A stretch of DNA of 54,607 nt, from positions 1 through 54,607 of the IMG/VR virus record IMGVR_UViG_3300042507_001934. One strand, 5' to 3'. Origin of the DNA: a virus. The notes beneath the pieces are model-generated. The model was given only the letters and a program-made list of their open reading frames with translations. It was not told where the DNA came from and did not search any database. Shown piece by piece: positions 1 to 54,607 of the stretch. How positions within the stretch are numbered: position 1 is the stretch's first letter; each line of letters starts with the position of its first letter. The translations under genes were made by a program, and so were the position numbers.

Positions 1-147
1 GGGATTAAAGTCTCTTGAAGTGATGCTGTCAATAATTTCGTCTGGATCAGTTAAGTCTGTGACATGGCAGGTAGTCCAGATTGTATCTTTGTGAGTAGCC
101 AGCAAACGCCTTGTTCCTGCTTCTGTGATGCCGCTGTAGCCTGTTTT
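1..147. repeat. Terminal overlap, left copy
   Basis: These 147 bases are repeated at 54461-54607. The only difference is G at 127 against A at 54587. The sequence lies inside the cupin gene and joins the two window ends in frame, so it is best read as a circular-assembly overlap rather than a physical terminal repeat. Confidence 0.95.
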
Positions 148-423
148 GTAGCGGTGGGCAGGGATACCATGATACCAGACAGTCACATCACCTTTCATCA
201 CGAAGAATGGATGCGTAGTCAAATGAAGCAAACTTGTCAGAATCGTATCCTTCGGCATATAGATTTCCCGAATATACATACCCGGAGTAAACCTATGCAC
301 CAGCGGACATTCCCGTGGAGGCAGTTTCAGAATCTCCAAGTCCATCAAGTTTAGCTCGTAGTTTGGATCACCATATCCAATTACGCTCTTTGCTTCAATC
401 TTGTCTGGAATCGTTAAATTCAT
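1..423 (-). CDS. Cupin-fold phage protein (5' part; gene continues across the join)
   Basis: Joined across the contig ends (423 down to 1, then 54460 down to 54395) this gene encodes 162 aa. The middle of the protein has the beta-rich pattern of a small cupin: HPFFVMKGDVTVW near residue 71, then GTRRLLATHKDTIWTTCHV near 103. Proteins of this look are common in phage structural blocks; their role is unknown and no metal triad is certain. ATG 421-423 overlaps the stop of the upstream 320-aa gene as ATGA, and the stop overlaps the next gene's ATG (54396-54398) in the same way. It therefore sits in the late operon between the tail-tube-like and ejection genes. Confidence 0.75.
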   Translation of the reverse strand, partial: MNLTIPDKIEAKSVIGYGDPNYELNLMDLEILKLPPRECPLVHRFTPGMYIREIYMPKDTILTSLLHLTTHPFFVMKGDVTVWYHGIPAHRYKTGYSGITEAGTRRLLATHKDTIWTTCHVTDLTDPDEIIDSITSRDFNP

Positions 424-1382
424 CGATAGAGGAAGTAGTCGTTGGGTGTTGGTGACAATATATCAGCACCGATTAGGTTGTCTGCCCGACTATAGTTTGC
501 TATCCGTAATGGAGCGCAAGTTGGGATTTCTAAGCCTTCCATCTCCTTCTCTTGCTCTTGAACAGCAAGAGATAGATTTTGCAAAAACTCTTGCGCCTTG
601 CGATTCTCACGCGAGTTCAATGCAAGAACCGCATAGATCATTGCATCTGGGATGAACTCAACCAATTCTTTTGGATCGGTTAGGTCAAAGTATTTCTTCG
701 ATGCGTAGAGCGTGATACACTCGCAAGTTTTCGGTGCTTTGAATCGGCGGAAGGTTGGATTAGCATCGTTCGGTTGATAGATGGCAATCAGCGTCTTTGC
801 TTCCAATGCAGTATCGTAGGCATACACGCGAATCCTGCCTTTAGTTACTGGCTTGGTTACTGACCGAATTCCTTTAACAAGTAAATCGGATTTAGCAAGC
901 GTTGGAGGATTGGCAGTAGTCACCTTAACCTTGTGGTAGGTGTCATACTGGTCTTGCGCTTCAAACATCAACTCTACGCCGATGTCTTCAGCTTCCTCGG
1001 CCATTACTCCGATTTGGTATGGATGAGTAGTATAATCTCGGAAGAGAACATGGAGTCCTCCGACTTCTACAATTCCTCTATGGCATGAGTTCCCTGCTTG
1101 AAGAGCAAAAGCGTTCGTCGCATTGAACCATTCATCAGCGAGGCTCGCAGAGTTGTCCCCGATCCAAGCAAGTTTGATTTGCTCATATCGGGCTGGAAGG
1201 GTGAAGCAATCGTTCACGCAGCAAATTTGGACATACTCTTCTTGAGTAGTCCATGCCCGTTTATTCCAGAGTAGTCGCCTTGCTTGGTTTACGGCTTTGA
1301 CTCCGCGCTCGTATGAACAAGTGCCAGAGTCTCCGACGAACCCCTTCACAAGCTCTACCATCTCTTCGAGGGTATCAGCCAT
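420..1382 (-). CDS. Tail-tube/adaptor-like structural protein (tail tubular A-like)
   Basis: A 320-aa soluble protein with no signal peptide or membrane segment. An early helix (AVNQARRLLWNKRAW) precedes a beta-rich body, and a C-terminal helical stretch carries NSRENRKAQEFLQNL. Its place next to the 668-aa tail-tube-B-like gene suggests a connector or tail tubular A role, as in T7 gp11/gp12, although it is longer than gp11 (about 196 aa). This is an inference from gene order; I see no diagnostic motif. The start is preceded by a perfect copy of the genome-wide palindrome (1389-1402), six bases upstream, where a Shine-Dalgarno would normally be. Confidence 0.6.
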   Translation of the reverse strand: MADTLEEMVELVKGFVGDSGTCSYERGVKAVNQARRLLWNKRAWTTQEEYVQICCVNDCFTLPARYEQIKLAWIGDNSASLADEWFNATNAFALQAGNSCHRGIVEVGGLHVLFRDYTTHPYQIGVMAEEAEDIGVELMFEAQDQYDTYHKVKVTTANPPTLAKSDLLVKGIRSVTKPVTKGRIRVYAYDTALEAKTLIAIYQPNDANPTFRRFKAPKTCECITLYASKKYFDLTDPKELVEFIPDAMIYAVLALNSRENRKAQEFLQNLSLAVQEQEKEMEGLEIPTCAPLRIANYSRADNLIGADILSPTPNDYFLYR

Positions 1383-1388
1383 AGGGAT

Positions 1389-1402
1389 TATCGTTTCCGA
1401 TA
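1389..1402 (-). promoter_or_regulatory. Dispersed palindrome, site 1
   Basis: Perfect TATCG-N4-CGATA, sense-strand spacer GAAA, extended to 7-bp arms (1387-1404). It lies 6 nt upstream of the ATG of the 320-aa gene. Confidence 0.85.
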
Positions 1403-1403
1403 A

Positions 1404-1562
1404 TTATTTCTGGTAGCCTTGCTTGGGAGTGCCAGCAGTCGTGTAGATGCTTGGCTTCTTCTTGCCCAAGTTAGGCATATTGCCCATACCTTCACGGATC
1501 ATACCGCGAGTAGGTGAGCCGCCGCTAACGAGTTTCGGATCAGTTCCTTTTAGTGGTGTCAT
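1404..1562 (-). CDS. Small late-operon protein, 52 aa
   Basis: A 52-aa Gly/Lys-rich protein starting MTPLKGTDPKLVSGG and ending PKQGYQK. It exactly fills the space between the fibre-like gene ending at 1591 and the palindrome at 1389. No family recognised and no membrane segment. The ATG is preceded by an A-rich stretch rather than a clear Shine-Dalgarno. Support is the tight fit and protein-like composition; it may be a minor virion component. Confidence 0.55.
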   Translation of the reverse strand: MTPLKGTDPKLVSGGSPTRGMIREGMGNMPNLGKKKPSIYTTAGTPKQGYQK

Positions 1563-1590
1563 ATGTTTAGTTTTTCTTATGGCTTGTTTA

Positions 1591-2091
1591 TTACGAAGCG
1601 TGAACCGCCATCCAATCCACGTTTGTTATTTGAGAAAGATTGTTTTCTATACGAATAGAAAATCCAGTAGTTGTTTTGCTGCCATCAACCAAAGCAAATA
1701 ATGGTGTAGCAGAAGTTCCAATTGTTGCATTGCAGTTAGGTGTTATAGAGATTCCGTAGGTTGCAGAAGGCAATGCAGCAAACGATACAGTCTGGATAGA
1801 GTCGCCAACAGGGATGCTGCCGATGTTTCCATATCGAGCTTTAACTGCTGGTTCTAATGCGGTAACTCGCGTATCAAGCGCATCAATTTCGTTTTGTTGA
1901 TTAGCAAGCTGTTCGTTGATTTGCGCGATCTGTTGTGGAGTTACATCACCCAACCCCGGAACAAGAATAGTTCCGTTAGTCAGAACCTCATCAATAAATA
2001 CTTGAAAGACATTCTGCCAGTTACCAGTTGGACAAAAATCATCTGGAACATTTGGAAAAGTAATTGCTGGAGATGAATCGGCGTTATCCAT
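1591..2091 (-). CDS. Putative tail fibre / neck appendage protein with coiled coil
   Basis: A 166-aa protein from ATG 2091 (MDNADSS), chosen because AAGAGC lies just upstream and the previous stop ends at 2097. The N-terminal part (NVFQVFIDEVLTNG) is followed by a short coiled coil, IAQINEQLANQQNEIDALDTR, and a beta-rich C-terminal domain with many Thr/Ser. This layout suits a trimeric fibre or attachment protein. No enzymatic motif. It lies between the tail-tube-B-like gene and the 52-aa gene. Confidence 0.55.
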   Translation of the reverse strand: MDNADSSPAITFPNVPDDFCPTGNWQNVFQVFIDEVLTNGTILVPGLGDVTPQQIAQINEQLANQQNEIDALDTRVTALEPAVKARYGNIGSIPVGDSIQTVSFAALPSATYGISITPNCNATIGTSATPLFALVDGSKTTTGFSIRIENNLSQITNVDWMAVHAS

Positions 2092-2096
2092 AGCTC

Positions 2097-4103
2097 TTAA
2101 TTTACGATATTGTATTCCCAATATTTCTCTTGGCAACACAAAAATGGTTCACACTCTTGATTTTCTTCGGGGCAATCACCAACCGGAGAGTCGTCGTTGT
2201 TCTTGATGTTTGCCATCAATCTTACTCGGTCAACTGTAGCTGCTCCAGTTAGGTTTACTTTGATCTGGAATTCTGATCCTTCTACCGATGGGATGCCTGC
2301 CAAGTCATTGCACTCACTTGGGTCTGGCGTGTTAAACTTGTAACGTTTGTAGCGATTGCCTCCTCGTTGCGGGAAGCATTCAGTTACTTTAGGTGAACAT
2401 GGATCACACCCATAAGTCGTAGGCACTTTAAGTTCTGACCAGCATGGGTTGGAGTCTGCGCGGAATTCGGCTGAACTATTCACTTCCCCTTTAATCTCGC
2501 TCATCCACATTTCTCCACCAGTAATCTTTTTGCGGAGAAACTTGTTGGTAACTCCGCTTCGGTTGAAGTCATACCTACCAGTTGTGAAGAAGGATTCAAT
2601 CTGCCTACTTCCATTCGGGCCATAATCGTCACCTTGGGATATAGTGAACTCGTAAAGTCGGTTCTTGTTGTCTGCATCAAACGAGAATCCGAATCCACGC
2701 TTCTCACTATTTATCAATGCAGTCAAAAGTTGAGTTGGTCTGATGCCTGTCCAAATGCCATTCCAGCGGAATTGAAGCTGTGCGTCTGGTGCAGGCGAAG
2801 AAGATTGGTCAAGGTCGAGAACTACCATCCCACGATGATACCTATTCAGCCCCTCTACACCTTCTGCGCGGTAGGTCTGTGGCGCAACTGTGCTGATGAG
2901 GTAGTTGTTGAAAAACATTGTAGAAGCAAATTGCTTCAGCCAAGGAGTATCATTCTCCACCCACTTGTTTACTTCCCTCGATAGTTTGCGAAGTGAGAAG
3001 TATCTTGCAAATTCAGATTGGCTATTGGAGTAGAATGCCCAGCCATCGTGTGACCTAAACCAAAGTTCTGAGTTAGCGAGTCCAACATACGGGCTTGTGC
3101 ATCCTCGCCCAAGGAGTGAGATGCGCTGGATGTTAGATGTGTTCCATTGATCTCTTGGAATTGATACATCCATTGAGAACGCTCCGTTGCCAGTTAGGAT
3201 AACAAGTTCACCTTGCCCGCGAAGGTTGGTTCCGATCTGAGGCATGACCTTCATCCCTGTGATATTCCCCATCATAGCAGGAGTCGAGAACGCGCCGCCT
3301 TCTGCCCAGTATCCTATCTCTGTAAAGTTCTCTGTATTCTTGGTATCGGTGAATCCGCCGCCATAGATGATGTCGGATGCGTAGATTTGATTGAATCTAT
3401 CAGCTACGAATACTCGACCGAAAGCATACTCCATGATCGTTCCAATCGGCATTTTTGCCAAGTATGGGTTCAGTCGGTATGCAGGTATCTTGACTGTTCC
3501 GGTTCCGATTCCTTTTTGAGTATCTGTAATGATTGCTGTAAACTTAACTCCAATCGTATTGGATGGCGCACCTATTAAAGTAAAGTTTGTAGTTCCAACT
3601 GAAACAATCTCGCAGTAGTCTCCATCTTGAATCTCGCTTGCTGTCAGAGTTCCCAATACTCCATCCCATGCTATAGCATTTTGGTATCCATTTTGGATAT
3701 ATGCACGATCTTCAGCTTGCACAAACCATGTGTGCATCATACCCGGATCGTTGCCTTCAATCAGCTTGTAGGCAAATGCCCGGTTGTTTACGATCTTTAG
3801 AAAGTAGATAATGCCAGATACCGATAGTAAGATACCATCGCTCGTTCTCAAGTTAGTTGCACGATATGGATACGCGCCTTGGAAATTTCCACCAAGACTA
3901 TCGTTAACGATACTCGCCGATTGCTCTGCCCCTGCAACTATTTGGATATTCCGAATACTTGGTCGAGTTCGGTTAACGCCTCCTCGGAATGTCCTATTTA
4001 CCGATTCCGATACTACAGACTCTGGTAAATACGATGGATGAGTATCAGCGTCTTGAGCGATAATACTTGTGAATCCATCAAAGACTGATCCTTCTGTTGG
4101 CAT
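2097..4103 (-). CDS. Tail tubular protein B-like structural protein
   Basis: A 668-aa beta-rich protein. The N-terminus has a strongly phage-like patch (QDADTHPSYLPESVVSESVN, then RGGVNRTRPSI). A Gly/Thr beta module (EIVSVGTTNFTLIGAPSNT) lies near residue 165 and resembles one in the 776-aa fibre. The C-terminus is Cys-rich (CDPCSPKVTECF; CPEENQECEPFLCCQ), which may bind metal or form disulfides. Size, position and composition fit T7 gp12-like nozzle proteins; this is context inference. Its ATG overlaps the upstream stop (TAATG). A genome-wide palindrome lies within the coding sequence at 3899-3912. Confidence 0.6.
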   Translation of the reverse strand: MPTEGSVFDGFTSIIAQDADTHPSYLPESVVSESVNRTFRGGVNRTRPSIRNIQIVAGAEQSASIVNDSLGGNFQGAYPYRATNLRTSDGILLSVSGIIYFLKIVNNRAFAYKLIEGNDPGMMHTWFVQAEDRAYIQNGYQNAIAWDGVLGTLTASEIQDGDYCEIVSVGTTNFTLIGAPSNTIGVKFTAIITDTQKGIGTGTVKIPAYRLNPYLAKMPIGTIMEYAFGRVFVADRFNQIYASDIIYGGGFTDTKNTENFTEIGYWAEGGAFSTPAMMGNITGMKVMPQIGTNLRGQGELVILTGNGAFSMDVSIPRDQWNTSNIQRISLLGRGCTSPYVGLANSELWFRSHDGWAFYSNSQSEFARYFSLRKLSREVNKWVENDTPWLKQFASTMFFNNYLISTVAPQTYRAEGVEGLNRYHRGMVVLDLDQSSSPAPDAQLQFRWNGIWTGIRPTQLLTALINSEKRGFGFSFDADNKNRLYEFTISQGDDYGPNGSRQIESFFTTGRYDFNRSGVTNKFLRKKITGGEMWMSEIKGEVNSSAEFRADSNPCWSELKVPTTYGCDPCSPKVTECFPQRGGNRYKRYKFNTPDPSECNDLAGIPSVEGSEFQIKVNLTGAATVDRVRLMANIKNNDDSPVGDCPEENQECEPFLCCQEKYWEYNIVN
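3899..3912 (-). promoter_or_regulatory. Dispersed palindrome, site 2
   Basis: Perfect TATCG-TTAA-CGATA inside the tail-tube-B-like gene; in frame it encodes I-V-N-D. Confidence 0.7.
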
Positions 4104-4987
4104 TATGCGTTGACACTTTTAACTACAATGAATCGCAGAGTAAGAGGTTCGGATAATGATCCTGCGGTGATATTTCGGATTACGATATTGGCATTGCCTG
4201 CCGCTGGAGCCGCCGCAAAGTTGTATGAACCAAGTGTTCCTCCAGATATATGACTAACCAATACAATATCTGTAGCCTCGATAACCGAATTGCTCAAGTT
4301 GAAAGTAACGGCAGTATTGGCAGCAAGAGCGGAACTATCGGTAACGATAATTCCAGTAGGACGATTGAGCGTAACAGAATTTGTCTTTGCGCCTGCACCT
4401 TGAGTTACCGACCCGCCAGCACCTGTATCATATCCAATCTTGGATGAGTTGCCATTAGCAAGAATTGTGCTGTTTGTTGTGAGTGGGCCAGTCATTGCGT
4501 CTCCAGCCTTGTTGAGCTTGAGAGCGTCAGCGGTATCTACATACTGCTTGGTTGTCGCTTGAAGATTTGTAGTTGGATTTGCTGCTAAAGATACACTTGC
4601 TGCTGAAACTACTCCAGTAGCATTTACGCTTGCTGCGGTAATTGTTCCAGTAGTAGTAACACTTGCTGCATTAATCGCCCCAGTAGTAGTCAATGGTTGG
4701 CTACCAAGATCAACTGGTGCAGATTGGAGAAGACTATTCAGAGTAATAAACTCTACACTTCCAGTAGAGGTTTTGCGAAGGACAGTATTATTCGCTCCAT
4801 TAGTCCACGATATTGTCCCGTTTGTGTTAGACACAAGAACTTGACCAGATGGTGGAGTCTGAAGAGTCCTATCACAAGCGGAAGAATCTTCTACAACCAA
4901 CCTTTTAGCGATTGCTGTAAGCTCGCGGGGTTCGCAAAACAATGGATATTCCAAGTCGCATGGAGGTGCTGGAGTGCAAGGAGTCAT
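4103..4987 (-). CDS. Tail fibre-like protein
   Basis: A 294-aa protein starting MTPCTPAPPCDLEYPLFCEP. Central repeats of Ala/Ser/Thr beta strands (TTTGAINAASV, TTTGTITAASV, NATGVVSAASV) lead into TKQYVDTADALKLNKAGDAMTGPLTT, the phage-fibre 'GDxMTG' linker seen in many tail fibres. ATG 4987 follows the upstream stop at 5019. An earlier ATG at 5056 in the same frame would overlap the previous gene by 38 nt. The role is host contact or fibre assembly, inferred from fold type. Confidence 0.7.
   Translation of the reverse strand: MTPCTPAPPCDLEYPLFCEPRELTAIAKRLVVEDSSACDRTLQTPPSGQVLVSNTNGTISWTNGANNTVLRKTSTGSVEFITLNSLLQSAPVDLGSQPLTTTGAINAASVTTTGTITAASVNATGVVSAASVSLAANPTTNLQATTKQYVDTADALKLNKAGDAMTGPLTTNSTILANGNSSKIGYDTGAGGSVTQGAGAKTNSVTLNRPTGIIVTDSSALAANTAVTFNLSNSVIEATDIVLVSHISGGTLGSYNFAAAPAAGNANIVIRNITAGSLSEPLTLRFIVVKSVNA
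4336..4349 (-). promoter_or_regulatory. Dispersed palindrome, site 3
   Basis: Perfect copy inside the fibre-like gene, sense spacer TTAC, encoding I-V-T-D. Confidence 0.7.
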
Positions 4988-5018
4988 AATATTTAGTTCA
5001 GAATATCGTGCTAAGTTG

Positions 5019-5273
5019 TTATGCGTTGTAATAAGGAATTTTTCTACTTGATCCATTTATGGAAATAGAAATATACCCAAGCGGAGTTGCAGGCAATGCA
5101 GAGGCTCCTCCAGCAGAACCAACAGTTGTTGCTGTTGTTCCAGATGAGATTACAATATTACCAGAAGTAATAGTTCCAGTTGTGGTTAAATTTTGATTTC
5201 CAAAATTATTCGCACTCGTCAGCGAAGTCGCATCGTTAAAAGTAATACCTGCGGAGTCGATTGTTGTTGGCAT
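5019..5273 (-). CDS. Small fibre-associated protein, 84 aa
   Basis: An 84-aa Thr/Ser/Gly-rich beta protein (MPTTIDSAGITFNDATSLTS start; LTTTGTITSGNIVISSGTT middle). Its composition matches the neighbouring 77-, 199- and 294-aa proteins, suggesting a set of short fibre or appendage subunits. It could also be a piece of a once longer fibre gene. No catalytic motif. Start 5273 lies one base after the stop of the 77-aa gene. Confidence 0.6.
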   Translation of the reverse strand: MPTTIDSAGITFNDATSLTSANNFGNQNLTTTGTITSGNIVISSGTTATTVGSAGGASALPATPLGYISISINGSSRKIPYYNA

Positions 5274-5274
5274 A

Positions 5275-5508
5275 TTATGAAACCCTTATTTGAACTACAG
5301 AATTATTGCGATAAAATTGACCAACTGCAACCCCTCCAGCAGCGGCAGCAACATCATTAGCATACGATGTGCTTCCAGAAAGTGTTGTTGAAATTATTCT
5401 TGGAAAAATAACTGAATTAGTAGTCAACGTAGCAGCAGTTGAACCATTGACTTTGATATACCCTTGCGCGAGGGAACTGTCGTTTTCGAGTGTGAGTGAT
5501 GTTGCCAT
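5275..5508 (-). CDS. Small fibre-associated protein, 77 aa
   Basis: A 77-aa protein with an N-terminus (MATSLTLENDSSLAQGYIKVNG) and beta-rich body typical of small phage appendage proteins. It overlaps the upstream gene by one base (shared A in TAATG) and is followed at once by the 84-aa gene, so translation is probably coupled. Family not recognised. Confidence 0.55.
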   Translation of the reverse strand: MATSLTLENDSSLAQGYIKVNGSTAATLTTNSVIFPRIISTTLSGSTSYANDVAAAAGGVAVGQFYRNNSVVQIRVS

Positions 5509-6107
5509 TATTCGTAAGAGATGTTAATTGTTCCAGCGTCAAATGTGTCTGTGCCGTTAGATGTGGTAATTCTTATTCTATCTAATGAACCAGATAATGA
5601 AGGTGAAGTTCCAGCGGATTGGAATCCATTGCTTGTGCTGCTATTATAGCCAAATATACCAGATTCTATCCAAGTATTTGAATTAAACAAACACAATTGA
5701 ACAATTCCATTTTGCAAAACGCTACCCGGAACTTGAAATATAACAAATCCATTTGTAATAACTCCAGTTCCAGAGGTTGCCCATGCTTGCGATGAATATC
5801 CTGTATTAACGATTGAACCAGAACCAATTTGAATTAAACAATTACTTGATCCACTTGTGCTTATTCCGCTAAACATCACAGTAATCCGATTTACCCATGA
5901 TGGAATGCTTGTAAAGTCAACAGAAGTTCCAGATGCAGTTTGTGCCGTTGCAAGAGTAATAGAACCACCAGAGGTTGAACTTAGGTAATCCGTTCCTGCT
6001 ACAGCTTGCGATATAACTCCAGATGTTGCTTTAAGTATACCTGTAATTGCTCCGATTGTTGCTCCCGGCGTTACTACACCAGTTGTTCCGTTTAATGTGA
6101 TTGGCAT
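5508..6107 (-). CDS. Fibre-like protein, 199 aa
   Basis: A 199-aa protein. The first 50 residues (ITLNGTTGVVTPGATIGAI, then SQAVAGTDYLSS) are a repetitive fibre-shaft type, followed by a beta-sandwich-like C-terminal half rich in Ser, Gly and Asn (VNRITVMFSGISTSGSSNC; DRIRITTSNGTDTFDAGTIN). The organisation fits a receptor-binding tip domain on a short shaft. TTTTTCTCC just before the minus-strand ATG gives a GGAG-type Shine-Dalgarno in the sense orientation, better than most in this genome. Confidence 0.6.
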   Translation of the reverse strand: MPITLNGTTGVVTPGATIGAITGILKATSGVISQAVAGTDYLSSTSGGSITLATAQTASGTSVDFTSIPSWVNRITVMFSGISTSGSSNCLIQIGSGSIVNTGYSSQAWATSGTGVITNGFVIFQVPGSVLQNGIVQLCLFNSNTWIESGIFGYNSSTSNGFQSAGTSPSLSGSLDRIRITTSNGTDTFDAGTINISYE

Positions 6108-6119
6108 AATTTTTCTCCT

Positions 6120-6749
6120 TTATACTACTGTCCAAACTGATCCACTTGGGATTGTGACTACTACTCCTGCATCGATTGTGATTGGCCCAGCAGTCATTGC
6201 GTTTTTAGTTGATGGAATTGAATAACTGGCAGTCACCGATTGGTCATTCAAGAAAAATACTTCATTTGTTCCCGATCCTCCAATAGCTCCAATTCCCGAC
6301 GCTCCTGTTGCTCCAGTTGCTCCTGATCCCGGCCCTGTTGCGCCTTGAATTCCCGTAGCTCCAGTTGGGCCAGTCGCTCCCGCTCCGGGGCCAGTTGCCC
6401 CAGTTTTACCATTCAATGATACAATGACAATCTCATCTCCAGATGGCACTGGAACATTCATTGTGATTGTATATGGATATCCTTGGTTAATTGTATAATC
6501 CAATGGGTCTTGGACTACTCCATCAATCGTTACAAGGAATGATGCGGTATTCGTTGTTGCGGCTCCATCAATATTGAAGGTAGTTTCGGTTCCATCACCA
6601 ATATATCCCCATCGAATTCCTCCACCAGTCTCTGAAGCAGTTATTGCTATGCGAGCATAGTAAGCTGCACGATCTGCAATAGAGTTTAATGCCGCCTCAC
6701 TTGGGCCGCACGGATTGCATTTAGAACTTCTGGAATTTCCACAACTCAT
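6120..6749 (-). CDS. Collagen-like fibre protein, 209 aa
   Basis: An N-terminal domain with cysteines (MSCGNSRSSKCNPCGP) and a beta domain (WGYIGDGTETTFNIDGAAT) is followed by a short Gly-X-Y collagen-like stretch (about residues 115-155, mostly GATG units) and a C-terminal tip ending SGSVWTVV. That tip is closely related to the tip of the 770-aa fibre upstream. Bacterial and phage collagen-like repeats form trimeric shafts. A palindrome lies 7 nt before the ATG. Confidence 0.75.
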   Translation of the reverse strand: MSCGNSRSSKCNPCGPSEAALNSIADRAAYYARIAITASETGGGIRWGYIGDGTETTFNIDGAATTNTASFLVTIDGVVQDPLDYTINQGYPYTITMNVPVPSGDEIVIVSLNGKTGATGPGAGATGPTGATGIQGATGPGSGATGATGASGIGAIGGSGTNEVFFLNDQSVTASYSIPSTKNAMTAGPITIDAGVVVTIPSGSVWTVV

Positions 6750-6756
6750 AGTTGAT

Positions 6757-6770
6757 TATCGTTTACGATA
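6757..6770 (-). promoter_or_regulatory. Dispersed palindrome, site 4
   Basis: Perfect copy, sense spacer TAAA, ending 7 nt upstream of the ATG of the 209-aa fibre, where a ribosome-binding site would be. Confidence 0.85.
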
Positions 6771-6808
6771 GTGTTGATTGTTTTCATTGCAAGTATTATT
6801 TTCAAGAA

Positions 6809-9121
6809 TTACACCACTGTCCAAACTCCACCACTTGGAACTGTGACAACAACTCCAGATGCAATTGTTATAGGGCCAAAACTACCAGCGTTTTGTGATG
6901 CTGGAATTGTGTAAGATGTATTTACTGTTTGTCCATTCAAAAAGAAAATTGCATCAGTTCCTGCTCCAGTAGCCCCGCCTCCACCGATTCCTGTTGCCCC
7001 CGTAAGTCCTGTTGCTCCAGTCGCCCCTATACCAGTAGCCCCTTGGATGCCTTGAGGGCCAGTGCTGCCAGTTGAGCCTTGAATTCCTTGAATGCCTTGA
7101 ACGCCCTGCAAGCCTGTTGAACCTGTCAAACCTTGGATACCTTGAATTCCTGTCGCACCTGTGCTCCCTTGGATGCCTTGTATACCTTGGATACCAGTTG
7201 ATCCCGTAGCACCTTGGATGCCTTGTATGCCAGTAGCTCCAGTGCTTCCTTGAATACCTTGAATTCCTTGTATACCTGTAGCTCCGGTAGAACCTGTTAA
7301 ACCTTGAATTCCAGTTGAACCTGTTGATCCTTGGATACCTTGAACGCCCGTTGCACCTGTGCTTCCTTGAACTCCAGTTGCCCCAGTAAGACCAGAAGTA
7401 ACAATTGCAAAAATAAGTTGTTGGTTGTTTGCGAATTGAGATGTTCCACCAGATGTAACAAGTGATACTGGAATTGAGATATAACTATTAAGAACAACAG
7501 TTGGAGTAGCGGTAATTATCCAAGTCTGGAAATTGCTTGAGTTTCCTTGATCTTGAATGATGAAGGTGTCTCCAGTTTTGAAAAGCGGAAAGAAAACATC
7601 AATGTCATTTCCAAGAGCATCAATGTGAGAAAGTGTTACAATCGTAGATGCTGTTTGCGTTGCGTTATTCCAATACAATGTTTGAACTGTAGGAACTCCA
7701 GACAATGTAACTGCATCAGCTTTGTAATTGTAAAAAGATGAAGATTGTCCAGCAGCACCAGTTGCGCCAGTTAAACCAGTTGCACCTGTAGCTCCTAATC
7801 CCGTAGCTCCAGCAAGACCAGTTGCTCCAACATTTCCTGTAACACCTGTGGCTCCTGTAGTTCCAGTTGCACCTTGACCTCCTGTAACGCCCGTTGAGCC
7901 CGTTGAACCATCTAATCCAGCAACGCCTGTAGCTCCTGCTACACCTTGAATACCTTGAAGTCCCGTAGCACCCGTTGATCCTTGTCCACCTGTAAGTCCA
8001 GTAGAACCAGTTGCTCCAACATTGCCTTGGATACCTTGAATTCCTTGGACTCCTTGAGGGCCAGTAGCTCCAATTAATCCCTGTAATCCTGTTGATCCAA
8101 TTGTGCCGATACCTGTTGCCCCAGTGCTGCCTTGCAGTCCAGTTGCGCCATTAAGCATGGCAGTTGTTTGGATTGTTCCATCTCCAAATTTAACGCCAGT
8201 AGAATCAACGGACAATGCAACTGTTGCGTCAGGAGTTACGCCAACACCGACTCGTCCAGTATTAGAAACCACAAATGCCGTGGCATCAGGAGTTGTGTCA
8301 TCCTCAACTCGCAATGCCTCCCCTGTTCCTCGTTGTGTAACTCGCAATGCTGGAACTGTGCTTAAAGGTGAAGTTTGAATTGTTTGATTTGCACTAAAAG
8401 AATTTGCAAGATTAGATGCAGCAGCAGAGATTGTTGTTGATGCTGTCCTCCATTTAAGCAAGTTGTCGGCAGTTGAAATCCAAGTATCTCCGGTTACAGG
8501 AGATATTGGGTTTACTCCGTTTCCGATATTCAATCCAGCTTCTGTTGTTGTTGACGCTGGTAAATTTAGTTTTCCAGTCATCGTATCACCAGACTTCAAC
8601 ACATACGCTGAAAGGTCTGCCGTTGGCCCAGTAGCACCTGTGGCTCCAATTCCACTTGCTCCCATTGGGCCAGTTAAACCTGTGGCTCCGCGAGGGCCAA
8701 CCATTCCGGTTGCTCCAGACGAACCTATAAATCCTTGTTGACCAGTTGCTCCTGTTGCACCAGAAGCCCCAATTCCTGTTGAGCCTTGTAAACCTGTAGC
8801 ACCTTGTTGACCTTGAATCCCCGTGCTTCCAGTGGCTCCGCGCAAACCTGTAGCTCCAGTAGTGCCGTTAATTCCAGAGATGCCTGTAGCACCCGTTGCC
8901 CCTTCGCCTGTAGCTCCCGTTGCCCCTGTCGGCCCTCCCGATGGGCCAGTCGATCCAGTTAATCCCGTTGCACCTGTAGCTCCAACTCCAGTAGCTCCTG
9001 TAGCTCCGCTCGCTCCAATGGATTGCTGTGCAAGACAAGCAGATTGAGCCGCGCTGATGGCACTCTCTTTTGCTGACCTTGCATAAGATGCAACTATAAT
9101 AGTTTCATTACAATTTCCCAT
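6809..9121 (-). CDS. Large collagen-like tail fibre, 770 aa
   Basis: A 770-aa fibre with three collagen-like Gly-X-Thr/Gln blocks (about residues 35-170, 325-450 and 585-715), separated by a 'SGDTMTGKL' linker domain with a phage repeat ([46 protein letters not shown]) and by a globular domain ([21 protein letters not shown] onward). The C-terminal tip ends SGGVWTVV. It is a probable host-recognition fibre. The linker domain is duplicated in the 776-aa fibre and the tip in the 209-aa fibre. A palindrome sits 6 nt before the ATG. Confidence 0.85.
8153..8350 (-). repeat. Duplicated fibre-linker module, copy A
   Basis: About 200 bp encoding the [16 protein letters not shown] to [12 protein letters not shown] domain. 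It closely matches 11918-12118 in the other large fibre, with mostly synonymous or conservative differences. Confidence 0.8.
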
Positions 9122-9127
9122 ATGGAT

Positions 9128-9141
9128 TATCGTTTACGATA
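9128..9141 (-). promoter_or_regulatory. Dispersed palindrome, site 5
   Basis: Perfect copy, sense spacer TAAA, ending 6 nt upstream of the ATG of the 770-aa fibre. Confidence 0.85.
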
Positions 9142-9155
9142 AATTAATTTTTGAT

Positions 9156-9701
9156 TCAAGATGTTTGTTCCACTAAAAGATAGGGAATTGTTTTTTGGTT
9201 GTATCTATTCATTTCCGAATAGACGAGGTTGATGAATCCATCCCATTGCGCTGGGTAGATTGTTTGGCATCCTTCGCTTGAGGTAGATTTGTAACTGCCC
9301 TTATGAATGTTGATAGCGATGCCCATATCGTCTCCAGTGCCGTCTCTCGTAACAGGCAACTCCTCTTTGGCGTTAGCAGGTCGCAACGCTGGATAGCCGC
9401 CTCCGGGTTTACTAATGCCATGATTCCCTTTACGATACCTATGAACGCCCGTTTTGAGAACCGCAATACCTTTTTTGTAAATTGAAGGATCAGTGTTGGC
9501 ATTGAAAGTAGCATGAACAGAATGAGATAGTAGTATAATCGCATCATCGTAAATACCCCTATCGTTCTTTCCTTTGACCCCCATTGAGTCTGCATAATAT
9601 CCGCGAATTCCGACCAGCGCGACACGATCCTCGATCCCCGCTTTGATAACCATTGCGAGGGTCTTCTCCTTTGCCTGTTGTGGTCTGGAGTTAGGAACCA
9701 T
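9156..9701 (-). CDS. Endolysin-like protein, L,D-transpeptidase (YkuD)-like motif
   Basis: A 181-aa soluble protein. Near residues 129-148 it has INIHKG followed by SSEGCQTI, that is H133 and C145 in an H-x-G...S-x-G-C arrangement. This resembles the catalytic motif of the L,D-transpeptidase/YkuD fold and of related phage cell-wall proteins. An earlier HRYRKGNHG...YPALRPAN segment is typical of this lysis type. The likely role is cutting or remodelling peptidoglycan at lysis. It closes a four-gene cassette (small membrane protein, lipoprotein, holin-like protein, enzyme) joined by ATGA or TAATG overlaps. The exact bond cleaved is not deducible. Confidence 0.65.
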   Translation of the reverse strand: MVPNSRPQQAKEKTLAMVIKAGIEDRVALVGIRGYYADSMGVKGKNDRGIYDDAIILLSHSVHATFNANTDPSIYKKGIAVLKTGVHRYRKGNHGISKPGGGYPALRPANAKEELPVTRDGTGDDMGIAINIHKGSYKSTSSEGCQTIYPAQWDGFINLVYSEMNRYNQKTIPYLLVEQTS

Positions 9702-9871
9702 TAGCCTTTACGGATTACATTGATGAGTCCAACAAGGCCGAGTCCTGCAACAAGGATTGCCTCTTGGAGTTCTGGTTCGATCTTAACTCCGACTGCCGTA
9801 GCAATCAGAATCAATCCGCGCCATGTGCTATTCTCTGATAGCCGTTGAAGTAGTATATTTACGATTTTCAT
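9701..9871 (-). CDS. Holin-like small membrane protein
   Basis: A 56-aa protein starting MKIVNILLQRLSENSTW, with one or two hydrophobic segments (GLILIATAVGVKI; AILVAGLGLVGLINVI) and a basic end (RKG). This N-terminus and layout are typical of short phage holins. ATG 9871 is preferred over the upstream in-frame ATG at 9952 because AAAGGA lies just upstream and the lipoprotein gene stops here as ATGA. It immediately precedes the endolysin-like gene. Confidence 0.7.
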   Translation of the reverse strand: MKIVNILLQRLSENSTWRGLILIATAVGVKIEPELQEAILVAGLGLVGLINVIRKG

Positions 9872-10026
9872 TTCTTTGTTCCTTTTGGTTCGGGTAGTTC
9901 GTATGTCAGCCTCCCGTAGTCTGTCTGTAGGGAAATTCCAAGTGTTGTGCAACCAGTCAAGAATGCCATCGCAAGAAAAGCGAATGATATGATAATCAAT
10001 CCAAGCGCTATATGACCGGGTTTCAT
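9868..10026 (-). CDS. Small lipoprotein, spanin-like
   Basis: A 52-aa protein with a hydrophobic signal (ALGLIIISFAFLAMAF) ending in a lipobox LTGC near residues 23-26, then a short periplasmic tail with YELPEPKGTKK. In a lysis cassette a tiny lipoprotein of this kind suggests an outer-membrane spanin subunit, which would imply a Gram-negative host. No dedicated inner-membrane spanin was identified. It overlaps both neighbours by 4 nt. Confidence 0.65.
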   Translation of the reverse strand: MKPGHIALGLIIISFAFLAMAFLTGCTTLGISLQTDYGRLTYELPEPKGTKK

Positions 10027-10202
10027 TTTGATTTGTTCCAATTTTTAATGATTACGGCAAGTGATCCAATACCAACTGTAATACCAACAAGAAGCGATGC
10101 GATCCGCAACCATGCTTCAATCTCTGGCAATAGAGATATGCCAATGGATGTTGCCGTAGCAAGAACTCCCGCCATTCCTGCGTTAAGTGAGTGAGTGTCC
10201 AT
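10023..10202 (-). CDS. Small membrane protein of lysis cassette (holin/antiholin-like)
   Basis: A 59-aa protein (MDTHSLNAGMAGVLATATS start) with two hydrophobic stretches, GVLATATSIGISLL and ASLLVGITVGIGSLAVII, and a basic tail (KNWNKSK). First gene of the lysis cassette. Its size and topology fit a class II holin or an antiholin partner of the 56-aa protein. It ends as ATGA with the lipoprotein start. Confidence 0.65.
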   Translation of the reverse strand: MDTHSLNAGMAGVLATATSIGISLLPEIEAWLRIASLLVGITVGIGSLAVIIKNWNKSK

Positions 10203-10237
10203 TATTCTTGTTTTTTAGTATTATTTAATTATAAATT

Positions 10238-12568
10238 TTAATACTTTAATGTATAGGCATAATTAACTGAATTTGAATTAGCACTGAATCCAATAGCTTC
10301 TACAGTCCAATCTAATGTTGGAGATACACTTGAAGAAGTTGAACTAATACATATTGCACTTACTGCTACATCTGAAATGTCTGATGGCTGAGGAGTGTTT
10401 GAAGCACCAGAAACAGAATTAAATTGGACATGGGGTATGTCTGTATAAATGTCGTGCGGGTCTCTTAAAAATGATGTTTGTTGATTAGATTGTAAATTTC
10501 CAATTAAACTTGAAGTAGTCACTTCTTCTGTTACTGTTCCAGATGTTCCTGTTACTGCAACTCCATTATAAACAAATACACATCCAATAGTTGCTGTTTC
10601 AGCACCTATAGCAACCCAGTTCACACTTCCAACTGAAAGAATTGTATATGTTCTACCAGAAACTAATTGTCCCGGTGTAAAAGCATTTAAAGTTACTAAT
10701 GTTTGTTGAACTATTTTTGGCGAATCAACTGCACAAATTAAATATCTAAATCCTCCAGCTAATGTTTGTGAACTTACTGTTGATGATCCATACATAGTTG
10801 GGTGTAGCCCAATCGCATAATCAAATCTATTTGTAAATGGAATTGGACTTGTTGGAGGATTTTGCACATTATAGGTAAATATATTAAAAAATATTTGTCC
10901 TTGAGTAATAATTCTATTTTTAGTAGTTATTACTGCCCATACAGTTTGTAAATGTTTCTTTAAAATTTTTGGAGATGGGTCTGTTGTAAATGGCAATGAG
11001 TTATTATAATAAGGATTATAACAAAACCATGAAACTTTTGTAGATACTCCTGTTGTTCCAACTTGTTTAAAATTTCTCCAACCATTTTGTGTTCCACCTG
11101 TTATTGGTAATGCAGAACCAGAATCTGGAATCCAAGAAGACGGAGAGCCAACACCATTTAAACCAGTATAAAAAACTGTAGAGGATATTTGTCCATTTAA
11201 TGTTGGAACAATTTGTAATCTATTTTGTATTCCCAAACTTATATCAGCGGATGGGCCAGTTGCACCTTGAACTCCAGTAGCACCTTGAGGCCCAAGTTGG
11301 TTATACATCACTTGCATTACTGTGATGATGACAGATGGAATATTAGGTGCTGGTGCAACTGCTGTATTGTGGTCGATACCAATATTAGTATTGTCAGTTG
11401 ACCACATGATCTGAAAATTGTCTCCAGCAGCAAAGTTATCCATGAAGTCCCATGCAGCTACCGAATATGGAGTATTTGTTGGGACAGCAATTCTTGTTGC
11501 AGAATCTGGAATATCAGTTCCATTTTTGCGGAACCAAATCTGAACAGTGTTTCCCCCACCCCCACCACCATTGTTATGCAATTGAGCGGAGAATTGGATG
11601 TCGTATGTTCCCGGACTTGTAAATGTAACTTGCGATCCGCTAACTACTGAAATGCCATTTTGTCCAATGACATTATTTACTGTCATTGCATATGCAGTAT
11701 TAATAGCGACGGCAGTTTGATCTACATTGCTAAAATACGATCCGTAAAATCCAGAAGCTCCACCAGCACCAGTTAAACCAGTTGCCCCCTGTAAGCCTGT
11801 AGCTCCAGTTGCGCCCGTAGCTCCATCAACACCAGTAATTCCTGTAGATCCGGTTGCGCCTGTAAGACCCGTTGCGCCTGTGACTCCGGTTGCCCCAGTC
11901 GCCCCTGTTGCCCCAGCAAGCATGGCGGTTGTTTGGATTGTTCCATCACCAAATTTGATTCCAGTTGTATCTACCGAAAGAGCAACGCTTGCATCAGGCG
12001 TAACACCAACACCAACCCGACCGGAATTACTAACAACGAATGCCGTTGCATCAGGAGTTGTATCATCCTCAACTCTCAGTGCTTCGCCTGTTCCCCTTTG
12101 TGTAACTCGTATAGCAGCAATTGAGGCAGTAGTGTCAATTATTTGATTGTTATTAAATGTATTTGCAAGATTTGTAGCTGCTGAATTATATGAAACCCCG
12201 CCTGATCTCCAAGCAAATCTATTGCCACCTGTAATCCATAAATCTCCATTTGCTGTGGTTGCTGGACTTGTTCCCGTAATAGCATTTCCAATATTAAGTT
12301 TAGAAGCGGTATCGTCAGCGGCGGCAGTCAATTTGCCTGTCATTGTATCGCCTGACTTCTGAACGAATGCGGAAGTATCTACTGCTGGCCCAGTTGCGCC
12401 AGTTGAACCTTGCGTTCCTACTCCAGTTGCCCCAGTGCTTCCTGTAGCACCTGTAGCACCAGTTGGCCCACCACTTGGCCCAGTTGCTCCTGTTGCGCCG
12501 ATAGCTGCAGTGGCTTGACTTCCAGTAAAATCAAGTTTACCAGTAAAAGGATTAAATGTAAGTGCCAT
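10238..12568 (-). CDS. Large collagen-like tail fibre, 776 aa
   Basis: The N-terminus [17 protein letters not shown] is a widespread phage fibre start. Then come a Gly-X-Thr block, a SGDTMTGKL linker with the duplicated [16 protein letters not shown] domain, a second collagen-like block (about residues 225-290), a C1q/TNF-like beta domain ([38 protein letters not shown]) and a long C-terminal region. The latter includes a [18 protein letters not shown] module like that in the 668-aa tail protein. Probable receptor-binding fibre. The distal third is more AT-rich than the shaft, which suggests exchange of the tip. Confidence 0.8.
11918..12118 (-). repeat. Duplicated fibre-linker module, copy B
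   Basis: Counterpart of 8153-8350: the same protein domain, with roughly four in five bases shared by eye. Confidence 0.8.
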
Positions 12569-12571
12569 ATA

Positions 12572-12838
12572 TTATGGGTAAGCTATAGATACAGTTGTCA
12601 GATTTGCATCGTTCGCAGTTGGAGGTTGAACAGCATATGTAAGTGTTAATGTCGCAACTGGACTACCACCATTCAAATATTGAACAGTTGCAATGTTGTT
12701 TGTTACTCCGTAATACGAGATGTCAATTTGGTCATATGCAGGAATCTCAAACCCTGCAATTTCTTTCAAAGATTCGTATAGATTGAAATTTTGCTGATCT
12801 GGAGTTAGATTGATAAAGCAGGGTTGAGTGAGTGCCAT
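12572..12838 (-). CDS. Small virion-associated protein, 88 aa
   Basis: An 88-aa beta-rich protein (FNLYESLKEIAGFEIPAYDQIDI; ATVQYLNGGSPVATLTLTY) between the fibre and head genes. The phrase 'YDQIDISYYG' followed by short strands is a type seen in small proteins next to phage fibre genes; the role is unknown. A palindrome (12846-12859) lies 7 nt before the ATG. It ends 4 nt before the 776-aa fibre start. Confidence 0.6.
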   Translation of the reverse strand: MALTQPCFINLTPDQQNFNLYESLKEIAGFEIPAYDQIDISYYGVTNNIATVQYLNGGSPVATLTLTYAVQPPTANDANLTTVSIAYP

Positions 12839-12845
12839 AATATTT

Positions 12846-12859
12846 TATCGGTTACGATA
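12846..12859 (-). promoter_or_regulatory. Dispersed palindrome, site 6
   Basis: Perfect copy, sense spacer TAAC, between two 88-aa genes and 7 nt upstream of the ATG of the second. Confidence 0.85.
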
Positions 12860-12860
12860 A

Positions 12861-13127
12861 TTAACCAACTGGTGGAAGAGCAGCAGCAAGAGCTTCGTTA
12901 GTGAGGAAGTATTGCTGGTCTTCAGTTTTTTGCACAAAGCAATTCTCGGTAACTGGTGTCAGTTCACCAATAGTTGCAAGTCCAACATAGAATTGATAGA
13001 GCTTTGAAGCATCACTTGCAGCGTCATAGCAACCATAAGAGATTGGATCAATGCCAGCAGCGGCGGCGATTGTTTGAACGAAAGGGTAAGATTTATTGCG
13101 GTAGTCGAGAGCGGTGAAACAAGCCAT
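12861..13127 (-). CDS. Small virion-associated protein, 88 aa
   Basis: An 88-aa mixed alpha/beta protein (MACFTALDYRNKSYPFVQTI; YQFYVGLATIGELTPVTEN). No recognised family. It follows the probable decoration protein after a strong hairpin (13145-13172) and precedes a palindrome, so its expression may be set separately from the capsid genes. Could be a head-completion or neck component. Confidence 0.6.
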   Translation of the reverse strand: MACFTALDYRNKSYPFVQTIAAAAGIDPISYGCYDAASDASKLYQFYVGLATIGELTPVTENCFVQKTEDQQYFLTNEALAAALPPVG

Positions 13128-13130
13128 AAT

Positions 13131-13172
13131 TAAAAAAGGGGTTAGGGTGAGGAAGTATTTACTTCCCCACCC
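13131..13172 (-). terminator. Hairpin terminator/attenuator after decoration gene
   Basis: On the minus strand GGGTG-G-GGAAGT pairs with ACTTCC-T-CACCC around an AAAT loop (one G-T pair). Seven bases later comes a run of six T. The gap before the T-run makes it a weak or partial terminator. Confidence 0.55.
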
Positions 13173-13183
13173 AAGGTTGAGGT

Positions 13184-13798
13184 TTAGTAGTAGATGCCAA
13201 CAACGTAGGCATTCACATAGAGTGCGCCAACACGTCCAGCGGTATCAGCACCCGAAGCGACATTAGCACCAGCGTTTGCATAGGTGAAGGTGGTCGAGTC
13301 AACGACAGTAACCTCAGCCTGCACATCGTTGAATGTAGTGTCAGTCATGCTGGCAATCGTGATCGTGTCACCCGTGGCAAAACCATGAGCAGCACCAGTA
13401 ACGATTGTAGCAACGCCCGAAGTGCGGGAACGAGTTGCGGTAGCTTGACCAAGACCAACAGTGGATTTCAACAAACGAAGTTTGCGGGAACCAGTGATAA
13501 CAAAAGGATTGGCAACAAACGCGAGAGGATTGTAGCGGCCTTGGTTATCAAGAGCGTCAGTGATGGTAAGCGAAGAGGTGATGTTTTCGCCAGTGGTTCC
13601 GTTGTCAACGATCACAACTGGATCGGTGGCAGTAGTTCCGCGAGCGTAGGCAGTCTCCAGCACGATGCTTGTTGGAAAGAACTTGGTGTCTTCGTCGTTA
13701 AGGACGAGAAGGTCAGCGTCTCCAGCAGCGAGAAGGTTAACAGGGATCGGGCCAAACAAGTTGACACGATCATAAGCGAGTGGTCGAGAATTAGACAT
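13184..13798 (-). CDS. Probable head decoration protein
   Basis: A 204-aa beta-rich protein directly downstream of the capsid gene. The first half (VNLLAAGDADLLVLNDEDTKF; FPTSIVLETAYARGTT) is followed by a module with GVATIVTGAAHGFATGDTIT and DSTTFTYANAGAN, a repeat type common in tail and head-fibre proteins, and a C-terminal YVNAYVVGIYY. Position and composition suggest a decoration or head-fibre protein. Strong hairpins lie on both sides of the gene (13818-13845 and 13145-13172). Confidence 0.6.
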   Translation of the reverse strand: MSNSRPLAYDRVNLFGPIPVNLLAAGDADLLVLNDEDTKFFPTSIVLETAYARGTTATDPVVIVDNGTTGENITSSLTITDALDNQGRYNPLAFVANPFVITGSRKLRLLKSTVGLGQATATRSRTSGVATIVTGAAHGFATGDTITIASMTDTTFNDVQAEVTVVDSTTFTYANAGANVASGADTAGRVGALYVNAYVVGIYY

Positions 13799-13817
13799 AA
13801 TTTTTATTTAAGGTTGT

Positions 13818-13845
13818 GGGGAGAGGCTTGAATAAGCCTCCCCCC
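13818..13845 (-). promoter_or_regulatory. Strong hairpin between capsid and decoration genes
   Basis: A 12-bp stem (GGGGGGAGGCTT with AAGCCTCTCCCC, one G-U pair in the minus-strand RNA) with an ATTC loop and no T-run. It may be a processing or stability element, or a partial terminator, 20 nt upstream of the next ATG. Confidence 0.65.
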
Positions 13846-13853
13846 TGTTTAAC

Positions 13854-15263
13854 TTAGGAAGGCACAACGATGTCGCCCACACCAGCGCAGCTATAGCAGT
13901 CCTGAGTGTTGTCAGGAATGATGTAGCTCTGCACAGGGCAGCAGGAACCATAGAGGCTCTTGCTTTGTGGCAGGCGATGCAGGAACGAGTGCATGATGGT
14001 TGGGTCTTTGACCTGTGCAGCGAGACGGAACTGAGCTTGATAGAAGCCCGTTTTGCGCCAGCGGTTGCACTCCCAATCTGGGTTCTTCCATTCCCAATCA
14101 CCAGCGTAGTTCTGGGTCATTTGTTGGGCTTGGCCGTATCCAGTCGAGGATGGCATTGTCCACTTGCACATTGCTTTGTTCACCATAGCAACCGAGATAC
14201 CGAAGTCGGCATTGCGGTAGGCTTTGTTAGGAACATAGGAGCATCCGTTCTCTTGGACGATCTTGATGTAACGAGGCACACGAACGAGACGCGCCCATGT
14301 CGCAGGATCAGCTTCGTTGAACGGAGCGAGACCAGCGTTGAAGGCCGTGTCAGCGTTGAAGCGAGCAGCGTTGATGTCGTAGCCGAAGGCATAGTCACCG
14401 ATGATGCGGTTGATGCCGAGTTTCAGACGGGTCAAACGCTCGTCGAAGTCGGTGTTAGCATCCCAGTAACCATTGTTGCGTTTGGCTTGGAAGTAAAGCG
14501 CACGGCCAACTTGAGGATCGGGGATAACGATGTCGAGCAAAGGCTGACCAGTCGCATCTTGGAGATCAAGACGGAAAGCGTCATCTTCGTCTTGGAGGTC
14601 AACGAGAGCATCGTCGAGCATATCAAGCGAGAGATAAGCAATCTTGTTGAGGTCGGCGGGAGCCATCTTAACGCGAAGAGCGCAGAGGTCATAGCCAGCT
14701 TCGTTGTTGAGCGTATGCTCTGGAACGAACCATGCTTGATCGTCAACGAGGCCGCAGTAAGTGCCGTCATCAGTAGTGATGCCCATCCACTTGTGGCCGG
14801 AACCACCGATGTAGTTAGAACGAAGGAACTCTTCGTGGACATTCTTGGTGATACGGGCATTCGACTCTTCAAACTGGAGAATCTCTTCAGCGGGGAAGAG
14901 GCGATAGAGAAGGCTCTCAACGCAAATCCAGTCAGTGGTCATCTCTTTACGCAGAAGCTCGAAAGTATAGCTCTCAGTGCCGGGGCGTTGGATGACTTCG
15001 GGTTTGCTATCGCAAGAATCAGTCTCGCAGTAGGTGTCGGTGATCGAACGGAAAGGAGTGCAAGGATCGTGGAATCCACGGCCAAAGCGGAATGCTTTTT
15101 GTTCGGTTGTGTGGTTAAGAGGCCATGCTTGCTCCTCGAAACGGGTGAAGTATGCAGAGTTCGTGACGAGCTTCTTCACATAGAGGTCGTTGAAATATTC
15201 GCGGCCCTCGCGGAAGAAACTGTCAATCTCGGCACAACTATTGAAGTAGAGTTGATCGCTCAT
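13854..15263 (-). CDS. Major capsid protein
   Basis: A 469-aa protein, the most capsid-like in the window by position (portal, scaffold, then this) and by composition. It has a long N-terminal helix-rich arm, then FRFGRGFHDPCTPFRSITDTY, EMTTDWICVESLLYRLFPAEE, and a C-terminal half with PRYIKIVQENGCSYVPNKAYRNA. Eight or more cysteines is unusual for a capsid protein. It is flanked by a terminator-promoter segment upstream and a 12-bp hairpin downstream, as expected for a gene made in excess. The opposite strand is open for 433 codons; this is treated as a shadow. Confidence 0.85.
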   Translation of the reverse strand: MSDQLYFNSCAEIDSFFREGREYFNDLYVKKLVTNSAYFTRFEEQAWPLNHTTEQKAFRFGRGFHDPCTPFRSITDTYCETDSCDSKPEVIQRPGTESYTFELLRKEMTTDWICVESLLYRLFPAEEILQFEESNARITKNVHEEFLRSNYIGGSGHKWMGITTDDGTYCGLVDDQAWFVPEHTLNNEAGYDLCALRVKMAPADLNKIAYLSLDMLDDALVDLQDEDDAFRLDLQDATGQPLLDIVIPDPQVGRALYFQAKRNNGYWDANTDFDERLTRLKLGINRIIGDYAFGYDINAARFNADTAFNAGLAPFNEADPATWARLVRVPRYIKIVQENGCSYVPNKAYRNADFGISVAMVNKAMCKWTMPSSTGYGQAQQMTQNYAGDWEWKNPDWECNRWRKTGFYQAQFRLAAQVKDPTIMHSFLHRLPQSKSLYGSCCPVQSYIIPDNTQDCYSCAGVGDIVVPS

Positions 15264-15282
15264 TGATTTATTTGATTTTGGT

Positions 15283-15393
15283 TTAGTTTAGTTTTGCACC
15301 GCAAACTACACCATGAGGAATAGCAAGCGAGTGCTTGGTTTCCTCTGCTGGACTCAACCCAGAGTTTCTTTCTGTCCAGAAATCGTTTTTCAT
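15283..15393 (-). CDS. Possible 36-aa peptide upstream of capsid gene
   Basis: A 36-codon frame (MKNDFWTERNSGLSPAEETK start) ending 19 nt before the capsid ATG. Protein-like composition, but no Shine-Dalgarno and no known family. It may instead be part of the capsid leader RNA. Confidence 0.3.
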   Translation of the reverse strand: MKNDFWTERNSGLSPAEETKHSLAIPHGVVCGAKLN

Positions 15394-15441
15394 GCGAGGT
15401 CGAAAACTCGCCAGCCAGAGTGCGGCTGAATCCCTAATGAT

Positions 15442-15455
15442 TATCGTAAACGATA
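15442..15455 (-). promoter_or_regulatory. Dispersed palindrome, site 7
   Basis: Perfect copy, sense spacer TTTA, in the capsid leader between a promoter-like element (15507-15479) and the capsid ATG, about 180 nt upstream of the latter. Confidence 0.8.
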
Positions 15456-15478
15456 ACTTTCGGATTTCTCTTTTCGGG

Positions 15479-15507
15479 ACAATGCAACCGACTATTTGCC
15501 ATGTCAA
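15479..15507 (-). promoter_or_regulatory. Possible promoter for capsid gene
   Basis: Minus strand TTGACA, 17 nt, CATTGT. The -35 is perfect and the -10 weak. It lies just after a terminator and before the capsid leader, as expected for a separate capsid transcription unit. Confidence 0.45.
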
Positions 15508-15517
15508 CAACTTTTTT

Positions 15518-15560
15518 AAAAAAAGTTTGGGGGAGGTAGCAATCCAAAACTACCTCCCCC
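15518..15560 (-). terminator. Rho-independent terminator after scaffold gene
   Basis: Minus strand GGGGGAGGTAG pairs perfectly (11 bp) with CTACCTCCCCC, followed by AAAC and seven T. It lies 29 nt after the scaffold stop. Confidence 0.85.
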
Positions 15561-15588
15561 CTATGCAACCAGATTGCAGAATGATGGG

Positions 15589-16875
15589 CTATGCAGTTCT
15601 TGCTTGCGGCGAAAACTTGGCGAGCTTCGCGGCCAGTCCCTCCGTGATACTCATTCTTGGTTTCTGGGAATCCGATGCACTTGGTGATGATGAGATGCGC
15701 GATGATCCTTTGAGTTGTGCGATATACTCGTCTTTCTCTTTCACCATCTCTTGGTATGCCTTGAGTTGTGCTTGAATCTTCTGATAGGCGCGGCCTTGAT
15801 GGATCAGTCGGTTCATGTCTTCAACTGATGCCTGCTCATTGGTCTGCTGTGTAGCTGCCAGCGCAATAGCCTCGTCGCGGGAGATGTCGAACTTGATTCC
15901 CTTTTCCTTCATGTAGTCAGCAACCACATCTGGAATTTCGGTAGCCCGATCAATCTCCTGTTGAGTATTTTTGTATCCTTCACGCCACTGGTTCAGATAC
16001 TTGTTCCTGCCTTCTTGCTCTTTTTGTTTAGCGGTTTGAATGATATTCTGCTTGGTTTCTTCAAAGTTGACAAGAGCTGCGTGATGTCCTTGAGTTGCTT
16101 TGATGAAGCTGTTAACCTGCTCCGCGAATTGATACTGCTTGAATTGCGAGAGCGAGTTCGTGATTTCCTCGAACGCTTGGTCGCGGTCGGCTTCTGCCGC
16201 TCTACGATCCTCTTCGGATGACGCATTGAAGATGGAGGCATTTGCATTGACAGCACGGGAGAATGTCGAAAGAAGAGTTGGATCATTCGATAGCAATTGT
16301 CGCGCAGTGTCGTAGGTATTCTTGATAGGATCGAGGTAAGTCTTTTTGAAGTCTGGATTGCTCGTAATATCGTGGAAGTCCAGTTTACCCCTAAGTTCCT
16401 TGATCTGCTCTGATAGTTGTTGCTCAATGTCCAACTTCTCTTGGTTGGCTTTGTTGAGTTGTTCTTGGTAGTGGTTGGTTTCTTTAGTCGATGTTGACTC
16501 GGCGACCAATCTCTCAAGTTCTTGGATTTTGGTTTCAAACTTGGGGATTTCATCTTTCTTGTATTTCTCAAGTTCTTCTTTGAGTTTGCGGTTCTCTTCG
16601 ATTTGACGCTCAACAAACCCTTTCTTTTTTCCTGTTCGGTCAGATGTGATTTCAGCTTCGGTAACTCCCGCCACTGGTTCTTCTGGTGGTTCTTCTTCAT
16701 TGAATTTTTTAATGCCGAGATTGGGATCACCAACATTGGTAGCACTGGGCTTGCCTTCGTCGGTTTGTTGTTGGCTGAACTTCTTGAGGAAGTCAGATGT
16801 GTTACCTTTAATCGGAACTTGAGGTTTAGCCTTCAGTTCTTTGATTACTTCTGCTGTGTCGTTTGGGTCTGCCAT
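15589..16875 (-). CDS. Scaffolding-like coiled-coil protein
   Basis: A 428-aa highly charged, mostly helical protein. The acidic/Pro N-terminus (NEEEPPEEPVAG) is followed by a long coiled coil (ERQIEENRKLKEELEKYKK; KIQELERLVAES; QLNKANQEKLDIEQQL) and a Ser-rich C-terminus (GSSRISSSPSASDSQ) with a final basic helix. Place between portal and capsid genes, coiled coil and lack of enzymatic motifs are typical of capsid scaffolds. No protease motif seen. It lies 3 nt after the 81-aa gene. Confidence 0.75.
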   Translation of the reverse strand: MADPNDTAEVIKELKAKPQVPIKGNTSDFLKKFSQQQTDEGKPSATNVGDPNLGIKKFNEEEPPEEPVAGVTEAEITSDRTGKKKGFVERQIEENRKLKEELEKYKKDEIPKFETKIQELERLVAESTSTKETNHYQEQLNKANQEKLDIEQQLSEQIKELRGKLDFHDITSNPDFKKTYLDPIKNTYDTARQLLSNDPTLLSTFSRAVNANASIFNASSEEDRRAAEADRDQAFEEITNSLSQFKQYQFAEQVNSFIKATQGHHAALVNFEETKQNIIQTAKQKEQEGRNKYLNQWREGYKNTQQEIDRATEIPDVVADYMKEKGIKFDISRDEAIALAATQQTNEQASVEDMNRLIHQGRAYQKIQAQLKAYQEMVKEKDEYIAQLKGSSRISSSPSASDSQKPRMSITEGLAAKLAKFSPQARTA

Positions 16876-16878
16876 AAA

Positions 16879-17124
16879 TTAGATTTCGTCGAGGTCTGGG
16901 TCGATTGTGATGTCCGCTGGTTCCTTATGCTTTCCAGCAACTTTTGTTTTTTTGAATGCTCCCTGCTCCTCAGTTCCAATAGCTTCAATAGTTTTGATTG
17001 CATGGATAAGCGTGGTTACTCCTTCTGGTGGGTTTACATTAAGTAGTAAATACGCCTGTAGTTTGTTCCAGTCTTCGTGTGAGGTTATTGCCGCGCATAG
17101 GGATTTTACTTTTTCTGTTGTCAT
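16879..17124 (-). CDS. Small protein between portal block and scaffold, 81 aa
   Basis: An 81-aa protein starting MTTEKVKSLCAAITSHEDW and ending in an acidic tail (DITIDPDLDEI). ATG 17124 is chosen because it overlaps the upstream stop as ATGA; an earlier in-frame ATG (17151) would overlap that gene by 31 nt. The helical core (LQAYLLLNVNPPEGVTTLIHA) suits a small adaptor. Not recognised. Confidence 0.6.
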   Translation of the reverse strand: MTTEKVKSLCAAITSHEDWNKLQAYLLLNVNPPEGVTTLIHAIKTIEAIGTEEQGAFKKTKVAGKHKEPADITIDPDLDEI

Positions 17125-17885
17125 TCTTGTGGTAGTTGTGTTTTTAACCAATCTGCCCAGCGTTTTTGCATGGGAGTTATTGTTCCTACTGATTCATCTC
17201 CCGTAAGAATACGGGCTAAGATACTTTGTTTGAGTGGAGTCTTGTCTTTAATTTTACCATACTGAGTTCCAGCAAATGCTTTCTCTTGTTCTGGTGTTAA
17301 ATTAAATTTGGGGATGATTTGCTTCTCATCAATAAAATGTCTAATAGCTTCATTTTTTGCTACTGCCATTTGTTGATCTTTACTCAAGTTGCTAAAAGGA
17401 TTCAGAACTATTGACCTTGGAGTATCTGTAGATGAATCATTTTTACCTGCGCCCCATTGCATTCCTGTTGTTTGTGGATTTTCCTTAAACCATTTTAGAA
17501 GTCCCTCATCTGGTTTTACAATTGGATAGCCTAAAATTGATTGCGTTATTTTCCTTGCTTCTGTAGGCGACTCATCTGGTTGTGCAAAAAATGGAAGTCC
17601 TTTAGATTCTCTTTCTTTTGCAAATTCAACCGCTTTTCGTGTAATTGATTTATTTAAATCTGGATTTACAGAATTTAATTTATCTGCTGGAGTAGAAAGC
17701 AAATATTTAAGTTCATTATCATCCAAAGTTGGAACCATAGTTGGGATAAGTTTTTCTCCACTACCCCAGTCGATTCCAATAGATAATTCTGTAGAAGAAT
17801 CTTTAGGATTATCAAGTCTTGGAATTGCACCAAGAAATCCCATTCCCTTTACTGTATTATCTGGCCTAAGATTGTTTGCGTTCAT
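17121..17885 (-). CDS. Unknown protein next to portal, 254 aa
   Basis: A 254-aa protein with no recognised domain. It opens MNANNLRPDNTVKGMGFLGA and has a conserved-looking helical part, SIVLNPFSNLSKDQQMAVAK then NEAIRHFIDE. The DNA is visibly more AT-rich than the portal and scaffold genes, and the gene is locked between neighbours by 4-nt overlaps on both sides. It may be a cargo gene inserted in the head module. No transmembrane segment. A processing or inhibitor role cannot be judged. Confidence 0.55.
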   Translation of the reverse strand: MNANNLRPDNTVKGMGFLGAIPRLDNPKDSSTELSIGIDWGSGEKLIPTMVPTLDDNELKYLLSTPADKLNSVNPDLNKSITRKAVEFAKERESKGLPFFAQPDESPTEARKITQSILGYPIVKPDEGLLKWFKENPQTTGMQWGAGKNDSSTDTPRSIVLNPFSNLSKDQQMAVAKNEAIRHFIDEKQIIPKFNLTPEQEKAFAGTQYGKIKDKTPLKQSILARILTGDESVGTITPMQKRWADWLKTQLPQE

Positions 17886-20377
17886 AGTGTTGCTGGAGGT
17901 GGTTCTTCTGTTTCCATCTCAACTTCTTCGGTAGCCTCTGGAGTTTCGACTTCTACTTCTTCAGTCTCTTCTTCCTCTGGCTCCTCTTCTTCCATCTCTG
18001 GAGCTTCCATCTCTGGTTGCTCTGCTTTCGTCTTACCTTTCATCTTCTGAATCTCAGCGCGAGCTTTAGCCTTCTGAAGCGCAAGTTGGGTGATGCCTTG
18101 TTCCTTGCGTTGTTCGGTGCGTTGAGCGTGTGAGATAGAAGCCTTGCCAATCGAGATGTCAGCGAGCTTCTTCTTGGTATCAATCTCAATGCCAGACTTA
18201 GCGGCGAGGTATTGGAGTTTGATGTCTTCTTCGGAGTTTGGCTGACCAGATTTTTGAGCTTCAGCTTCTGCCATCTGAACATACACTTGCTGGAGTTCGT
18301 CGGCCATTCCTTGAGCCTCGTTCATGCCTTGCATGAATTGTTTCAAGAAGTCCTGCTTCGATGGGTCTTTGCTGATATACTCAACGTGCGCCATGATGTG
18401 ACCACCCTTGAACTTGATAGCACGGACTGCTTTCGAGATTTCGGCAAACTCTGGATTGCCTTGCTGCACGGATTGCAGGTTCATCTGCAACTGCATAGCC
18501 AAGTCTTGGAAGTGACCTTGAGCGTGTTCAATGTGCGGATCAGTTGGCAGCACAGGGAAGTTTGCAGGGTTGACGAACGCATCAGTCATACCAGCATTTT
18601 CAAATCCAATGATACGGGTAGTATCGTCGATCTTGCTTGTCTTAGTATTGCGATAACGAGCTACGTTGTCTCGGCCAGATAGTGCCGCGATTGCGTCTTT
18701 AACTGCATTTTCCTGCCCTTCGTTTGCTGGAGTGATTGCTGTGATCTGCAATAACTTTTCTGCTGTGATAAGTTTGAACGATGGGCTACCTGCTCCGTTG
18801 ATGAGGTTGGAACGGATGCTTGTGATGTTCTTCCATTGAGCGGCTTCTTTCGGAGTGCCGAGTTCTTCAAGAATCTCATAGAACTTCTTCACATACTCAT
18901 ATCCATCATCGCTGGATTTGGAGCTTACGAAGCGTTTGTAGAGTTGTTTGAAGTAAAGAGTTTGGCACTCGTTGAATCGACGAATCTGAGTTCCAGATAG
19001 TTTAGCTGATTCAGCGGCATCCAGTTCTGCTTCGCCTTTTGTCCTTTGCTTTCCACCAGCGGTAGGTGCGTTGATTCGGTATTGCCCCATGCCCCTATAC
19101 ATATCTCCCATGAAGAACTGCATGAAGCTCATGCTTTCTGCTACTGGAAGTTGGAAGCGGTTCTGGATGAACTTTGCTCCATCTGGCATTACGCTGATAG
19201 GTAGCCATTCCATTTGCTTCAGCATCTTGGTTGCATCTGGCCCTTGTCCTTCGATCATCAACATGGAGTTGAGTCGAACGGCATCTACCAGCGAGTTCAT
19301 TGTGAAGTCATACTGACGACAGGCTACGAATGCCGATTCTGCTTGGCTCTTGATGTCTTGGAAGAGTCCGCTACCAACTGAGTCGGTAAGCATATACATG
19401 ATCTCATCCCATGAGTCGAAGAGTCCAATCTTGAGCATCATAAACCCGTGTTGGGTTCTGACATCATCTTCGCTGATCTTGCCAGCACCCTTGATGTTAG
19501 AGTTGATGTAGTCGGAGATTGGTTGGTAGTCTTGAAGGATAATCGCCTTACTGATCTTGCCGTCAAACTCCCTCCAGTAGACTTCGTAGAGGTCGATCTT
19601 CTGGTTTACCGATAGTGACCAGTTGAATCCAGACTCGCTAATCGTGCGGAAGAAGTCTTCGCGGGTCTTGCGGTGGTTGCTGAATGCGCGGTGGAATCGG
19701 ATAGCGTCAATTGCCGCATCTACATTCCATCCCATTGCTTCTGCCGCTGCACGATTCTCGATCTTCTTGTAGAGTTCGTATGGAGTCAAACGGACACGGC
19801 GAACAAACTCCTCAAGGTTGCAGAAGTCGATCCTAATGTCGTCTGGAAAGAGAAGGTCGGAGAGGAATACGTGTTCTGGCATCCATCCCATTGGTGAATC
19901 CCACATTCCGATTCCCTTTCCATACAGCAACATTTCCTCAAGGTCTTGCTCTGTATTGTAGAGGTATCCGGGCCATTCTCGGATTGCTTGGTCAAATGCT
20001 TGGGAAATGTTTTCGGAGTTAACGAGTCGTTCTTTTTCATTTCCAAATTTGCTCTTGATCGTGCAGCAAGCCTGCCGCTCGGTGATTACATCGTAGTAAC
20101 TGGACTTCTGGTTATCAACAATAAATCCAAGTTGTCCGTAGTTTACATCTGATTGCCAAGGTAAACGCTTTTCTGCGAGCTTGCTGTATCCTGTTGGCGG
20201 GAACATCTTATACGCCTTATAGATACGGATGCGTTTGTTCTCGCGCCCGATGTTAGCAAGTCGAAGATGATTTGCTATGTTCCAAGCGTGATTCGCGTTG
20301 GAGATTCGTGTTTCTGGTGGTTTGCCGTCTTGATCTAAAACAGCAAGTGAAAATTGGTCGTTTCCTACGGATAGCAT
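17882..20377 (-). CDS. Portal protein
   Basis: An 831-aa protein with features of a podovirus-type portal: a wing region (KMFPPTGYSKLAEKRLPWQSD; EDLEEMLLYGKGIGMWDSP), a long helical crown with RINAPTAGGKQRTKGEAELD near residue 440, and a very acidic C-terminal tail rich in Glu and Pro. It forms the dodecameric DNA gate to which terminase docks. The start is set by ATG at 20377 with a palindrome 7 nt upstream and no Shine-Dalgarno. It overlaps the 254-aa gene by 4 nt. Confidence 0.8.
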   Translation of the reverse strand: MLSVGNDQFSLAVLDQDGKPPETRISNANHAWNIANHLRLANIGRENKRIRIYKAYKMFPPTGYSKLAEKRLPWQSDVNYGQLGFIVDNQKSSYYDVITERQACCTIKSKFGNEKERLVNSENISQAFDQAIREWPGYLYNTEQDLEEMLLYGKGIGMWDSPMGWMPEHVFLSDLLFPDDIRIDFCNLEEFVRRVRLTPYELYKKIENRAAAEAMGWNVDAAIDAIRFHRAFSNHRKTREDFFRTISESGFNWSLSVNQKIDLYEVYWREFDGKISKAIILQDYQPISDYINSNIKGAGKISEDDVRTQHGFMMLKIGLFDSWDEIMYMLTDSVGSGLFQDIKSQAESAFVACRQYDFTMNSLVDAVRLNSMLMIEGQGPDATKMLKQMEWLPISVMPDGAKFIQNRFQLPVAESMSFMQFFMGDMYRGMGQYRINAPTAGGKQRTKGEAELDAAESAKLSGTQIRRFNECQTLYFKQLYKRFVSSKSSDDGYEYVKKFYEILEELGTPKEAAQWKNITSIRSNLINGAGSPSFKLITAEKLLQITAITPANEGQENAVKDAIAALSGRDNVARYRNTKTSKIDDTTRIIGFENAGMTDAFVNPANFPVLPTDPHIEHAQGHFQDLAMQLQMNLQSVQQGNPEFAEISKAVRAIKFKGGHIMAHVEYISKDPSKQDFLKQFMQGMNEAQGMADELQQVYVQMAEAEAQKSGQPNSEEDIKLQYLAAKSGIEIDTKKKLADISIGKASISHAQRTEQRKEQGITQLALQKAKARAEIQKMKGKTKAEQPEMEAPEMEEEEPEEEETEEVEVETPEATEEVEMETEEPPPATL

Positions 20378-20384
20378 ATGTTTT

Positions 20385-20398
20385 TATCGGTTACGATA
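20385..20398 (-). promoter_or_regulatory. Dispersed palindrome, site 8
   Basis: Perfect copy, sense spacer TAAC, 7 nt before the portal ATG. It overlaps the last codons of the preceding 125-aa gene. Confidence 0.85.
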
Positions 20399-20768
20399 AT
20401 TTGTTTAGTGCAGTCCTTCTTTTATTGCAAGAAGAACATCCTCTCGCTTTATGCTCAAGTTTAGTTCCTAAAACCTTATCAGTAGCCGCTGCTACAGTGT
20501 GAATGGCTTGGGCAATACGATCCCCAATCCCATCAGCATACCAGCAACGATCACTTGGTTGACGCTGGCAGATTTGATCTTCAACCATCTGCTCAATATT
20601 GCTTGGTAGTTCAACTCCGTTTGAGCGATAATCCTTTTGGATATTCTGCATCAAGCTACTCCATGTGCTTCCGTAAACAATAGCAGGAAATGTGAGTTTA
20701 TCACGCTTGATCTCATAACGCCAATACCAACCACCGACTGGAGCGAGGTTTTTGTTTTTCAGTTTCAT
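20391..20768 (-). CDS. Conserved-looking phage protein with zinc-knuckle end, 125 aa
   Basis: A 125-aa protein. The N-terminal part (GGWYWRYEIKRDKLTFPAI) precedes QRQPSDRCWYADGIGDRIAQ and a C-terminal CSSCNKRRTALNKL, a possible zinc-binding or DNA-contact knuckle with C-x2-C. Proteins with this tail occur near phage packaging genes; function unknown. It is the first gene of the late block, with AAAGG before the ATG. It is divergent from terminase across 36 bp. Confidence 0.6.
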   Translation of the reverse strand: MKLKNKNLAPVGGWYWRYEIKRDKLTFPAIVYGSTWSSLMQNIQKDYRSNGVELPSNIEQMVEDQICQRQPSDRCWYADGIGDRIAQAIHTVAAATDKVLGTKLEHKARGCSSCNKRRTALNKLS

Positions 20769-20804
20769 CTTGCCTTTCGACGGAAAATATATTTTCTTAT
20801 TGAT

Positions 20805-22655
20805 ATGTCAAGAGTTTTTTCTTCCAACAAGGGTATTCAAAAATATGGGATGAAGTTTCCAGAAAACATGGACGAACTTGGGATAGAACTTTATTGCTAT
20901 GCAATTTCCCGTGGAGAGTATGGAAAAGAATACTGCGTTAAGCACAATATTAACCTAACAGATTTTAAATTACTCTCTCCATCTGAACATTTCCTTAATG
21001 CTGTGAAACTTCAATGGCCGACTGAGGTTTCTATCTACAGTCGAGGATATACGAATACTCAGTTGGTTAGGACGCTGGATGAGTTATGTTCCAATACTGA
21101 CATCTGTTTAGCAGGCGCGGCTTCGATGGGTAAGTCATTTCCAGTTGCACTTTGGATTTATCTTGATTGGTGTTCTGCCCCGCACTGCACTTCTTCTTGG
21201 GTTGCTACAACTACTCTGGGTGCATCTGAAGATCGTATATGGGGTATCATTTCTAAACTATGGAAGTCTGCCAGTGTTCAGTATGGTAAGTTGATCGACT
21301 ATCGTCACATGATTGTTTGGGGAGGTGCATCGAACGACGAAGATAAAGATTATCGTAATGCGATAAAAGCTTTGGCTTTTCAGTCTGGTAACGAGGGTCA
21401 GAAGGCTATTGATACTACCCGTGGTCGTAAAAATGATCGTGTTCGCTTGGCACTTGATGAGTTGCCCGAAATGGAGTTAGGAGCAATCACTGCTCGCGTC
21501 AACCTTTCAGCAAATAACGATATTACTTTTATCGGTATCGGAAACCCGTCAGCAGGCGATAACCCACACACCCGTTGGGCTATGCCTAAAGGTCATTCTA
21601 ACTTCGATTCAGTCAATCCAGACTTAATGAAGTGGGAAACGGAGACTGGAGTTTGTTTGTTTTATAACGGCATGAAGTCACCTAACTTCGATGCTCCTCC
21701 AAATGAACCATCTCCATTCCCGTTCCTTATGGATCGGAAGAAACAGGAGATCATGCTCAAACAATGTTATGGGGATGAGAATGCTATCGACTATGTTCGT
21801 AATGCTATCGGTTGGTGGCCGAAAACGGGATTTGCTCAAACTATTCTTACTGCTGATCTCATTCGTAACGCCGATACGAACGAAGAACCACTTTGGGATT
21901 CTGAAGGATTTACTAAGGTAGCAGGATTCGATACTGCATTTACAGTTGGTGGAGATAGGTGCGTTCTGACTATCGCCAAACTTGGGTATGTGCGAGGGAC
22001 TCGCAATCGTGTTATGTGGCTTGAGAGTCAGAAGGTAATCCAACTATCTGCTAACGCCGCTGCTGAGTTTGAAATCCAACTTGCTACTGAAGTTGTTAAT
22101 TATTGTAGGACTGCTGGAGTGCAACCATCCAAGTTTGGTATGGACGTGTCTGGTGATGGTGGCCGAGTTGGACAGGCTATCATTCGTGAGTGGCTACGCT
22201 TTGATTCCTCTGGAGCCGCTATCGCTCTTATCTCATCTATGGGTAAACCTACTGACCGAATCGCGGCAGAGGTTGATAAACGCCCGTGTAAGGATGTTTA
22301 CGATAGGTTGGTATCTGAATACTACTACTCATGCTATCACGCATTCAAGAGTCGCGTCCTATTCGGTGTTGATCCAGCTTCTGATTTGGCGCGGGAACTT
22401 TGCCTTCGCAGATACACGATTAAGTCTAAAAAGATTTCCATTGAGACAAAGGATGAACTTAAAGGAAGAACGGGATACTCGCCCGACTTGAGTGACAGCT
22501 TGATCTATGCCCTCGAAATGGCGCGGCGTAATGGCCTCGTTTTTATCGGAAACGATAAACCAGTTCCGACTAACAGATTTTGGGCGCGGGAGGAAAAGTT
22601 GGCCGATGTTAGTCAAGACGATGACTACGGATCAGACGATAACGGAGATTGGTAA
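20805..22655 (+). CDS. terL: Terminase large subunit
   Basis: A 616-aa packaging motor: ATPase plus nuclease that cuts and pumps DNA into the prohead through the portal. The ATPase domain has a Walker A-like GAASMGKS near residues 103-110 and a Walker B/catalytic Glu at LALDELPE near 215-222. The nuclease domain has AGFDTAF near 374, FGMDVSGDGG near 445 and DLSDSLIYALEMAR near 560, matching the acidic metal ligands of RNase H-fold terminases. I chose ATG 20805; 20850 is an alternative. It stands alone on the plus strand, divergent from the late block, and its small subunit is about 15 kb away. Confidence 0.9.
   Translation: MSRVFSSNKGIQKYGMKFPENMDELGIELYCYAISRGEYGKEYCVKHNINLTDFKLLSPSEHFLNAVKLQWPTEVSIYSRGYTNTQLVRTLDELCSNTDICLAGAASMGKSFPVALWIYLDWCSAPHCTSSWVATTTLGASEDRIWGIISKLWKSASVQYGKLIDYRHMIVWGGASNDEDKDYRNAIKALAFQSGNEGQKAIDTTRGRKNDRVRLALDELPEMELGAITARVNLSANNDITFIGIGNPSAGDNPHTRWAMPKGHSNFDSVNPDLMKWETETGVCLFYNGMKSPNFDAPPNEPSPFPFLMDRKKQEIMLKQCYGDENAIDYVRNAIGWWPKTGFAQTILTADLIRNADTNEEPLWDSEGFTKVAGFDTAFTVGGDRCVLTIAKLGYVRGTRNRVMWLESQKVIQLSANAAAEFEIQLATEVVNYCRTAGVQPSKFGMDVSGDGGRVGQAIIREWLRFDSSGAAIALISSMGKPTDRIAAEVDKRPCKDVYDRLVSEYYYSCYHAFKSRVLFGVDPASDLARELCLRRYTIKSKKISIETKDELKGRTGYSPDLSDSLIYALEMARRNGLVFIGNDKPVPTNRFWAREEKLADVSQDDDYGSDDNGDW
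22544..22557 (+). promoter_or_regulatory. Dispersed palindrome, site 9
   Basis: Perfect copy, sense spacer GAAA, inside the terminase gene, encoding I-G-N-D. Confidence 0.7.
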
Positions 22656-23174
22656 ATAGCAGGAACGGTTACGCGCAACCTTTTCAGATACTGGGTTTCC
22701 CAAGGTTACGCCGCCTACCCCGTCATACAACGGATCGGTGACTCGGTAATATACCTCCCAACCTCGATGTGGCATCCCGCTACGCAGTTTGCTCATCAGT
22801 GCATTCTTATCTGCCTGCTAAAATGGTGGCCGGGTTAACTCAGCATTATTGATGCTCACAGGTGATCGTTTCTGTCGCTTGCATCTCATCCGCCGACCAT
22901 ATAAAATTTAATACTGGGCCAAGGCGTTACTCTTGGTCATGGTTTCTGTGACGGCCCCATGTATTGCCGCTTGGTTTGTGAGTCCAATCAAACAAGACTA
23001 CTTCAAAGCTCGTAGTTAGCTGCATGACTCCATGCTTCCCAGTAAATTAAAACCCTACTCCGAAGCGTCCTTCGGCCTCATCTGTCAATTCAGAATGTCA
23101 TGTTGCGCACCGACTATTAAGAAGGAATTAGCGACCCATTGGGAAGCCAGAGGCGTGACGGGTAGTTTCAAAGA
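22656..23174 (+). ncRNA. Candidate large structured RNA, about 520 nt
   Basis: No convincing gene, but many helices. GGCCAAG/CTTGGTC (22917-22938, 7 bp with a G-U on the plus strand); CTTG(G)TTTG/CAAACAAG (22970-22996, 8 bp, one bulge); GACTAC/GTAGTT (22996-23017, closing G-U on the plus strand); AGCAT/ATGCT (22842-22856); GCATG/CATGC (23022-23035); CCGAAG/CTTCGG (23060-23075). A long-range perfect 8-bp helix pairs 23034-23041 with 23140-23147. G-U pairs favour the plus strand. Size and phage setting recall ornate RNAs such as ROOL or GOLLD, but family membership is not established. The boundaries are those of the gene gap. Confidence 0.55.
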
Positions 23175-23396
23175 TCAATCGAGAATACCTTCAAGTTCCA
23201 AGGTATTCGCTACTTCTTCTGGCACTACAATACGGATTACTTTCTCCCCGTCAAGGAAACCAAGAGTTTCTTTCACGCGAATATCGCTTTTCTTTACCCA
23301 ACATTGGTTGAACTTCTGACGGAACAGAATCTTAGTTGGGTTCTCACTTACTTCGGTTCCTTCGCAAATGATGCGGGATTCAAACGTTGTATTCAT
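23175..23396 (-). CDS. Unknown protein, 73 aa
   Basis: A 73-aa protein (MNTTFESRIICEGTEVSENP start) rich in beta strands and charged residues, ending EEVANTLELEGILD. No motif recognised. It overlaps the end of the HNH gene by 17 nt and is the last gene of the short minus-strand XRE-HNH unit. After it comes the candidate structured RNA region on the other strand. Confidence 0.5.
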   Translation of the reverse strand: MNTTFESRIICEGTEVSENPTKILFRQKFNQCWVKKSDIRVKETLGFLDGEKVIRIVVPEEVANTLELEGILD

Positions 23397-23697
23397 AAAT
23401 TAGATAGCCTTTCTCTCTGGCCCATGCAGGGTTGTCGTGGATTTTATTATGGCAGGGACGGCAAACCGCCATGAATGTTGCCATGTTGCAAAGGTTCTTA
23501 CCTCGCTTTGCCTTATGATGAATGTCAGTAGCTGGACAACCGCACACTTCACAATTCGGTTTAAGGTTGAAATAAAGTGTCCGTGCCACTTTATACTTTT
23601 CATTTTCTTCACGCTTGCGGTCACTGAATGCCTTTAGTTTTCCTCCGCGTTTTTTGAAACCCGTTTTTGCTTTAAGTGGGGTTTTTCTTCGTAGCAT
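23380..23697 (-). CDS. HNH endonuclease
   Basis: A 105-aa HNH nuclease: basic N-terminus (RRKTPLKAKTGFKKRGGKLK), zinc cysteines in CEVCG near residue 49, catalytic-type DIHHKAKRG near 58-66, then CRPCHNKIHDNP near 84-95, completing the beta-beta-alpha-metal fold with a second C-x2-C. Such small HNH proteins occur in many phages, either packaging-linked or free-standing. It overlaps the repressor gene by 64 nt in another frame, so it depends on the repressor transcript. Confidence 0.8.
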   Translation of the reverse strand: MLRRKTPLKAKTGFKKRGGKLKAFSDRKREENEKYKVARTLYFNLKPNCEVCGCPATDIHHKAKRGKNLCNMATFMAVCRPCHNKIHDNPAWAREKGYLIYEYNV

Positions 23698-23939
23698 AGT
23701 GCGATTACTTTCTCTACTTGTTCTTTCTTTAGGATACTTTTAGAGTTAACTTCGATCTGGTTGATGAGTGATCCAGTCACGCCGATCTTCTCTCCAAGCT
23801 CCCGGACAGTCAACCGCAACATCCTGCGAGTCTCACGCAACTGGGTGGCGAAAGTTTTCCTTCCAATAGAACGAACCATGCGTGATTGCTCGTAGGCAGT
23901 CATGCAGGACTCATATGCGTCTTCTAAAGGATGTCTCAT
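23634..23939 (-). CDS. XRE-family HTH regulator (candidate repressor)
   Basis: A 101-aa DNA-binding protein. The HTH spans roughly residues 30-80 (LRETRRMLRLTVRELGEKIG, then VTGSLINQIEVNSKSI), typical of Cro/CI-type XRE repressors. I chose ATG 23939 because it lies exactly 8 nt after the -10, as on the other side of the divergent region; an in-frame ATG six bases earlier (23945) is also possible. It is divergent from the gene at 24002 across a palindromic operator. With no integrase, it may control early transcription or superinfection rather than integration. Confidence 0.75.
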   Translation of the reverse strand: MRHPLEDAYESCMTAYEQSRMVRSIGRKTFATQLRETRRMLRLTVRELGEKIGVTGSLINQIEVNSKSILKKEQVEKVIALCYEEKPHLKQKRVSKNAEEN

Positions 23940-23947
23940 TTCCATAA

Positions 23948-23976
23948 AAAATAAACCAAGAGTATTGACAAGTCAA
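23948..23976 (-). promoter_or_regulatory. Promoter for XRE-HNH unit
   Basis: Minus strand TTGACT, 17 nt, TATTTT, then 8 nt to ATG 23939: probably leaderless. The -35 is one half of the shared palindrome. Confidence 0.65.
23965..23976. promoter_or_regulatory. Candidate operator palindrome TTGAC-AA-GTCAA
   Basis: A perfect 12-bp inverted repeat that contains both divergent -35 elements, so one bound dimer could block or choose between the two promoters. The XRE product is the obvious binder. Confidence 0.65.
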
Positions 23977-23993
23977 CACTTTTTTGTTACTAT
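23965..23993 (+). promoter_or_regulatory. Strong sigma70-type promoter, rightward
   Basis: TTGACA (23965-23970), 17 nt, TACTAT (23988-23993), then 8 nt to ATG 24002: probably a leaderless transcript of the rightward early genes. Confidence 0.75.
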
Positions 23994-24001
23994 GATTGCT
24001 T

Positions 24002-24370
24002 ATGGATAACACTAACGAAATAAACAACAACGCAGAGAAATTGCTAATGGCAGTTAGGCAGACTGTCATGGTTACGAATCTGTCTTTAGCAGGGGCATTA
24101 GAAACTTCTTTTCAAGCCATGTATGAAAAAAAAGAGGGCATCTTATTTATGGGAATAAGAGCGGATAGCACGGCGGTATTGATTGCAACGGGAGAAGGCT
24201 CAAACTCAATCATTCAATTAAATGTTGTGCTTGGAAAAGATTGTTTTGGTGAACGTAAATCAATCTACAAACTGGAAACACACGAAGAAACTATTCAAGT
24301 GTGGCAGAAACTTAGAGACAAAGTGTATGAATGGTCTGATGAAATGATTGATGAAGTTGAATTGGATTGA
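24002..24370 (+). CDS. First rightward early gene, 122 aa, unknown
   Basis: A 122-aa protein (MDNTNEINNNAEKLLMAVRQ start) with an alpha/beta core (GILFMGIRADSTAVLIATGEG; IIQLNVVLG) and an acidic helical C-terminus (DKVYEWSDEMIDEVELD). ATG 24002 sits 8 nt after the -10, so no Shine-Dalgarno is expected. Its position opposite the repressor recalls Cro or anti-repressor slots, but it has no HTH. It ends one base before palindrome site 10 (24372). Confidence 0.65.
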   Translation: MDNTNEINNNAEKLLMAVRQTVMVTNLSLAGALETSFQAMYEKKEGILFMGIRADSTAVLIATGEGSNSIIQLNVVLGKDCFGERKSIYKLETHEETIQVWQKLRDKVYEWSDEMIDEVELD

Positions 24371-24371
24371 T

Positions 24372-24385
24372 TATCGTTACCGATA
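24372..24385 (+). promoter_or_regulatory. Dispersed palindrome, site 10
   Basis: Perfect copy, spacer TTAC, between two early genes, ending 5 nt before ATG 24391. Confidence 0.85.
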
Positions 24386-24390
24386 AAAAT

Positions 24391-24597
24391 ATGAAAAAAA
24401 AGAAATCAAAACCAAAACTTCATCGAGACTGGAAGTTCTTCATGGAACTAAATTGCTGTAAAGGTATGTGGCCTGCTGCATACTATATGGATGGTTTGCA
24501 TTTTTGGCCTTGTGGGAAAATAGATGAAGACAGATGCCATTGTGAACTTTGCACAGACATGGCTCGGAATGATTATTATTTGAAAAAATATGGTTGA
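24391..24597 (+). CDS. Small Cys-rich protein, 68 aa
   Basis: A 68-aa protein with a Lys-rich start and a likely zinc site: NCCKGMW, then CGKIDEDRCHCELC (C-x-C-x2-C). ATG 24391 is chosen over an in-frame TTG that would run through the palindrome. No family recognised; could be a small DNA- or protein-binding early factor. Confidence 0.55.
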   Translation: MKKKKSKPKLHRDWKFFMELNCCKGMWPAAYYMDGLHFWPCGKIDEDRCHCELCTDMARNDYYLKKYG

Positions 24598-24622
24598 CAT
24601 CGAATACAACCTGTAGTAGTTT
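24594..24622 (+). promoter_or_regulatory. Promoter for replication operon
   Basis: TTGACA (24594-24599), 17 nt, TAGTTT (24617-24622). It overlaps the stop of the 68-aa gene and leads into a structured leader. Confidence 0.55.
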
Positions 24623-24628
24623 TCAGTT

Positions 24629-24751
24629 GCACGAGAAATTGTGCCTCGGCGTGGAAACCGAGTAATAGAAGATTAAATCGAAATACAAATATCACCTTCC
24701 TGCCATAGAGCTTTCCACCCGACATTCAATCGGTCTTCTTTCTATGGCAGG
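24629..24751 (+). promoter_or_regulatory. Structured 5' leader of replication initiator
   Basis: Three hairpins in about 120 nt: GCAC/GTGC (24629-24644), CTCGG/CCGAG (24645-24662), and a perfect 11-bp stem CCTGCCATAGA/TCTATGGCAGG (24699-24751) capped by CCGA/TCGG (24719-24733). The 3' arm contains the purine-rich stretch just before the start codon, so folding would hide the ribosome site. Confidence 0.6.
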
Positions 24752-24768
24752 GGGTGGCCCTTCAAAAA

Positions 24769-25764
24769 ATGATACCTGTAAAACAACCTCAACGCCTATT
24801 CACGCGAATGAAGAAGGCAGTGTTGAGAGAAGATATGATGGCACTAACGCAAGAGGTAACTCAAGCGATGGTTCTTGGACAGATGCTGTATTGGACAAAA
24901 ACCTTGGACAAAGTAAACGATTGGTTGTTTGAGGAGAATAAGCGGTTGGCAGAAGTTGAGCTTCCACAACACGAATATAACTATGGTTGGATTTACAAAT
25001 CAGCACGGGAAATGCGTGAAGATTTGATGAACGCTTTTAGTGAAGACGCAATTCAACGGGCATTCTCGGCACTCGTAACCAAAGGCGTTTTAATGAAAAG
25101 ACACAACCCAATTGTTCGATATGACAGGAAACTTCAGTATCGAATCGACATCGTTTTTTTGCGTCGTTTGCTTAAAGATCGTGGTTATGAAATGACAGAT
25201 TTTCAACTTGCAACCATTCCGCAAGAAGCGGCGTTCATTCCGCATGGTGCGGTATCAATGACGCAAGGTGCGGAAACAATAACAGAGACTATAACAAAGA
25301 TTACAAACAAAGAAAACCTCCTAACCTCCTTGAAGGAGGAAGAGGAAAGTTCGGCAATGGCCTCACATTCCTCGGAAGTAGTAACTCAACCAAATCTATT
25401 CCCGACTAACCCAAGTGAAGCTAACGCTTCGGGTTCGGCTAACGCCAAACTGAACTCTGCCGATGGCAATGGAACTACCCCCCCAATTCCGCTCGCCCCC
25501 CCACGAACCAAACGAGCTACCCAAATCGAAAAGCCAAGCGGAGTGAGCGAGCAAGTCTGGAATGACTTCATCGCCCTCCGTAAAGCTAAACGCGCCCCGC
25601 TATCACCAACGGCACTCTCGGTCATCGCCAAAGAAGCTGAGAAGGCAGCGATGCACATCGAGGAGGCATTGACCGAATGCGTCACCCGTGGATGGCAGAG
25701 CTTCAAGGCTGAATGGATCAAACCAAAAACAACAACCAAACCAGAACGATTCTCCAACTTTTGA
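24769..25764 (+). CDS. Replication initiator-like protein (winged-helix/DnaD-type)
   Basis: A 331-aa protein. The N-terminal winged helix (TQEVTQAMVLGQMLYWTKTL; GWIYKSAREMREDLM; DAIQRAFSALVTKGVLMKRH) matches the common phage replication-protein N-domain. A linker rich in Ser, Asn and Pro follows, then a C-terminal helical domain (WNDFIALRKAKRAPLSPTAL; ECVTRGWQSFKAEW) that occurs at the end of many phage initiators and may contact the helicase. A GTG at 24754 in frame is an alternative start. The gene order initiator, methyltransferase, DnaB supports replication. Confidence 0.7.
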   Translation: MIPVKQPQRLFTRMKKAVLREDMMALTQEVTQAMVLGQMLYWTKTLDKVNDWLFEENKRLAEVELPQHEYNYGWIYKSAREMREDLMNAFSEDAIQRAFSALVTKGVLMKRHNPIVRYDRKLQYRIDIVFLRRLLKDRGYEMTDFQLATIPQEAAFIPHGAVSMTQGAETITETITKITNKENLLTSLKEEEESSAMASHSSEVVTQPNLFPTNPSEANASGSANAKLNSADGNGTTPPIPLAPPRTKRATQIEKPSGVSEQVWNDFIALRKAKRAPLSPTALSVIAKEAEKAAMHIEEALTECVTRGWQSFKAEWIKPKTTTKPERFSNF

Positions 25765-25765
25765 T

Positions 25766-25779
25766 TATCGTTACCGATA
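25766..25779 (+). promoter_or_regulatory. Dispersed palindrome, site 11
   Basis: Perfect copy, spacer TTAC, immediately after the initiator stop and 20 nt before the methyltransferase ATG. Confidence 0.85.
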
Positions 25780-25799
25780 AAACCTAAATAGAAAGAAAA

Positions 25800-26738
25800 A
25801 TGAATGAGCTACACTTATTTGCTGGAGCAGGGGGAGGAATCCTCGGCGGGATGCTTCTCGGACATACCACAGTCTGTGCTGTCGAACTTGAACCTTACTG
25901 CCGAAAAGTCTTACTCCAAAGACAACGAGACGGCATCCTGCCAAAGTTCCCAATCTGGGATGATGTCACCACATTCGATGGAACTCCGTGGAGAGGAAAA
26001 GTCGATGTCGTCTGCGGAGGATTCCCTTGCCAAGACATATCAGCAGCAGGCAAAGGAGCCGGGATCACAGGAGAGCGAAGCGGACTCTGGGGAGAGATGG
26101 CCAGAATCATTGGCGAAATACGACCTAAATACGCATTCGTGGAGAACTCACCAATGCTTACTCTTCGAGGACTTGACCGAGTGCTTGGCGATCTTTCCGA
26201 GATGGGGTATGATGCACGATGGGGAGTTGTGGGAGCTTACCATGTCGGCGCACCTCACAGAAGAGAACGAATCTGGATTACAGCCAGACGGGATAAATTT
26301 CTTTCATACTCCCAACACAACTGGACTGGATGGGGGCAGCAACAGCAGGAAAGCGTTGAAGAAAAGACAGGAGATGATATGGCCAACTCCACGCAGTTGT
26401 TCAGCAATGGCGGCAACGATAACTCCAGAGTCGGCCTGGAACGAGAATCGTTTTCCAAACTTGGAAACAATTGTGGGGCAAAGAATGTGGCCAACCCCAT
26501 GTGCAAGCGACAATCGGGACAGGGGTCATGTTGGTATGCCAGCGATCCAGCGGAGAAAAGAGAAGGGGAAACAGATAGGGCTTGGTCAGAGCGTGTCGGA
26601 CACATCTGGGGCATTGAATCCAGATTGGGTCGAGTGGCTGATGGGGTGGCCAATCGGGTGGACAGACTTAAAGCCATTGGAAACGGGCAAGTTTCAATCG
26701 TGGCAGCAACAGCATGGAGAATACTTGGAGGAGAATAA
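25800..26738 (+). CDS. DNA (cytosine-5) methyltransferase
   Basis: A 312-aa C5 methyltransferase that would methylate cytosine in an unknown target, probably to protect phage DNA from restriction. Motif I FAGAGG at residues 7-12, catalytic motif IV GGFPCQDIS near 72-80, motif VI VENSP near 113, motif VIII HRRERIWI near 151, motif X AIGNGQVS near 292. The target-recognition region between motifs VIII and X is short. AGAAAGA lies before the ATG. The second full-length frame (25804-26742) runs through the entire gene, and both frames look functional. Confidence 0.9.
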   Translation: MNELHLFAGAGGGILGGMLLGHTTVCAVELEPYCRKVLLQRQRDGILPKFPIWDDVTTFDGTPWRGKVDVVCGGFPCQDISAAGKGAGITGERSGLWGEMARIIGEIRPKYAFVENSPMLTLRGLDRVLGDLSEMGYDARWGVVGAYHVGAPHRRERIWITARRDKFLSYSQHNWTGWGQQQQESVEEKTGDDMANSTQLFSNGGNDNSRVGLERESFSKLGNNCGAKNVANPMCKRQSGQGSCWYASDPAEKREGETDRAWSERVGHIWGIESRLGRVADGVANRVDRLKAIGNGQVSIVAATAWRILGGE

Positions 26739-26742
26739 ATGA
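25804..26742 (+). CDS. Overlapping second-frame protein at the methyltransferase locus
   Basis: A 312-aa open frame, +1 relative to the methyltransferase, starting 4 nt after it and ending 4 nt after it (TGA sharing ATGA with the helicase start). The protein has family-like features: SLAKTYQQQAKEPG and WPESLAKYDLNTHSWRTHQC near residues 75-115, RWGMMHDGELWE near 135-146, two WPTP motifs near 193 and 229, and LNPDWVEWLMGWPIGWTDLK near 271-290. I know this motif set from phage proteins found with cytosine methyltransferases; their function is unknown to me. No stop in 312 codons with motif retention argues for real coding. Confidence 0.65.
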   Translation: MSYTYLLEQGEESSAGCFSDIPQSVLSNLNLTAEKSYSKDNETASCQSSQSGMMSPHSMELRGEEKSMSSAEDSLAKTYQQQAKEPGSQESEADSGERWPESLAKYDLNTHSWRTHQCLLFEDLTECLAIFPRWGMMHDGELWELTMSAHLTEENESGLQPDGINFFHTPNTTGLDGGSNSRKALKKRQEMIWPTPRSCSAMAATITPESAWNENRFPNLETIVGQRMWPTPCASDNRDRGHVGMPAIQRRKEKGKQIGLGQSVSDTSGALNPDWVEWLMGWPIGWTDLKPLETGKFQSWQQQHGEYLEENK

Positions 26743-27971
26743 AAAAAGTCCCAATAGCACGAAAGAGTGAAGCGGCAGCATTGTCGCTGATAGCAATCGA
26801 CAGAAACATACTTTCCCAACAAACATGGGATAGTGGTTATTTCGCCATAAACGCCAACAGGATCGTTTTTGAAGCTCTCCAAGGGGTTCACCAGCGGACA
26901 GGTGTTTGCTGCCCGTTCTCCGCCATCGCAGAACTGGAAGCGACAGGAAAGTTAGATGCGGCGGGTGGTGAAGAATCTGTCCATGACACATTACGCACGA
27001 TGAACGTAGCGTCTGGTAAGGTTTGCCAAGACATGGCAGACGATTATCGGAAACATCTTCACCGCACTAAAGCCTACCGAGATGTTCTTACTCTCATGGA
27101 GAAGGAAGAAGTAAACCTCCGCGCAGGCAAAGCGGATTTGAAAGGATTATCGGAAACGATAATGAACTTGGCCGAGGATCGGACAACAAAAGTAAAACCA
27201 GTCAAAGACCTCATCATCGAAATCATTGATGAGATGGAAGGTAAAGCTGTAAAGGAATTCTTTCCTACTGGATTGCTGAAAGTAGATCGTGCGCTCAAAG
27301 GTGGAATGCACAAAGGCGAGATGATGACAGTAGCATCAGAGACTGGTGGTGGAAAATCCATCTACCTTGTCCAAGCTGCACTCGCCAACCTGCAAGATGG
27401 AAAGTCAGTTCTGTTCTTCAGCCTTGAAATGAAAGCAAAGGACATCCTAACTCGTATGGCTTGCAACTTGGCAGGGTATCCGGTGCGTGAACCAGAGGAT
27501 TACAAAAACGCCAACCAACACGAACTCCTAAAAATCAACTCCGCATTGTTGCAATTACACCAGTTACCCCTCGAAATCGTGGATGGAGTAGCCGAAATTG
27601 ACGAGATTGAGGCCCAAATCAACCGATACGTTGGAGAAAAACGGGCAGATGTAATTGTTGTAGATTACCTCCAAATCATCTCATCTGACGGGGAAGAAGG
27701 CAGAGAAAGCCAGATTTCGGAGATTGCAAGGAGATTAAAACTCGCAGCACTGAAGAATAACTCGATTATGCTTACTGCTTCCCAACTAAACGACGAAGGA
27801 AGACTACGCGAATCACGGGCTATTGGAATGCACTCTGACCAAGTAGTGTATATCGAACACATCAAAGAGAAGAGCAGGCTGACGATCAAAAAGAACCGCC
27901 GAGGTGCGAGGAACTACATGACAGAAATCGTCATGCGTGGTGACATCTCAAAACTTGAGGAGGTATACTAA
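26739..27971 (+). CDS. dnaB: DnaB-like replicative helicase
   Basis: A 410-aa hexameric helicase expected to unwind phage DNA at the fork. The N-terminal helical domain (EAAALSLIAIDRNILSQQTW) resembles the DnaB primase-interacting domain. The RecA core has Walker A ASETGGGKS near residues 198-206, LFFSLEMKAKDILTRM near 228, Walker B VIVVDYLQII near 305, and arginine-finger-type KNRRG near 388. Its ATG overlaps the second-frame stop. No primase or polymerase gene follows, so host enzymes are probably recruited. A palindrome lies inside (27148-27161). Confidence 0.9.
   Translation: MKKVPIARKSEAAALSLIAIDRNILSQQTWDSGYFAINANRIVFEALQGVHQRTGVCCPFSAIAELEATGKLDAAGGEESVHDTLRTMNVASGKVCQDMADDYRKHLHRTKAYRDVLTLMEKEEVNLRAGKADLKGLSETIMNLAEDRTTKVKPVKDLIIEIIDEMEGKAVKEFFPTGLLKVDRALKGGMHKGEMMTVASETGGGKSIYLVQAALANLQDGKSVLFFSLEMKAKDILTRMACNLAGYPVREPEDYKNANQHELLKINSALLQLHQLPLEIVDGVAEIDEIEAQINRYVGEKRADVIVVDYLQIISSDGEEGRESQISEIARRLKLAALKNNSIMLTASQLNDEGRLRESRAIGMHSDQVVYIEHIKEKSRLTIKKNRRGARNYMTEIVMRGDISKLEEVY
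27148..27161 (+). promoter_or_regulatory. Dispersed palindrome, site 12
   Basis: Perfect copy, sense spacer GAAA, inside the helicase gene in the second codon phase (encodes S-E-T-I). A degenerate half copy lies about 100 nt upstream, near 27045. Confidence 0.7.
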
Positions 27972-28165
27972 TGACAACTGACCAAGCATATGGAAAAGCG
28001 TTAAAGTATTTGGAGGCAGCAAACTCAATCTGGGAAGCTCAAGACAAGGAAAGGTATTGCATCGCAGAGAACTATCATAATGAAGGACTCAAGATAATGA
28101 ACCAATACTTTTCTGAAACAAAAGTATTGACACAGATACAAGATATTGATTCAATGCTGCCATGA
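27971..28165 (+). CDS. Small helical protein, 64 aa
   Basis: A 64-aa protein (MTTDQAYGKALKYLEAANSI start), mostly helical. Its start shares a base with the helicase stop (TAATG) and its end overlaps the first gene of the TPETDA array. No family recognised. Confidence 0.55.
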   Translation: MTTDQAYGKALKYLEAANSIWEAQDKERYCIAENYHNEGLKIMNQYFSETKVLTQIQDIDSMLP

Positions 28166-28365
28166 GTGATACACCAGAGACGGATGCGCTAATTTCAAAA
28201 GCTGGATTTGGTCCAACCGCATGGGAATGGCGACAGCATTCCAGACGGCTTGAACGCGAGCGAGACGAGGCGAGAGCGGAGCGGGACATCCTGCGGCTTA
28301 ACTCGCTTGGAACAATTCAACTGAACATCCCTGTGACTACCGATTGGAAGGAGGAAACAAAATGA
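28162..28365 (+). CDS. TPETDA/ERERDEAR-family protein 1, 67 aa
   Basis: First of a run of related small genes. It opens MSDTPETDALISKAG and carries the coiled-coil signature LERERDEARAERD near residues 30-42. Phage proteins opening TPRTDA/TPETDA followed by LERE-type helices are widespread and uncharacterised. It is translationally coupled by ATGA overlaps on both sides. Confidence 0.7.
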   Translation: MSDTPETDALISKAGFGPTAWEWRQHSRRLERERDEARAERDILRLNSLGTIQLNIPVTTDWKEETK

Positions 28366-28676
28366 GGAAGCGACCTACACCAGAGACGGATGCCTTCGCA
28401 AAGGCGATGTATTCGAGAGGAGTGGACTCCCACCACGACGGTCGTGAAGCACTTAAGCACGCGAAAAGGTTAGAGCGCGAGCGCGACGAGGCGAGGAAAT
28501 TTTCCAATGATCTAACAGACAAGTATCTGGAAGCAACAGGCCATTTGCAACGCGAACGAAACGAACTGCTAAAAGCGATGAGAGAGATATTAAAAGTCTC
28601 AGAACCTACTCCAGTTCTGACATATCAAAAAATGGAAGATATTGCATCAAAAGCATTGAAGGATACAGCAAAATGA
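28362..28676 (+). CDS. TPETDA/ERERDEAR-family protein 2, 104 aa
   Basis: A 104-aa member with MRKRPTPETDAFAKAMYSRG at the start, RLERERDEARKFSND in the middle and a degenerate second copy, LQRERNELLKAM. It forms a continuous coiled coil with a final helix (YQKMEDIASKALKD). ATG 28362 overlaps the previous stop; the in-frame ATG 18 nt earlier is less likely. Confidence 0.7.
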   Translation: MRKRPTPETDAFAKAMYSRGVDSHHDGREALKHAKRLERERDEARKFSNDLTDKYLEATGHLQRERNELLKAMREILKVSEPTPVLTYQKMEDIASKALKDTAK

Positions 28677-29128
28677 GTAAATATAAATTAATTAATGATC
28701 AGTTCAAAGACAAGTGGATCAACAAACCAAACAATATGGGGGATGTTGGAGATTTACAGGATATAACGGATGAGCTAAACAATTTGTTGCATGAGCGCGA
28801 CGAGGCGAGGGAGGAGATCAGCAGCATCCGCAATGTGCTATCCCATAACGGACAGGCCGTTGGAGATGGAGATCATGATTATTCAATTATTGAAATGATT
28901 GAAAATTTAATTAAATCAAGGTATTATTTTGTTCAAAAAAGCGATTCATTAGAGCAAGAGCGCGACGAGGCGCGGGATATACTGCGTAAATTACTGGAAA
29001 TTATTCCAGAACCAGAATGCCACGACTTCGGACATACCAAAGAAGAACAACACGCTTTTCTTGAAAAGTGTCCAGTTATGGCTCGTTACGATGCGCTCAT
29101 CGCACAAGCAAAGGAGGCTGCAAAATGA
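28673..29128 (+). CDS. ERERDEAR-family protein 3, 151 aa
   Basis: A 151-aa member that lacks the TPETDA head but has two coiled-coil cores, LLHERDEAREEISS near residue 40 and SLEQERDEARDILRK near 95. The C-terminal part (EPECHDFGHTKEEQHAFLEK) contains Cys and His residues. It probably arose by loss of the head and internal duplication. Coupled by ATGA at both ends. Confidence 0.65.
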   Translation: MSKYKLINDQFKDKWINKPNNMGDVGDLQDITDELNNLLHERDEAREEISSIRNVLSHNGQAVGDGDHDYSIIEMIENLIKSRYYFVQKSDSLEQERDEARDILRKLLEIIPEPECHDFGHTKEEQHAFLEKCPVMARYDALIAQAKEAAK

Positions 29129-29304
29129 GTGATACAGCAAACCAATGGATAATGTTAGTTGCAGTAATTTTTTTGATTGCAGGAACTTTCGTGGTATCAA
29201 ATCAGCGAGATGAATTAAAGGCAGAAGCCGTGAAGCGAGGATTTGCGGAGTGGGTTTCTGACTACAACGGCAACACCACATTCAAATGGAAGGAAACAAA
29301 ATGA
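29125..29304 (+). CDS. Single-pass membrane protein in the array, 59 aa
   Basis: A 59-aa protein starting MSDTANQWIML, with one transmembrane segment (IMLVAVIFLIAGTFVV) followed by a charged soluble part (NQRDELKAEAVKRGFAEWVS). It differs from its neighbours and may anchor a coiled-coil partner at the membrane. ATG 29125 overlaps the previous stop. Confidence 0.65.
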   Translation: MSDTANQWIMLVAVIFLIAGTFVVSNQRDELKAEAVKRGFAEWVSDYNGNTTFKWKETK

Positions 29305-29570
29305 ACAAACCAACACCAGAGACGGATGCCTGCTGGGATAGTGCCAGTTGCAACCTGCTTCACCACGCGCAAAATATGGAGCGCGAGCGAGACGAGGCGC
29401 GAGAGGCTTTGGATCGCATTGCTCGCCCAGTGTGGTGGATGCAAGAAGACCAGAAAAGAAAGACAGGGAGCATTAACGGCATTAGTGGGGGAATGGCTCT
29501 CGCCTTGTCGGAAGATGCAGAATACCTCAAGGGAATTGCTAAGTCCGCATTGAAAAGGAAAACAAAATGA
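29301..29570 (+). CDS. TPETDA/ERERDEAR-family protein 4, 89 aa
   Basis: An 89-aa member: MNKPTPETDACWDSAS head, NMERERDEAREALDRIA core, then a Trp/Gly-containing tail (PVWWMQEDQKRKTG; GISGGMALALSEDAEYLKG). ATGA overlaps at both ends. The variable segment between head and core differs fully from that of the other members. Confidence 0.65.
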   Translation: MNKPTPETDACWDSASCNLLHHAQNMERERDEAREALDRIARPVWWMQEDQKRKTGSINGISGGMALALSEDAEYLKGIAKSALKRKTK

Positions 29571-29980
29571 GTGAGCGACCTACACCAGAGACGGATGCGT
29601 GCATAATTGAACGCCGTAAAATTCATAAGAGCGATGGCAGCGTTCAATTAGTAGAGTTAATTGATGCAGAATTTGCACGCCGACTTGAGCGCGAACGCGA
29701 CGAGGCGCGGGATAAATACGATGCACTCGCAACCGAGCATATGCTGGCGGTTAATAAATTGTGTGAAGAACGCGATGAGGCGCGGGAGAAAGCCCAAAGA
29801 TTGCGAGTCCAATTAAATCATTACACGCAAGCAAATGAGATGGCGGAGCAAGCCTTCCGTGAACGAGATGAAGCGCACAAAATTGCGGAGCAAGCCATTG
29901 ACGATTTGGCGTGGTTCAATGAAACAAATGCACAGAGACTTCGAAATGAACTTGAACAACTTAAAGATGAAAAAAATTAA
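29567..29980 (+). CDS. TPETDA/ERERDEAR-family protein 5, 137 aa
   Basis: A 137-aa member with the head MSERPTPETDACIIERRK and three coiled-coil cores (RLERERDEARDKYDA; LCEERDEAREKAQRL; AFRERDEAHKIAEQ), showing internal expansion of the repeat. It ends inside the next gene (14-nt overlap, different frame). Confidence 0.7.
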   Translation: MSERPTPETDACIIERRKIHKSDGSVQLVELIDAEFARRLERERDEARDKYDALATEHMLAVNKLCEERDEAREKAQRLRVQLNHYTQANEMAEQAFRERDEAHKIAEQAIDDLAWFNETNAQRLRNELEQLKDEKN

Positions 29981-30254
29981 ACGACCCACACCAGAAACAG
30001 ATGCGGAGTCATTTTGGCCGCATTATTCAAAATATAAAGTTTGCGATGTGGAATTTGCTCGCAAACTGGAACGCGAGCGCGACGAGGCGCGGGAGGCATT
30101 CAAGATAGTTTACAACGAGCGAGTCCAAATGGAACTTGAGCGTAACGAATGGAAAAACAAAGCATACTCTCATGCTACAGACTACACTCTAATGGAAGCG
30201 AAGTGCTTTAGATTGGAACAACAACTCAAAGAATATGATAAACTCAAGAGCTAA
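29967..30254 (+). CDS. TPETDA/ERERDEAR-family protein 6, 95 aa
   Basis: A 95-aa member: MKKIKRPTPETDAESFW head, EFARKLERERDEAREAFK core, and a second degenerate copy MELERNEWKNKAYS. ATG 29967 is chosen because the next upstream in-frame ATGs lie deep in the previous gene. It overlaps the resolvase start by 20 nt. Confidence 0.7.
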   Translation: MKKIKRPTPETDAESFWPHYSKYKVCDVEFARKLERERDEAREAFKIVYNERVQMELERNEWKNKAYSHATDYTLMEAKCFRLEQQLKEYDKLKS

Positions 30255-30564
30255 AGGCGCAAGAGGAGAGCGGCAGTGGAGAGATCAGCTTCGCGCCGAA
30301 GGCTACACCGCTAAACGAGGACAACAATTCGCAGGAGGACAAGACTCACCAGATGTAATCTGTGAGGAACTCAAAGGTAAACTTCATTTCGAGGTAAAGT
30401 GCGTTCAGAATTTGAATTTAGATAAGGCTTGCGAACAGGCCGAGCGAGATGCTAAAGGCATTGCTTGGGCAGTAGCTCACAAGAAAAATAATAAGAACTG
30501 GAAGGTAACAATCCCTGCCGACACGTTCTTCAAACTACTAAGGGATGGAAGTGACGGACTATGA
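30235..30564 (+). CDS. Holliday junction resolvase-like PD-(D/E)XK nuclease
   Basis: A 109-aa nuclease. GARGERQWRDQLRAEGY near residues 8-24 carries the first Glu, DSPDVIC near 37-43 the Asp, and LHFEVKC near 49-55 the E-x-K of the PD-(D/E)XK core, a layout typical of Hjc-like and phage resolvases. It would cut branched replication or recombination intermediates before packaging. Confidence 0.75.
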   Translation: MINSRAKGARGERQWRDQLRAEGYTAKRGQQFAGGQDSPDVICEELKGKLHFEVKCVQNLNLDKACEQAERDAKGIAWAVAHKKNNKNWKVTIPADTFFKLLRDGSDGL

Positions 30565-30746
30565 AACCAACAACCAAAGCAGGTAAGGCCGCGAAGGTGG
30601 CAAAAACAATGCGTGAATACAAAGCTGGCAAATTGAAGGCTGGCATCAACCCTAAAGGCCCGAAGAAAGCACCAATGGCTAAGAGTCGCAAACAGGCAGT
30701 TGCAATTGCACTCTCACGCGCAGGAATGGCTAAGAAAAGCAAGTAA
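30561..30746 (+). CDS. Small basic protein, 61 aa
   Basis: A 61-aa very basic protein: KAGKAAKVAKTMREYKAGKL, then KSRKQAVAIALSRAGMAKKS. The 'SRKQAVAIALS.AG' end is a common motif of short phage and bacterial proteins (DUF6496-like, from memory). It probably binds nucleic acid. ATGA overlap with the resolvase stop. Confidence 0.7.
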   Translation: MKPTTKAGKAAKVAKTMREYKAGKLKAGINPKGPKKAPMAKSRKQAVAIALSRAGMAKKSK

Positions 30747-30747
30747 T

Positions 30748-30894
30748 ATGAAAACAGGACTTTACGCAAATATCAACGCCAAACGCAAACGCATCGCAGC
30801 AGGTAGCGGTGAAAAGATGAGGAAGGTTGGAAGCAAAGGCGCACCAACAGCAAAGGCATTTAAACAATCAGCAAAAACAGCAAAGAAGAAGTAA
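30748..30894 (+). CDS. Small basic protein, 48 aa
   Basis: A 48-aa basic protein opening MKTGLYANINAKRKRIAAG with GSKGAPTAKAFKQSAKT near the end, a widespread small phage protein type of unknown function. It starts 2 nt after the previous gene. Confidence 0.7.
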   Translation: MKTGLYANINAKRKRIAAGSGEKMRKVGSKGAPTAKAFKQSAKTAKKK

Positions 30895-30955
30895 ATATAC
30901 TAACTTATATCAATGTATAACAAGTTTAGTGTATAACTCGATAAACTAACTATAT

Positions 30956-31180
30956 ATGGAAAAGCGATTCACAAAGGTAGTCAAGAATGCCAAAACTGGC
31001 AGGACTAAGACAGTCAAGTATGGTCAGAAAGGCGCGACAATTTCTCCGGGTTCGGCCAAAGGGAATTCCTACTGCGCCCGTTCAGCTAAGATCAAAGGTG
31101 ACTGGAAGAAAGACCCAAACTCCCCAAACAACCTCTCGCGCAAGAAATGGCGTTGCCGAGGCAGCAAGTCGATGAAATGA
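30956..31180 (+). CDS. Small basic protein, 74 aa
   Basis: A 74-aa basic protein (EKRFTKVVKNAKTGRTKTV; SYCARSAKIKGDWKKDPNSP; NNLSRKKWRCRGSKS). The SYCARSA and DPNSPN-LSRKKW motifs are known from uncharacterised phage proteins. The 61 nt before it (30895-30955) hold AT-rich repeats around TATAAC, possibly regulatory. Confidence 0.7.
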   Translation: MEKRFTKVVKNAKTGRTKTVKYGQKGATISPGSAKGNSYCARSAKIKGDWKKDPNSPNNLSRKKWRCRGSKSMK

Positions 31181-31347
31181 AGATCAACGGAAAGAATACC
31201 GAAGCTAATGTTGATTTAGACGATGGTAGGGTAGGGTGGAAGTATCCACTCAACTCAAAGCAAATCGCTAAAGCCTGCGAAGACTTCTTCAAGAATCGCG
31301 GCATGAAGCAATACGACTGCTGCGGCAGACCTAAGAAAACAGAATGA
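31177..31347 (+). CDS. Unknown protein, 56 aa
   Basis: A 56-aa protein (MKINGKNTEANVDLDDGRVG; SKQIAKACEDFFKNRGMKQY; DCCGRPKK). ATG 31177 overlaps the previous stop. The Cys pair may bind metal with a partner. Not recognised. Confidence 0.55.
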   Translation: MKINGKNTEANVDLDDGRVGWKYPLNSKQIAKACEDFFKNRGMKQYDCCGRPKKTE

Positions 31348-31598
31348 CGTGTCCTAAATGTGATTCACCTACTGAAGTCATCAATAGTAGAAAGAGAGAT
31401 GGCACAGTGGTAAGGAGGAGGCTTTGTGCCTGCGGAGAAAGGTTCTCGACCAAAGAAGTAATTACTACTTCAAGGAAAGTTACCTTCAATAAAGTAGTTA
31501 AAGCACTATCCATGACTAAAGCAGTCACTGGAGAGTGGACAGTAAAAGTAGATGAGAACACGCCTGAATGGGCAAAGAAAATGCTAATCAACCTATGA
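31344..31598 (+). CDS. NrdR-like zinc-ribbon protein, 84 aa
   Basis: An 84-aa protein with an N-terminal zinc ribbon very like that of NrdR: MTCPKCDSPTEVINSRKRDG, then RRRLCACGERFSTKE (C3, C6, C28, C30). The rest lacks the ATP-cone of NrdR, so it is not a complete ribonucleotide reductase repressor. It may bind DNA. ATGA overlaps at both ends. Confidence 0.7.
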   Translation: MTCPKCDSPTEVINSRKRDGTVVRRRLCACGERFSTKEVITTSRKVTFNKVVKALSMTKAVTGEWTVKVDENTPEWAKKMLINL

Positions 31599-32728
31599 GT
31601 ATCGTTAACGATAAATTCACCTTCCATGTCCTTGGACTTCCGCACACAGTTTCTTCCAAGGAATTCAACGCCTGTGCCTACACCCAAAAGGTAGTTAAGT
31701 TCGGCAAGATGATGACCGAACGTGGACATACAGTAATCCATTACGGCCATGAGGACTCTGATCTAATCTGCACAGAACACGTTCCAGTCCTAACCAACCA
31801 TGACTTCAAGAAGAGTTACGGATCACATGATTGGCGTAAGACATTCTTTAAGTTCGATACCAACGATCATGCCTACCAAACATTCTACAAGAATGCTATT
31901 AAAGAGATCGGGCAGAGGAAGAACAAGCATGACTTTATTCTACCATTCTGGGGTAGTGGTGTTCGTCCAATCTGTGACGCGCATCCAGACCTAATCACAG
32001 TTGAGCCGGGCATTGGATATGCGGGTGGACATTGGGCAAGGTGGAAAGTATGGGAATCCTACGCAATCTACCATGCCTACTGCGGGCTACAGAATGTAGG
32101 AAACTGCAATCAAGACTGGTATGACGTGGTAATCCCAAACTACTTCGATGTAGAGGATTTTGACTTCAACCCCAAGAAAGAAGATTACTTTCTCTATCTT
32201 GGACGAGTATATAGCGGAAAAGGAGTAGATGTAGCTATCCAAGCCACTCAAAAAGCAGGCGTAAAATTGGTAATCGCAGGACAAAAAGAGGAAGGTTATC
32301 AATTACCAAGCCATGTTGAGTATGTCGGATATGCCGACGTGCCTACCAGAAAGAGGTTAATGGCAAATGCTAAAGCATCCTTCCTTCCATCTATGTATGT
32401 AGAACCATTCGGTGGAGTTCAGATAGAAAACCTACTTTCTGGCACTCCTACTATAACTACAGACTGGGGAAGTTTTACAGAAAACAACATCCACGGGGTA
32501 ACTGGATACCGCTGCCGAACGATGGGTGACTTCGTAGATGCAGTCAAAAACATAGATAGGATCAACCCATACGACTGCCGCGCATTCGGAGAAAACTTTA
32601 CACTGCAAGCCATAGCTCCAATGTATGAGAAATACTTCTCAGATGTCATGGATGTCTACACGGGAGCAGGATGGTATGCCGAGGGAAATGGAATCAACGC
32701 AATGAAAAGATTCTATCCTTCACTATGA
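31595..32728 (+). CDS. Glycosyltransferase, GT-B fold (family 4-like)
   Basis: A 377-aa GT-B enzyme. The C-terminal nucleotide-sugar domain has YFLYLGRVYSGKGVDVAIQA near residue 197, the E-x7-E motif EPFGGVQIE near 269-277, then SGTPTITTDWGS. It could modify phage DNA, virion proteins or the host envelope. Start 31595 overlaps the previous stop (ATGA), and its first codons are palindrome site 13. The following methyltransferase and deaminase are coupled to it. Confidence 0.8.
   Translation: MSIVNDKFTFHVLGLPHTVSSKEFNACAYTQKVVKFGKMMTERGHTVIHYGHEDSDLICTEHVPVLTNHDFKKSYGSHDWRKTFFKFDTNDHAYQTFYKNAIKEIGQRKNKHDFILPFWGSGVRPICDAHPDLITVEPGIGYAGGHWARWKVWESYAIYHAYCGLQNVGNCNQDWYDVVIPNYFDVEDFDFNPKKEDYFLYLGRVYSGKGVDVAIQATQKAGVKLVIAGQKEEGYQLPSHVEYVGYADVPTRKRLMANAKASFLPSMYVEPFGGVQIENLLSGTPTITTDWGSFTENNIHGVTGYRCRTMGDFVDAVKNIDRINPYDCRAFGENFTLQAIAPMYEKYFSDVMDVYTGAGWYAEGNGINAMKRFYPSL
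31600..31613 (+). promoter_or_regulatory. Dispersed palindrome, site 13
   Basis: Perfect copy TATCG-TTAA-CGATA overlapping codons 2-7 of the glycosyltransferase (S-I-V-N-D-K). Confidence 0.8.
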
Positions 32729-33297
32729 GTGACTACACATTTGAAGCAAACTATTGGGGAGACTGCTGTAATACCTTCGACGAGGATCAGAAACACTATG
32801 TCTACGCTCGTTATATGGGGCTAAAACAAGTAGGTTACTCATTCGATGTAGAGGGTAAAACAATCCTCGATATAGGAGGAGGGCCGACATCCATGCTACT
32901 AAAGACAATCAACCTTGGAGGAGGAGTTGTAATTGATCCGCTAAAGTATCCAGACTGGACTTATCAGAGGTATAAAGCCAAGGGAATTGATTACGAAATC
33001 AAGCGAGGAGAGGATGTTGATGAAGAAGGATTCGATGAGTGCTGGATATACAACTGCCTTCAGCATACTGACGATCCACAACAAATCATCAAGAACGCAC
33101 TGAAAGCAGCAAAAGTATTAAGAATCTTTGAATGGGTAGACATCCCGCCGCATGACGGGCATCCAATAGAACTCACAAAATACAAAGTAGATAAATGGAT
33201 AGTGAATGGAAGTGAAAGATCGCTCTACTCATACGGACACACACAGCAACTTGCAGAGTCTGGGTGCTACGGAAACGCCTACTTCAACATAGCATGA
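32725..33297 (+). CDS. SAM-dependent methyltransferase
   Basis: A 190-aa class I methyltransferase: ILDIGGGPTSMLL near residues 47-59 is the SAM-binding motif, VVIDPLKY near 69 the acidic motif II, DECWIYNCLQHTDDP near 103-117 the motif IV region. The substrate is unknown. Sitting between a glycosyltransferase and a deaminase, it may act on a sugar, a nucleotide or a glycan. ATG 32725 overlaps the glycosyltransferase stop. Confidence 0.75.
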   Translation: MSDYTFEANYWGDCCNTFDEDQKHYVYARYMGLKQVGYSFDVEGKTILDIGGGPTSMLLKTINLGGGVVIDPLKYPDWTYQRYKAKGIDYEIKRGEDVDEEGFDECWIYNCLQHTDDPQQIIKNALKAAKVLRIFEWVDIPPHDGHPIELTKYKVDKWIVNGSERSLYSYGHTQQLAESGCYGNAYFNIA

Positions 33298-33683
33298 ACT
33301 GGGACGAATACGGCATGAGCATAGCGGAGGTAGTTGCTAAGAAGAGCAAAGACCCGTGGAGACAAGTCGGGGTAGTAATACTCAGAGAAGACAACTCCAT
33401 AGCATCAGTAGGGTATAACGGATTCCCTCAAGGTGTAGAGGAAGACTGGTCATCAAGAGAAGAGAGGTCAAAGTATGTAATACACGCAGAACAGAACGCA
33501 CTTAGATACACCAGTCCGGGCGAAGGAAAGATACTAATATCAACCTGCCTACCATGTAGGGACTGCCTAAAGGCCATAGCCGCCTATAAGATAAAGAGAG
33601 TCCTCTACAAAGATGTTTACCACACCGATCCTATAGCTTTAGAAATAGCAGAAAAAATGGGAGTCACACTAACTCAAATATGA
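33294..33683 (+). CDS. Deoxycytidylate deaminase
   Basis: A 129-aa zinc deaminase: HAEQNAL near residues 64-70 provides the zinc His and catalytic Glu, STCLPCRDC near 83-91 the two zinc Cys. It would convert dCMP to dUMP to feed dTTP synthesis. The opening MNWDEYGMSIAEVVAKKSKD and the phrase VGYNGFPQGVEED are typical of dCMP deaminases. ATG 33294 overlaps the previous stop. Confidence 0.85.
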   Translation: MNWDEYGMSIAEVVAKKSKDPWRQVGVVILREDNSIASVGYNGFPQGVEEDWSSREERSKYVIHAEQNALRYTSPGEGKILISTCLPCRDCLKAIAAYKIKRVLYKDVYHTDPIALEIAEKMGVTLTQI

Positions 33684-33763
33684 CTGACGAAATCATGGCA
33701 TTAACCTTAGCATGGACTATAGTGGTAGCATGCTTCATCATAGAGATAAACACCCGAAAATAA
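33680..33763 (+). CDS. Membrane micropeptide, 27 aa
   Basis: 27 codons starting as ATGA on the deaminase stop: MTDEIMALTLAWTIVVACFI and a short polar tail (EINTRK). One likely membrane helix. Tight coupling and hydrophobic pattern support it; function unknown. The next 117 nt (33764-33880) hold no gene; a short hairpin (GGTT/AACC near 33824) is visible. Confidence 0.5.
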   Translation: MTDEIMALTLAWTIVVACFIIEINTRK

Positions 33764-33880
33764 TTTGAGATGCAATAACGTGGTATTGTGGCGGGGGGCA
33801 AACCTTGGCGGGTGAACCTCTGGTTAAAATTAAAACCATTCCAGTAACCACATAAAACTGGAACTCTCATTACTAACAAT

Positions 33881-34063
33881 ATGAAACAAGAACAAGAAAT
33901 ACTCGAACTAATCAAAAACAATATAGATAAATTCAAAACTGAAGATGAACACTTTGACAGAATGTTCAACCTCGGAGAGATAACCGATAACAGAGGAAAC
34001 CGCCAAAGGGTATGGCTAACCTTCACATCGACCAATATGAAACTAAAAAATAGAGAACTCTAA
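33881..34063 (+). CDS. Unknown protein, 60 aa
   Basis: A 60-aa mostly helical protein (MKQEQEILELIKNNIDKFKT; RQRVWLTFTSTNMKLKN). Not recognised. It ends directly before palindrome site 14. Confidence 0.5.
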   Translation: MKQEQEILELIKNNIDKFKTEDEHFDRMFNLGEITDNRGNRQRVWLTFTSTNMKLKNREL

Positions 34064-34064
34064 T

Positions 34065-34078
34065 TATCGTTACCGATA
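34065..34078 (+). promoter_or_regulatory. Dispersed palindrome, site 14
   Basis: Perfect copy, spacer TTAC, with 7-bp arms running into the next ATG: the last bases of the extended palindrome are the A and T of ATG 34079. Confidence 0.85.
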
Positions 34079-34627
34079 ATGAACTACACAAAAATCGGCG
34101 CACTGCCAACTCATCGCTACATCTGGGTAGATAGCAAATACACCCACGAAAAACCAATCGGGCCAGTAGAAGCTATGTGGGTAGGACTAACCAGCATCCC
34201 AAGCAGAACATGGGGAATCAATGTCATCCTAAGAAAAGGCGGCGCACTCTACAGAAACATCCCACCAAACGCAGTAAGATTCAAAGAAGAAGCATTGGAA
34301 AACTGGCGCATAGAAGAGAGCCAACTATGGAACTGCTACTCATATAACTTCTCCATACTACAAAACCCAATACTAACAGGACTTCAAGTAACAGCCAAAG
34401 TAGGGCCAAACATACTAAAGGGAACCTACCTCTTCTCAACTACCCACCTAAACGATGGCTGGTCAGATAGCCCAGACCAAGACAAAGAATTCATCTTCAT
34501 AGAACTCACCAACGGAAGGCTAACAATCCAACCAACGAACAGAGTAGCATTCCAAGACAAATCATACATCCTCCCAACCTGTATGCCTAAACTAAAACTA
34601 CAGGATACCATCTACTCATGCGAGTAG
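34079..34627 (+). CDS. Conserved-looking phage protein, 182 aa
   Basis: A 182-aa protein with patches I know from uncharacterised phage proteins (GALPTHRYIWVDSKYTHEKP; WGINVILRKGGALYRNIPP). Beta-rich, no catalytic motif seen. The start codon is embedded in a palindrome, so the binder of that site could affect initiation directly. Confidence 0.65.
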   Translation: MNYTKIGALPTHRYIWVDSKYTHEKPIGPVEAMWVGLTSIPSRTWGINVILRKGGALYRNIPPNAVRFKEEALENWRIEESQLWNCYSYNFSILQNPILTGLQVTAKVGPNILKGTYLFSTTHLNDGWSDSPDQDKEFIFIELTNGRLTIQPTNRVAFQDKSYILPTCMPKLKLQDTIYSCE

Positions 34628-34684
34628 TAGAAAATGCAATTCAAGCATTCAGATTTGTATTTCAACACAGAAAATACAATTGAG

Positions 34685-34714
34685 TAGCATACGACATTAG
34701 AAATAGCATACGAC
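34685..34714 (+). repeat. Direct repeats TAGCATACGAC
   Basis: Two perfect 11-bp copies at 34685-34695 and 34704-34714, each followed by ATTAG or TTAG, with 19-bp periodicity. Iteron-like. Confidence 0.6.
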
Positions 34715-34888
34715 TTAGTGAGACAGGACATCTGTCAAGAGATTTTTATTGACATACAAAATACGAGTTTTTATGGGGGGAGGGGTTTCCGCATTGGGAG
34801 CTGCCGCGCATGGGTGCATGGGGGAGTCCGGTGCCGGGGTCGCTGCTCTATAGAATAAGAGATTGCTTAGGCCCGTGCCCTGTGCCAT

Positions 34889-34934
34889 GCGTTGCCTGTG
34901 TCATGCTCATAGTATAGCTGCGTTGCCAGTGTCA
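34889..34934 (+). repeat. Direct repeats GCGTTGCC(T/A)GTGTCA
   Basis: Copies at 34889-34903 and 34920-34934 with one mismatch, 31 bp apart, about three helical turns. Confidence 0.55.
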
Positions 34935-35266
34935 CAGCGTAGCCTTGCCAATGATCGGCTGGCGTTGTTGAGACTGGCATTGCATCCATTATCGACGCTA
35001 TGTGATTATCAGAAGTTTTCAATCTCATTAGTGAATAGAGTATAATGCAAGCGAGTTGCAATAATCTTTGCGCGAGGTTGGCGCAGGATTGCGTTGTTTC
35101 AATCGGGCGGGATAGTGGCATTGGTGGATTTTGGGTGCAATCGCGTTTTCGGAGATGAGGTGGAAAAGGGGAATCGCTTTGCTGTGACATTTGCGCAATA
35201 GGGTTTCCTGTATATGGCGACACTTTGCATTTCTCGCATCATTCCCGCTGATTGGATACATCGCTG

Positions 35267-35297
35267 TATCGTTATATCGTTATATATCGATATATCG
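35267..35297. repeat. Cluster of four TATCG half-sites
   Basis: TATCG at 35267, 35275, 35285 and 35293 (8, 10 and 8 bp apart), including the palindrome TATATCGATATA (35283-35294). TATCG is the half-site of the genome-wide palindrome. Confidence 0.55.
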
Positions 35298-35450
35298 AAG
35301 TAACGCATCGTTTGCCTTGTCGTGTTCTCCCGATGCTTTGCCTTGTCTTTTGCTTGGCATAGTTCCTGCTAATATATTTTTATTTACAGCATGGCATGGT
35401 TTATGCTTTGCGCTATCTTGTCACCCTAAAAAATAAGTTAAAAAAATCTG

Positions 35451-35479
35451 TTGACATATTGTGGAGAGTGTGAGAATAT
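35451..35479 (+). promoter_or_regulatory. Promoter, rightward
   Basis: TTGACA (35451-35456), 17 nt, GAATAT (35474-35479), preceded by an A-rich UP-like stretch. A GTG 7 nt after the -10 opens only a 7-codon frame, so this is probably a leader for the genes from 35600. Confidence 0.55.
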
Positions 35480-35599
35480 GTCTCCCGTGATGCTTGCGGA
35501 TGCCCTTTGAATAAGGCTCTGCTGGTAATTTCACAAATTGCTCTTTGACTAAAAAAACTTTTCGCACCTGTCATTTGATAGGCTGTGAATCAATACAAC

Positions 35600-35710
35600 A
35601 TGAACAGACAACTCTATGCGCTGAAAATCAAACTTGCGTCTTTGACCGATGCAAAAAAGATTCACGCGCTTAAACTCAAAATACAACAAATAGAAAAAAC
35701 CCAAAAATGA
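35600..35710 (+). CDS. Small basic helical peptide, 36 aa
   Basis: 36 codons (MNRQLYALKIKLASLTDAKK start), Lys/Leu-rich helix, overlapping the next ATG as ATGA. First gene after the control region. Unknown. Confidence 0.5.
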   Translation: MNRQLYALKIKLASLTDAKKIHALKLKIQQIEKTQK

Positions 35711-36057
35711 AAATGACACTGACAACATCACAAGTCGCAGACGAACTACGTAAAGACACTAACGCAAATTGGAGTTATGCGGGTGCGAATGCCCTCGCTG
35801 AATATCTCGAAGAGTATGAGGAGAGCACGGGCGAGGAAATCGAACTCGATACTTGCGCTATTCGCTGTGACTTCTCCGAGTATGCCAGCCTTCAAGATTG
35901 GGCGCACGATCATTTCTCGAATGCCCTCGAAGAATTGGGCTTTGACGAAACCGAGGAAAACGACGACGACGAAGTGAACGACAAAATCCGCGAATATATT
36001 CAAGACCACGGGCAGCTAATCGAGTTTGACGGCGGTATTATCGTTTCCTCATTCTAA
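35707..36057 (+). CDS. Acidic conserved-looking phage protein, 116 aa
   Basis: A 116-aa strongly acidic protein (EYLEEYEESTGEEIELDTCA; FDETEENDDDEVNDKIREY) with the end GQLIEFDGGIIVSSF. I recall this type (IRCDFSEYASLQ.WA) as common in phages without a known function. The charge could suit DNA mimicry, but that is speculation. Confidence 0.65.
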   Translation: MKMTLTTSQVADELRKDTNANWSYAGANALAEYLEEYEESTGEEIELDTCAIRCDFSEYASLQDWAHDHFSNALEELGFDETEENDDDEVNDKIREYIQDHGQLIEFDGGIIVSSF

Positions 36058-36065
36058 TCCAATGC

Positions 36066-36094
36066 GCGGGATGTTCAATCCGTCCCGCTTTTCT
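36066..36094 (+). terminator. Hairpin terminator
   Basis: GCGGGA/TCCCGC stem (36066-36071 with 36083-36088) followed by a TTTTCTT tract, just after the 116-aa gene. Confidence 0.6.
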
Positions 36095-36103
36095 TCTCTT
36101 CTT

Positions 36104-36214
36104 ATGTCTAAACTCTCCTCTTCCTATCAATACAACAGAGCAAAGAATCGCTTTTTCGGTCTTTTGCTTATTCTCTCCACACTCGGCGCAATCTTAACCT
36201 TTATCCTGCTTTAA
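36104..36214 (+). CDS. Membrane micropeptide, 36 aa
   Basis: 36 codons: basic N-terminus (MSKLSSSYQYNRAKNRFFG) and one hydrophobic helix (LLLILSTLGAILTFILL), between two hairpins. The following 194 nt (36215-36408) have no gene, but hold a hairpin at 36229-36256 and a near-perfect palindrome site. Confidence 0.5.
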   Translation: MSKLSSSYQYNRAKNRFFGLLLILSTLGAILTFILL

Positions 36215-36228
36215 TCCCCTCCACACTA

Positions 36229-36256
36229 TGCGGGAAGAGTCCGAACCTCTCCCGCA
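36229..36256 (+). terminator. Hairpin after the membrane micropeptide
   Basis: TGCGGG/CCCGCA stem with an inner AGAG/CTCT, followed by TTTG. It resembles the hairpin at 36841-36866 in sequence. Confidence 0.45.
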
Positions 36257-36342
36257 TTTGCTCTATTCGCCCCGCATTCTCTCTTTTATTCTCTCTCCGC
36301 TACTATGCCCTTCCTCTTTCTTTCGCGCATTCCACGGGCTTT

Positions 36343-36356
36343 GATCGTTTCCGATA
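36343..36356 (+). promoter_or_regulatory. Dispersed palindrome, site 15 (one mismatch)
   Basis: GATCG-TTTC-CGATA: the first base differs from the consensus. It lies 52 nt before the 66-aa gene. Confidence 0.55.
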
Positions 36357-36408
36357 ATCTTCCCCTCCTATTTTCCCCTCCACAACACAACAAACCACAA
36401 CACAAAAC

Positions 36409-36609
36409 ATGAATAATACACTCCACACACCCGGCCCTCAATGGGTCAAAGTAAAACGCAAACGTAAGTTTGATCCGGTCAAAGCATCTGCGCCTATGTT
36501 ACTCTCCACATTACAGGATATTTGCGCTATGATCGTTTCCCCGAACGATACCCGCGCCGATATTCTTGCCCATGCCCGCGCCGCAATCGCTAAAGCCGAA
36601 GGAAAATGA
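36409..36609 (+). CDS. Unknown protein, 66 aa
   Basis: A 66-aa protein (MNNTLHTPGPQWVKVKRKRK; a C-terminal helix HARAAIAKAEGK). The opening 'HTPGPQWV' followed by a variable part and an AR.AI.KA.G end is common in small phage proteins. Leader rich in CACAACA, no Shine-Dalgarno. Confidence 0.6.
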   Translation: MNNTLHTPGPQWVKVKRKRKFDPVKASAPMLLSTLQDICAMIVSPNDTRADILAHARAAIAKAEGK

Positions 36610-36830
36610 AAATCCAAAAAGTCACATTTCCCGCTGGAGGGATTCTTGGACGATTCGCCCTCCACAAAATAACCTCGCCATACTTTTCCGGCCATTGCTC
36701 GGCGTGGTATGACGCGAAGGGTAGGCTACAGGATTGCGAATGGATTCGCCGTGATGGCACTCGGCGTTTGATTCCAATCGGCACTCCGATGTATCGGTTT
36801 CTTGAATCCCTCGGCCCTGTCTGGAAGTAA
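36606..36830 (+). CDS. Unknown protein, 74 aa
   Basis: A 74-aa protein with HKITSPYFSGHCSAWYDAKG and LQDCEWIRRDGTRRLIPIG, a pattern known from small phage proteins of unknown role. It overlaps the 66-aa gene by 4 nt and converges on the minus-strand terminase-small-like gene. Confidence 0.6.
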   Translation: MKIQKVTFPAGGILGRFALHKITSPYFSGHCSAWYDAKGRLQDCEWIRRDGTRRLIPIGTPMYRFLESLGPVWK

Positions 36831-36840
36831 ACTCCACAAA

Positions 36841-36866
36841 TGCGGGGAAGTCCTATCCCTCTCCGC
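36841..36866. terminator. Hairpin between convergent genes
   Basis: GCGG/CCGC with inner GA/TC pairs, followed by TTTCC on the plus strand. It overlaps the end of the convergent gene and may serve both directions. Confidence 0.4.
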
Positions 36867-37449
36867 TTTCCACTATGGTTGCCAATTCTGACTCGTTTTC
36901 CATGCCCTCCGCTCCACGGACATATTCGCCGGATACAATTTCGATTTTATCTGCTTTCTGTGGGCCAGTAACATGAAGCTGAATCATAGCATTAACCGAT
37001 AAACCCTTTCTGTCGTGCATATTATTCTCATCCAGTCCCAACGCTCTTGTGGCAATTTTCTCGTATTCCGCGAGAATATCCAAACGCTGCGCTTGTTCTT
37101 TAATGTTCCCCGCTTTGTGTCTCCCCTCAATTTCTTTTCTCTCCGCTGCAATCTCGCGCAGCATAAATTGGTAATGATTAGCGGTTTCTGCTACCATCAG
37201 GTCTTCCAACTTTGGCGCAACGACATTCGCCACTTGCTCTCTCAGGCGTTTCCTCTTCTCGATCCACTTCCCTTTCACCATGCAATTCTTCAAGTAGAAT
37301 TTGCTCATTTGAGCGAACTCAGGCAACTTCAAAATGTCGCTCATCTCAGCCCCTCCCATGAATAGAGTTTCAATTCTCTCCATGTCCCATTTCTTCCTGC
37401 CTTTCCCTCGGCCTAACTTTTCGCTGTCCAATTCGGGTGTTTTGTTCAT
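36853..37449 (-). CDS. Terminase small subunit-like protein
   Basis: A 198-aa protein: basic start (KLGRGKGRKKW), an HTH-like N-domain (RIETLFMGGAEMSDILKLPE; MSKFYLKNCMVKGKWIEKRK), then a long coiled coil (QFMLREIAAERKEIEGRHK) and a C-terminal segment. That order matches small terminase subunits, which recognise the packaging site. ATG 37449 lies 7 nt after a good promoter and replaces a longer frame starting at 37671. It is on the opposite strand to the surrounding genes and about 15 kb from the large subunit. A DNA-binding regulator is the alternative. Confidence 0.6.
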   Translation of the reverse strand: MNKTPELDSEKLGRGKGRKKWDMERIETLFMGGAEMSDILKLPEFAQMSKFYLKNCMVKGKWIEKRKRLREQVANVVAPKLEDLMVAETANHYQFMLREIAAERKEIEGRHKAGNIKEQAQRLDILAEYEKIATRALGLDENNMHDRKGLSVNAMIQLHVTGPQKADKIEIVSGEYVRGAEGMENESELATIVESGEG

Positions 37450-37456
37450 AGTTGAG

Positions 37457-37484
37457 TATTTACAAAATGCCCTTAGATTGTCAA
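37457..37484 (-). promoter_or_regulatory. Promoter for terminase-small-like gene
   Basis: Minus strand TTGACA, 16 nt, TAAATA, then 7 nt to ATG 37449: probably leaderless. Confidence 0.7.
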
Positions 37485-37524
37485 ATGAATTTCCCTCCAC
37501 AACGCAACCCAAAATAGAAAAACC

Positions 37525-37665
37525 ATGAGTGCAACAGAAAAAAACCAACCGACCTGCCTTCCACCAGAGGCATACATCCGCATCATTCGCCACTGCGAAA
37601 ACAATGTTCCGAAGTTCCGTTCTTCGGTTTATCCAAAACCACAACCAACCAAAAAGACAAAATGA
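37525..37665 (+). CDS. Small protein, 46 aa
   Basis: 46 codons (MSATEKNQPTCLPPEAYIRI; ending KPQPTKKTK), overlapping the next ATG as ATGA. Unknown; coupling supports translation. Confidence 0.5.
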   Translation: MSATEKNQPTCLPPEAYIRIIRHCENNVPKFRSSVYPKPQPTKKTK

Positions 37666-37850
37666 GAACATTTACCATGCACAAACAGAAACCCCTCTTC
37701 CGTTACAAGGACTCCCCGCTTTCTGGAGAGTCTGTTAAGCGGGAAATGATGGAAGCACTGGAAGCAGTCTTGGATTGCTACGGCGATTCTGACTCTCTCC
37801 TTATGATGCAATGCAAGGCGGCTCTTGATCGTGCAAGGAGGAATCCATGA
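37662..37850 (+). CDS. Small protein, 62 aa
   Basis: A 62-aa protein with a helical C-terminus (MMEALEAVLDCYGDSDSLLM; CKAALDRARRNP). It overlaps the helicase start by 4 nt. Not recognised. Confidence 0.55.
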   Translation: MRTFTMHKQKPLFRYKDSPLSGESVKREMMEALEAVLDCYGDSDSLLMMQCKAALDRARRNP

Positions 37851-39463
37851 ACATCCACGATTTGATGGCAACAGTTGAGTGGTCGCAACCCATTCAACTC
37901 AATACTAAACGAGGAGTCCGACTCCTCAAAAAAGCTCCTATCGAACAGGCTTTTTGGAAAGTCTACGGAGAGGACAAGGAACTTTTCAAAAAGCAAATGG
38001 GTGACGCTGGCATCCAGCTTGGAAAGTTCCGCGATGAGTGGCAGTTGACTTGGTGGTCAGACGATCAGCTTAAATTTAAGCAGATTATCGTAACCGATAC
38101 TCAACAAGAAGCGGTTCAAGAGTTAGAACTAATCCCTCTACTTCACCCCGAAGGCTTGTTAGAGTATCAGTTGACCAGCGTCCAGATGGGCGTTGCCTCC
38201 ATGAATAAGTATAATCGCGCCCTACTCGGCCATTCCACTGGTGTTGGTAAAACATTCTGTGCTTTAGGAATTGCCAGAGAGCTTGGTAAACGAGTTGCGG
38301 TTATCTGTCCCAAACCCATTACAACCGACTGGCATAGGGCCGCGAAGATGATGGGCGTTGAGGTATTTGAGATTTGCGGATGGGAATGGACTAAAACTGG
38401 AAAGAGCCAGATGGGTAGATGGACAGATGAGAAGAAGAAAGAGTTTCGCTTCATGCTGCCGCCCGATGTTATGTTGATTTTCGATGAGGTTCACAGAGGC
38501 AAAGGCGAGGCAACGCAAAACGCCTATCTGGTCAGAGATTCAGTAGTTCAGAACATCCCTGCTATTGCTCTATCTGCTACCATTGCAGACGATCCAACAA
38601 AGCTATGGGCGTTAGGTCAGTTCCTCGGCCTGCACCAAGGCGGGAAAGACTATTTCCGATTCCTCAGTCAGAACGGATGCAGGAAGACCCGATTTGGGAT
38701 GCAGTTCACTGGAGGGCATTCTGTCTTGAAGAAGTTGCACTCTCGCATCTATCCAGAGCGAGGCAATCGCCTTCGACACTCTGACCTCGGTGACGCATTC
38801 CCTGAGACTCTGATTAAGGCCAAGGCATTTGATATGGACAACGCCAAGAAGATTGCAGGCGAATACGATGACCTCTGCAACCGAATCGAGGAGTTGCGCG
38901 GTCTTGAAAACTTCTCAGCCAATGTGCTGGCAGAACAAACCCGTGCAAGACAACGGATCGAACTCCACAAAGCCCCGGCTGTTTGCGCTATGGTGAGAGA
39001 TATGATCGAAGAAGGTAACTCCGTATTCGTTGCGGTGAACTACTCGGAGACACGCAAGTTCATTCTGGATGAGCTAAAGACTAACTGCTCAATCCATGGA
39101 GGACAGAATGAGATGGAAAGGCGAGGTAACATTGATGCCTTCCAGCGCGATGACTCACGGGTTATCGTTGGCATCATACAAGCTTGCAGGGAAGGTCTAA
39201 ACCTTCACGATCTCAACGGCAACCATCCGCGAGTTGCGCTAATCATGCCTTCACCTTCGGTCTTCGATCTTAAACAGGTCTTAGGCCGAGTCCATAGGTC
39301 GGGCGGTAAGTCAAAGTCCCTGCAATACATCGTGTATGCCGCTGGCGTAGGGATTGAAGAGTCTATCTGCGAGAAGTTAGATACCAAACTGAAGAGGCTT
39401 GATGTCTTAGCGGATGGGGAAGTCGATCCAACAATCTCACTCGCTCCAAAAGAAGTAGCCTAA
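37847..39463 (+). CDS. Superfamily 2 (SNF2/DEAD-like) helicase
   Basis: A 538-aa ATP-dependent helicase or translocase. Walker A GHSTGVGKT near residues 127-135, motif II DEVH near 212, motif III SAT near 242, C-terminal domain with NVLAEQTRARQRIELHKAPA and motif VI QVLGRVHRSGG near 477-487. Similar phage proteins act in replication, recombination or dsDNA remodelling. Last gene of the rightward block, followed by a terminator. A palindrome lies inside (38086-38099). Confidence 0.85.
   Translation: MNIHDLMATVEWSQPIQLNTKRGVRLLKKAPIEQAFWKVYGEDKELFKKQMGDAGIQLGKFRDEWQLTWWSDDQLKFKQIIVTDTQQEAVQELELIPLLHPEGLLEYQLTSVQMGVASMNKYNRALLGHSTGVGKTFCALGIARELGKRVAVICPKPITTDWHRAAKMMGVEVFEICGWEWTKTGKSQMGRWTDEKKKEFRFMLPPDVMLIFDEVHRGKGEATQNAYLVRDSVVQNIPAIALSATIADDPTKLWALGQFLGLHQGGKDYFRFLSQNGCRKTRFGMQFTGGHSVLKKLHSRIYPERGNRLRHSDLGDAFPETLIKAKAFDMDNAKKIAGEYDDLCNRIEELRGLENFSANVLAEQTRARQRIELHKAPAVCAMVRDMIEEGNSVFVAVNYSETRKFILDELKTNCSIHGGQNEMERRGNIDAFQRDDSRVIVGIIQACREGLNLHDLNGNHPRVALIMPSPSVFDLKQVLGRVHRSGGKSKSLQYIVYAAGVGIEESICEKLDTKLKRLDVLADGEVDPTISLAPKEVA
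38086..38099 (+). promoter_or_regulatory. Dispersed palindrome, site 16
   Basis: Perfect copy, sense spacer TAAC, inside the helicase gene, encoding I-V-T-D. Confidence 0.7.
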
Positions 39464-39476
39464 TCTAAAAAGCAAG

Positions 39477-39512
39477 AAGCCCACCAAGGAGAAATCCAAG
39501 GTGGGCTTTTTT
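39477..39512. terminator. Terminator between convergent blocks
   Basis: AGCCCACC/GGTGGGCT stem with an inner GGA-GAAA-TCC tetraloop stem, then six T on the plus strand. The symmetric A-runs let it serve the minus strand as well. Confidence 0.85.
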
Positions 39513-39525
39513 GTTGTCTTAATGG

Positions 39526-39807
39526 TTAGCTGATAATCCGAGAAGGCTCTTCTTTCTCCTCTTCCTTATCAAATCGCTTGCGGAACTGAGCATTCTGATA
39601 ATACATGAATGCCAATTCCAGATACTTGATGCACTCAAACCCTTCACCCTTACGGGATTCTGATTTGATAACCATCATGCTTGCTGTATGCAACAGGCTT
39701 GCCATTGCATGGACTCGTTCGTTTAGTGTCTCGTCGGCTGACTTAATGAAGGTAAACGCTTCAAGGATAGCTTTCGAGGTTTCGTTTTGTGGTGTTTGTT
39801 CTGACAT
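39526..39807 (-). CDS. Unknown helical protein, 93 aa
   Basis: A 93-aa protein (MSEQTPQNETSKAILEAFTF; RVHAMASLLHTASMMVIKSE) with an acidic end (RFDKEEEKEEPSRIIS). Last gene of the leftward early block. Not recognised. Confidence 0.55.
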   Translation of the reverse strand: MSEQTPQNETSKAILEAFTFIKSADETLNERVHAMASLLHTASMMVIKSESRKGEGFECIKYLELAFMYYQNAQFRKRFDKEEEKEEPSRIIS

Positions 39808-39810
39808 AAA

Positions 39811-40311
39811 TTATTTTGTTTCTACATTTCTATCTAATAGGTCATCGCCTGAGTTGTAAAAGACTTCGCAAAACGAAATCCATGTCCAACCCTTCCAAGT
39901 TCCACTCACTCGCTTTCGAGTATCTGAAGGTCGAAGCCCTTGAATTCCACGATGCGCTTTGACTGGAATATCATCTGCATCAAATAAGTGTGAGTGTGTG
40001 CGAATGAACTCAGACAAATTTAAGAAATGATATTCTACATTTGAAGGACTTCGGAGATGCCACTTTCGTCCAGCATGATGCTTTAAACCAGCCTTACATT
40101 TCTCACTCTGCATCATTACTTCAATCATTTTTTTTGTAGCCGATTTGCAAGCGGAACTTTTTTTACGAGCATCAAGATTTCGTTTTTTACTCTCTGGACT
40201 TTTCCAAATCTCGACAATTTTTTGTCTGGATTCTTTCCATTTTTCGGAAGCCAGTCTTGCGGTTAAGGCTTTCTTTTGTATTTCAGGCGTGTGGAACCAT
40301 GTTGGTTTCAT
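39811..40311 (-). CDS. NUMOD-like DNA-binding protein
   Basis: A 166-aa very basic protein. The first half has repeated NUMOD3-like elements (TPEIQKKALTARLASEKWKE; SPESKKRNLDARKKSSACK). The second half, HLRSPSNVEYHFLNLSEFIR then GTWKGWTW, resembles DNA-contact modules seen with homing endonucleases. No GIY-YIG or HNH catalytic motif is visible, so it may be a remnant or a regulator. ATG 40311 overlaps the upstream stop (TAATG); a longer frame from 40362 is less likely. Confidence 0.5.
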   Translation of the reverse strand: MKPTWFHTPEIQKKALTARLASEKWKESRQKIVEIWKSPESKKRNLDARKKSSACKSATKKMIEVMMQSEKCKAGLKHHAGRKWHLRSPSNVEYHFLNLSEFIRTHSHLFDADDIPVKAHRGIQGLRPSDTRKRVSGTWKGWTWISFCEVFYNSGDDLLDRNVETK

Positions 40312-41297
40312 TATTGCTCCTTCAAGAATCTCTGCCATTCGTTCTCTGCTGGATCGAACCATGACTTGTCGGACAGGTCGATTAAGAGTTGGTGTTCTTC
40401 TACTTCTTGCGGCATGGAGCGGAGGACTTCCGAGTTAGAGAAGTTGCCCATGTTGAGGAGCAGGAAACGATGACCAGATGGTTTGTCGTCTTTACCTTGC
40501 TCGCTACGCACTCGGTTCCTAACCTCAGTTGAGGATAGCTTCTCGGTCTTCGCGGCTTGAAGAAGCTCCTGCTGTTTCTTGGTGCTGTCATCTCCGAAGT
40601 TTGCGTTGCCAATCTCACGATAGACTGTGAATGGAAGGGCAGGGTCACGCTTGTCAGCAGGGAAAGCACGGCAGGCACGGGCATAACCAGAAACAGTCGG
40701 ATAACTTTTCTTGAATTGGGAGCAGAGTTGATTGACTACATCCTCATGCCCTGCATTCTCCAAGGCTACTACTGAGTCGCCAATGATCCATTGCGCCCCG
40801 CTTTCGAGAGTCAAACCGAAGGCGAATGCTGCCACCCAGTCCTTCATATCTACTTCACCTTTAGGAACGCACTGAGTCATTCCCGATCCGATGTCGAACT
40901 TCTGTGTGAATGAGGAGAGTTCCAATCCGTTCTTCACGCTCTCCACGAGGGCGAGCGATTCGTTGACTGGTTCTTCGATAGGTTCATCTTCGGTCAGTTC
41001 AACCTCAACTTCTTCCACTACGGGATTAGCCAAGCGTTCTTCTGCCATTTCCTCGGCCATGTCCAAGTCTGCTGACATTTTCTCAAACATCTCTAGCATT
41101 TCATCTGGTGCATCGTCTTCAAGGTATTCGTTCTTCGTTACCTTCGACCATGCCTTCTTGATGTGGGTTTCGGTGATGTTGATACCCGGCCATTCGGTCT
41201 TAACATACTCGGCCATTTGAGTTAGGTATTTTGACAGAGGGACAATGATTCCCTCTTGAGTTGGGCTGAACAATTCTAATTCTGGTTTCTTTTTCAT
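40311..41297 (-). CDS. HTH (ParB/LmbU-like) DNA-binding protein
   Basis: A 328-aa protein. An acidic N-terminal half (EEVEVELTEDEPIEEPVNES) precedes a domain of the pattern WIIGDSVVALENAG...HEDVVNQLCSQF then YPTVSGYARACRAFPADKRD, LPFTVYREIGNA and LSSTEVRNRVR. This resembles ParB-like or LmbU-type HTH proteins, in which a helix pair reads DNA. It is a candidate binder of the genome-wide palindrome, though this is only inference. Confidence 0.5.
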   Translation of the reverse strand: MKKKPELELFSPTQEGIIVPLSKYLTQMAEYVKTEWPGINITETHIKKAWSKVTKNEYLEDDAPDEMLEMFEKMSADLDMAEEMAEERLANPVVEEVEVELTEDEPIEEPVNESLALVESVKNGLELSSFTQKFDIGSGMTQCVPKGEVDMKDWVAAFAFGLTLESGAQWIIGDSVVALENAGHEDVVNQLCSQFKKSYPTVSGYARACRAFPADKRDPALPFTVYREIGNANFGDDSTKKQQELLQAAKTEKLSSTEVRNRVRSEQGKDDKPSGHRFLLLNMGNFSNSEVLRSMPQEVEEHQLLIDLSDKSWFDPAENEWQRFLKEQ

Positions 41298-41336
41298 TTT
41301 GGTGTTATTAGGTTGGGTGTTCTGGGAGGAACAGAA

Positions 41337-42158
41337 TCAATATGGAATCTCGTCTGCTTCCTCTTCAACAGGGGCATCGAGGTTGAGGTCTATTGCGGCT
41401 TGCTCTACGCACTTAGCGAAGGGAGTTGTAAATCCTTTCTCCAAGTAAAACTGGTAGAGTTTAGTGAGTGCAGGCTTGCCGATTGCACCGAGTTTTTTAT
41501 CCTTGTGCGATCCGCTTGGGACGATAGCAGATGCCCAGTCAGCGGGGTCGAGTTCTGCTTTTGGTTCCTCCACTTTAGGTTCTGACTTTGGTTCTGACTT
41601 GGAGATGGAGATTCCTTTCCGATTAGCTTCGATGAAGACCGACGAGACATACGCCCGAAGAGTCTCCTCATCTGTTACCTTTCCAAGGTATGCCATACGG
41701 ACAAGGCTATCAATGTAGAGGTGAGTCTCCACGATGCGATCAAGTTCCTGTTCGGGATTATCGGTTACGATACTCTTGGGTGTTGATGCAACACGGACAG
41801 GTTCTTCACTCACGCCATCGTATTCCAACTTCGCCGAAGCTGAAACCTTGATGACTTGGTTGTGAATCTGCTGACCTTCTTTGTTCTTGTAGGACTCCTC
41901 TTCAAAGGTAACTCCGTTCAGACCATGCTTGCCGCGAGTCGAGGACAAGGTGACTGTCCTACCCTTCGCAGATTCTGGTTGTGTATTCTTCCAGAAGGCG
42001 AGTTTGTATGTTTTCCCATCCACTTCAATCTCACCATTCTGGATGGTGTATGGGCCGTAGTTACCTTCGTGTTGCTTCTCTGGAAAGAGTTTAGTGATCT
42101 TCCCTGTTACTTTCTTGATGATGTCTTTAGGCTCGATGCCTTCTAATTGGTTACTCAT
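41337..42158 (-). CDS. OB-fold-like protein (possible ssDNA-binding)
   Basis: A 273-aa protein. The N-terminal beta-barrel-like part (GKITKLFPEKQHEGNYGPYT; KTYKLAFWKNTQPES; RTVTLSSTRGKHGLNG) looks like an OB fold. A Glu/Pro/Lys-rich linker (SEPKSEPKVEEPKAEL) and an acidic C-terminus (EEEADEIPY) resemble single-strand DNA-binding proteins. Neighbourhood with a Cas4/RecB-like nuclease supports recombination. ATG 42158 overlaps the upstream micropeptide stop. A palindrome lies inside (41759-41772). Confidence 0.6.
   Translation of the reverse strand: MSNQLEGIEPKDIIKKVTGKITKLFPEKQHEGNYGPYTIQNGEIEVDGKTYKLAFWKNTQPESAKGRTVTLSSTRGKHGLNGVTFEEESYKNKEGQQIHNQVIKVSASAKLEYDGVSEEPVRVASTPKSIVTDNPEQELDRIVETHLYIDSLVRMAYLGKVTDEETLRAYVSSVFIEANRKGISISKSEPKSEPKVEEPKAELDPADWASAIVPSGSHKDKKLGAIGKPALTKLYQFYLEKGFTTPFAKCVEQAAIDLNLDAPVEEEADEIPY
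41759..41772 (-). promoter_or_regulatory. Dispersed palindrome, site 17
   Basis: Perfect copy, sense spacer TAAC, inside the OB-fold-like gene, encoding I-V-T-D. Confidence 0.7.
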
Positions 42159-42265
42159 TTTAATATTAATGTCATTGTTGCGGATAATGCTCCACAAATT
42201 ATACCTGCTGTGAATCCTAATATAATACCTATTAAGGCAAATTTGGTTGTAGGATTAATTCTCAT
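42155..42265 (-). CDS. Membrane micropeptide, 36 aa
   Basis: 36 codons: MRINPTTKFALIGIILGF, then TAGIICGALSATMTLILK, nearly all hydrophobic. The start shares a base with the upstream stop (TAATG) and the end overlaps the next start (ATGA). Function unknown. Confidence 0.6.
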   Translation of the reverse strand: MRINPTTKFALIGIILGFTAGIICGALSATMTLILK

Positions 42266-42498
42266 TACCGGTTGTCAATATTTACTTCCAGTTCTTTGAT
42301 TTCTTTAGTTGCTTTGTCGTAGATATAATAGAAGTCCGCTAACCCACCGAGGGAAATTCGGATTTCCCATCGACTGATTGGATCAACTGTTTCGTCTATG
42401 CTTGCTGGAGGTTGGTTTGCCATCCAATCTAATGCTTCTTGCTTGTTCTCTTCTGGCAGCATCGTCAGTCTTTCAATAGGTGGTAGTCTCTTACTCAT
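42265..42498 (-). CDS. Unknown protein, 77 aa
   Basis: A 77-aa protein (MSKRLPPIERLTMLPEENKQ; SRWEIRISLGGLADFYYIYD). It overlaps the 68-aa gene by 8 nt and the micropeptide by 1 nt. Not recognised. Confidence 0.55.
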   Translation of the reverse strand: MSKRLPPIERLTMLPEENKQEALDWMANQPPASIDETVDPISRWEIRISLGGLADFYYIYDKATKEIKELEVNIDNR

Positions 42499-42697
42499 TT
42501 GGTTTGTTTGCTAATTGTTTGTGGATGGACGCTGCCATCATTGTTATGTCGTGTTCTGGTTCGTTTGCAATTATTGCGCTGGCTAACTCGTTTGCTCTAT
42601 GCCGCCAGATTAGTGTCTCGCGGATGTAGTGCTTGAGCATATCAAGAGACTCATCGAGTCCCTCAACATTTTTACTCAGCAGTTCCTTTATTTCCAT
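42491..42697 (-). CDS. Unknown helical protein, 68 aa
   Basis: A 68-aa helical protein (MEIKELLSKNVEGLDESLDM; NEPEHDITMMAASIHKQLAN). It overlaps the end of the nuclease gene by 26 nt in another frame. Not recognised. Confidence 0.5.
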   Translation of the reverse strand: MEIKELLSKNVEGLDESLDMLKHYIRETLIWRHRANELASAIIANEPEHDITMMAASIHKQLANKPNE

Positions 42698-43550
42698 AGG
42701 TTGCTTTGTAGTAGTGACAGAAGGGTGCTACTGAGCAATAACGCTCGCATCGCATATCCCCGCCATTTCGTTTTTCGATTGAGTGTTTCGCGCCATAGGT
42801 AGGAAGGAGTTGTTGTGCTTCCTCAAATGTTTCGCACACTTTTGCTGCTCGTTTGTTTCCGTCCTTCTTGATGGCAAAGGTATCTGGTTTAGCCCAGCGT
42901 TCCTTTGGATCACAGCATGGAATGGTATCGTCTGGCATTTCAGCCGCCGCTTGGTGGAGTTTGATCCGTTCCGTAGCGTAGGCTATGCACTCTTCGTTAT
43001 CCCAAAGAGGTATGTCTACAATGTGGACTGCACACTGAGGATACTCTTTGTCAAACTCAGCCTTGCTTGCCTGCCAATCACGAAGGATAGCGACGATCTG
43101 GAGTTTCTTTGGGGAGTAGCCATACTCTCTCCAAAGTAGGGCGTTGCAGTTGAGTTGGGCTACCCACTCAGATTTTTGTCCGAGAAGAAATGAGAAGACT
43201 GAAGTTACTTTGAAGTCAGAAAGGATTCCTTTCTCCACTTCGTAGAGGTCAGTCTGTCCGGTCAGCGTCCATCCATTGATCTCTTTGTATAGACGCTTCT
43301 CAGTCATCTCATCCTCGCCTCCAGCCAGCTCAAGAACTTTATGCACTGACTGACCAAGTAATGCCCACACCCTATCGGATGCGTCTTCTACGATCTGGTC
43401 AGAGTAGCGTTTCTTAAGTTGGTTGATTTTAGGTGGCCCGATCAAGGTAGTTACTGAGATGTCTGCCTTCTTTGTTCCTGCCATATACCCATCATGGGAA
43501 AGAGCGCGAAACATAGGGGCGGGTAGCCCGAAGTTATTCGTGATCGTCAT
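42672..43550 (-). CDS. PD-(D/E)XK exonuclease, Cas4/RecB-like with cysteine cluster
   Basis: A 292-aa nuclease. GQSVHKVLELAGG holds H70, TGQTDLYE holds D101, ILSDFKV holds D112 and K114, and WVAQLNC holds Q132: the H-D-D/E-x-K-Q order of RecB/Cas4 nucleases. C-terminal CCDPKERW and CERYCSVAPFC (C212, C213, C268, C272, C278) could bind an iron-sulfur cluster. It would degrade a strand of dsDNA ends for recombination with the OB-fold protein. Confidence 0.8.
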   Translation of the reverse strand: MTITNNFGLPAPMFRALSHDGYMAGTKKADISVTTLIGPPKINQLKKRYSDQIVEDASDRVWALLGQSVHKVLELAGGEDEMTEKRLYKEINGWTLTGQTDLYEVEKGILSDFKVTSVFSFLLGQKSEWVAQLNCNALLWREYGYSPKKLQIVAILRDWQASKAEFDKEYPQCAVHIVDIPLWDNEECIAYATERIKLHQAAAEMPDDTIPCCDPKERWAKPDTFAIKKDGNKRAAKVCETFEEAQQLLPTYGAKHSIEKRNGGDMRCERYCSVAPFCHYYKATYGNKGTAE

Positions 43551-43596
43551 TGTCTGGTTCGTCAGAGGGTCGGCGAGTGCGATAGATGTCGTCCAT
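43534..43596 (-). CDS. Possible 20-aa peptide
   Basis: 20 codons (MDDIYRTRRPSDEPDNDDHE) with TAATG coupling to the upstream stop; overlaps the nuclease start by 17 nt. May only be a translational relay into the nuclease gene. Confidence 0.3.
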   Translation of the reverse strand: MDDIYRTRRPSDEPDNDDHE

Positions 43597-43838
43597 TACT
43601 CGTAGCACTTGGCAAGGATTTCAGCTACACCTTTGAGGTGGTCGCCCTGCTTGACTACTGCCTGTGCATTGGGAAGATTTCCCAAGAGGAATCGTCCGTC
43701 TGCTGCTGCCGATGATACCAAGCGGAGGTAAATCTCGCGTTGGAAATCTGAGTTCACTGCTGGTTTTTCTGCTACTTCTTTTTTTACTGTTGGTGTATCT
43801 TTCATTAGGTTTTTATGGACGGAGGTTGTGCCGTTCAC
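43596..43838 (-). CDS. First leftward early gene, 80 aa
   Basis: An 80-aa protein, from a GTG at 43838 that lies 6 nt after a -10 box (leaderless pattern), or 69 aa from ATG 43805. The body (SDFQREIYLRLVSSAAADGR; VKQGDHLKGVAEILAKCYE) is helical. Not recognised; head of the leftward recombination block. Confidence 0.5.
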   Translation of the reverse strand: MNGTTSVHKNLMKDTPTVKKEVAEKPAVNSDFQREIYLRLVSSAAADGRFLLGNLPNAQAVVKQGDHLKGVAEILAKCYE

Positions 43839-43844
43839 AAGGCA

Positions 43845-43872
43845 AATCTACACCCTCCGATTATCGTGTCAA
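43845..43872 (-). promoter_or_regulatory. Leftward early promoter
   Basis: Minus strand TTGACA, 16 nt, TAGATT, then 6 nt to GTG 43838. Palindrome site 18 lies 31 bp upstream of its -35. Confidence 0.65.
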
Positions 43873-43903
43873 TAGATTTTTAATACTTTTTAGAAAATAT
43901 TTT

Positions 43904-43917
43904 TATCGGTTCCGATA
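43904..43917 (-). promoter_or_regulatory. Dispersed palindrome, site 18
   Basis: Perfect copy, sense spacer GAAC, between the end of the late block and the leftward early promoter. Confidence 0.8.
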
Positions 43918-43921
43918 ACAG

Positions 43922-43952
43922 AAAACGCACCCCGAATTTCTCCGAGGTGCGT
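43922..43952 (-). terminator. Terminator at the end of the late block
   Basis: Minus strand ACGCACC/GGTGCGT with three more inner pairs, then TTTT. It lies about 70 nt after the stop of the 2455-aa gene. Confidence 0.7.
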
Positions 43953-43992
43953 CCCCTAATGAATAACATGAAACAAACCCAATGCAGTTTGC
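43922..43992 (-). ncRNA. Candidate small RNA, about 70 nt
   Basis: A promoter (44026-43999) and a terminator (43952-43922) enclose about 70 nt with no gene. The start is predicted near 43992 from the -10 position. The RNA would end in the terminator hairpin. Confidence 0.4.
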
Positions 43993-43998
43993 AGAACC

Positions 43999-44026
43999 AA
44001 TCTACATCAGCCTCTGCGGGTGTCAA
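43999..44026 (-). promoter_or_regulatory. Promoter upstream of the late terminator
   Basis: Minus strand TTGACA, 16 nt, TAGATT: the same elements and spacing as 43872-43845. The -35 overlaps the stop of the giant gene. Confidence 0.55.
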
Positions 44027-47000
44027 GGTTTTTTTGTAGCTACCCTAACCTTGTTCTCCGCGATGTCCCTTGCACGATTACCGATTCGCTCAACAACCTT
44101 GCTGTAAGCCTCCGGTTTCATCGCAGAAAGTTTCTCGTAATTCTTCTTCATGGACTTCGTGAGAACCGCGCCATATTCTTTCACGAACATCTCGTATTCT
44201 TTGTTGGTCGGGTCTCTGTCGAGCCTTTGTGCAAGCTGATTCCGGGTCGGAATGCTTGGCCCACCACCCTTACTCAAGACTAACTCATGGAGCATGATTG
44301 ATTCTCTGTCAGTCGGGATGTCATAGACAATCGGAACTCCGAGCTTAAACATTTTGCTTGCGAAGTCAGTTGAAAGCGCAGGTTCACCAAAAGCATTCAA
44401 AGATTTCGGTGCTACGGCAGGCCCGATGAATGGGATGTTTGACCATACCGCACCATCCAGAGTGCGTCTATCAATCGGGTCGTTGATGAAGTTTGAAATG
44501 TTACTTGCAAGGCTTGTTCCCAATACTGGAATCAGAGTCTTTGCGGGGAAGGTCAACCCTTTGGCAACGCCCTCTACACCGATGTCTCCGTATGTTCCGA
44601 AGAGTGATTTTGTAGTGAAAGCATATGGCCCGCGACGAAGTGCTGCGTCGAATACAAACCCAGCTACAATGCTCGCGTCTTCCAATTGAGTTCCAGTCTT
44701 TGCATCTCGCTTTTGTTTCTTGCGAATCTCCAAATCATCCAACGCACCAAGCGTCATGGCGGGCCAAGTAAATGCCTCAAATCCTCTCATCATGTTCAAG
44801 TCAAATTTAGACTTCCCGAAATACACGCTCATGGTGTTTGGCTTGTTGCCTGCTTTATACCAAGAGTCGTAGAACTGAGGATCGTCGCTTCTCTTCGGGC
44901 CGTTACCAGTAAATACTATCTTGAACTCATCTTCCTCTGGCTCGTCGGTTGAACCAGCGCGGAGGGACGCAAGAGCGATCAATGCTACAGTGCCAGCAAT
45001 GGCTTCGTTTAGCCTTTGGCTATACTGAACATCAGTTCCGAGTGACTGAGCGTAAGGAGATGTTTTATTCATCTTTTTTGCCAACCAATCATATCCAAAG
45101 CGCACGAATCCGTATGGCGAGAACCAAGCTGTTTCACGAATCACGCGAGCAGGGACGATGGCATATCCATAGATTATTCGGCTGAACAATTTCAAAATCT
45201 GGCTTTCAGTTTGATTGGACGCGCTTGCCATTGACTCCAGCAACCACAAGGCAGGCATCGAAGCAACGCCAGCGTCTTTCAACTTGGTTGACTCGTCTTT
45301 CAAAGAGTCAAGTGACTGCCTATTCCTACCAACTGAGGACAACGCATCGTTGATCGCGGCATCCATTGCTTGCTTAATATCACTCTTCTCTACCCCCGCT
45401 TTAGTCAGAGCATTATTCCATGAAGAAATGTAGAACTCATCCGCGAGAATGCTTGCTTTGTTTTTATCGGTTCCGATAGCGATTTGCTCAAGGTAGAAAT
45501 CATTCTTAGCTTTCATCATCACCGCAAACATTTCGTTGCCTTCTTTGGTAGACATCCCTTGCCGTTTCATTACCGCCATCGAATACTTGCTGATGTTCTG
45601 ATTTTGAAGTGAGGCAATCGCTCCGTAATCGAGAGCATTCAACATACGACGAACATAGTCCATCATACCAACCATCATGTTCTTTACTCCGTCTGCTCGT
45701 TCTTTTGGGTTCTTACTCTTCGTGAATTGATCAACGCCCTTGCGATAAAGTCGAAGGAGATTGTCATCGTTCACAATGTAATCCACATTGGAATAGACTG
45801 TGACATTGTTTTTGAAAGAGAAGGCTACTGTATTCGCCCATGACTTGATTGAATCTACAAGGGCAGTAGCTGCATTAGTAATAGCCTTCGGATTACCTTT
45901 GAGTGTTCCTGATCCAATCTCAACGATAGCATTTCGCATAGCAAATGCGATTGGTGAGAATGCGTTCACAGTTAAGGTAGGAATACCGCTCAATGCTTGA
46001 GCATCGTAGTATTGCCCGATGACATCTCTTGCGCGGATGGGTAGCTTGGCTTTAGAAATTACATCTTGGATTGCTTTGTGCGCTTCAGCTTTTGTTGCAT
46101 CAGCCGACTCTGGATTAGAGAGGATAGCGTCATTCTTGAGTAGGACTTTGTATTGCTCTGGAGTAAACCCAGTCCATCCATTCAATGCCGCCATGTCACT
46201 CAATACATTCCTTGCTGGGTCTAATGCGCCAGCGCGGAGGGCTTGCAATACCTTTTGGAAGGCGCGGCGGCTTCTTGTATCTCCAGCTTTCCAAGGTGCA
46301 GTCTTACTGATAGCATCTGTGAATGCCTGCTCCTGCGCCATTGTGAAGCGTTTCTGGAGCGAGATGTCCATCAACTTCGCAATCCTTTCAGACTGGGCGA
46401 CATTTAATCCTGCCCTGCGGAGGTAGTCACGCATGACTTCGTATCTCCAGTTAGGATTCTGTTGCTCTTCCAGCGGAGTATCTTTGATTGCTTTAACAAT
46501 TTCCGAGATTGATCCTTTCTCAATCGCACGATCAATGGATTTGAGTTGGTTGTTTAGAGAGTTGATTTCAATCTGTCTTCCTACCACATCAGCAAGAATG
46601 TCTGCTGCTGTTTCTTCAACACCCAATCCCTTGAGTTCTTTCACAAATGACTTCTTGAAATTAGAAATGATTTCTCCGGATTGCTTCGGATCAAACATCT
46701 TATTCAGATTCAACTTCAAGGCATTTTTTACTGCATCACGGACGGGATTCATTTTCGCCTCGGATGGTAGCTTCACCTCAAATGATGGAGTGTCAGATTG
46801 AATCTTGGCAAGTTTACCTATTTCAGATTTTGCTTGGTTTTGTATTTTCTGCATCTGACTATCAACTTCATTTTGTTGAAGTTCTATCTTTTTTGACATC
46901 GAATTTACTTCGATCTGCCTTCCAACTACACTTGCAAGTATTGATGCAGAAGAATCTTTAACTCCAAGTTTAACAAGTTTTTCAATGAATGCAGGTTTCC

Positions 47001-50000
47001 ATTTTTGAACAAAATCATTTGCTTCACCAGCATCAAGTTTCAACGCATCTCGTATTGCTTTGCGTATTGTTTTTAATACAGATTCAACTTTTTGTTTTGC
47101 TGGTTTAGCTTCTACAAACCAAGAAATTGTGTCTGATTGAATTTTCGCAAATTCATCAATCTGTTTTTGCGCTTCGTTCTCTGCTTTCTCTGCTTGCAAA
47201 TCAACACTACCTTTAGCTTCTTTAGCTATCTTCGCTTTAGCTTTTGCCGCCGCTTCTTTAAGCAACCTTTCTTGAATCAATCCTTGAAGTTGGTTCTCTA
47301 AGTTTTCTTTTAAAAGGGTGTAATCAGCAGAACTTGGATAAACAAATTTAATTTTAGAAATCTTTTCAATGATTGCATTTATCAAACCATCTTGCTTGCT
47401 TATTGCATCGTTTGGATTTTCATCCATCATTTTCACAAGTTTGACGATGCTTGTATTTTCTTCTTTTAGTTCATTGAAGATAAGTCGGCGTAAAGTGGAT
47501 TCGCTTATTGGCATATCCAATTGCTGCGCCATTGCTTTATCCCATGCGTTTTCTATGCCATCATACTTAACATTGATAGCATCTTGCTCATCTGAATCCT
47601 CGGTATCATCCAGTTCTTTCTCCCTCTTCCGTTTGATTTCAGCCCTAATATTTTCATCAGCAAGTTTGATCTTGTCTTGTGAAAGTGGTTTCTCCCCAAG
47701 AATACTGGCAACCTGTTCGTAGATAGACATCTTGGTATTGGGTGGAGTCCCCTTTAATCCAAGAGATATAAGCATACTTTTAACGATGCTTCCAAGCTCT
47801 CGGTTTTGTGCTGCATCCAATTCTCCAAGTGAACCGGGTTTGTTTTCTTCGTTAGATAATGTTTTCCAGAATCCAGTTTCCAATCCAGTAGCCGCACCCT
47901 CAACCATCTTTTGACGATAGTTACTCAATCCTTCTTTTAGGATTTTCTTTACACCTTCAAATCGAGAACTCGCTCTTTTACTATATGGTAGGTATTTAGT
48001 TTCAATTGTTCCACCGCCAAGTTTTTGAAGTGCCAACATCGCCGCTACTATCGGGTCTTTAGCAGTAGATGTAGCTTGAGCAATCTCATCTTCAATCTTT
48101 GCTACCAAATCTGTGCCTGTCTTCTTGCCTACTTCATTAAGCTCATCAGTCAATTCTTCAGCAGTTGGTTCTTCAACTTTCTCTACCGCATCGTATCCGA
48201 TCTGGATAGAGTCAACTTGTTCTTTGGTTGGGTTCGGGCCGTAAACGAACTCAGCGGCGTAGTTAATGAAAGCATCCTGCTCGGCTTGCGCCATAGTAAG
48301 GAAGGTATCTTTCATCTCCCTTGCTGCTCGCAATGCCCTACCAGCATCACTTCGGCCTTCCGTTCCTGTTGGCAACCGATTGATGTTGGTCATCATTATG
48401 CCAAGCATCATCTTCTGCCCTTCCGCTGCCAGCCTTACAGCATACTCAAAGAGGTCATTGACGAACAATGCAGCTCCCATGCTTACTTCAGAAGCCGCGC
48501 CAGTATCTTCTACAATCGCAGCAATATCATTGAGTTCATCAGCAAAATCCCTTCTTTCTTGCTTATTGCCAGTCAGCTTTCCAAGCGCACGGAATGCTTC
48601 AATCGTATTCTGTTCGGTTACTTTGGTAGGATCAAATACTCTTTCACGAAGTAATGCCTTGGTTTTAGCTATGATGTTTTTTGGTGTGTCTTTCAACTCA
48701 CCAATCTCTTCGCCCATTATTTTTTTACGGGCTGCTGATGGGGTTTCTGTTACAGGTTCGGTTGGCTTCTCTGGTGTAGGCGTTGGTTGTTCTGGAGCAG
48801 GTTGTGCTGGCTTTTCTACGGATTTAGCTTTTTCCCCTATCTTACCCTTACCAACATTGACCGCACCAGTCTCACCCTTCTTAGGAAGATACCCCATCAG
48901 TTCATTCAACTTCGCTGGCGCACCACTCACCGCTTGCCATACTTCCCCAAGAAATTCTCTGACCGCATCACCGAATCTTTGGATCATCTGTTTAGCCCAA
49001 GCACCAAACTCCATGCCAGCCTCGTAGATGTTCTGTCCTGCTTGGATGAAGTCTTCTTTGGTAGGGATTAGAACGCCGCCTTTTTGTCCGATTTTTGGTT
49101 TGGTTATCGTTTCCGATACTGCGGGGGTGGTTGATATAATTTCTGGAGCAAGATTTGTTGGTATGAATATTTGATTTTGATTCCAATTTGAATCACTCAA
49201 CTTGCTGTAGTCGTCCCAACTTACATTAAGAAGTTTAAGTGATGCCTTATCAAGTTCTGCATTTCTTTGTTCCTTGGTAGCCTTTCCTTGCGGAATGTTT
49301 TTTTGTAAATTCTTTTCTGCAAGGTCGGTTATTTTTTGATATTGATCTTCCCTCCATCCCCTTACAATAATTGCATCGTAATCTTTATTATCAATTCTTT
49401 GTTTAATTGCATCATATCCATATTTTCTCAATGTTTCGGGAGTAATTAGAATAGGATTTTTAGGATTTACTTTTATTTTATTTTTATAATTTCCAAGTTT
49501 ATAAATATAAGACCAATATAATTCATCGCTTGGCTCCATCGCATAGAATCCATTATCAAAAACATTATCAAATGATTCAGATAAATCTGCTTCCTTTTTA
49601 AGCTCCATCGGGGCTTTTGAATAATGCGTTGCTTCAATCCCTTTGTTTTTAATATCAGAAATTTGTTGTTCTTCTGATATATTTTCAAACTGAACTGGCT
49701 GAATAATATTTTTTTCTGGAGCTATTTGCTTAAACAAATTTTCGGCACGCGCTTTTACTTCGCTTGAAATATTTGGTCGTGTAGCAATTTCCCATACGAC
49801 ATATTCTCCTTTTTTATTTTTACTTTTTTCTGGATCAATTTTATCAAGAACACTATTTAATGTTGCATTATCATCTGTAGATTGTGATACAGTAAGTAAA
49901 AACTCATCTGGATACATTGAGTAAAAACTTTTTTCTGGTAGCGATCCTTCAACTGCTGCCTTATATGTTTCTTCCCAATTTTGAGGGGGTGTAAAATCGC

Positions 50001-51390
50001 CTTTAACCTTTGGCGCAGGCGCAACCTCTACTGGTGGCGTGACTACTTGTTCTACTGGTGCGGCCTGCGTAGGTTGAACTGTCAAGGATTGCTTGACAGT
50101 TGGCTCTGCGGGTGCGGTAATCGTTTTTGCTAACGCTGCCTGCTGTTCTTCTATCGTGGTTATCGTTTCCGATAATCCAAACTTGGCAGCTTCAGTTTTA
50201 AGTGTAGCCAACTTCTTTTGGTCTGCCGCGATGTCCAGTCTCAAGCTACTCGCTTCTGGTGAAGTAGATTCAAGTGCATCCAAGTCTTGTCGTTTGTTAT
50301 CAATGCCCCGCTCCAGCCTTGTGATCTCTGTAGAGAGTGCTTGCGCTGCTGGATTATCAGATTCCAAGTCGCGCATCCTGCGGTTAGCTTCCTTTTCAAT
50401 ATCGGTAAGAGCCTTCTGTTCTGGACTCGCAGCTTCGATAGCACCCGCCGCGCCACCGACAACGCCTCCAGCAACGATTCCGGTTGTAGCACTTTCAATC
50501 GCACCTTGAAATGTCGGGACATTAAATCCTTCTCTCTGTAGTGCTATGTTAGGAGCAATCGCTTCTTGTGCGCTTTGGACACCTTCAATTGGGGATTCTG
50601 TGCCAATACCTTTCAAGATACCTTTGATAATATCTTCACCTACATCCTTACCTTGTTTGGAAAGAACGCGAGTCAAAATAGCTTCAGCACCCGTAGATGC
50701 GGCGAGAGCGTTCAGTCCACCGCTGAGAAGAAGTTGATCCAAGTTTTTGCCATTATACGCTTGCGCCCGTGAAGCGATAGGCTCAATCTGATCTTCTGGG
50801 ACACCTTGCTCACGAAGATAGTCTTTAGTGCCTTGGTAGATATTCCCCTTACCCATACCTACGCCTTGGGCAAATCCAGTTCCAATAGTAAGACCAACCT
50901 GCGCGGCTTTAGACAACTGCGCGGCTTTGCCTGCCACACCAAATACTAATTGGGGAACCATATACCCCAAAGTATTTGCAGTCATCTCTGCTGGTGCAGA
51001 TGCAAACGCTTCAAATCCCGCCGCAACTTTATCTAAGAATCCACCATCTTTAGCCTTCTGTAGAAGCTCTGATACTCGCTTGGAATCTTTCTTTGATTCA
51101 GCAGAGAGTATGCTATCCATGTAGTCCTCATAACCAGCGATGGATTTGGATACTTCATTATCCGCGCCAAACAAATCCGTGTATCCCCTCACCGCACTAC
51201 CTACACCCTTGGCAAACTGAATAGGTATATCAGCAGCTTGGCGCAAGAATCCAGATGACTCTGGTTCTATATTTTTATTTATTGATGGATCGTATTGATC
51301 TAAAAATGATGTTGTGCTGGATGCAGGTTCTTGACTTACGCTCCTTTTATTAGAAGGATCGTATTGATTTAGAAAATCTTCTGCTGTCAT
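44023..51390 (-). CDS. Giant internal/ejection protein, 2455 aa, with ADP-ribosyltransferase-like domain
   Basis: The largest gene. N-terminal repeats (FLNQYDPSNK; FLDQYDPSIN), then hydrophobic helices (AGGVVGGAAGAIEAA), an ART-like domain near residues 587-676 (HYSKAPMELKK; GFYAMEPSDELYW; ILITPETLRKYGYDA), a segment FGAWAKQMIQRFGDAV near 800, a Pro-rich linker, about 1000 residues of helices and coiled coil, and a hydrophobic end near 2130. It follows two smaller gp14/gp15-like genes, so it fits a T7 gp16-like injected core protein with added enzymatic cargo. Three palindromes lie within. Confidence 0.7.
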   Translation of the reverse strand: MTAEDFLNQYDPSNKRSVSQEPASSTTSFLDQYDPSINKNIEPESSGFLRQAADIPIQFAKGVGSAVRGYTDLFGADNEVSKSIAGYEDYMDSILSAESKKDSKRVSELLQKAKDGGFLDKVAAGFEAFASAPAEMTANTLGYMVPQLVFGVAGKAAQLSKAAQVGLTIGTGFAQGVGMGKGNIYQGTKDYLREQGVPEDQIEPIASRAQAYNGKNLDQLLLSGGLNALAASTGAEAILTRVLSKQGKDVGEDIIKGILKGIGTESPIEGVQSAQEAIAPNIALQREGFNVPTFQGAIESATTGIVAGGVVGGAAGAIEAASPEQKALTDIEKEANRRMRDLESDNPAAQALSTEITRLERGIDNKRQDLDALESTSPEASSLRLDIAADQKKLATLKTEAAKFGLSETITTIEEQQAALAKTITAPAEPTVKQSLTVQPTQAAPVEQVVTPPVEVAPAPKVKGDFTPPQNWEETYKAAVEGSLPEKSFYSMYPDEFLLTVSQSTDDNATLNSVLDKIDPEKSKNKKGEYVVWEIATRPNISSEVKARAENLFKQIAPEKNIIQPVQFENISEEQQISDIKNKGIEATHYSKAPMELKKEADLSESFDNVFDNGFYAMEPSDELYWSYIYKLGNYKNKIKVNPKNPILITPETLRKYGYDAIKQRIDNKDYDAIIVRGWREDQYQKITDLAEKNLQKNIPQGKATKEQRNAELDKASLKLLNVSWDDYSKLSDSNWNQNQIFIPTNLAPEIISTTPAVSETITKPKIGQKGGVLIPTKEDFIQAGQNIYEAGMEFGAWAKQMIQRFGDAVREFLGEVWQAVSGAPAKLNELMGYLPKKGETGAVNVGKGKIGEKAKSVEKPAQPAPEQPTPTPEKPTEPVTETPSAARKKIMGEEIGELKDTPKNIIAKTKALLRERVFDPTKVTEQNTIEAFRALGKLTGNKQERRDFADELNDIAAIVEDTGAASEVSMGAALFVNDLFEYAVRLAAEGQKMMLGIMMTNINRLPTGTEGRSDAGRALRAAREMKDTFLTMAQAEQDAFINYAAEFVYGPNPTKEQVDSIQIGYDAVEKVEEPTAEELTDELNEVGKKTGTDLVAKIEDEIAQATSTAKDPIVAAMLALQKLGGGTIETKYLPYSKRASSRFEGVKKILKEGLSNYRQKMVEGAATGLETGFWKTLSNEENKPGSLGELDAAQNRELGSIVKSMLISLGLKGTPPNTKMSIYEQVASILGEKPLSQDKIKLADENIRAEIKRKREKELDDTEDSDEQDAINVKYDGIENAWDKAMAQQLDMPISESTLRRLIFNELKEENTSIVKLVKMMDENPNDAISKQDGLINAIIEKISKIKFVYPSSADYTLLKENLENQLQGLIQERLLKEAAAKAKAKIAKEAKGSVDLQAEKAENEAQKQIDEFAKIQSDTISWFVEAKPAKQKVESVLKTIRKAIRDALKLDAGEANDFVQKWKPAFIEKLVKLGVKDSSASILASVVGRQIEVNSMSKKIELQQNEVDSQMQKIQNQAKSEIGKLAKIQSDTPSFEVKLPSEAKMNPVRDAVKNALKLNLNKMFDPKQSGEIISNFKKSFVKELKGLGVEETAADILADVVGRQIEINSLNNQLKSIDRAIEKGSISEIVKAIKDTPLEEQQNPNWRYEVMRDYLRRAGLNVAQSERIAKLMDISLQKRFTMAQEQAFTDAISKTAPWKAGDTRSRRAFQKVLQALRAGALDPARNVLSDMAALNGWTGFTPEQYKVLLKNDAILSNPESADATKAEAHKAIQDVISKAKLPIRARDVIGQYYDAQALSGIPTLTVNAFSPIAFAMRNAIVEIGSGTLKGNPKAITNAATALVDSIKSWANTVAFSFKNNVTVYSNVDYIVNDDNLLRLYRKGVDQFTKSKNPKERADGVKNMMVGMMDYVRRMLNALDYGAIASLQNQNISKYSMAVMKRQGMSTKEGNEMFAVMMKAKNDFYLEQIAIGTDKNKASILADEFYISSWNNALTKAGVEKSDIKQAMDAAINDALSSVGRNRQSLDSLKDESTKLKDAGVASMPALWLLESMASASNQTESQILKLFSRIIYGYAIVPARVIRETAWFSPYGFVRFGYDWLAKKMNKTSPYAQSLGTDVQYSQRLNEAIAGTVALIALASLRAGSTDEPEEDEFKIVFTGNGPKRSDDPQFYDSWYKAGNKPNTMSVYFGKSKFDLNMMRGFEAFTWPAMTLGALDDLEIRKKQKRDAKTGTQLEDASIVAGFVFDAALRRGPYAFTTKSLFGTYGDIGVEGVAKGLTFPAKTLIPVLGTSLASNISNFINDPIDRRTLDGAVWSNIPFIGPAVAPKSLNAFGEPALSTDFASKMFKLGVPIVYDIPTDRESIMLHELVLSKGGGPSIPTRNQLAQRLDRDPTNKEYEMFVKEYGAVLTKSMKKNYEKLSAMKPEAYSKVVERIGNRARDIAENKVRVATKKP
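45465..45478 (-). promoter_or_regulatory. Dispersed palindrome, site 19
   Basis: Perfect copy, sense spacer GAAC, in the giant gene, encoding I-G-T-D. Confidence 0.7.
49105..49118 (-). promoter_or_regulatory. Dispersed palindrome, site 20
   Basis: Perfect copy, sense spacer GAAA, in the giant gene, second codon phase (S-E-T-I). Confidence 0.7.
50161..50174 (-). promoter_or_regulatory. Dispersed palindrome, site 21
   Basis: Perfect copy, sense spacer GAAA, in the giant gene, second codon phase (S-E-T-I). Confidence 0.7.
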
Positions 51391-53312
51391 TGCATCTTGA
51401 ATTGGTTTTTGAGAATAGAATCCGCTTGCGCTCTTGTCAATAATCCAGATTGCAATGCTTCACCAACTTCTTGTGGAGTATCATACTTTCCTTGCAATAT
51501 CTTCTTTTGCTTTTTAAGTTGTGCAATTTTTTGAATGTCAGCTTGAGCTTCTTCTGATGTTTTACTTCTTGCAGGTATATTTCCTTCAGACGCAAGGCGA
51601 CCGCCTCTTTCAATAGTTGTAGAACTCAACCGCTTGATTTGTGCGTCAATATCCTTAATCCGCGCTTCAACATTCTTGGCTGTTTCTCCAGCTTTAGCGA
51701 CTTGTCCTTGATCGACTAACTTTTGTAGAGCCATTGCCTCTTCTGGTATTTCTGGAATTGCTGCGGCTGGTGGAGGTTGAGTCGCTGGCAGTCCACCTTG
51801 AGTTGGTGCGGGAGTGGTGGTAGGTTGTTGTCCTTTAAGATAAACCCTATCCATTTTGTTTGTGTTGGAAATAGGAACAACCATTTCAATAGATTGTAAA
51901 AGTTCAGCATCTTTTCCTGTTACCAATACTTTTTGTTCTCTATTCTTTTTATTGATAACTTCAAAACTTGCCGAAACATCTTCAATTTCACCCTCTTTAA
52001 TATTACCCTTTGAAGCTGGAACGGATTTGATTTCTACATTCTGCCATCCACCTGCGTTTGCATAAAGATCGCGCAAATCTCGCCTTCCATTTACGACATT
52101 GAATGCTGTTTGCAATCTTTCAATACTTGCCGCCGCTCCGTTATTTGGTTCGTATCCGGTTATCTTACCTTGTGCATTACGACCTTTTTCTACATTGCGT
52201 AGGTATTTGATACCGACCAGCTCTGGATCAACTACTCCAGCATTAACTTGAGTGAATCCAATTTGCTCAGTATTTAAATTTGGCAAATCATTTTGAAGCG
52301 CATCTTGATTATCGTAAACGATACTCCTTTCTGAATTCATTTGCTTTTTCTCTTTAGGACTTGCGGAGTTATACTTATCAGAATTTTTTGCAAATGTCTC
52401 AAGCAATCGCTCACTTGGCTCGTATGGTTTTGCTCCAAGTTGGGTAAAGGATGCGGCGGGAGACTCTAAAGTAAATGGTTGATTTGGTGTTGCTGCAACT
52501 GGAGTTTCGGTTGTCGGAGTTACCATTGCTGGAATACCTGTTGCTGGTTGAGGAACTTCATCTGGAAGTAGCACAGCATTTGTAACATCTTGTGCGGCTT
52601 GTTCGATTGTTGTTCTATCAGTTGAAGTTAATGGAGTTCCCGCACTCCTTGGCCCTCCAATGCCTGCCGCGCCCTCATACGATTGTTGGAAAGAAGTATC
52701 TTGACCATATCCAAGTTTTTGCTGCCTATAAGCAATGTCTGAATCAAGCCTTTCCTCATCTAAATCAAGTCGTTGCAATTGAATATCAATACGAGCTTTT
52801 TCATTTTCATCTCGCGCATCGTAATATTCCCTTTGAAGTTTAAGGCGTTCTTCTTGGATACCGAGTTTTCTTGCGTCCACTTCAGCTTTTGCTGTTGCTT
52901 GATCTCGTCTTAACCCAAGAAGGGAGTTTTGGTAATCTGACCTTGCACCATACATTTCTTTGGTTGCCTCAATCTGACTCTTCCTCAAGAAGTCATCCGC
53001 TGCCACTTGATTCATCTTAATTCCAGCTTCCAATGCTGGCATCATAAATGGATTCCTCGCAACTGATGGATCAGTCAAGAATGGCATCAGCTTCGCATAC
53101 GCCTCGCCAGTCTGTCCTTTTCCAGCAAGATTCATCGACTCCTGCATACTCTGTTGCAAGAATGGTAGCATCTCCTGCGCTTGCTTCTGCTGCTCGCGTT
53201 GAGCTAACGCTTGTCCTACATTCTGACCAAGTTTAGCCAAAGAATCTCCAACCCATGCGGTAGATTCCGATGCGCGATTGGTTCCTGTCATTATGAGTTC
53301 TGCGATAGACAT
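51387..53312 (-). CDS. Internal virion protein, 641 aa (gp15-like position)
   Basis: A 641-aa helical protein. The N-terminal part (AREQQKQAQEMLPFLQQSMQ with its variants) precedes a long coiled coil (LGIQEERLKLQREYYDARDE; RIDIQLQRLDLDEERLDSD), a Pro/Thr-rich linker, a mixed domain and a C-terminal helical part (EVGEALQSGLLTRAQADSIL). Place between a 358-aa membrane-containing protein and the giant protein matches the T7 gp14-gp15-gp16 order. Overlaps the giant gene by 4 nt. Confidence 0.6.
   Translation of the reverse strand: MSIAELIMTGTNRASESTAWVGDSLAKLGQNVGQALAQREQQKQAQEMLPFLQQSMQESMNLAGKGQTGEAYAKLMPFLTDPSVARNPFMMPALEAGIKMNQVAADDFLRKSQIEATKEMYGARSDYQNSLLGLRRDQATAKAEVDARKLGIQEERLKLQREYYDARDENEKARIDIQLQRLDLDEERLDSDIAYRQQKLGYGQDTSFQQSYEGAAGIGGPRSAGTPLTSTDRTTIEQAAQDVTNAVLLPDEVPQPATGIPAMVTPTTETPVAATPNQPFTLESPAASFTQLGAKPYEPSERLLETFAKNSDKYNSASPKEKKQMNSERSIVYDNQDALQNDLPNLNTEQIGFTQVNAGVVDPELVGIKYLRNVEKGRNAQGKITGYEPNNGAAASIERLQTAFNVVNGRRDLRDLYANAGGWQNVEIKSVPASKGNIKEGEIEDVSASFEVINKKNREQKVLVTGKDAELLQSIEMVVPISNTNKMDRVYLKGQQPTTTPAPTQGGLPATQPPPAAAIPEIPEEAMALQKLVDQGQVAKAGETAKNVEARIKDIDAQIKRLSSTTIERGGRLASEGNIPARSKTSEEAQADIQKIAQLKKQKKILQGKYDTPQEVGEALQSGLLTRAQADSILKNQFKMQ
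52310..52323 (-). promoter_or_regulatory. Dispersed palindrome, site 22
   Basis: Perfect copy, sense spacer TTTA, inside the 641-aa gene, encoding I-V-Y-D. Confidence 0.7.
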
Positions 53313-53321
53313 AGCTTTTTA

Positions 53322-54398
53322 TTATCCGTATCCTCCTGTTAATGCCCTTGAAGCAGAGGCTGATGGTTGCAATCTTGGGCCTTTATAAGTATCTGTCATT
53401 GTATCTACTTGTCCACCTAAATATTGTAAATTAGGATTCGATACCCTGCTAACATAATTAGCAGAACCTCCCGCGCCACCAAGCATTTGAGCATATCCAC
53501 CCATACCTCCACCCATACCGCCAGCACCAAACGAAAGTCCTTGTTGTGCAGCACCAATATTACTCATGCCCATCAACGCTCCAGAAGTAGCCTTGCCGAT
53601 GTCAGATACACCTTGGCCGACTGCTTGCTGTGCAGCGTAACTTGCGGCGATGTTTTCTTTGTTTGCTCCGTAGATGTTCTGGTAAACTCCAGCAGTCATT
53701 CTTGCTTTTTGCAATCCTACTTCTGCTGCTGCTGTTTGGAATCCGAGTTGAACCCTACCTACATCCAATGGGTCTGCTGTAAATGCTCTCGCCAACTGCT
53801 GCCAATTCATTGCTGTGTTTTGAATTTGAGAAGTAGCAGCCAATCCTTGTCGTTGAAGATCAAGCGAAGTTAATCCAAATTGTCTTGGAACTAATGCTTG
53901 TGCTGCTTGGAATCCCCCCGCTCGGCCTGCTGTTGCTGGGTTAAATCCTGCCCCACCAAACTCGGCAATGTTACGCATGGTTTGTTCTCTGACATCTTGT
54001 GGGATTTCTCCCCTCAAGTATTGGTCAGTAACATCCATTGCTTTGTTGATTTGACCAACTGATCTTGCTCTTAATGCCGTTGCTCCGGGCTGAAACTTTT
54101 CTACTTGCTGTCTATTGTATTCTGAAATCTGTGCAGCATCTCCAATCATTGCTCCAAGGTTATACTCTGGTGCTTTAACCGCATCAATCATTCCTTGAAC
54201 TTTGCGTTGTCCTTTCTTATATGCTGCCGCTGCCTTGCCTTGAGCTTTCTTTGCTCTATCTGCTGCCGACATTGAAATACCAGCAGCAGTTCCAGCGGCA
54301 GCTACAGCTACCACACCAGCGGCAATAGCGAATCCGCTGGAGTGAAACATCTGAGAATGTTTATCGTTGCCTAATGGGTCTGGTAGAAGAAATCTCAT
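53322..54398 (-). CDS. Internal virion protein, 358 aa (gp14-like)
   Basis: A 358-aa protein with an N-terminal membrane helix (AIAAGVVAVAAAGTAAGISM), a helical body (AKKAQGKAAAAYKKGQRKVQ; FQAAQALVPRQFGLTSLDLQ) and a Gly/Met-rich C-terminus (FGAGGMGGGMGGYAQML). Size, membrane segment and order fit the first ejected core protein of T7-like phages, which enters the outer membrane. ATG overlaps the cupin stop (ATGA). Confidence 0.65.
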   Translation of the reverse strand: MRFLLPDPLGNDKHSQMFHSSGFAIAAGVVAVAAAGTAAGISMSAADRAKKAQGKAAAAYKKGQRKVQGMIDAVKAPEYNLGAMIGDAAQISEYNRQQVEKFQPGATALRARSVGQINKAMDVTDQYLRGEIPQDVREQTMRNIAEFGGAGFNPATAGRAGGFQAAQALVPRQFGLTSLDLQRQGLAATSQIQNTAMNWQQLARAFTADPLDVGRVQLGFQTAAAEVGLQKARMTAGVYQNIYGANKENIAASYAAQQAVGQGVSDIGKATSGALMGMSNIGAAQQGLSFGAGGMGGGMGGYAQMLGGAGGSANYVSRVSNPNLQYLGGQVDTMTDTYKGPRLQPSASASRALTGGYG

Positions 54399-54607
54399 TT
54401 GATTAAGTCGGTTCGGTTATGCCGCCACTTCTGCACCCTTGGGTCTTCCTTGGCGATGTGGGGATTAAAGTCTCTTGAAGTGATGCTGTCAATAATTTCG
54501 TCTGGATCAGTTAAGTCTGTGACATGGCAGGTAGTCCAGATTGTATCTTTGTGAGTAGCCAGCAAACGCCTTGTTCCTGCTTCTGTAATGCCGCTGTAGC
54601 CTGTTTT
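54395..54607 (-). CDS. Cupin-fold phage protein (3' part, continues from the left end)
   Basis: The 3' part of the cupin gene. Bases 54460-54395 encode the last 21 residues (HIAKEDPRVQKWRHNRTDLIK) and the stop, which overlaps the 358-aa gene start as ATGA. Bases 54461-54607 duplicate the left end. The single mismatch changes an Ile codon ATC to ATT, so the protein is unchanged. Confidence 0.75.
   Translation of the reverse strand, partial: KTGYSGITEAGTRRLLATHKDTIWTTCHVTDLTDPDEIIDSITSRDFNPHIAKEDPRVQKWRHNRTDLIK
54461..54607. repeat. Terminal overlap, right copy
   Basis: Matches 1-147 with one substitution (A at 54587). Confidence 0.95.

Follow-up and report, generated by a model that had tools for sequence, protein, structure and literature searches.

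The window analysed here is the complete IMG/VR virus record IMGVR_UViG_3300042507_001934 (54,607 nt). Between positions 25800 and 26742 it includes two open reading frames of 312 codons each that overlap almost completely, and both are selected as coding sequence. The locus is best read, with a probability of roughly 0.8, as encoding both subunits of one orphan phage two-subunit C5 cytosine methyltransferase of the M.EcoHK31I kind, which would be likely to form a heterodimer. The product of frame 1 is referred to as alpha and that of frame 2, which lies in the +1 register, as beta. The features of the locus are as follows.

25800..26738, + strand, 312 aa: frame 1, putative alpha (large) subunit with motifs I-VIII and X, the catalytic half of a C5 cytosine methyltransferase
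25804..26742, + strand, 312 aa: frame 2 (+1), putative beta (small) subunit with the WPTP region and motif-IX-like block
25800..25806, + strand: ATGAATG, staggered double start read from the sequence (alpha ATG at 25800, beta ATG at 25804)
26016..26042, + strand: alpha motif IV GGFPCQDIS with the catalytic Cys
26089..26226, + strand: beta conserved block GERWPESLAKYD...FPRWGMMHDGE, above the alpha motif VI-VIII region
26136..26150, + strand: alpha motif VI FVENS
26259..26279, + strand: alpha motif VIII RRERIWI
26380..26397, + strand: beta WPTP motif 1
26488..26511, + strand: beta WPTP motif 2
26614..26670, + strand: beta motif-IX-like block LNPDWVEWLMGWPIGWTDL
26670..26693, + strand: alpha motif X KAIGNGQV in frame 1, exactly where the beta motif-IX block stops
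26736..26742, + strand: TAAATGA, with the alpha stop TAA (26736-26738), the dnaB ATG (26739) and the beta stop TGA (26740-26742) within 7 nt
26739..27971, + strand: adjoining downstream gene for a DnaB-like helicase (PF03796, E=2e-30)

A first-pass annotation had proposed two genes in overlapping frames at this methyltransferase locus, and the ORF coordinates, the stop statistics and the homologues described below bear this out. It had placed the frame-2 start 4 nt after that of frame 1 and the stop, after 312 open codons, 4 nt beyond, as the coordinates confirm. The motifs it had quoted from frame 2 (two WPTP motifs, RWGMMHDGE and LNPDWVEWLMGWPIGWTDL) are all found, and TAAATGA shows the frame-2 stop overlapping the dnaB start as it had described. 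The conservation of both encoded proteins, also claimed there, is backed by the many homologues found, by the stop statistics and by substitution rates counted in both frames.

Frame 1 had further been taken for a full C5 methyltransferase. This did not hold, because its match to PF00145 (E=1.2e-32) covers profile positions 3-182 of 324 and motif IX is absent, and because each of the two products seems to supply one half of a single enzyme, a reading that goes beyond the first-pass annotation. Frame 1 also matches phrog_363 (E=1.6e-70), and its match to M.HhaI is confined to residues 4-165. The core motifs I, IV (PCQ), VI and VIII are present as LFAGAGGG, GGFPCQDIS, FVENS and RRERIWI, and motif X (GNxV) was recognised, by pattern alone, as KAIGNGQV. 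Regular-expression searches found motif X in frame 1 of 239 of 261 relatives. Motif IX, which a one-chain enzyme holds in the same chain, was missing as a pattern from frame 1 in the window and in 236 of 237 overlapping loci. The pattern LNPxWVEWLMGxP occurred in frame 2 only in 221/261 relatives, in frame 1 only in 1/261 and in neither frame in 39/261.

The frame-2 product matched phrog_1008 (E=2.6e-28); it gave no match in Pfam and NCBIfam and none in a PDB sequence search. AlphaFold models were poor, with a pLDDT of 35 from the single sequence and a mean pLDDT of 57.6 from a 91-row alignment. The latter fold had no match in the PDB. In BFVD its best match was a phage protein labelled SAM-dependent methyltransferase (E=5.9e-8), on which nothing is built because confidence in the model is too low. 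Phrog_1008 in turn matches Firecracker gp5 (E=1.1e-58) and Stasia gp75 (E=1.7e-77), both of which continue into motif X, as well as a nested 'Mte8-like' protein of Kagunavirus. The profile columns that correspond to the conserved beta block at 26089..26226 match Firecracker gp5 (hhalign E=1.2e-17). Phrog_1008 also matches the C-terminus of the single-chain protein gp58 of Gordonia phage Gudmit (E=3.6e-49), the N-terminus of which matches the alpha family phrog_363.

Gudmit gp58 unites catalytic motifs, PTP motifs, RLSAAFAEWMMMLPAGW and motif X in one chain, and its RLSAAFAEWMMMLPAGW aligns to the canonical motif IX RLTTRMTARIQGFPDDW, directly before motif X. In the window, beta ends in the motif-IX-like block also quoted as LNPDWVEWLMGWP, which occupies the place of motif IX in C5 methyltransferases. 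A direct hhalign comparison of beta with one-chain methyltransferases aligned the motif-IX block only (25 columns, probability 15%), and that of A3 with Gudmit was likewise weak (probability 2.7%). Since direct profile comparison is thus short and weak, the assignment rests on position, on phrog_1008 and on the complementarity between loci described below. Beside the single-chain methylase of Gudmit (L187, 1273-2007) there is an open +1-frame ORF with beta-like motifs and no motif IX, perhaps a leftover of an overlapping state. Phrog_1008 carries the label DNA methyltransferase, but what it matched here was the frame-2 product or homologues of it, mostly lacking catalytic motifs; the label probably stems from co-annotation with the overlapping gene.

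That frame 2 is a coding sequence is close to certain. A first round of 172 loci comprised 80 IMG/VR loci obtained via frame 2, 80 obtained via frame 1, phage loci and the window's own. Both products lie in the same +1 register in 172/172 of them, including those sampled via frame 1 alone, and one frame is interrupted by a stop in a few (e.g. L044, L101 and L049). The protein search with frame 2 that the first-pass annotation had called for returned, by tblastn, 80 phage records in addition to the phrog_1008 match. If frame 2 were no gene, its openness and apparent conservation would merely follow from frame 1. In favour of this, synonymous-codon shuffles of the window's frame 1 introduced only about four stops into frame 2 (mean 4.1). 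However, no more than 15/5000 of these shuffles left frame 2 open, so its openness exceeds chance. Among 50 de-duplicated relatives ascertained by frame 1 only, the first half of frame 2 had 0 stops where 111.6 were expected, and the second half had 16 where 120.3 were expected; some of these 16 may simply mark where frame 2 normally stops. Homologues thus lack the frequent frame-2 stops that had been named in advance as evidence against a gene. The +2 frame of the same 50 relatives showed no such deficit (305 vs 253 and 376 vs 353).

Substitution rates point the same way. Among independent pairs of relatives, positions 1/2/3 of frame-1 codons took 35/20/45% of the changes as compared with 23/15/62% in flanking genes, and the ratio of changes at position 1 to those at position 3 was 0.84 as compared with 0.33 (p=1.6e-9). 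The frame-specific dN/dS analysis that had been suggested was carried out as a two-frame count at >85% identity. It gave for frame 2 an NN/NS of 0.34 (0.27-0.42) and an SN/SS of 0.15 (0.08-0.21), far under the values of 0.78 (0.64-0.95) and 0.63 (0.49-0.96), respectively, in the flanking genes. The frame-2 HMM score was 258 bits, and shuffles in which only the frame-1 protein was kept reproduced 125 bits; hence about half of the frame-2 conservation is forced, which a non-coding frame 2 would lead one to expect, and half is not. The observed score exceeded that of every shuffle in 64/65 loci. Conservation merely to the extent that frame 1 dictates, the other outcome said beforehand to count against a second gene, is therefore not what is seen. 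Chance or forced conservation was rejected by the stop, substitution and profile tests, and a frame 2 that is no gene has next to no probability left.

The two frames differ in where they are constrained. NN/NS of frame 2 was 0.58 in the 5' half and 0.26 in the 3' half, and NN/SN of frame 1 was 0.14 and 0.52, respectively, frame 2 being under stronger constraint than frame 1 in the 3' half. By decile, the stricter frame is frame 1 in the catalytic half and frame 2 across most of the 3' half. Constraint on frame 1 is loose between motifs VIII and X, and over this stretch frame 2 includes the WPTP motifs and the LNPxWVEWLMGxP block. The first half of beta is also under constraint of its own (NN/NS 0.58 vs 0.91 in controls).

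The motif-IX-like block of beta is absent from alpha, and across homologues the two traits complement each other. When two bacterial classes were sampled with frame 1 as query (274 and 198 genomes), 40 distinct loci were obtained. An overlapping beta without motif IX in frame 1 was present in 19, both in 2, motif IX without beta in 15 and neither in 4; L289 is without either. The association is significant (Fisher p=1.4e-5) over these 40 loci, of which those without beta are also the more distant. From this complementarity it follows that frame 2 supplies what frame 1 lacks. A stand-alone beta without alpha was not found in 80 genome loci obtained with a frame-2 profile.

We infer translation from both starts, heterodimer formation, methylation and protection from restriction. 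Ribosomes would initiate at either of the two ATGs (25800 and 25804), probably via one shared ribosome-binding site, and both subunits may be produced from one mRNA since the two staggered starts stand behind one leader. The beta ATG is retained where the alpha start codon 4 nt upstream is ATG, GTG, TTG or even TTA, and ATGAATGAG at the start is common to many relatives. Alpha would provide the large domain that binds SAM and carries out catalysis (motifs I-VIII and X). The small domain, to which motif IX belongs together with probably the greater part of the target-recognition region, would come from beta. Alpha and beta would then assemble into the active methyltransferase, the most likely substrate of which is the phage's own DNA, methylated against host restriction. 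Among ten neighbouring proteins there was no Pfam match above cut-off to a restriction-enzyme family and one weak PDDEXK match, so an orphan, protective methyltransferase is likely. In the clade of the window beta reaches along the whole gene, and the best reading of this is a small subunit that has been extended over the full length.

C5 methyltransferases split over two subunits in this way have been known since 1995, although the kind is obscure. Lee et al. are said to have reported in that year that the small subunit of M.EcoHK31I is read from a different frame within the large-subunit gene, and on this point the window agrees. The window also shares with M.EcoHK31I a large chain that holds motifs I-VIII and X, with motif IX only in the small chain (PMC3404938). 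Both polypeptides of M.EcoHK31I (YGGCCR, from E. coli; Lee, Kam and Shaw 1995) were required for methylation in vitro, according to the title under which PMC3404938 cites that work. The assignment to this kind is by motif layout and description. In the window the small-subunit frame runs the length of the gene and starts 4 nt after that of the large subunit, whereas in M.EcoHK31I it is a small internal ORF; moreover, the present enzyme belongs to a phage, and no restriction enzyme is seen alongside. The predicted recognition domain of EcoHK31I has been placed in the large subunit (PMC3404938), whereas here selection and the WPTP region suggest the small subunit. New with respect to the EcoHK31I kind are the full-length overlap, the phage setting and the breadth.

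M.AquI (CYCGRG) is another two-subunit C5 enzyme, with catalytic motifs I-VIII in one polypeptide and motif IX in the other (PMC3404938). The same split is seen in the window; however, M.AquI beta also holds motif X, which the window has in frame 1. Members of the AquI-like arrangement were found in Firecracker gp6/gp5 and Stasia gp76/gp75, in which IX and X are both in the small subunit. The Mte8-like ORFs of Kagunavirus (K1ind2 ORF28 and fTaEco01 TE1_032) and the 'g55 internal gene' of Paenibacillus phage Shelly resemble frame 2 in being nested in a C5 methylase gene and in belonging to phrog_1008, but they are shorter, start internally and are annotated without a functional explanation. Active prophage m5C methyltransferases have been described in Paracoccus aminophilus (PMC3925955).

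The ShiLan type likewise gives a second protein from another frame of a phage methylase gene. There the second protein is a homing element that has been inserted, bears HNH motifs and is patchily distributed, whereas frame 2 has no HNH family match, spans the methyltransferase itself and shows no insertion boundary; a homing element of this type was therefore rejected. In L160 (2912-3334) a third-frame ORF resembling HNH endonucleases lies between motifs IX and X of an overlapping pair. It is similar to the ShiLan insertion (PMC11855218), and motif X beyond it is read in the beta frame.

Two further readings accept frame 2 as coding. Overprinted genes of viruses have mostly been described as coding for accessory proteins, and frame 2 might accordingly encode an overprinted protein that acts on its own in an unrelated role, for instance as an inhibitor of host restriction or a regulator, rather than as a subunit. 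The lack of a Pfam domain in beta would suit this, as would its extension in the window clade over the whole gene, well beyond what motif IX needs, and the separate constraint on its first half. Such a protein would not be expected to be complementary to motif IX of frame 1, never to occur apart from the methyltransferase, or to share a chain with the catalytic half or with motif X, as its domain does in Gudmit, Firecracker and Stasia, and an independent role is considered unlikely.

Programmed +1 frameshifting would instead join the catalytic half from frame 1 and the recognition half from frame 2 in one chain. It would account for the passage of constraint from frame 1 to frame 2 about midway and for the loci with the pieces in a single frame (L187, L207, L249, L250 and L266). 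However, frame 2 is open from its own conserved ATG across the first half, where no stop was found and a mid-gene shift needs no open frame; the shifted chain would miss motif X, which is kept in frame 1; and separate starts are annotated in the Firecracker, Stasia and Kagunavirus records. Frameshifting is thus very improbable.

The pair is widespread. When genomes, one for each species, were searched with a frame-2 profile, 80 loci were obtained, spread over many bacterial phyla and a single euryarchaeal MAG; this is not a census, since the pattern W[VTI]EW[LM]MG[WF] was required. In 75 of these beta overlaps the methyltransferase in the +1 frame, in 5 the pieces are shifted between frames and in 0 it stands alone. 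Frame 2 is open through motif I in 150/150 uncut IMG/VR loci and in 42/69 genome loci. An unrooted tree of the catalytic half (99 rows) divides at a branch with support 100/99, and every overlapping form except one falls on the same side of it. The exception, L315, is doubtful, with a weak frame-2 match and a canonical motif IX in frame 1. Because the root is not fixed, a single origin of the overlap is the simplest reading of the tree and not a proof. 'Full' and 'nested' forms interchange at least 10 times on it; hence the open stretch of beta has grown or shrunk repeatedly. A history is somewhat favoured in which an old and very widespread pair, with the halves of an enzyme overwritten in two frames, arose once in the sampled lineage and spread across phages and prophages of many phyla. 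The clade of the window would then have extended beta to near co-extension with staggered starts, the extended first half gaining a selected function of its own. In L031 (1677-2642) and L050 (1665-2639) the N-terminal part of the methyltransferase and the C-terminus of beta are in one ORF, which could be an indel fusion of the frames, a natural chimera or a sequencing error.

Annotation usually records one frame of the pair. Frame 1 alone is annotated in ABMM1 and Vibrio 1.091.O, frame 2 alone, as hypothetical, in phPA-G and Vibrio 1.291.O, and both in a few records (Shelly, with its 'g55 internal gene', K1ind2 and fTaEco01). The literature searched for the phage pair yielded no paper describing alpha and beta together. 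If the two-subunit reading is true, many entries for a 'DNA cytosine methyltransferase' or a 'hypothetical protein' would be two frames of one gene, of which gene callers keep only one, and phrog_1008, labelled as it is, would be the small-subunit family. Frame 1 annotated or recoded alone would then give an incomplete enzyme. Except in small viruses, long same-strand overlaps of two conserved proteins are considered rare; the one described here seems systematic among dsDNA phages and prophages. The family is a large natural data set on how two proteins under selection share one stretch of DNA, constraint passing from one subunit to the other along the gene.

Elsewhere in the window, a glycosyltransferase group 1 gene (31568-32728) lies a few kb 3' of the dnaB-like gene. 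Two long ORFs of 469 and 433 aa face each other at 13854-15263 (- strand) and 13965-15266 (+ strand); that on the - strand had no match in PHROG, and a shadow ORF and an antisense overlap are both possible. By far the largest ORF is 44023-51390 (- strand, 2455 aa), and those at 6809-9121 and 10238-12568 (both - strand) are tail fibre proteins with matches to collagen-like PHROGs.
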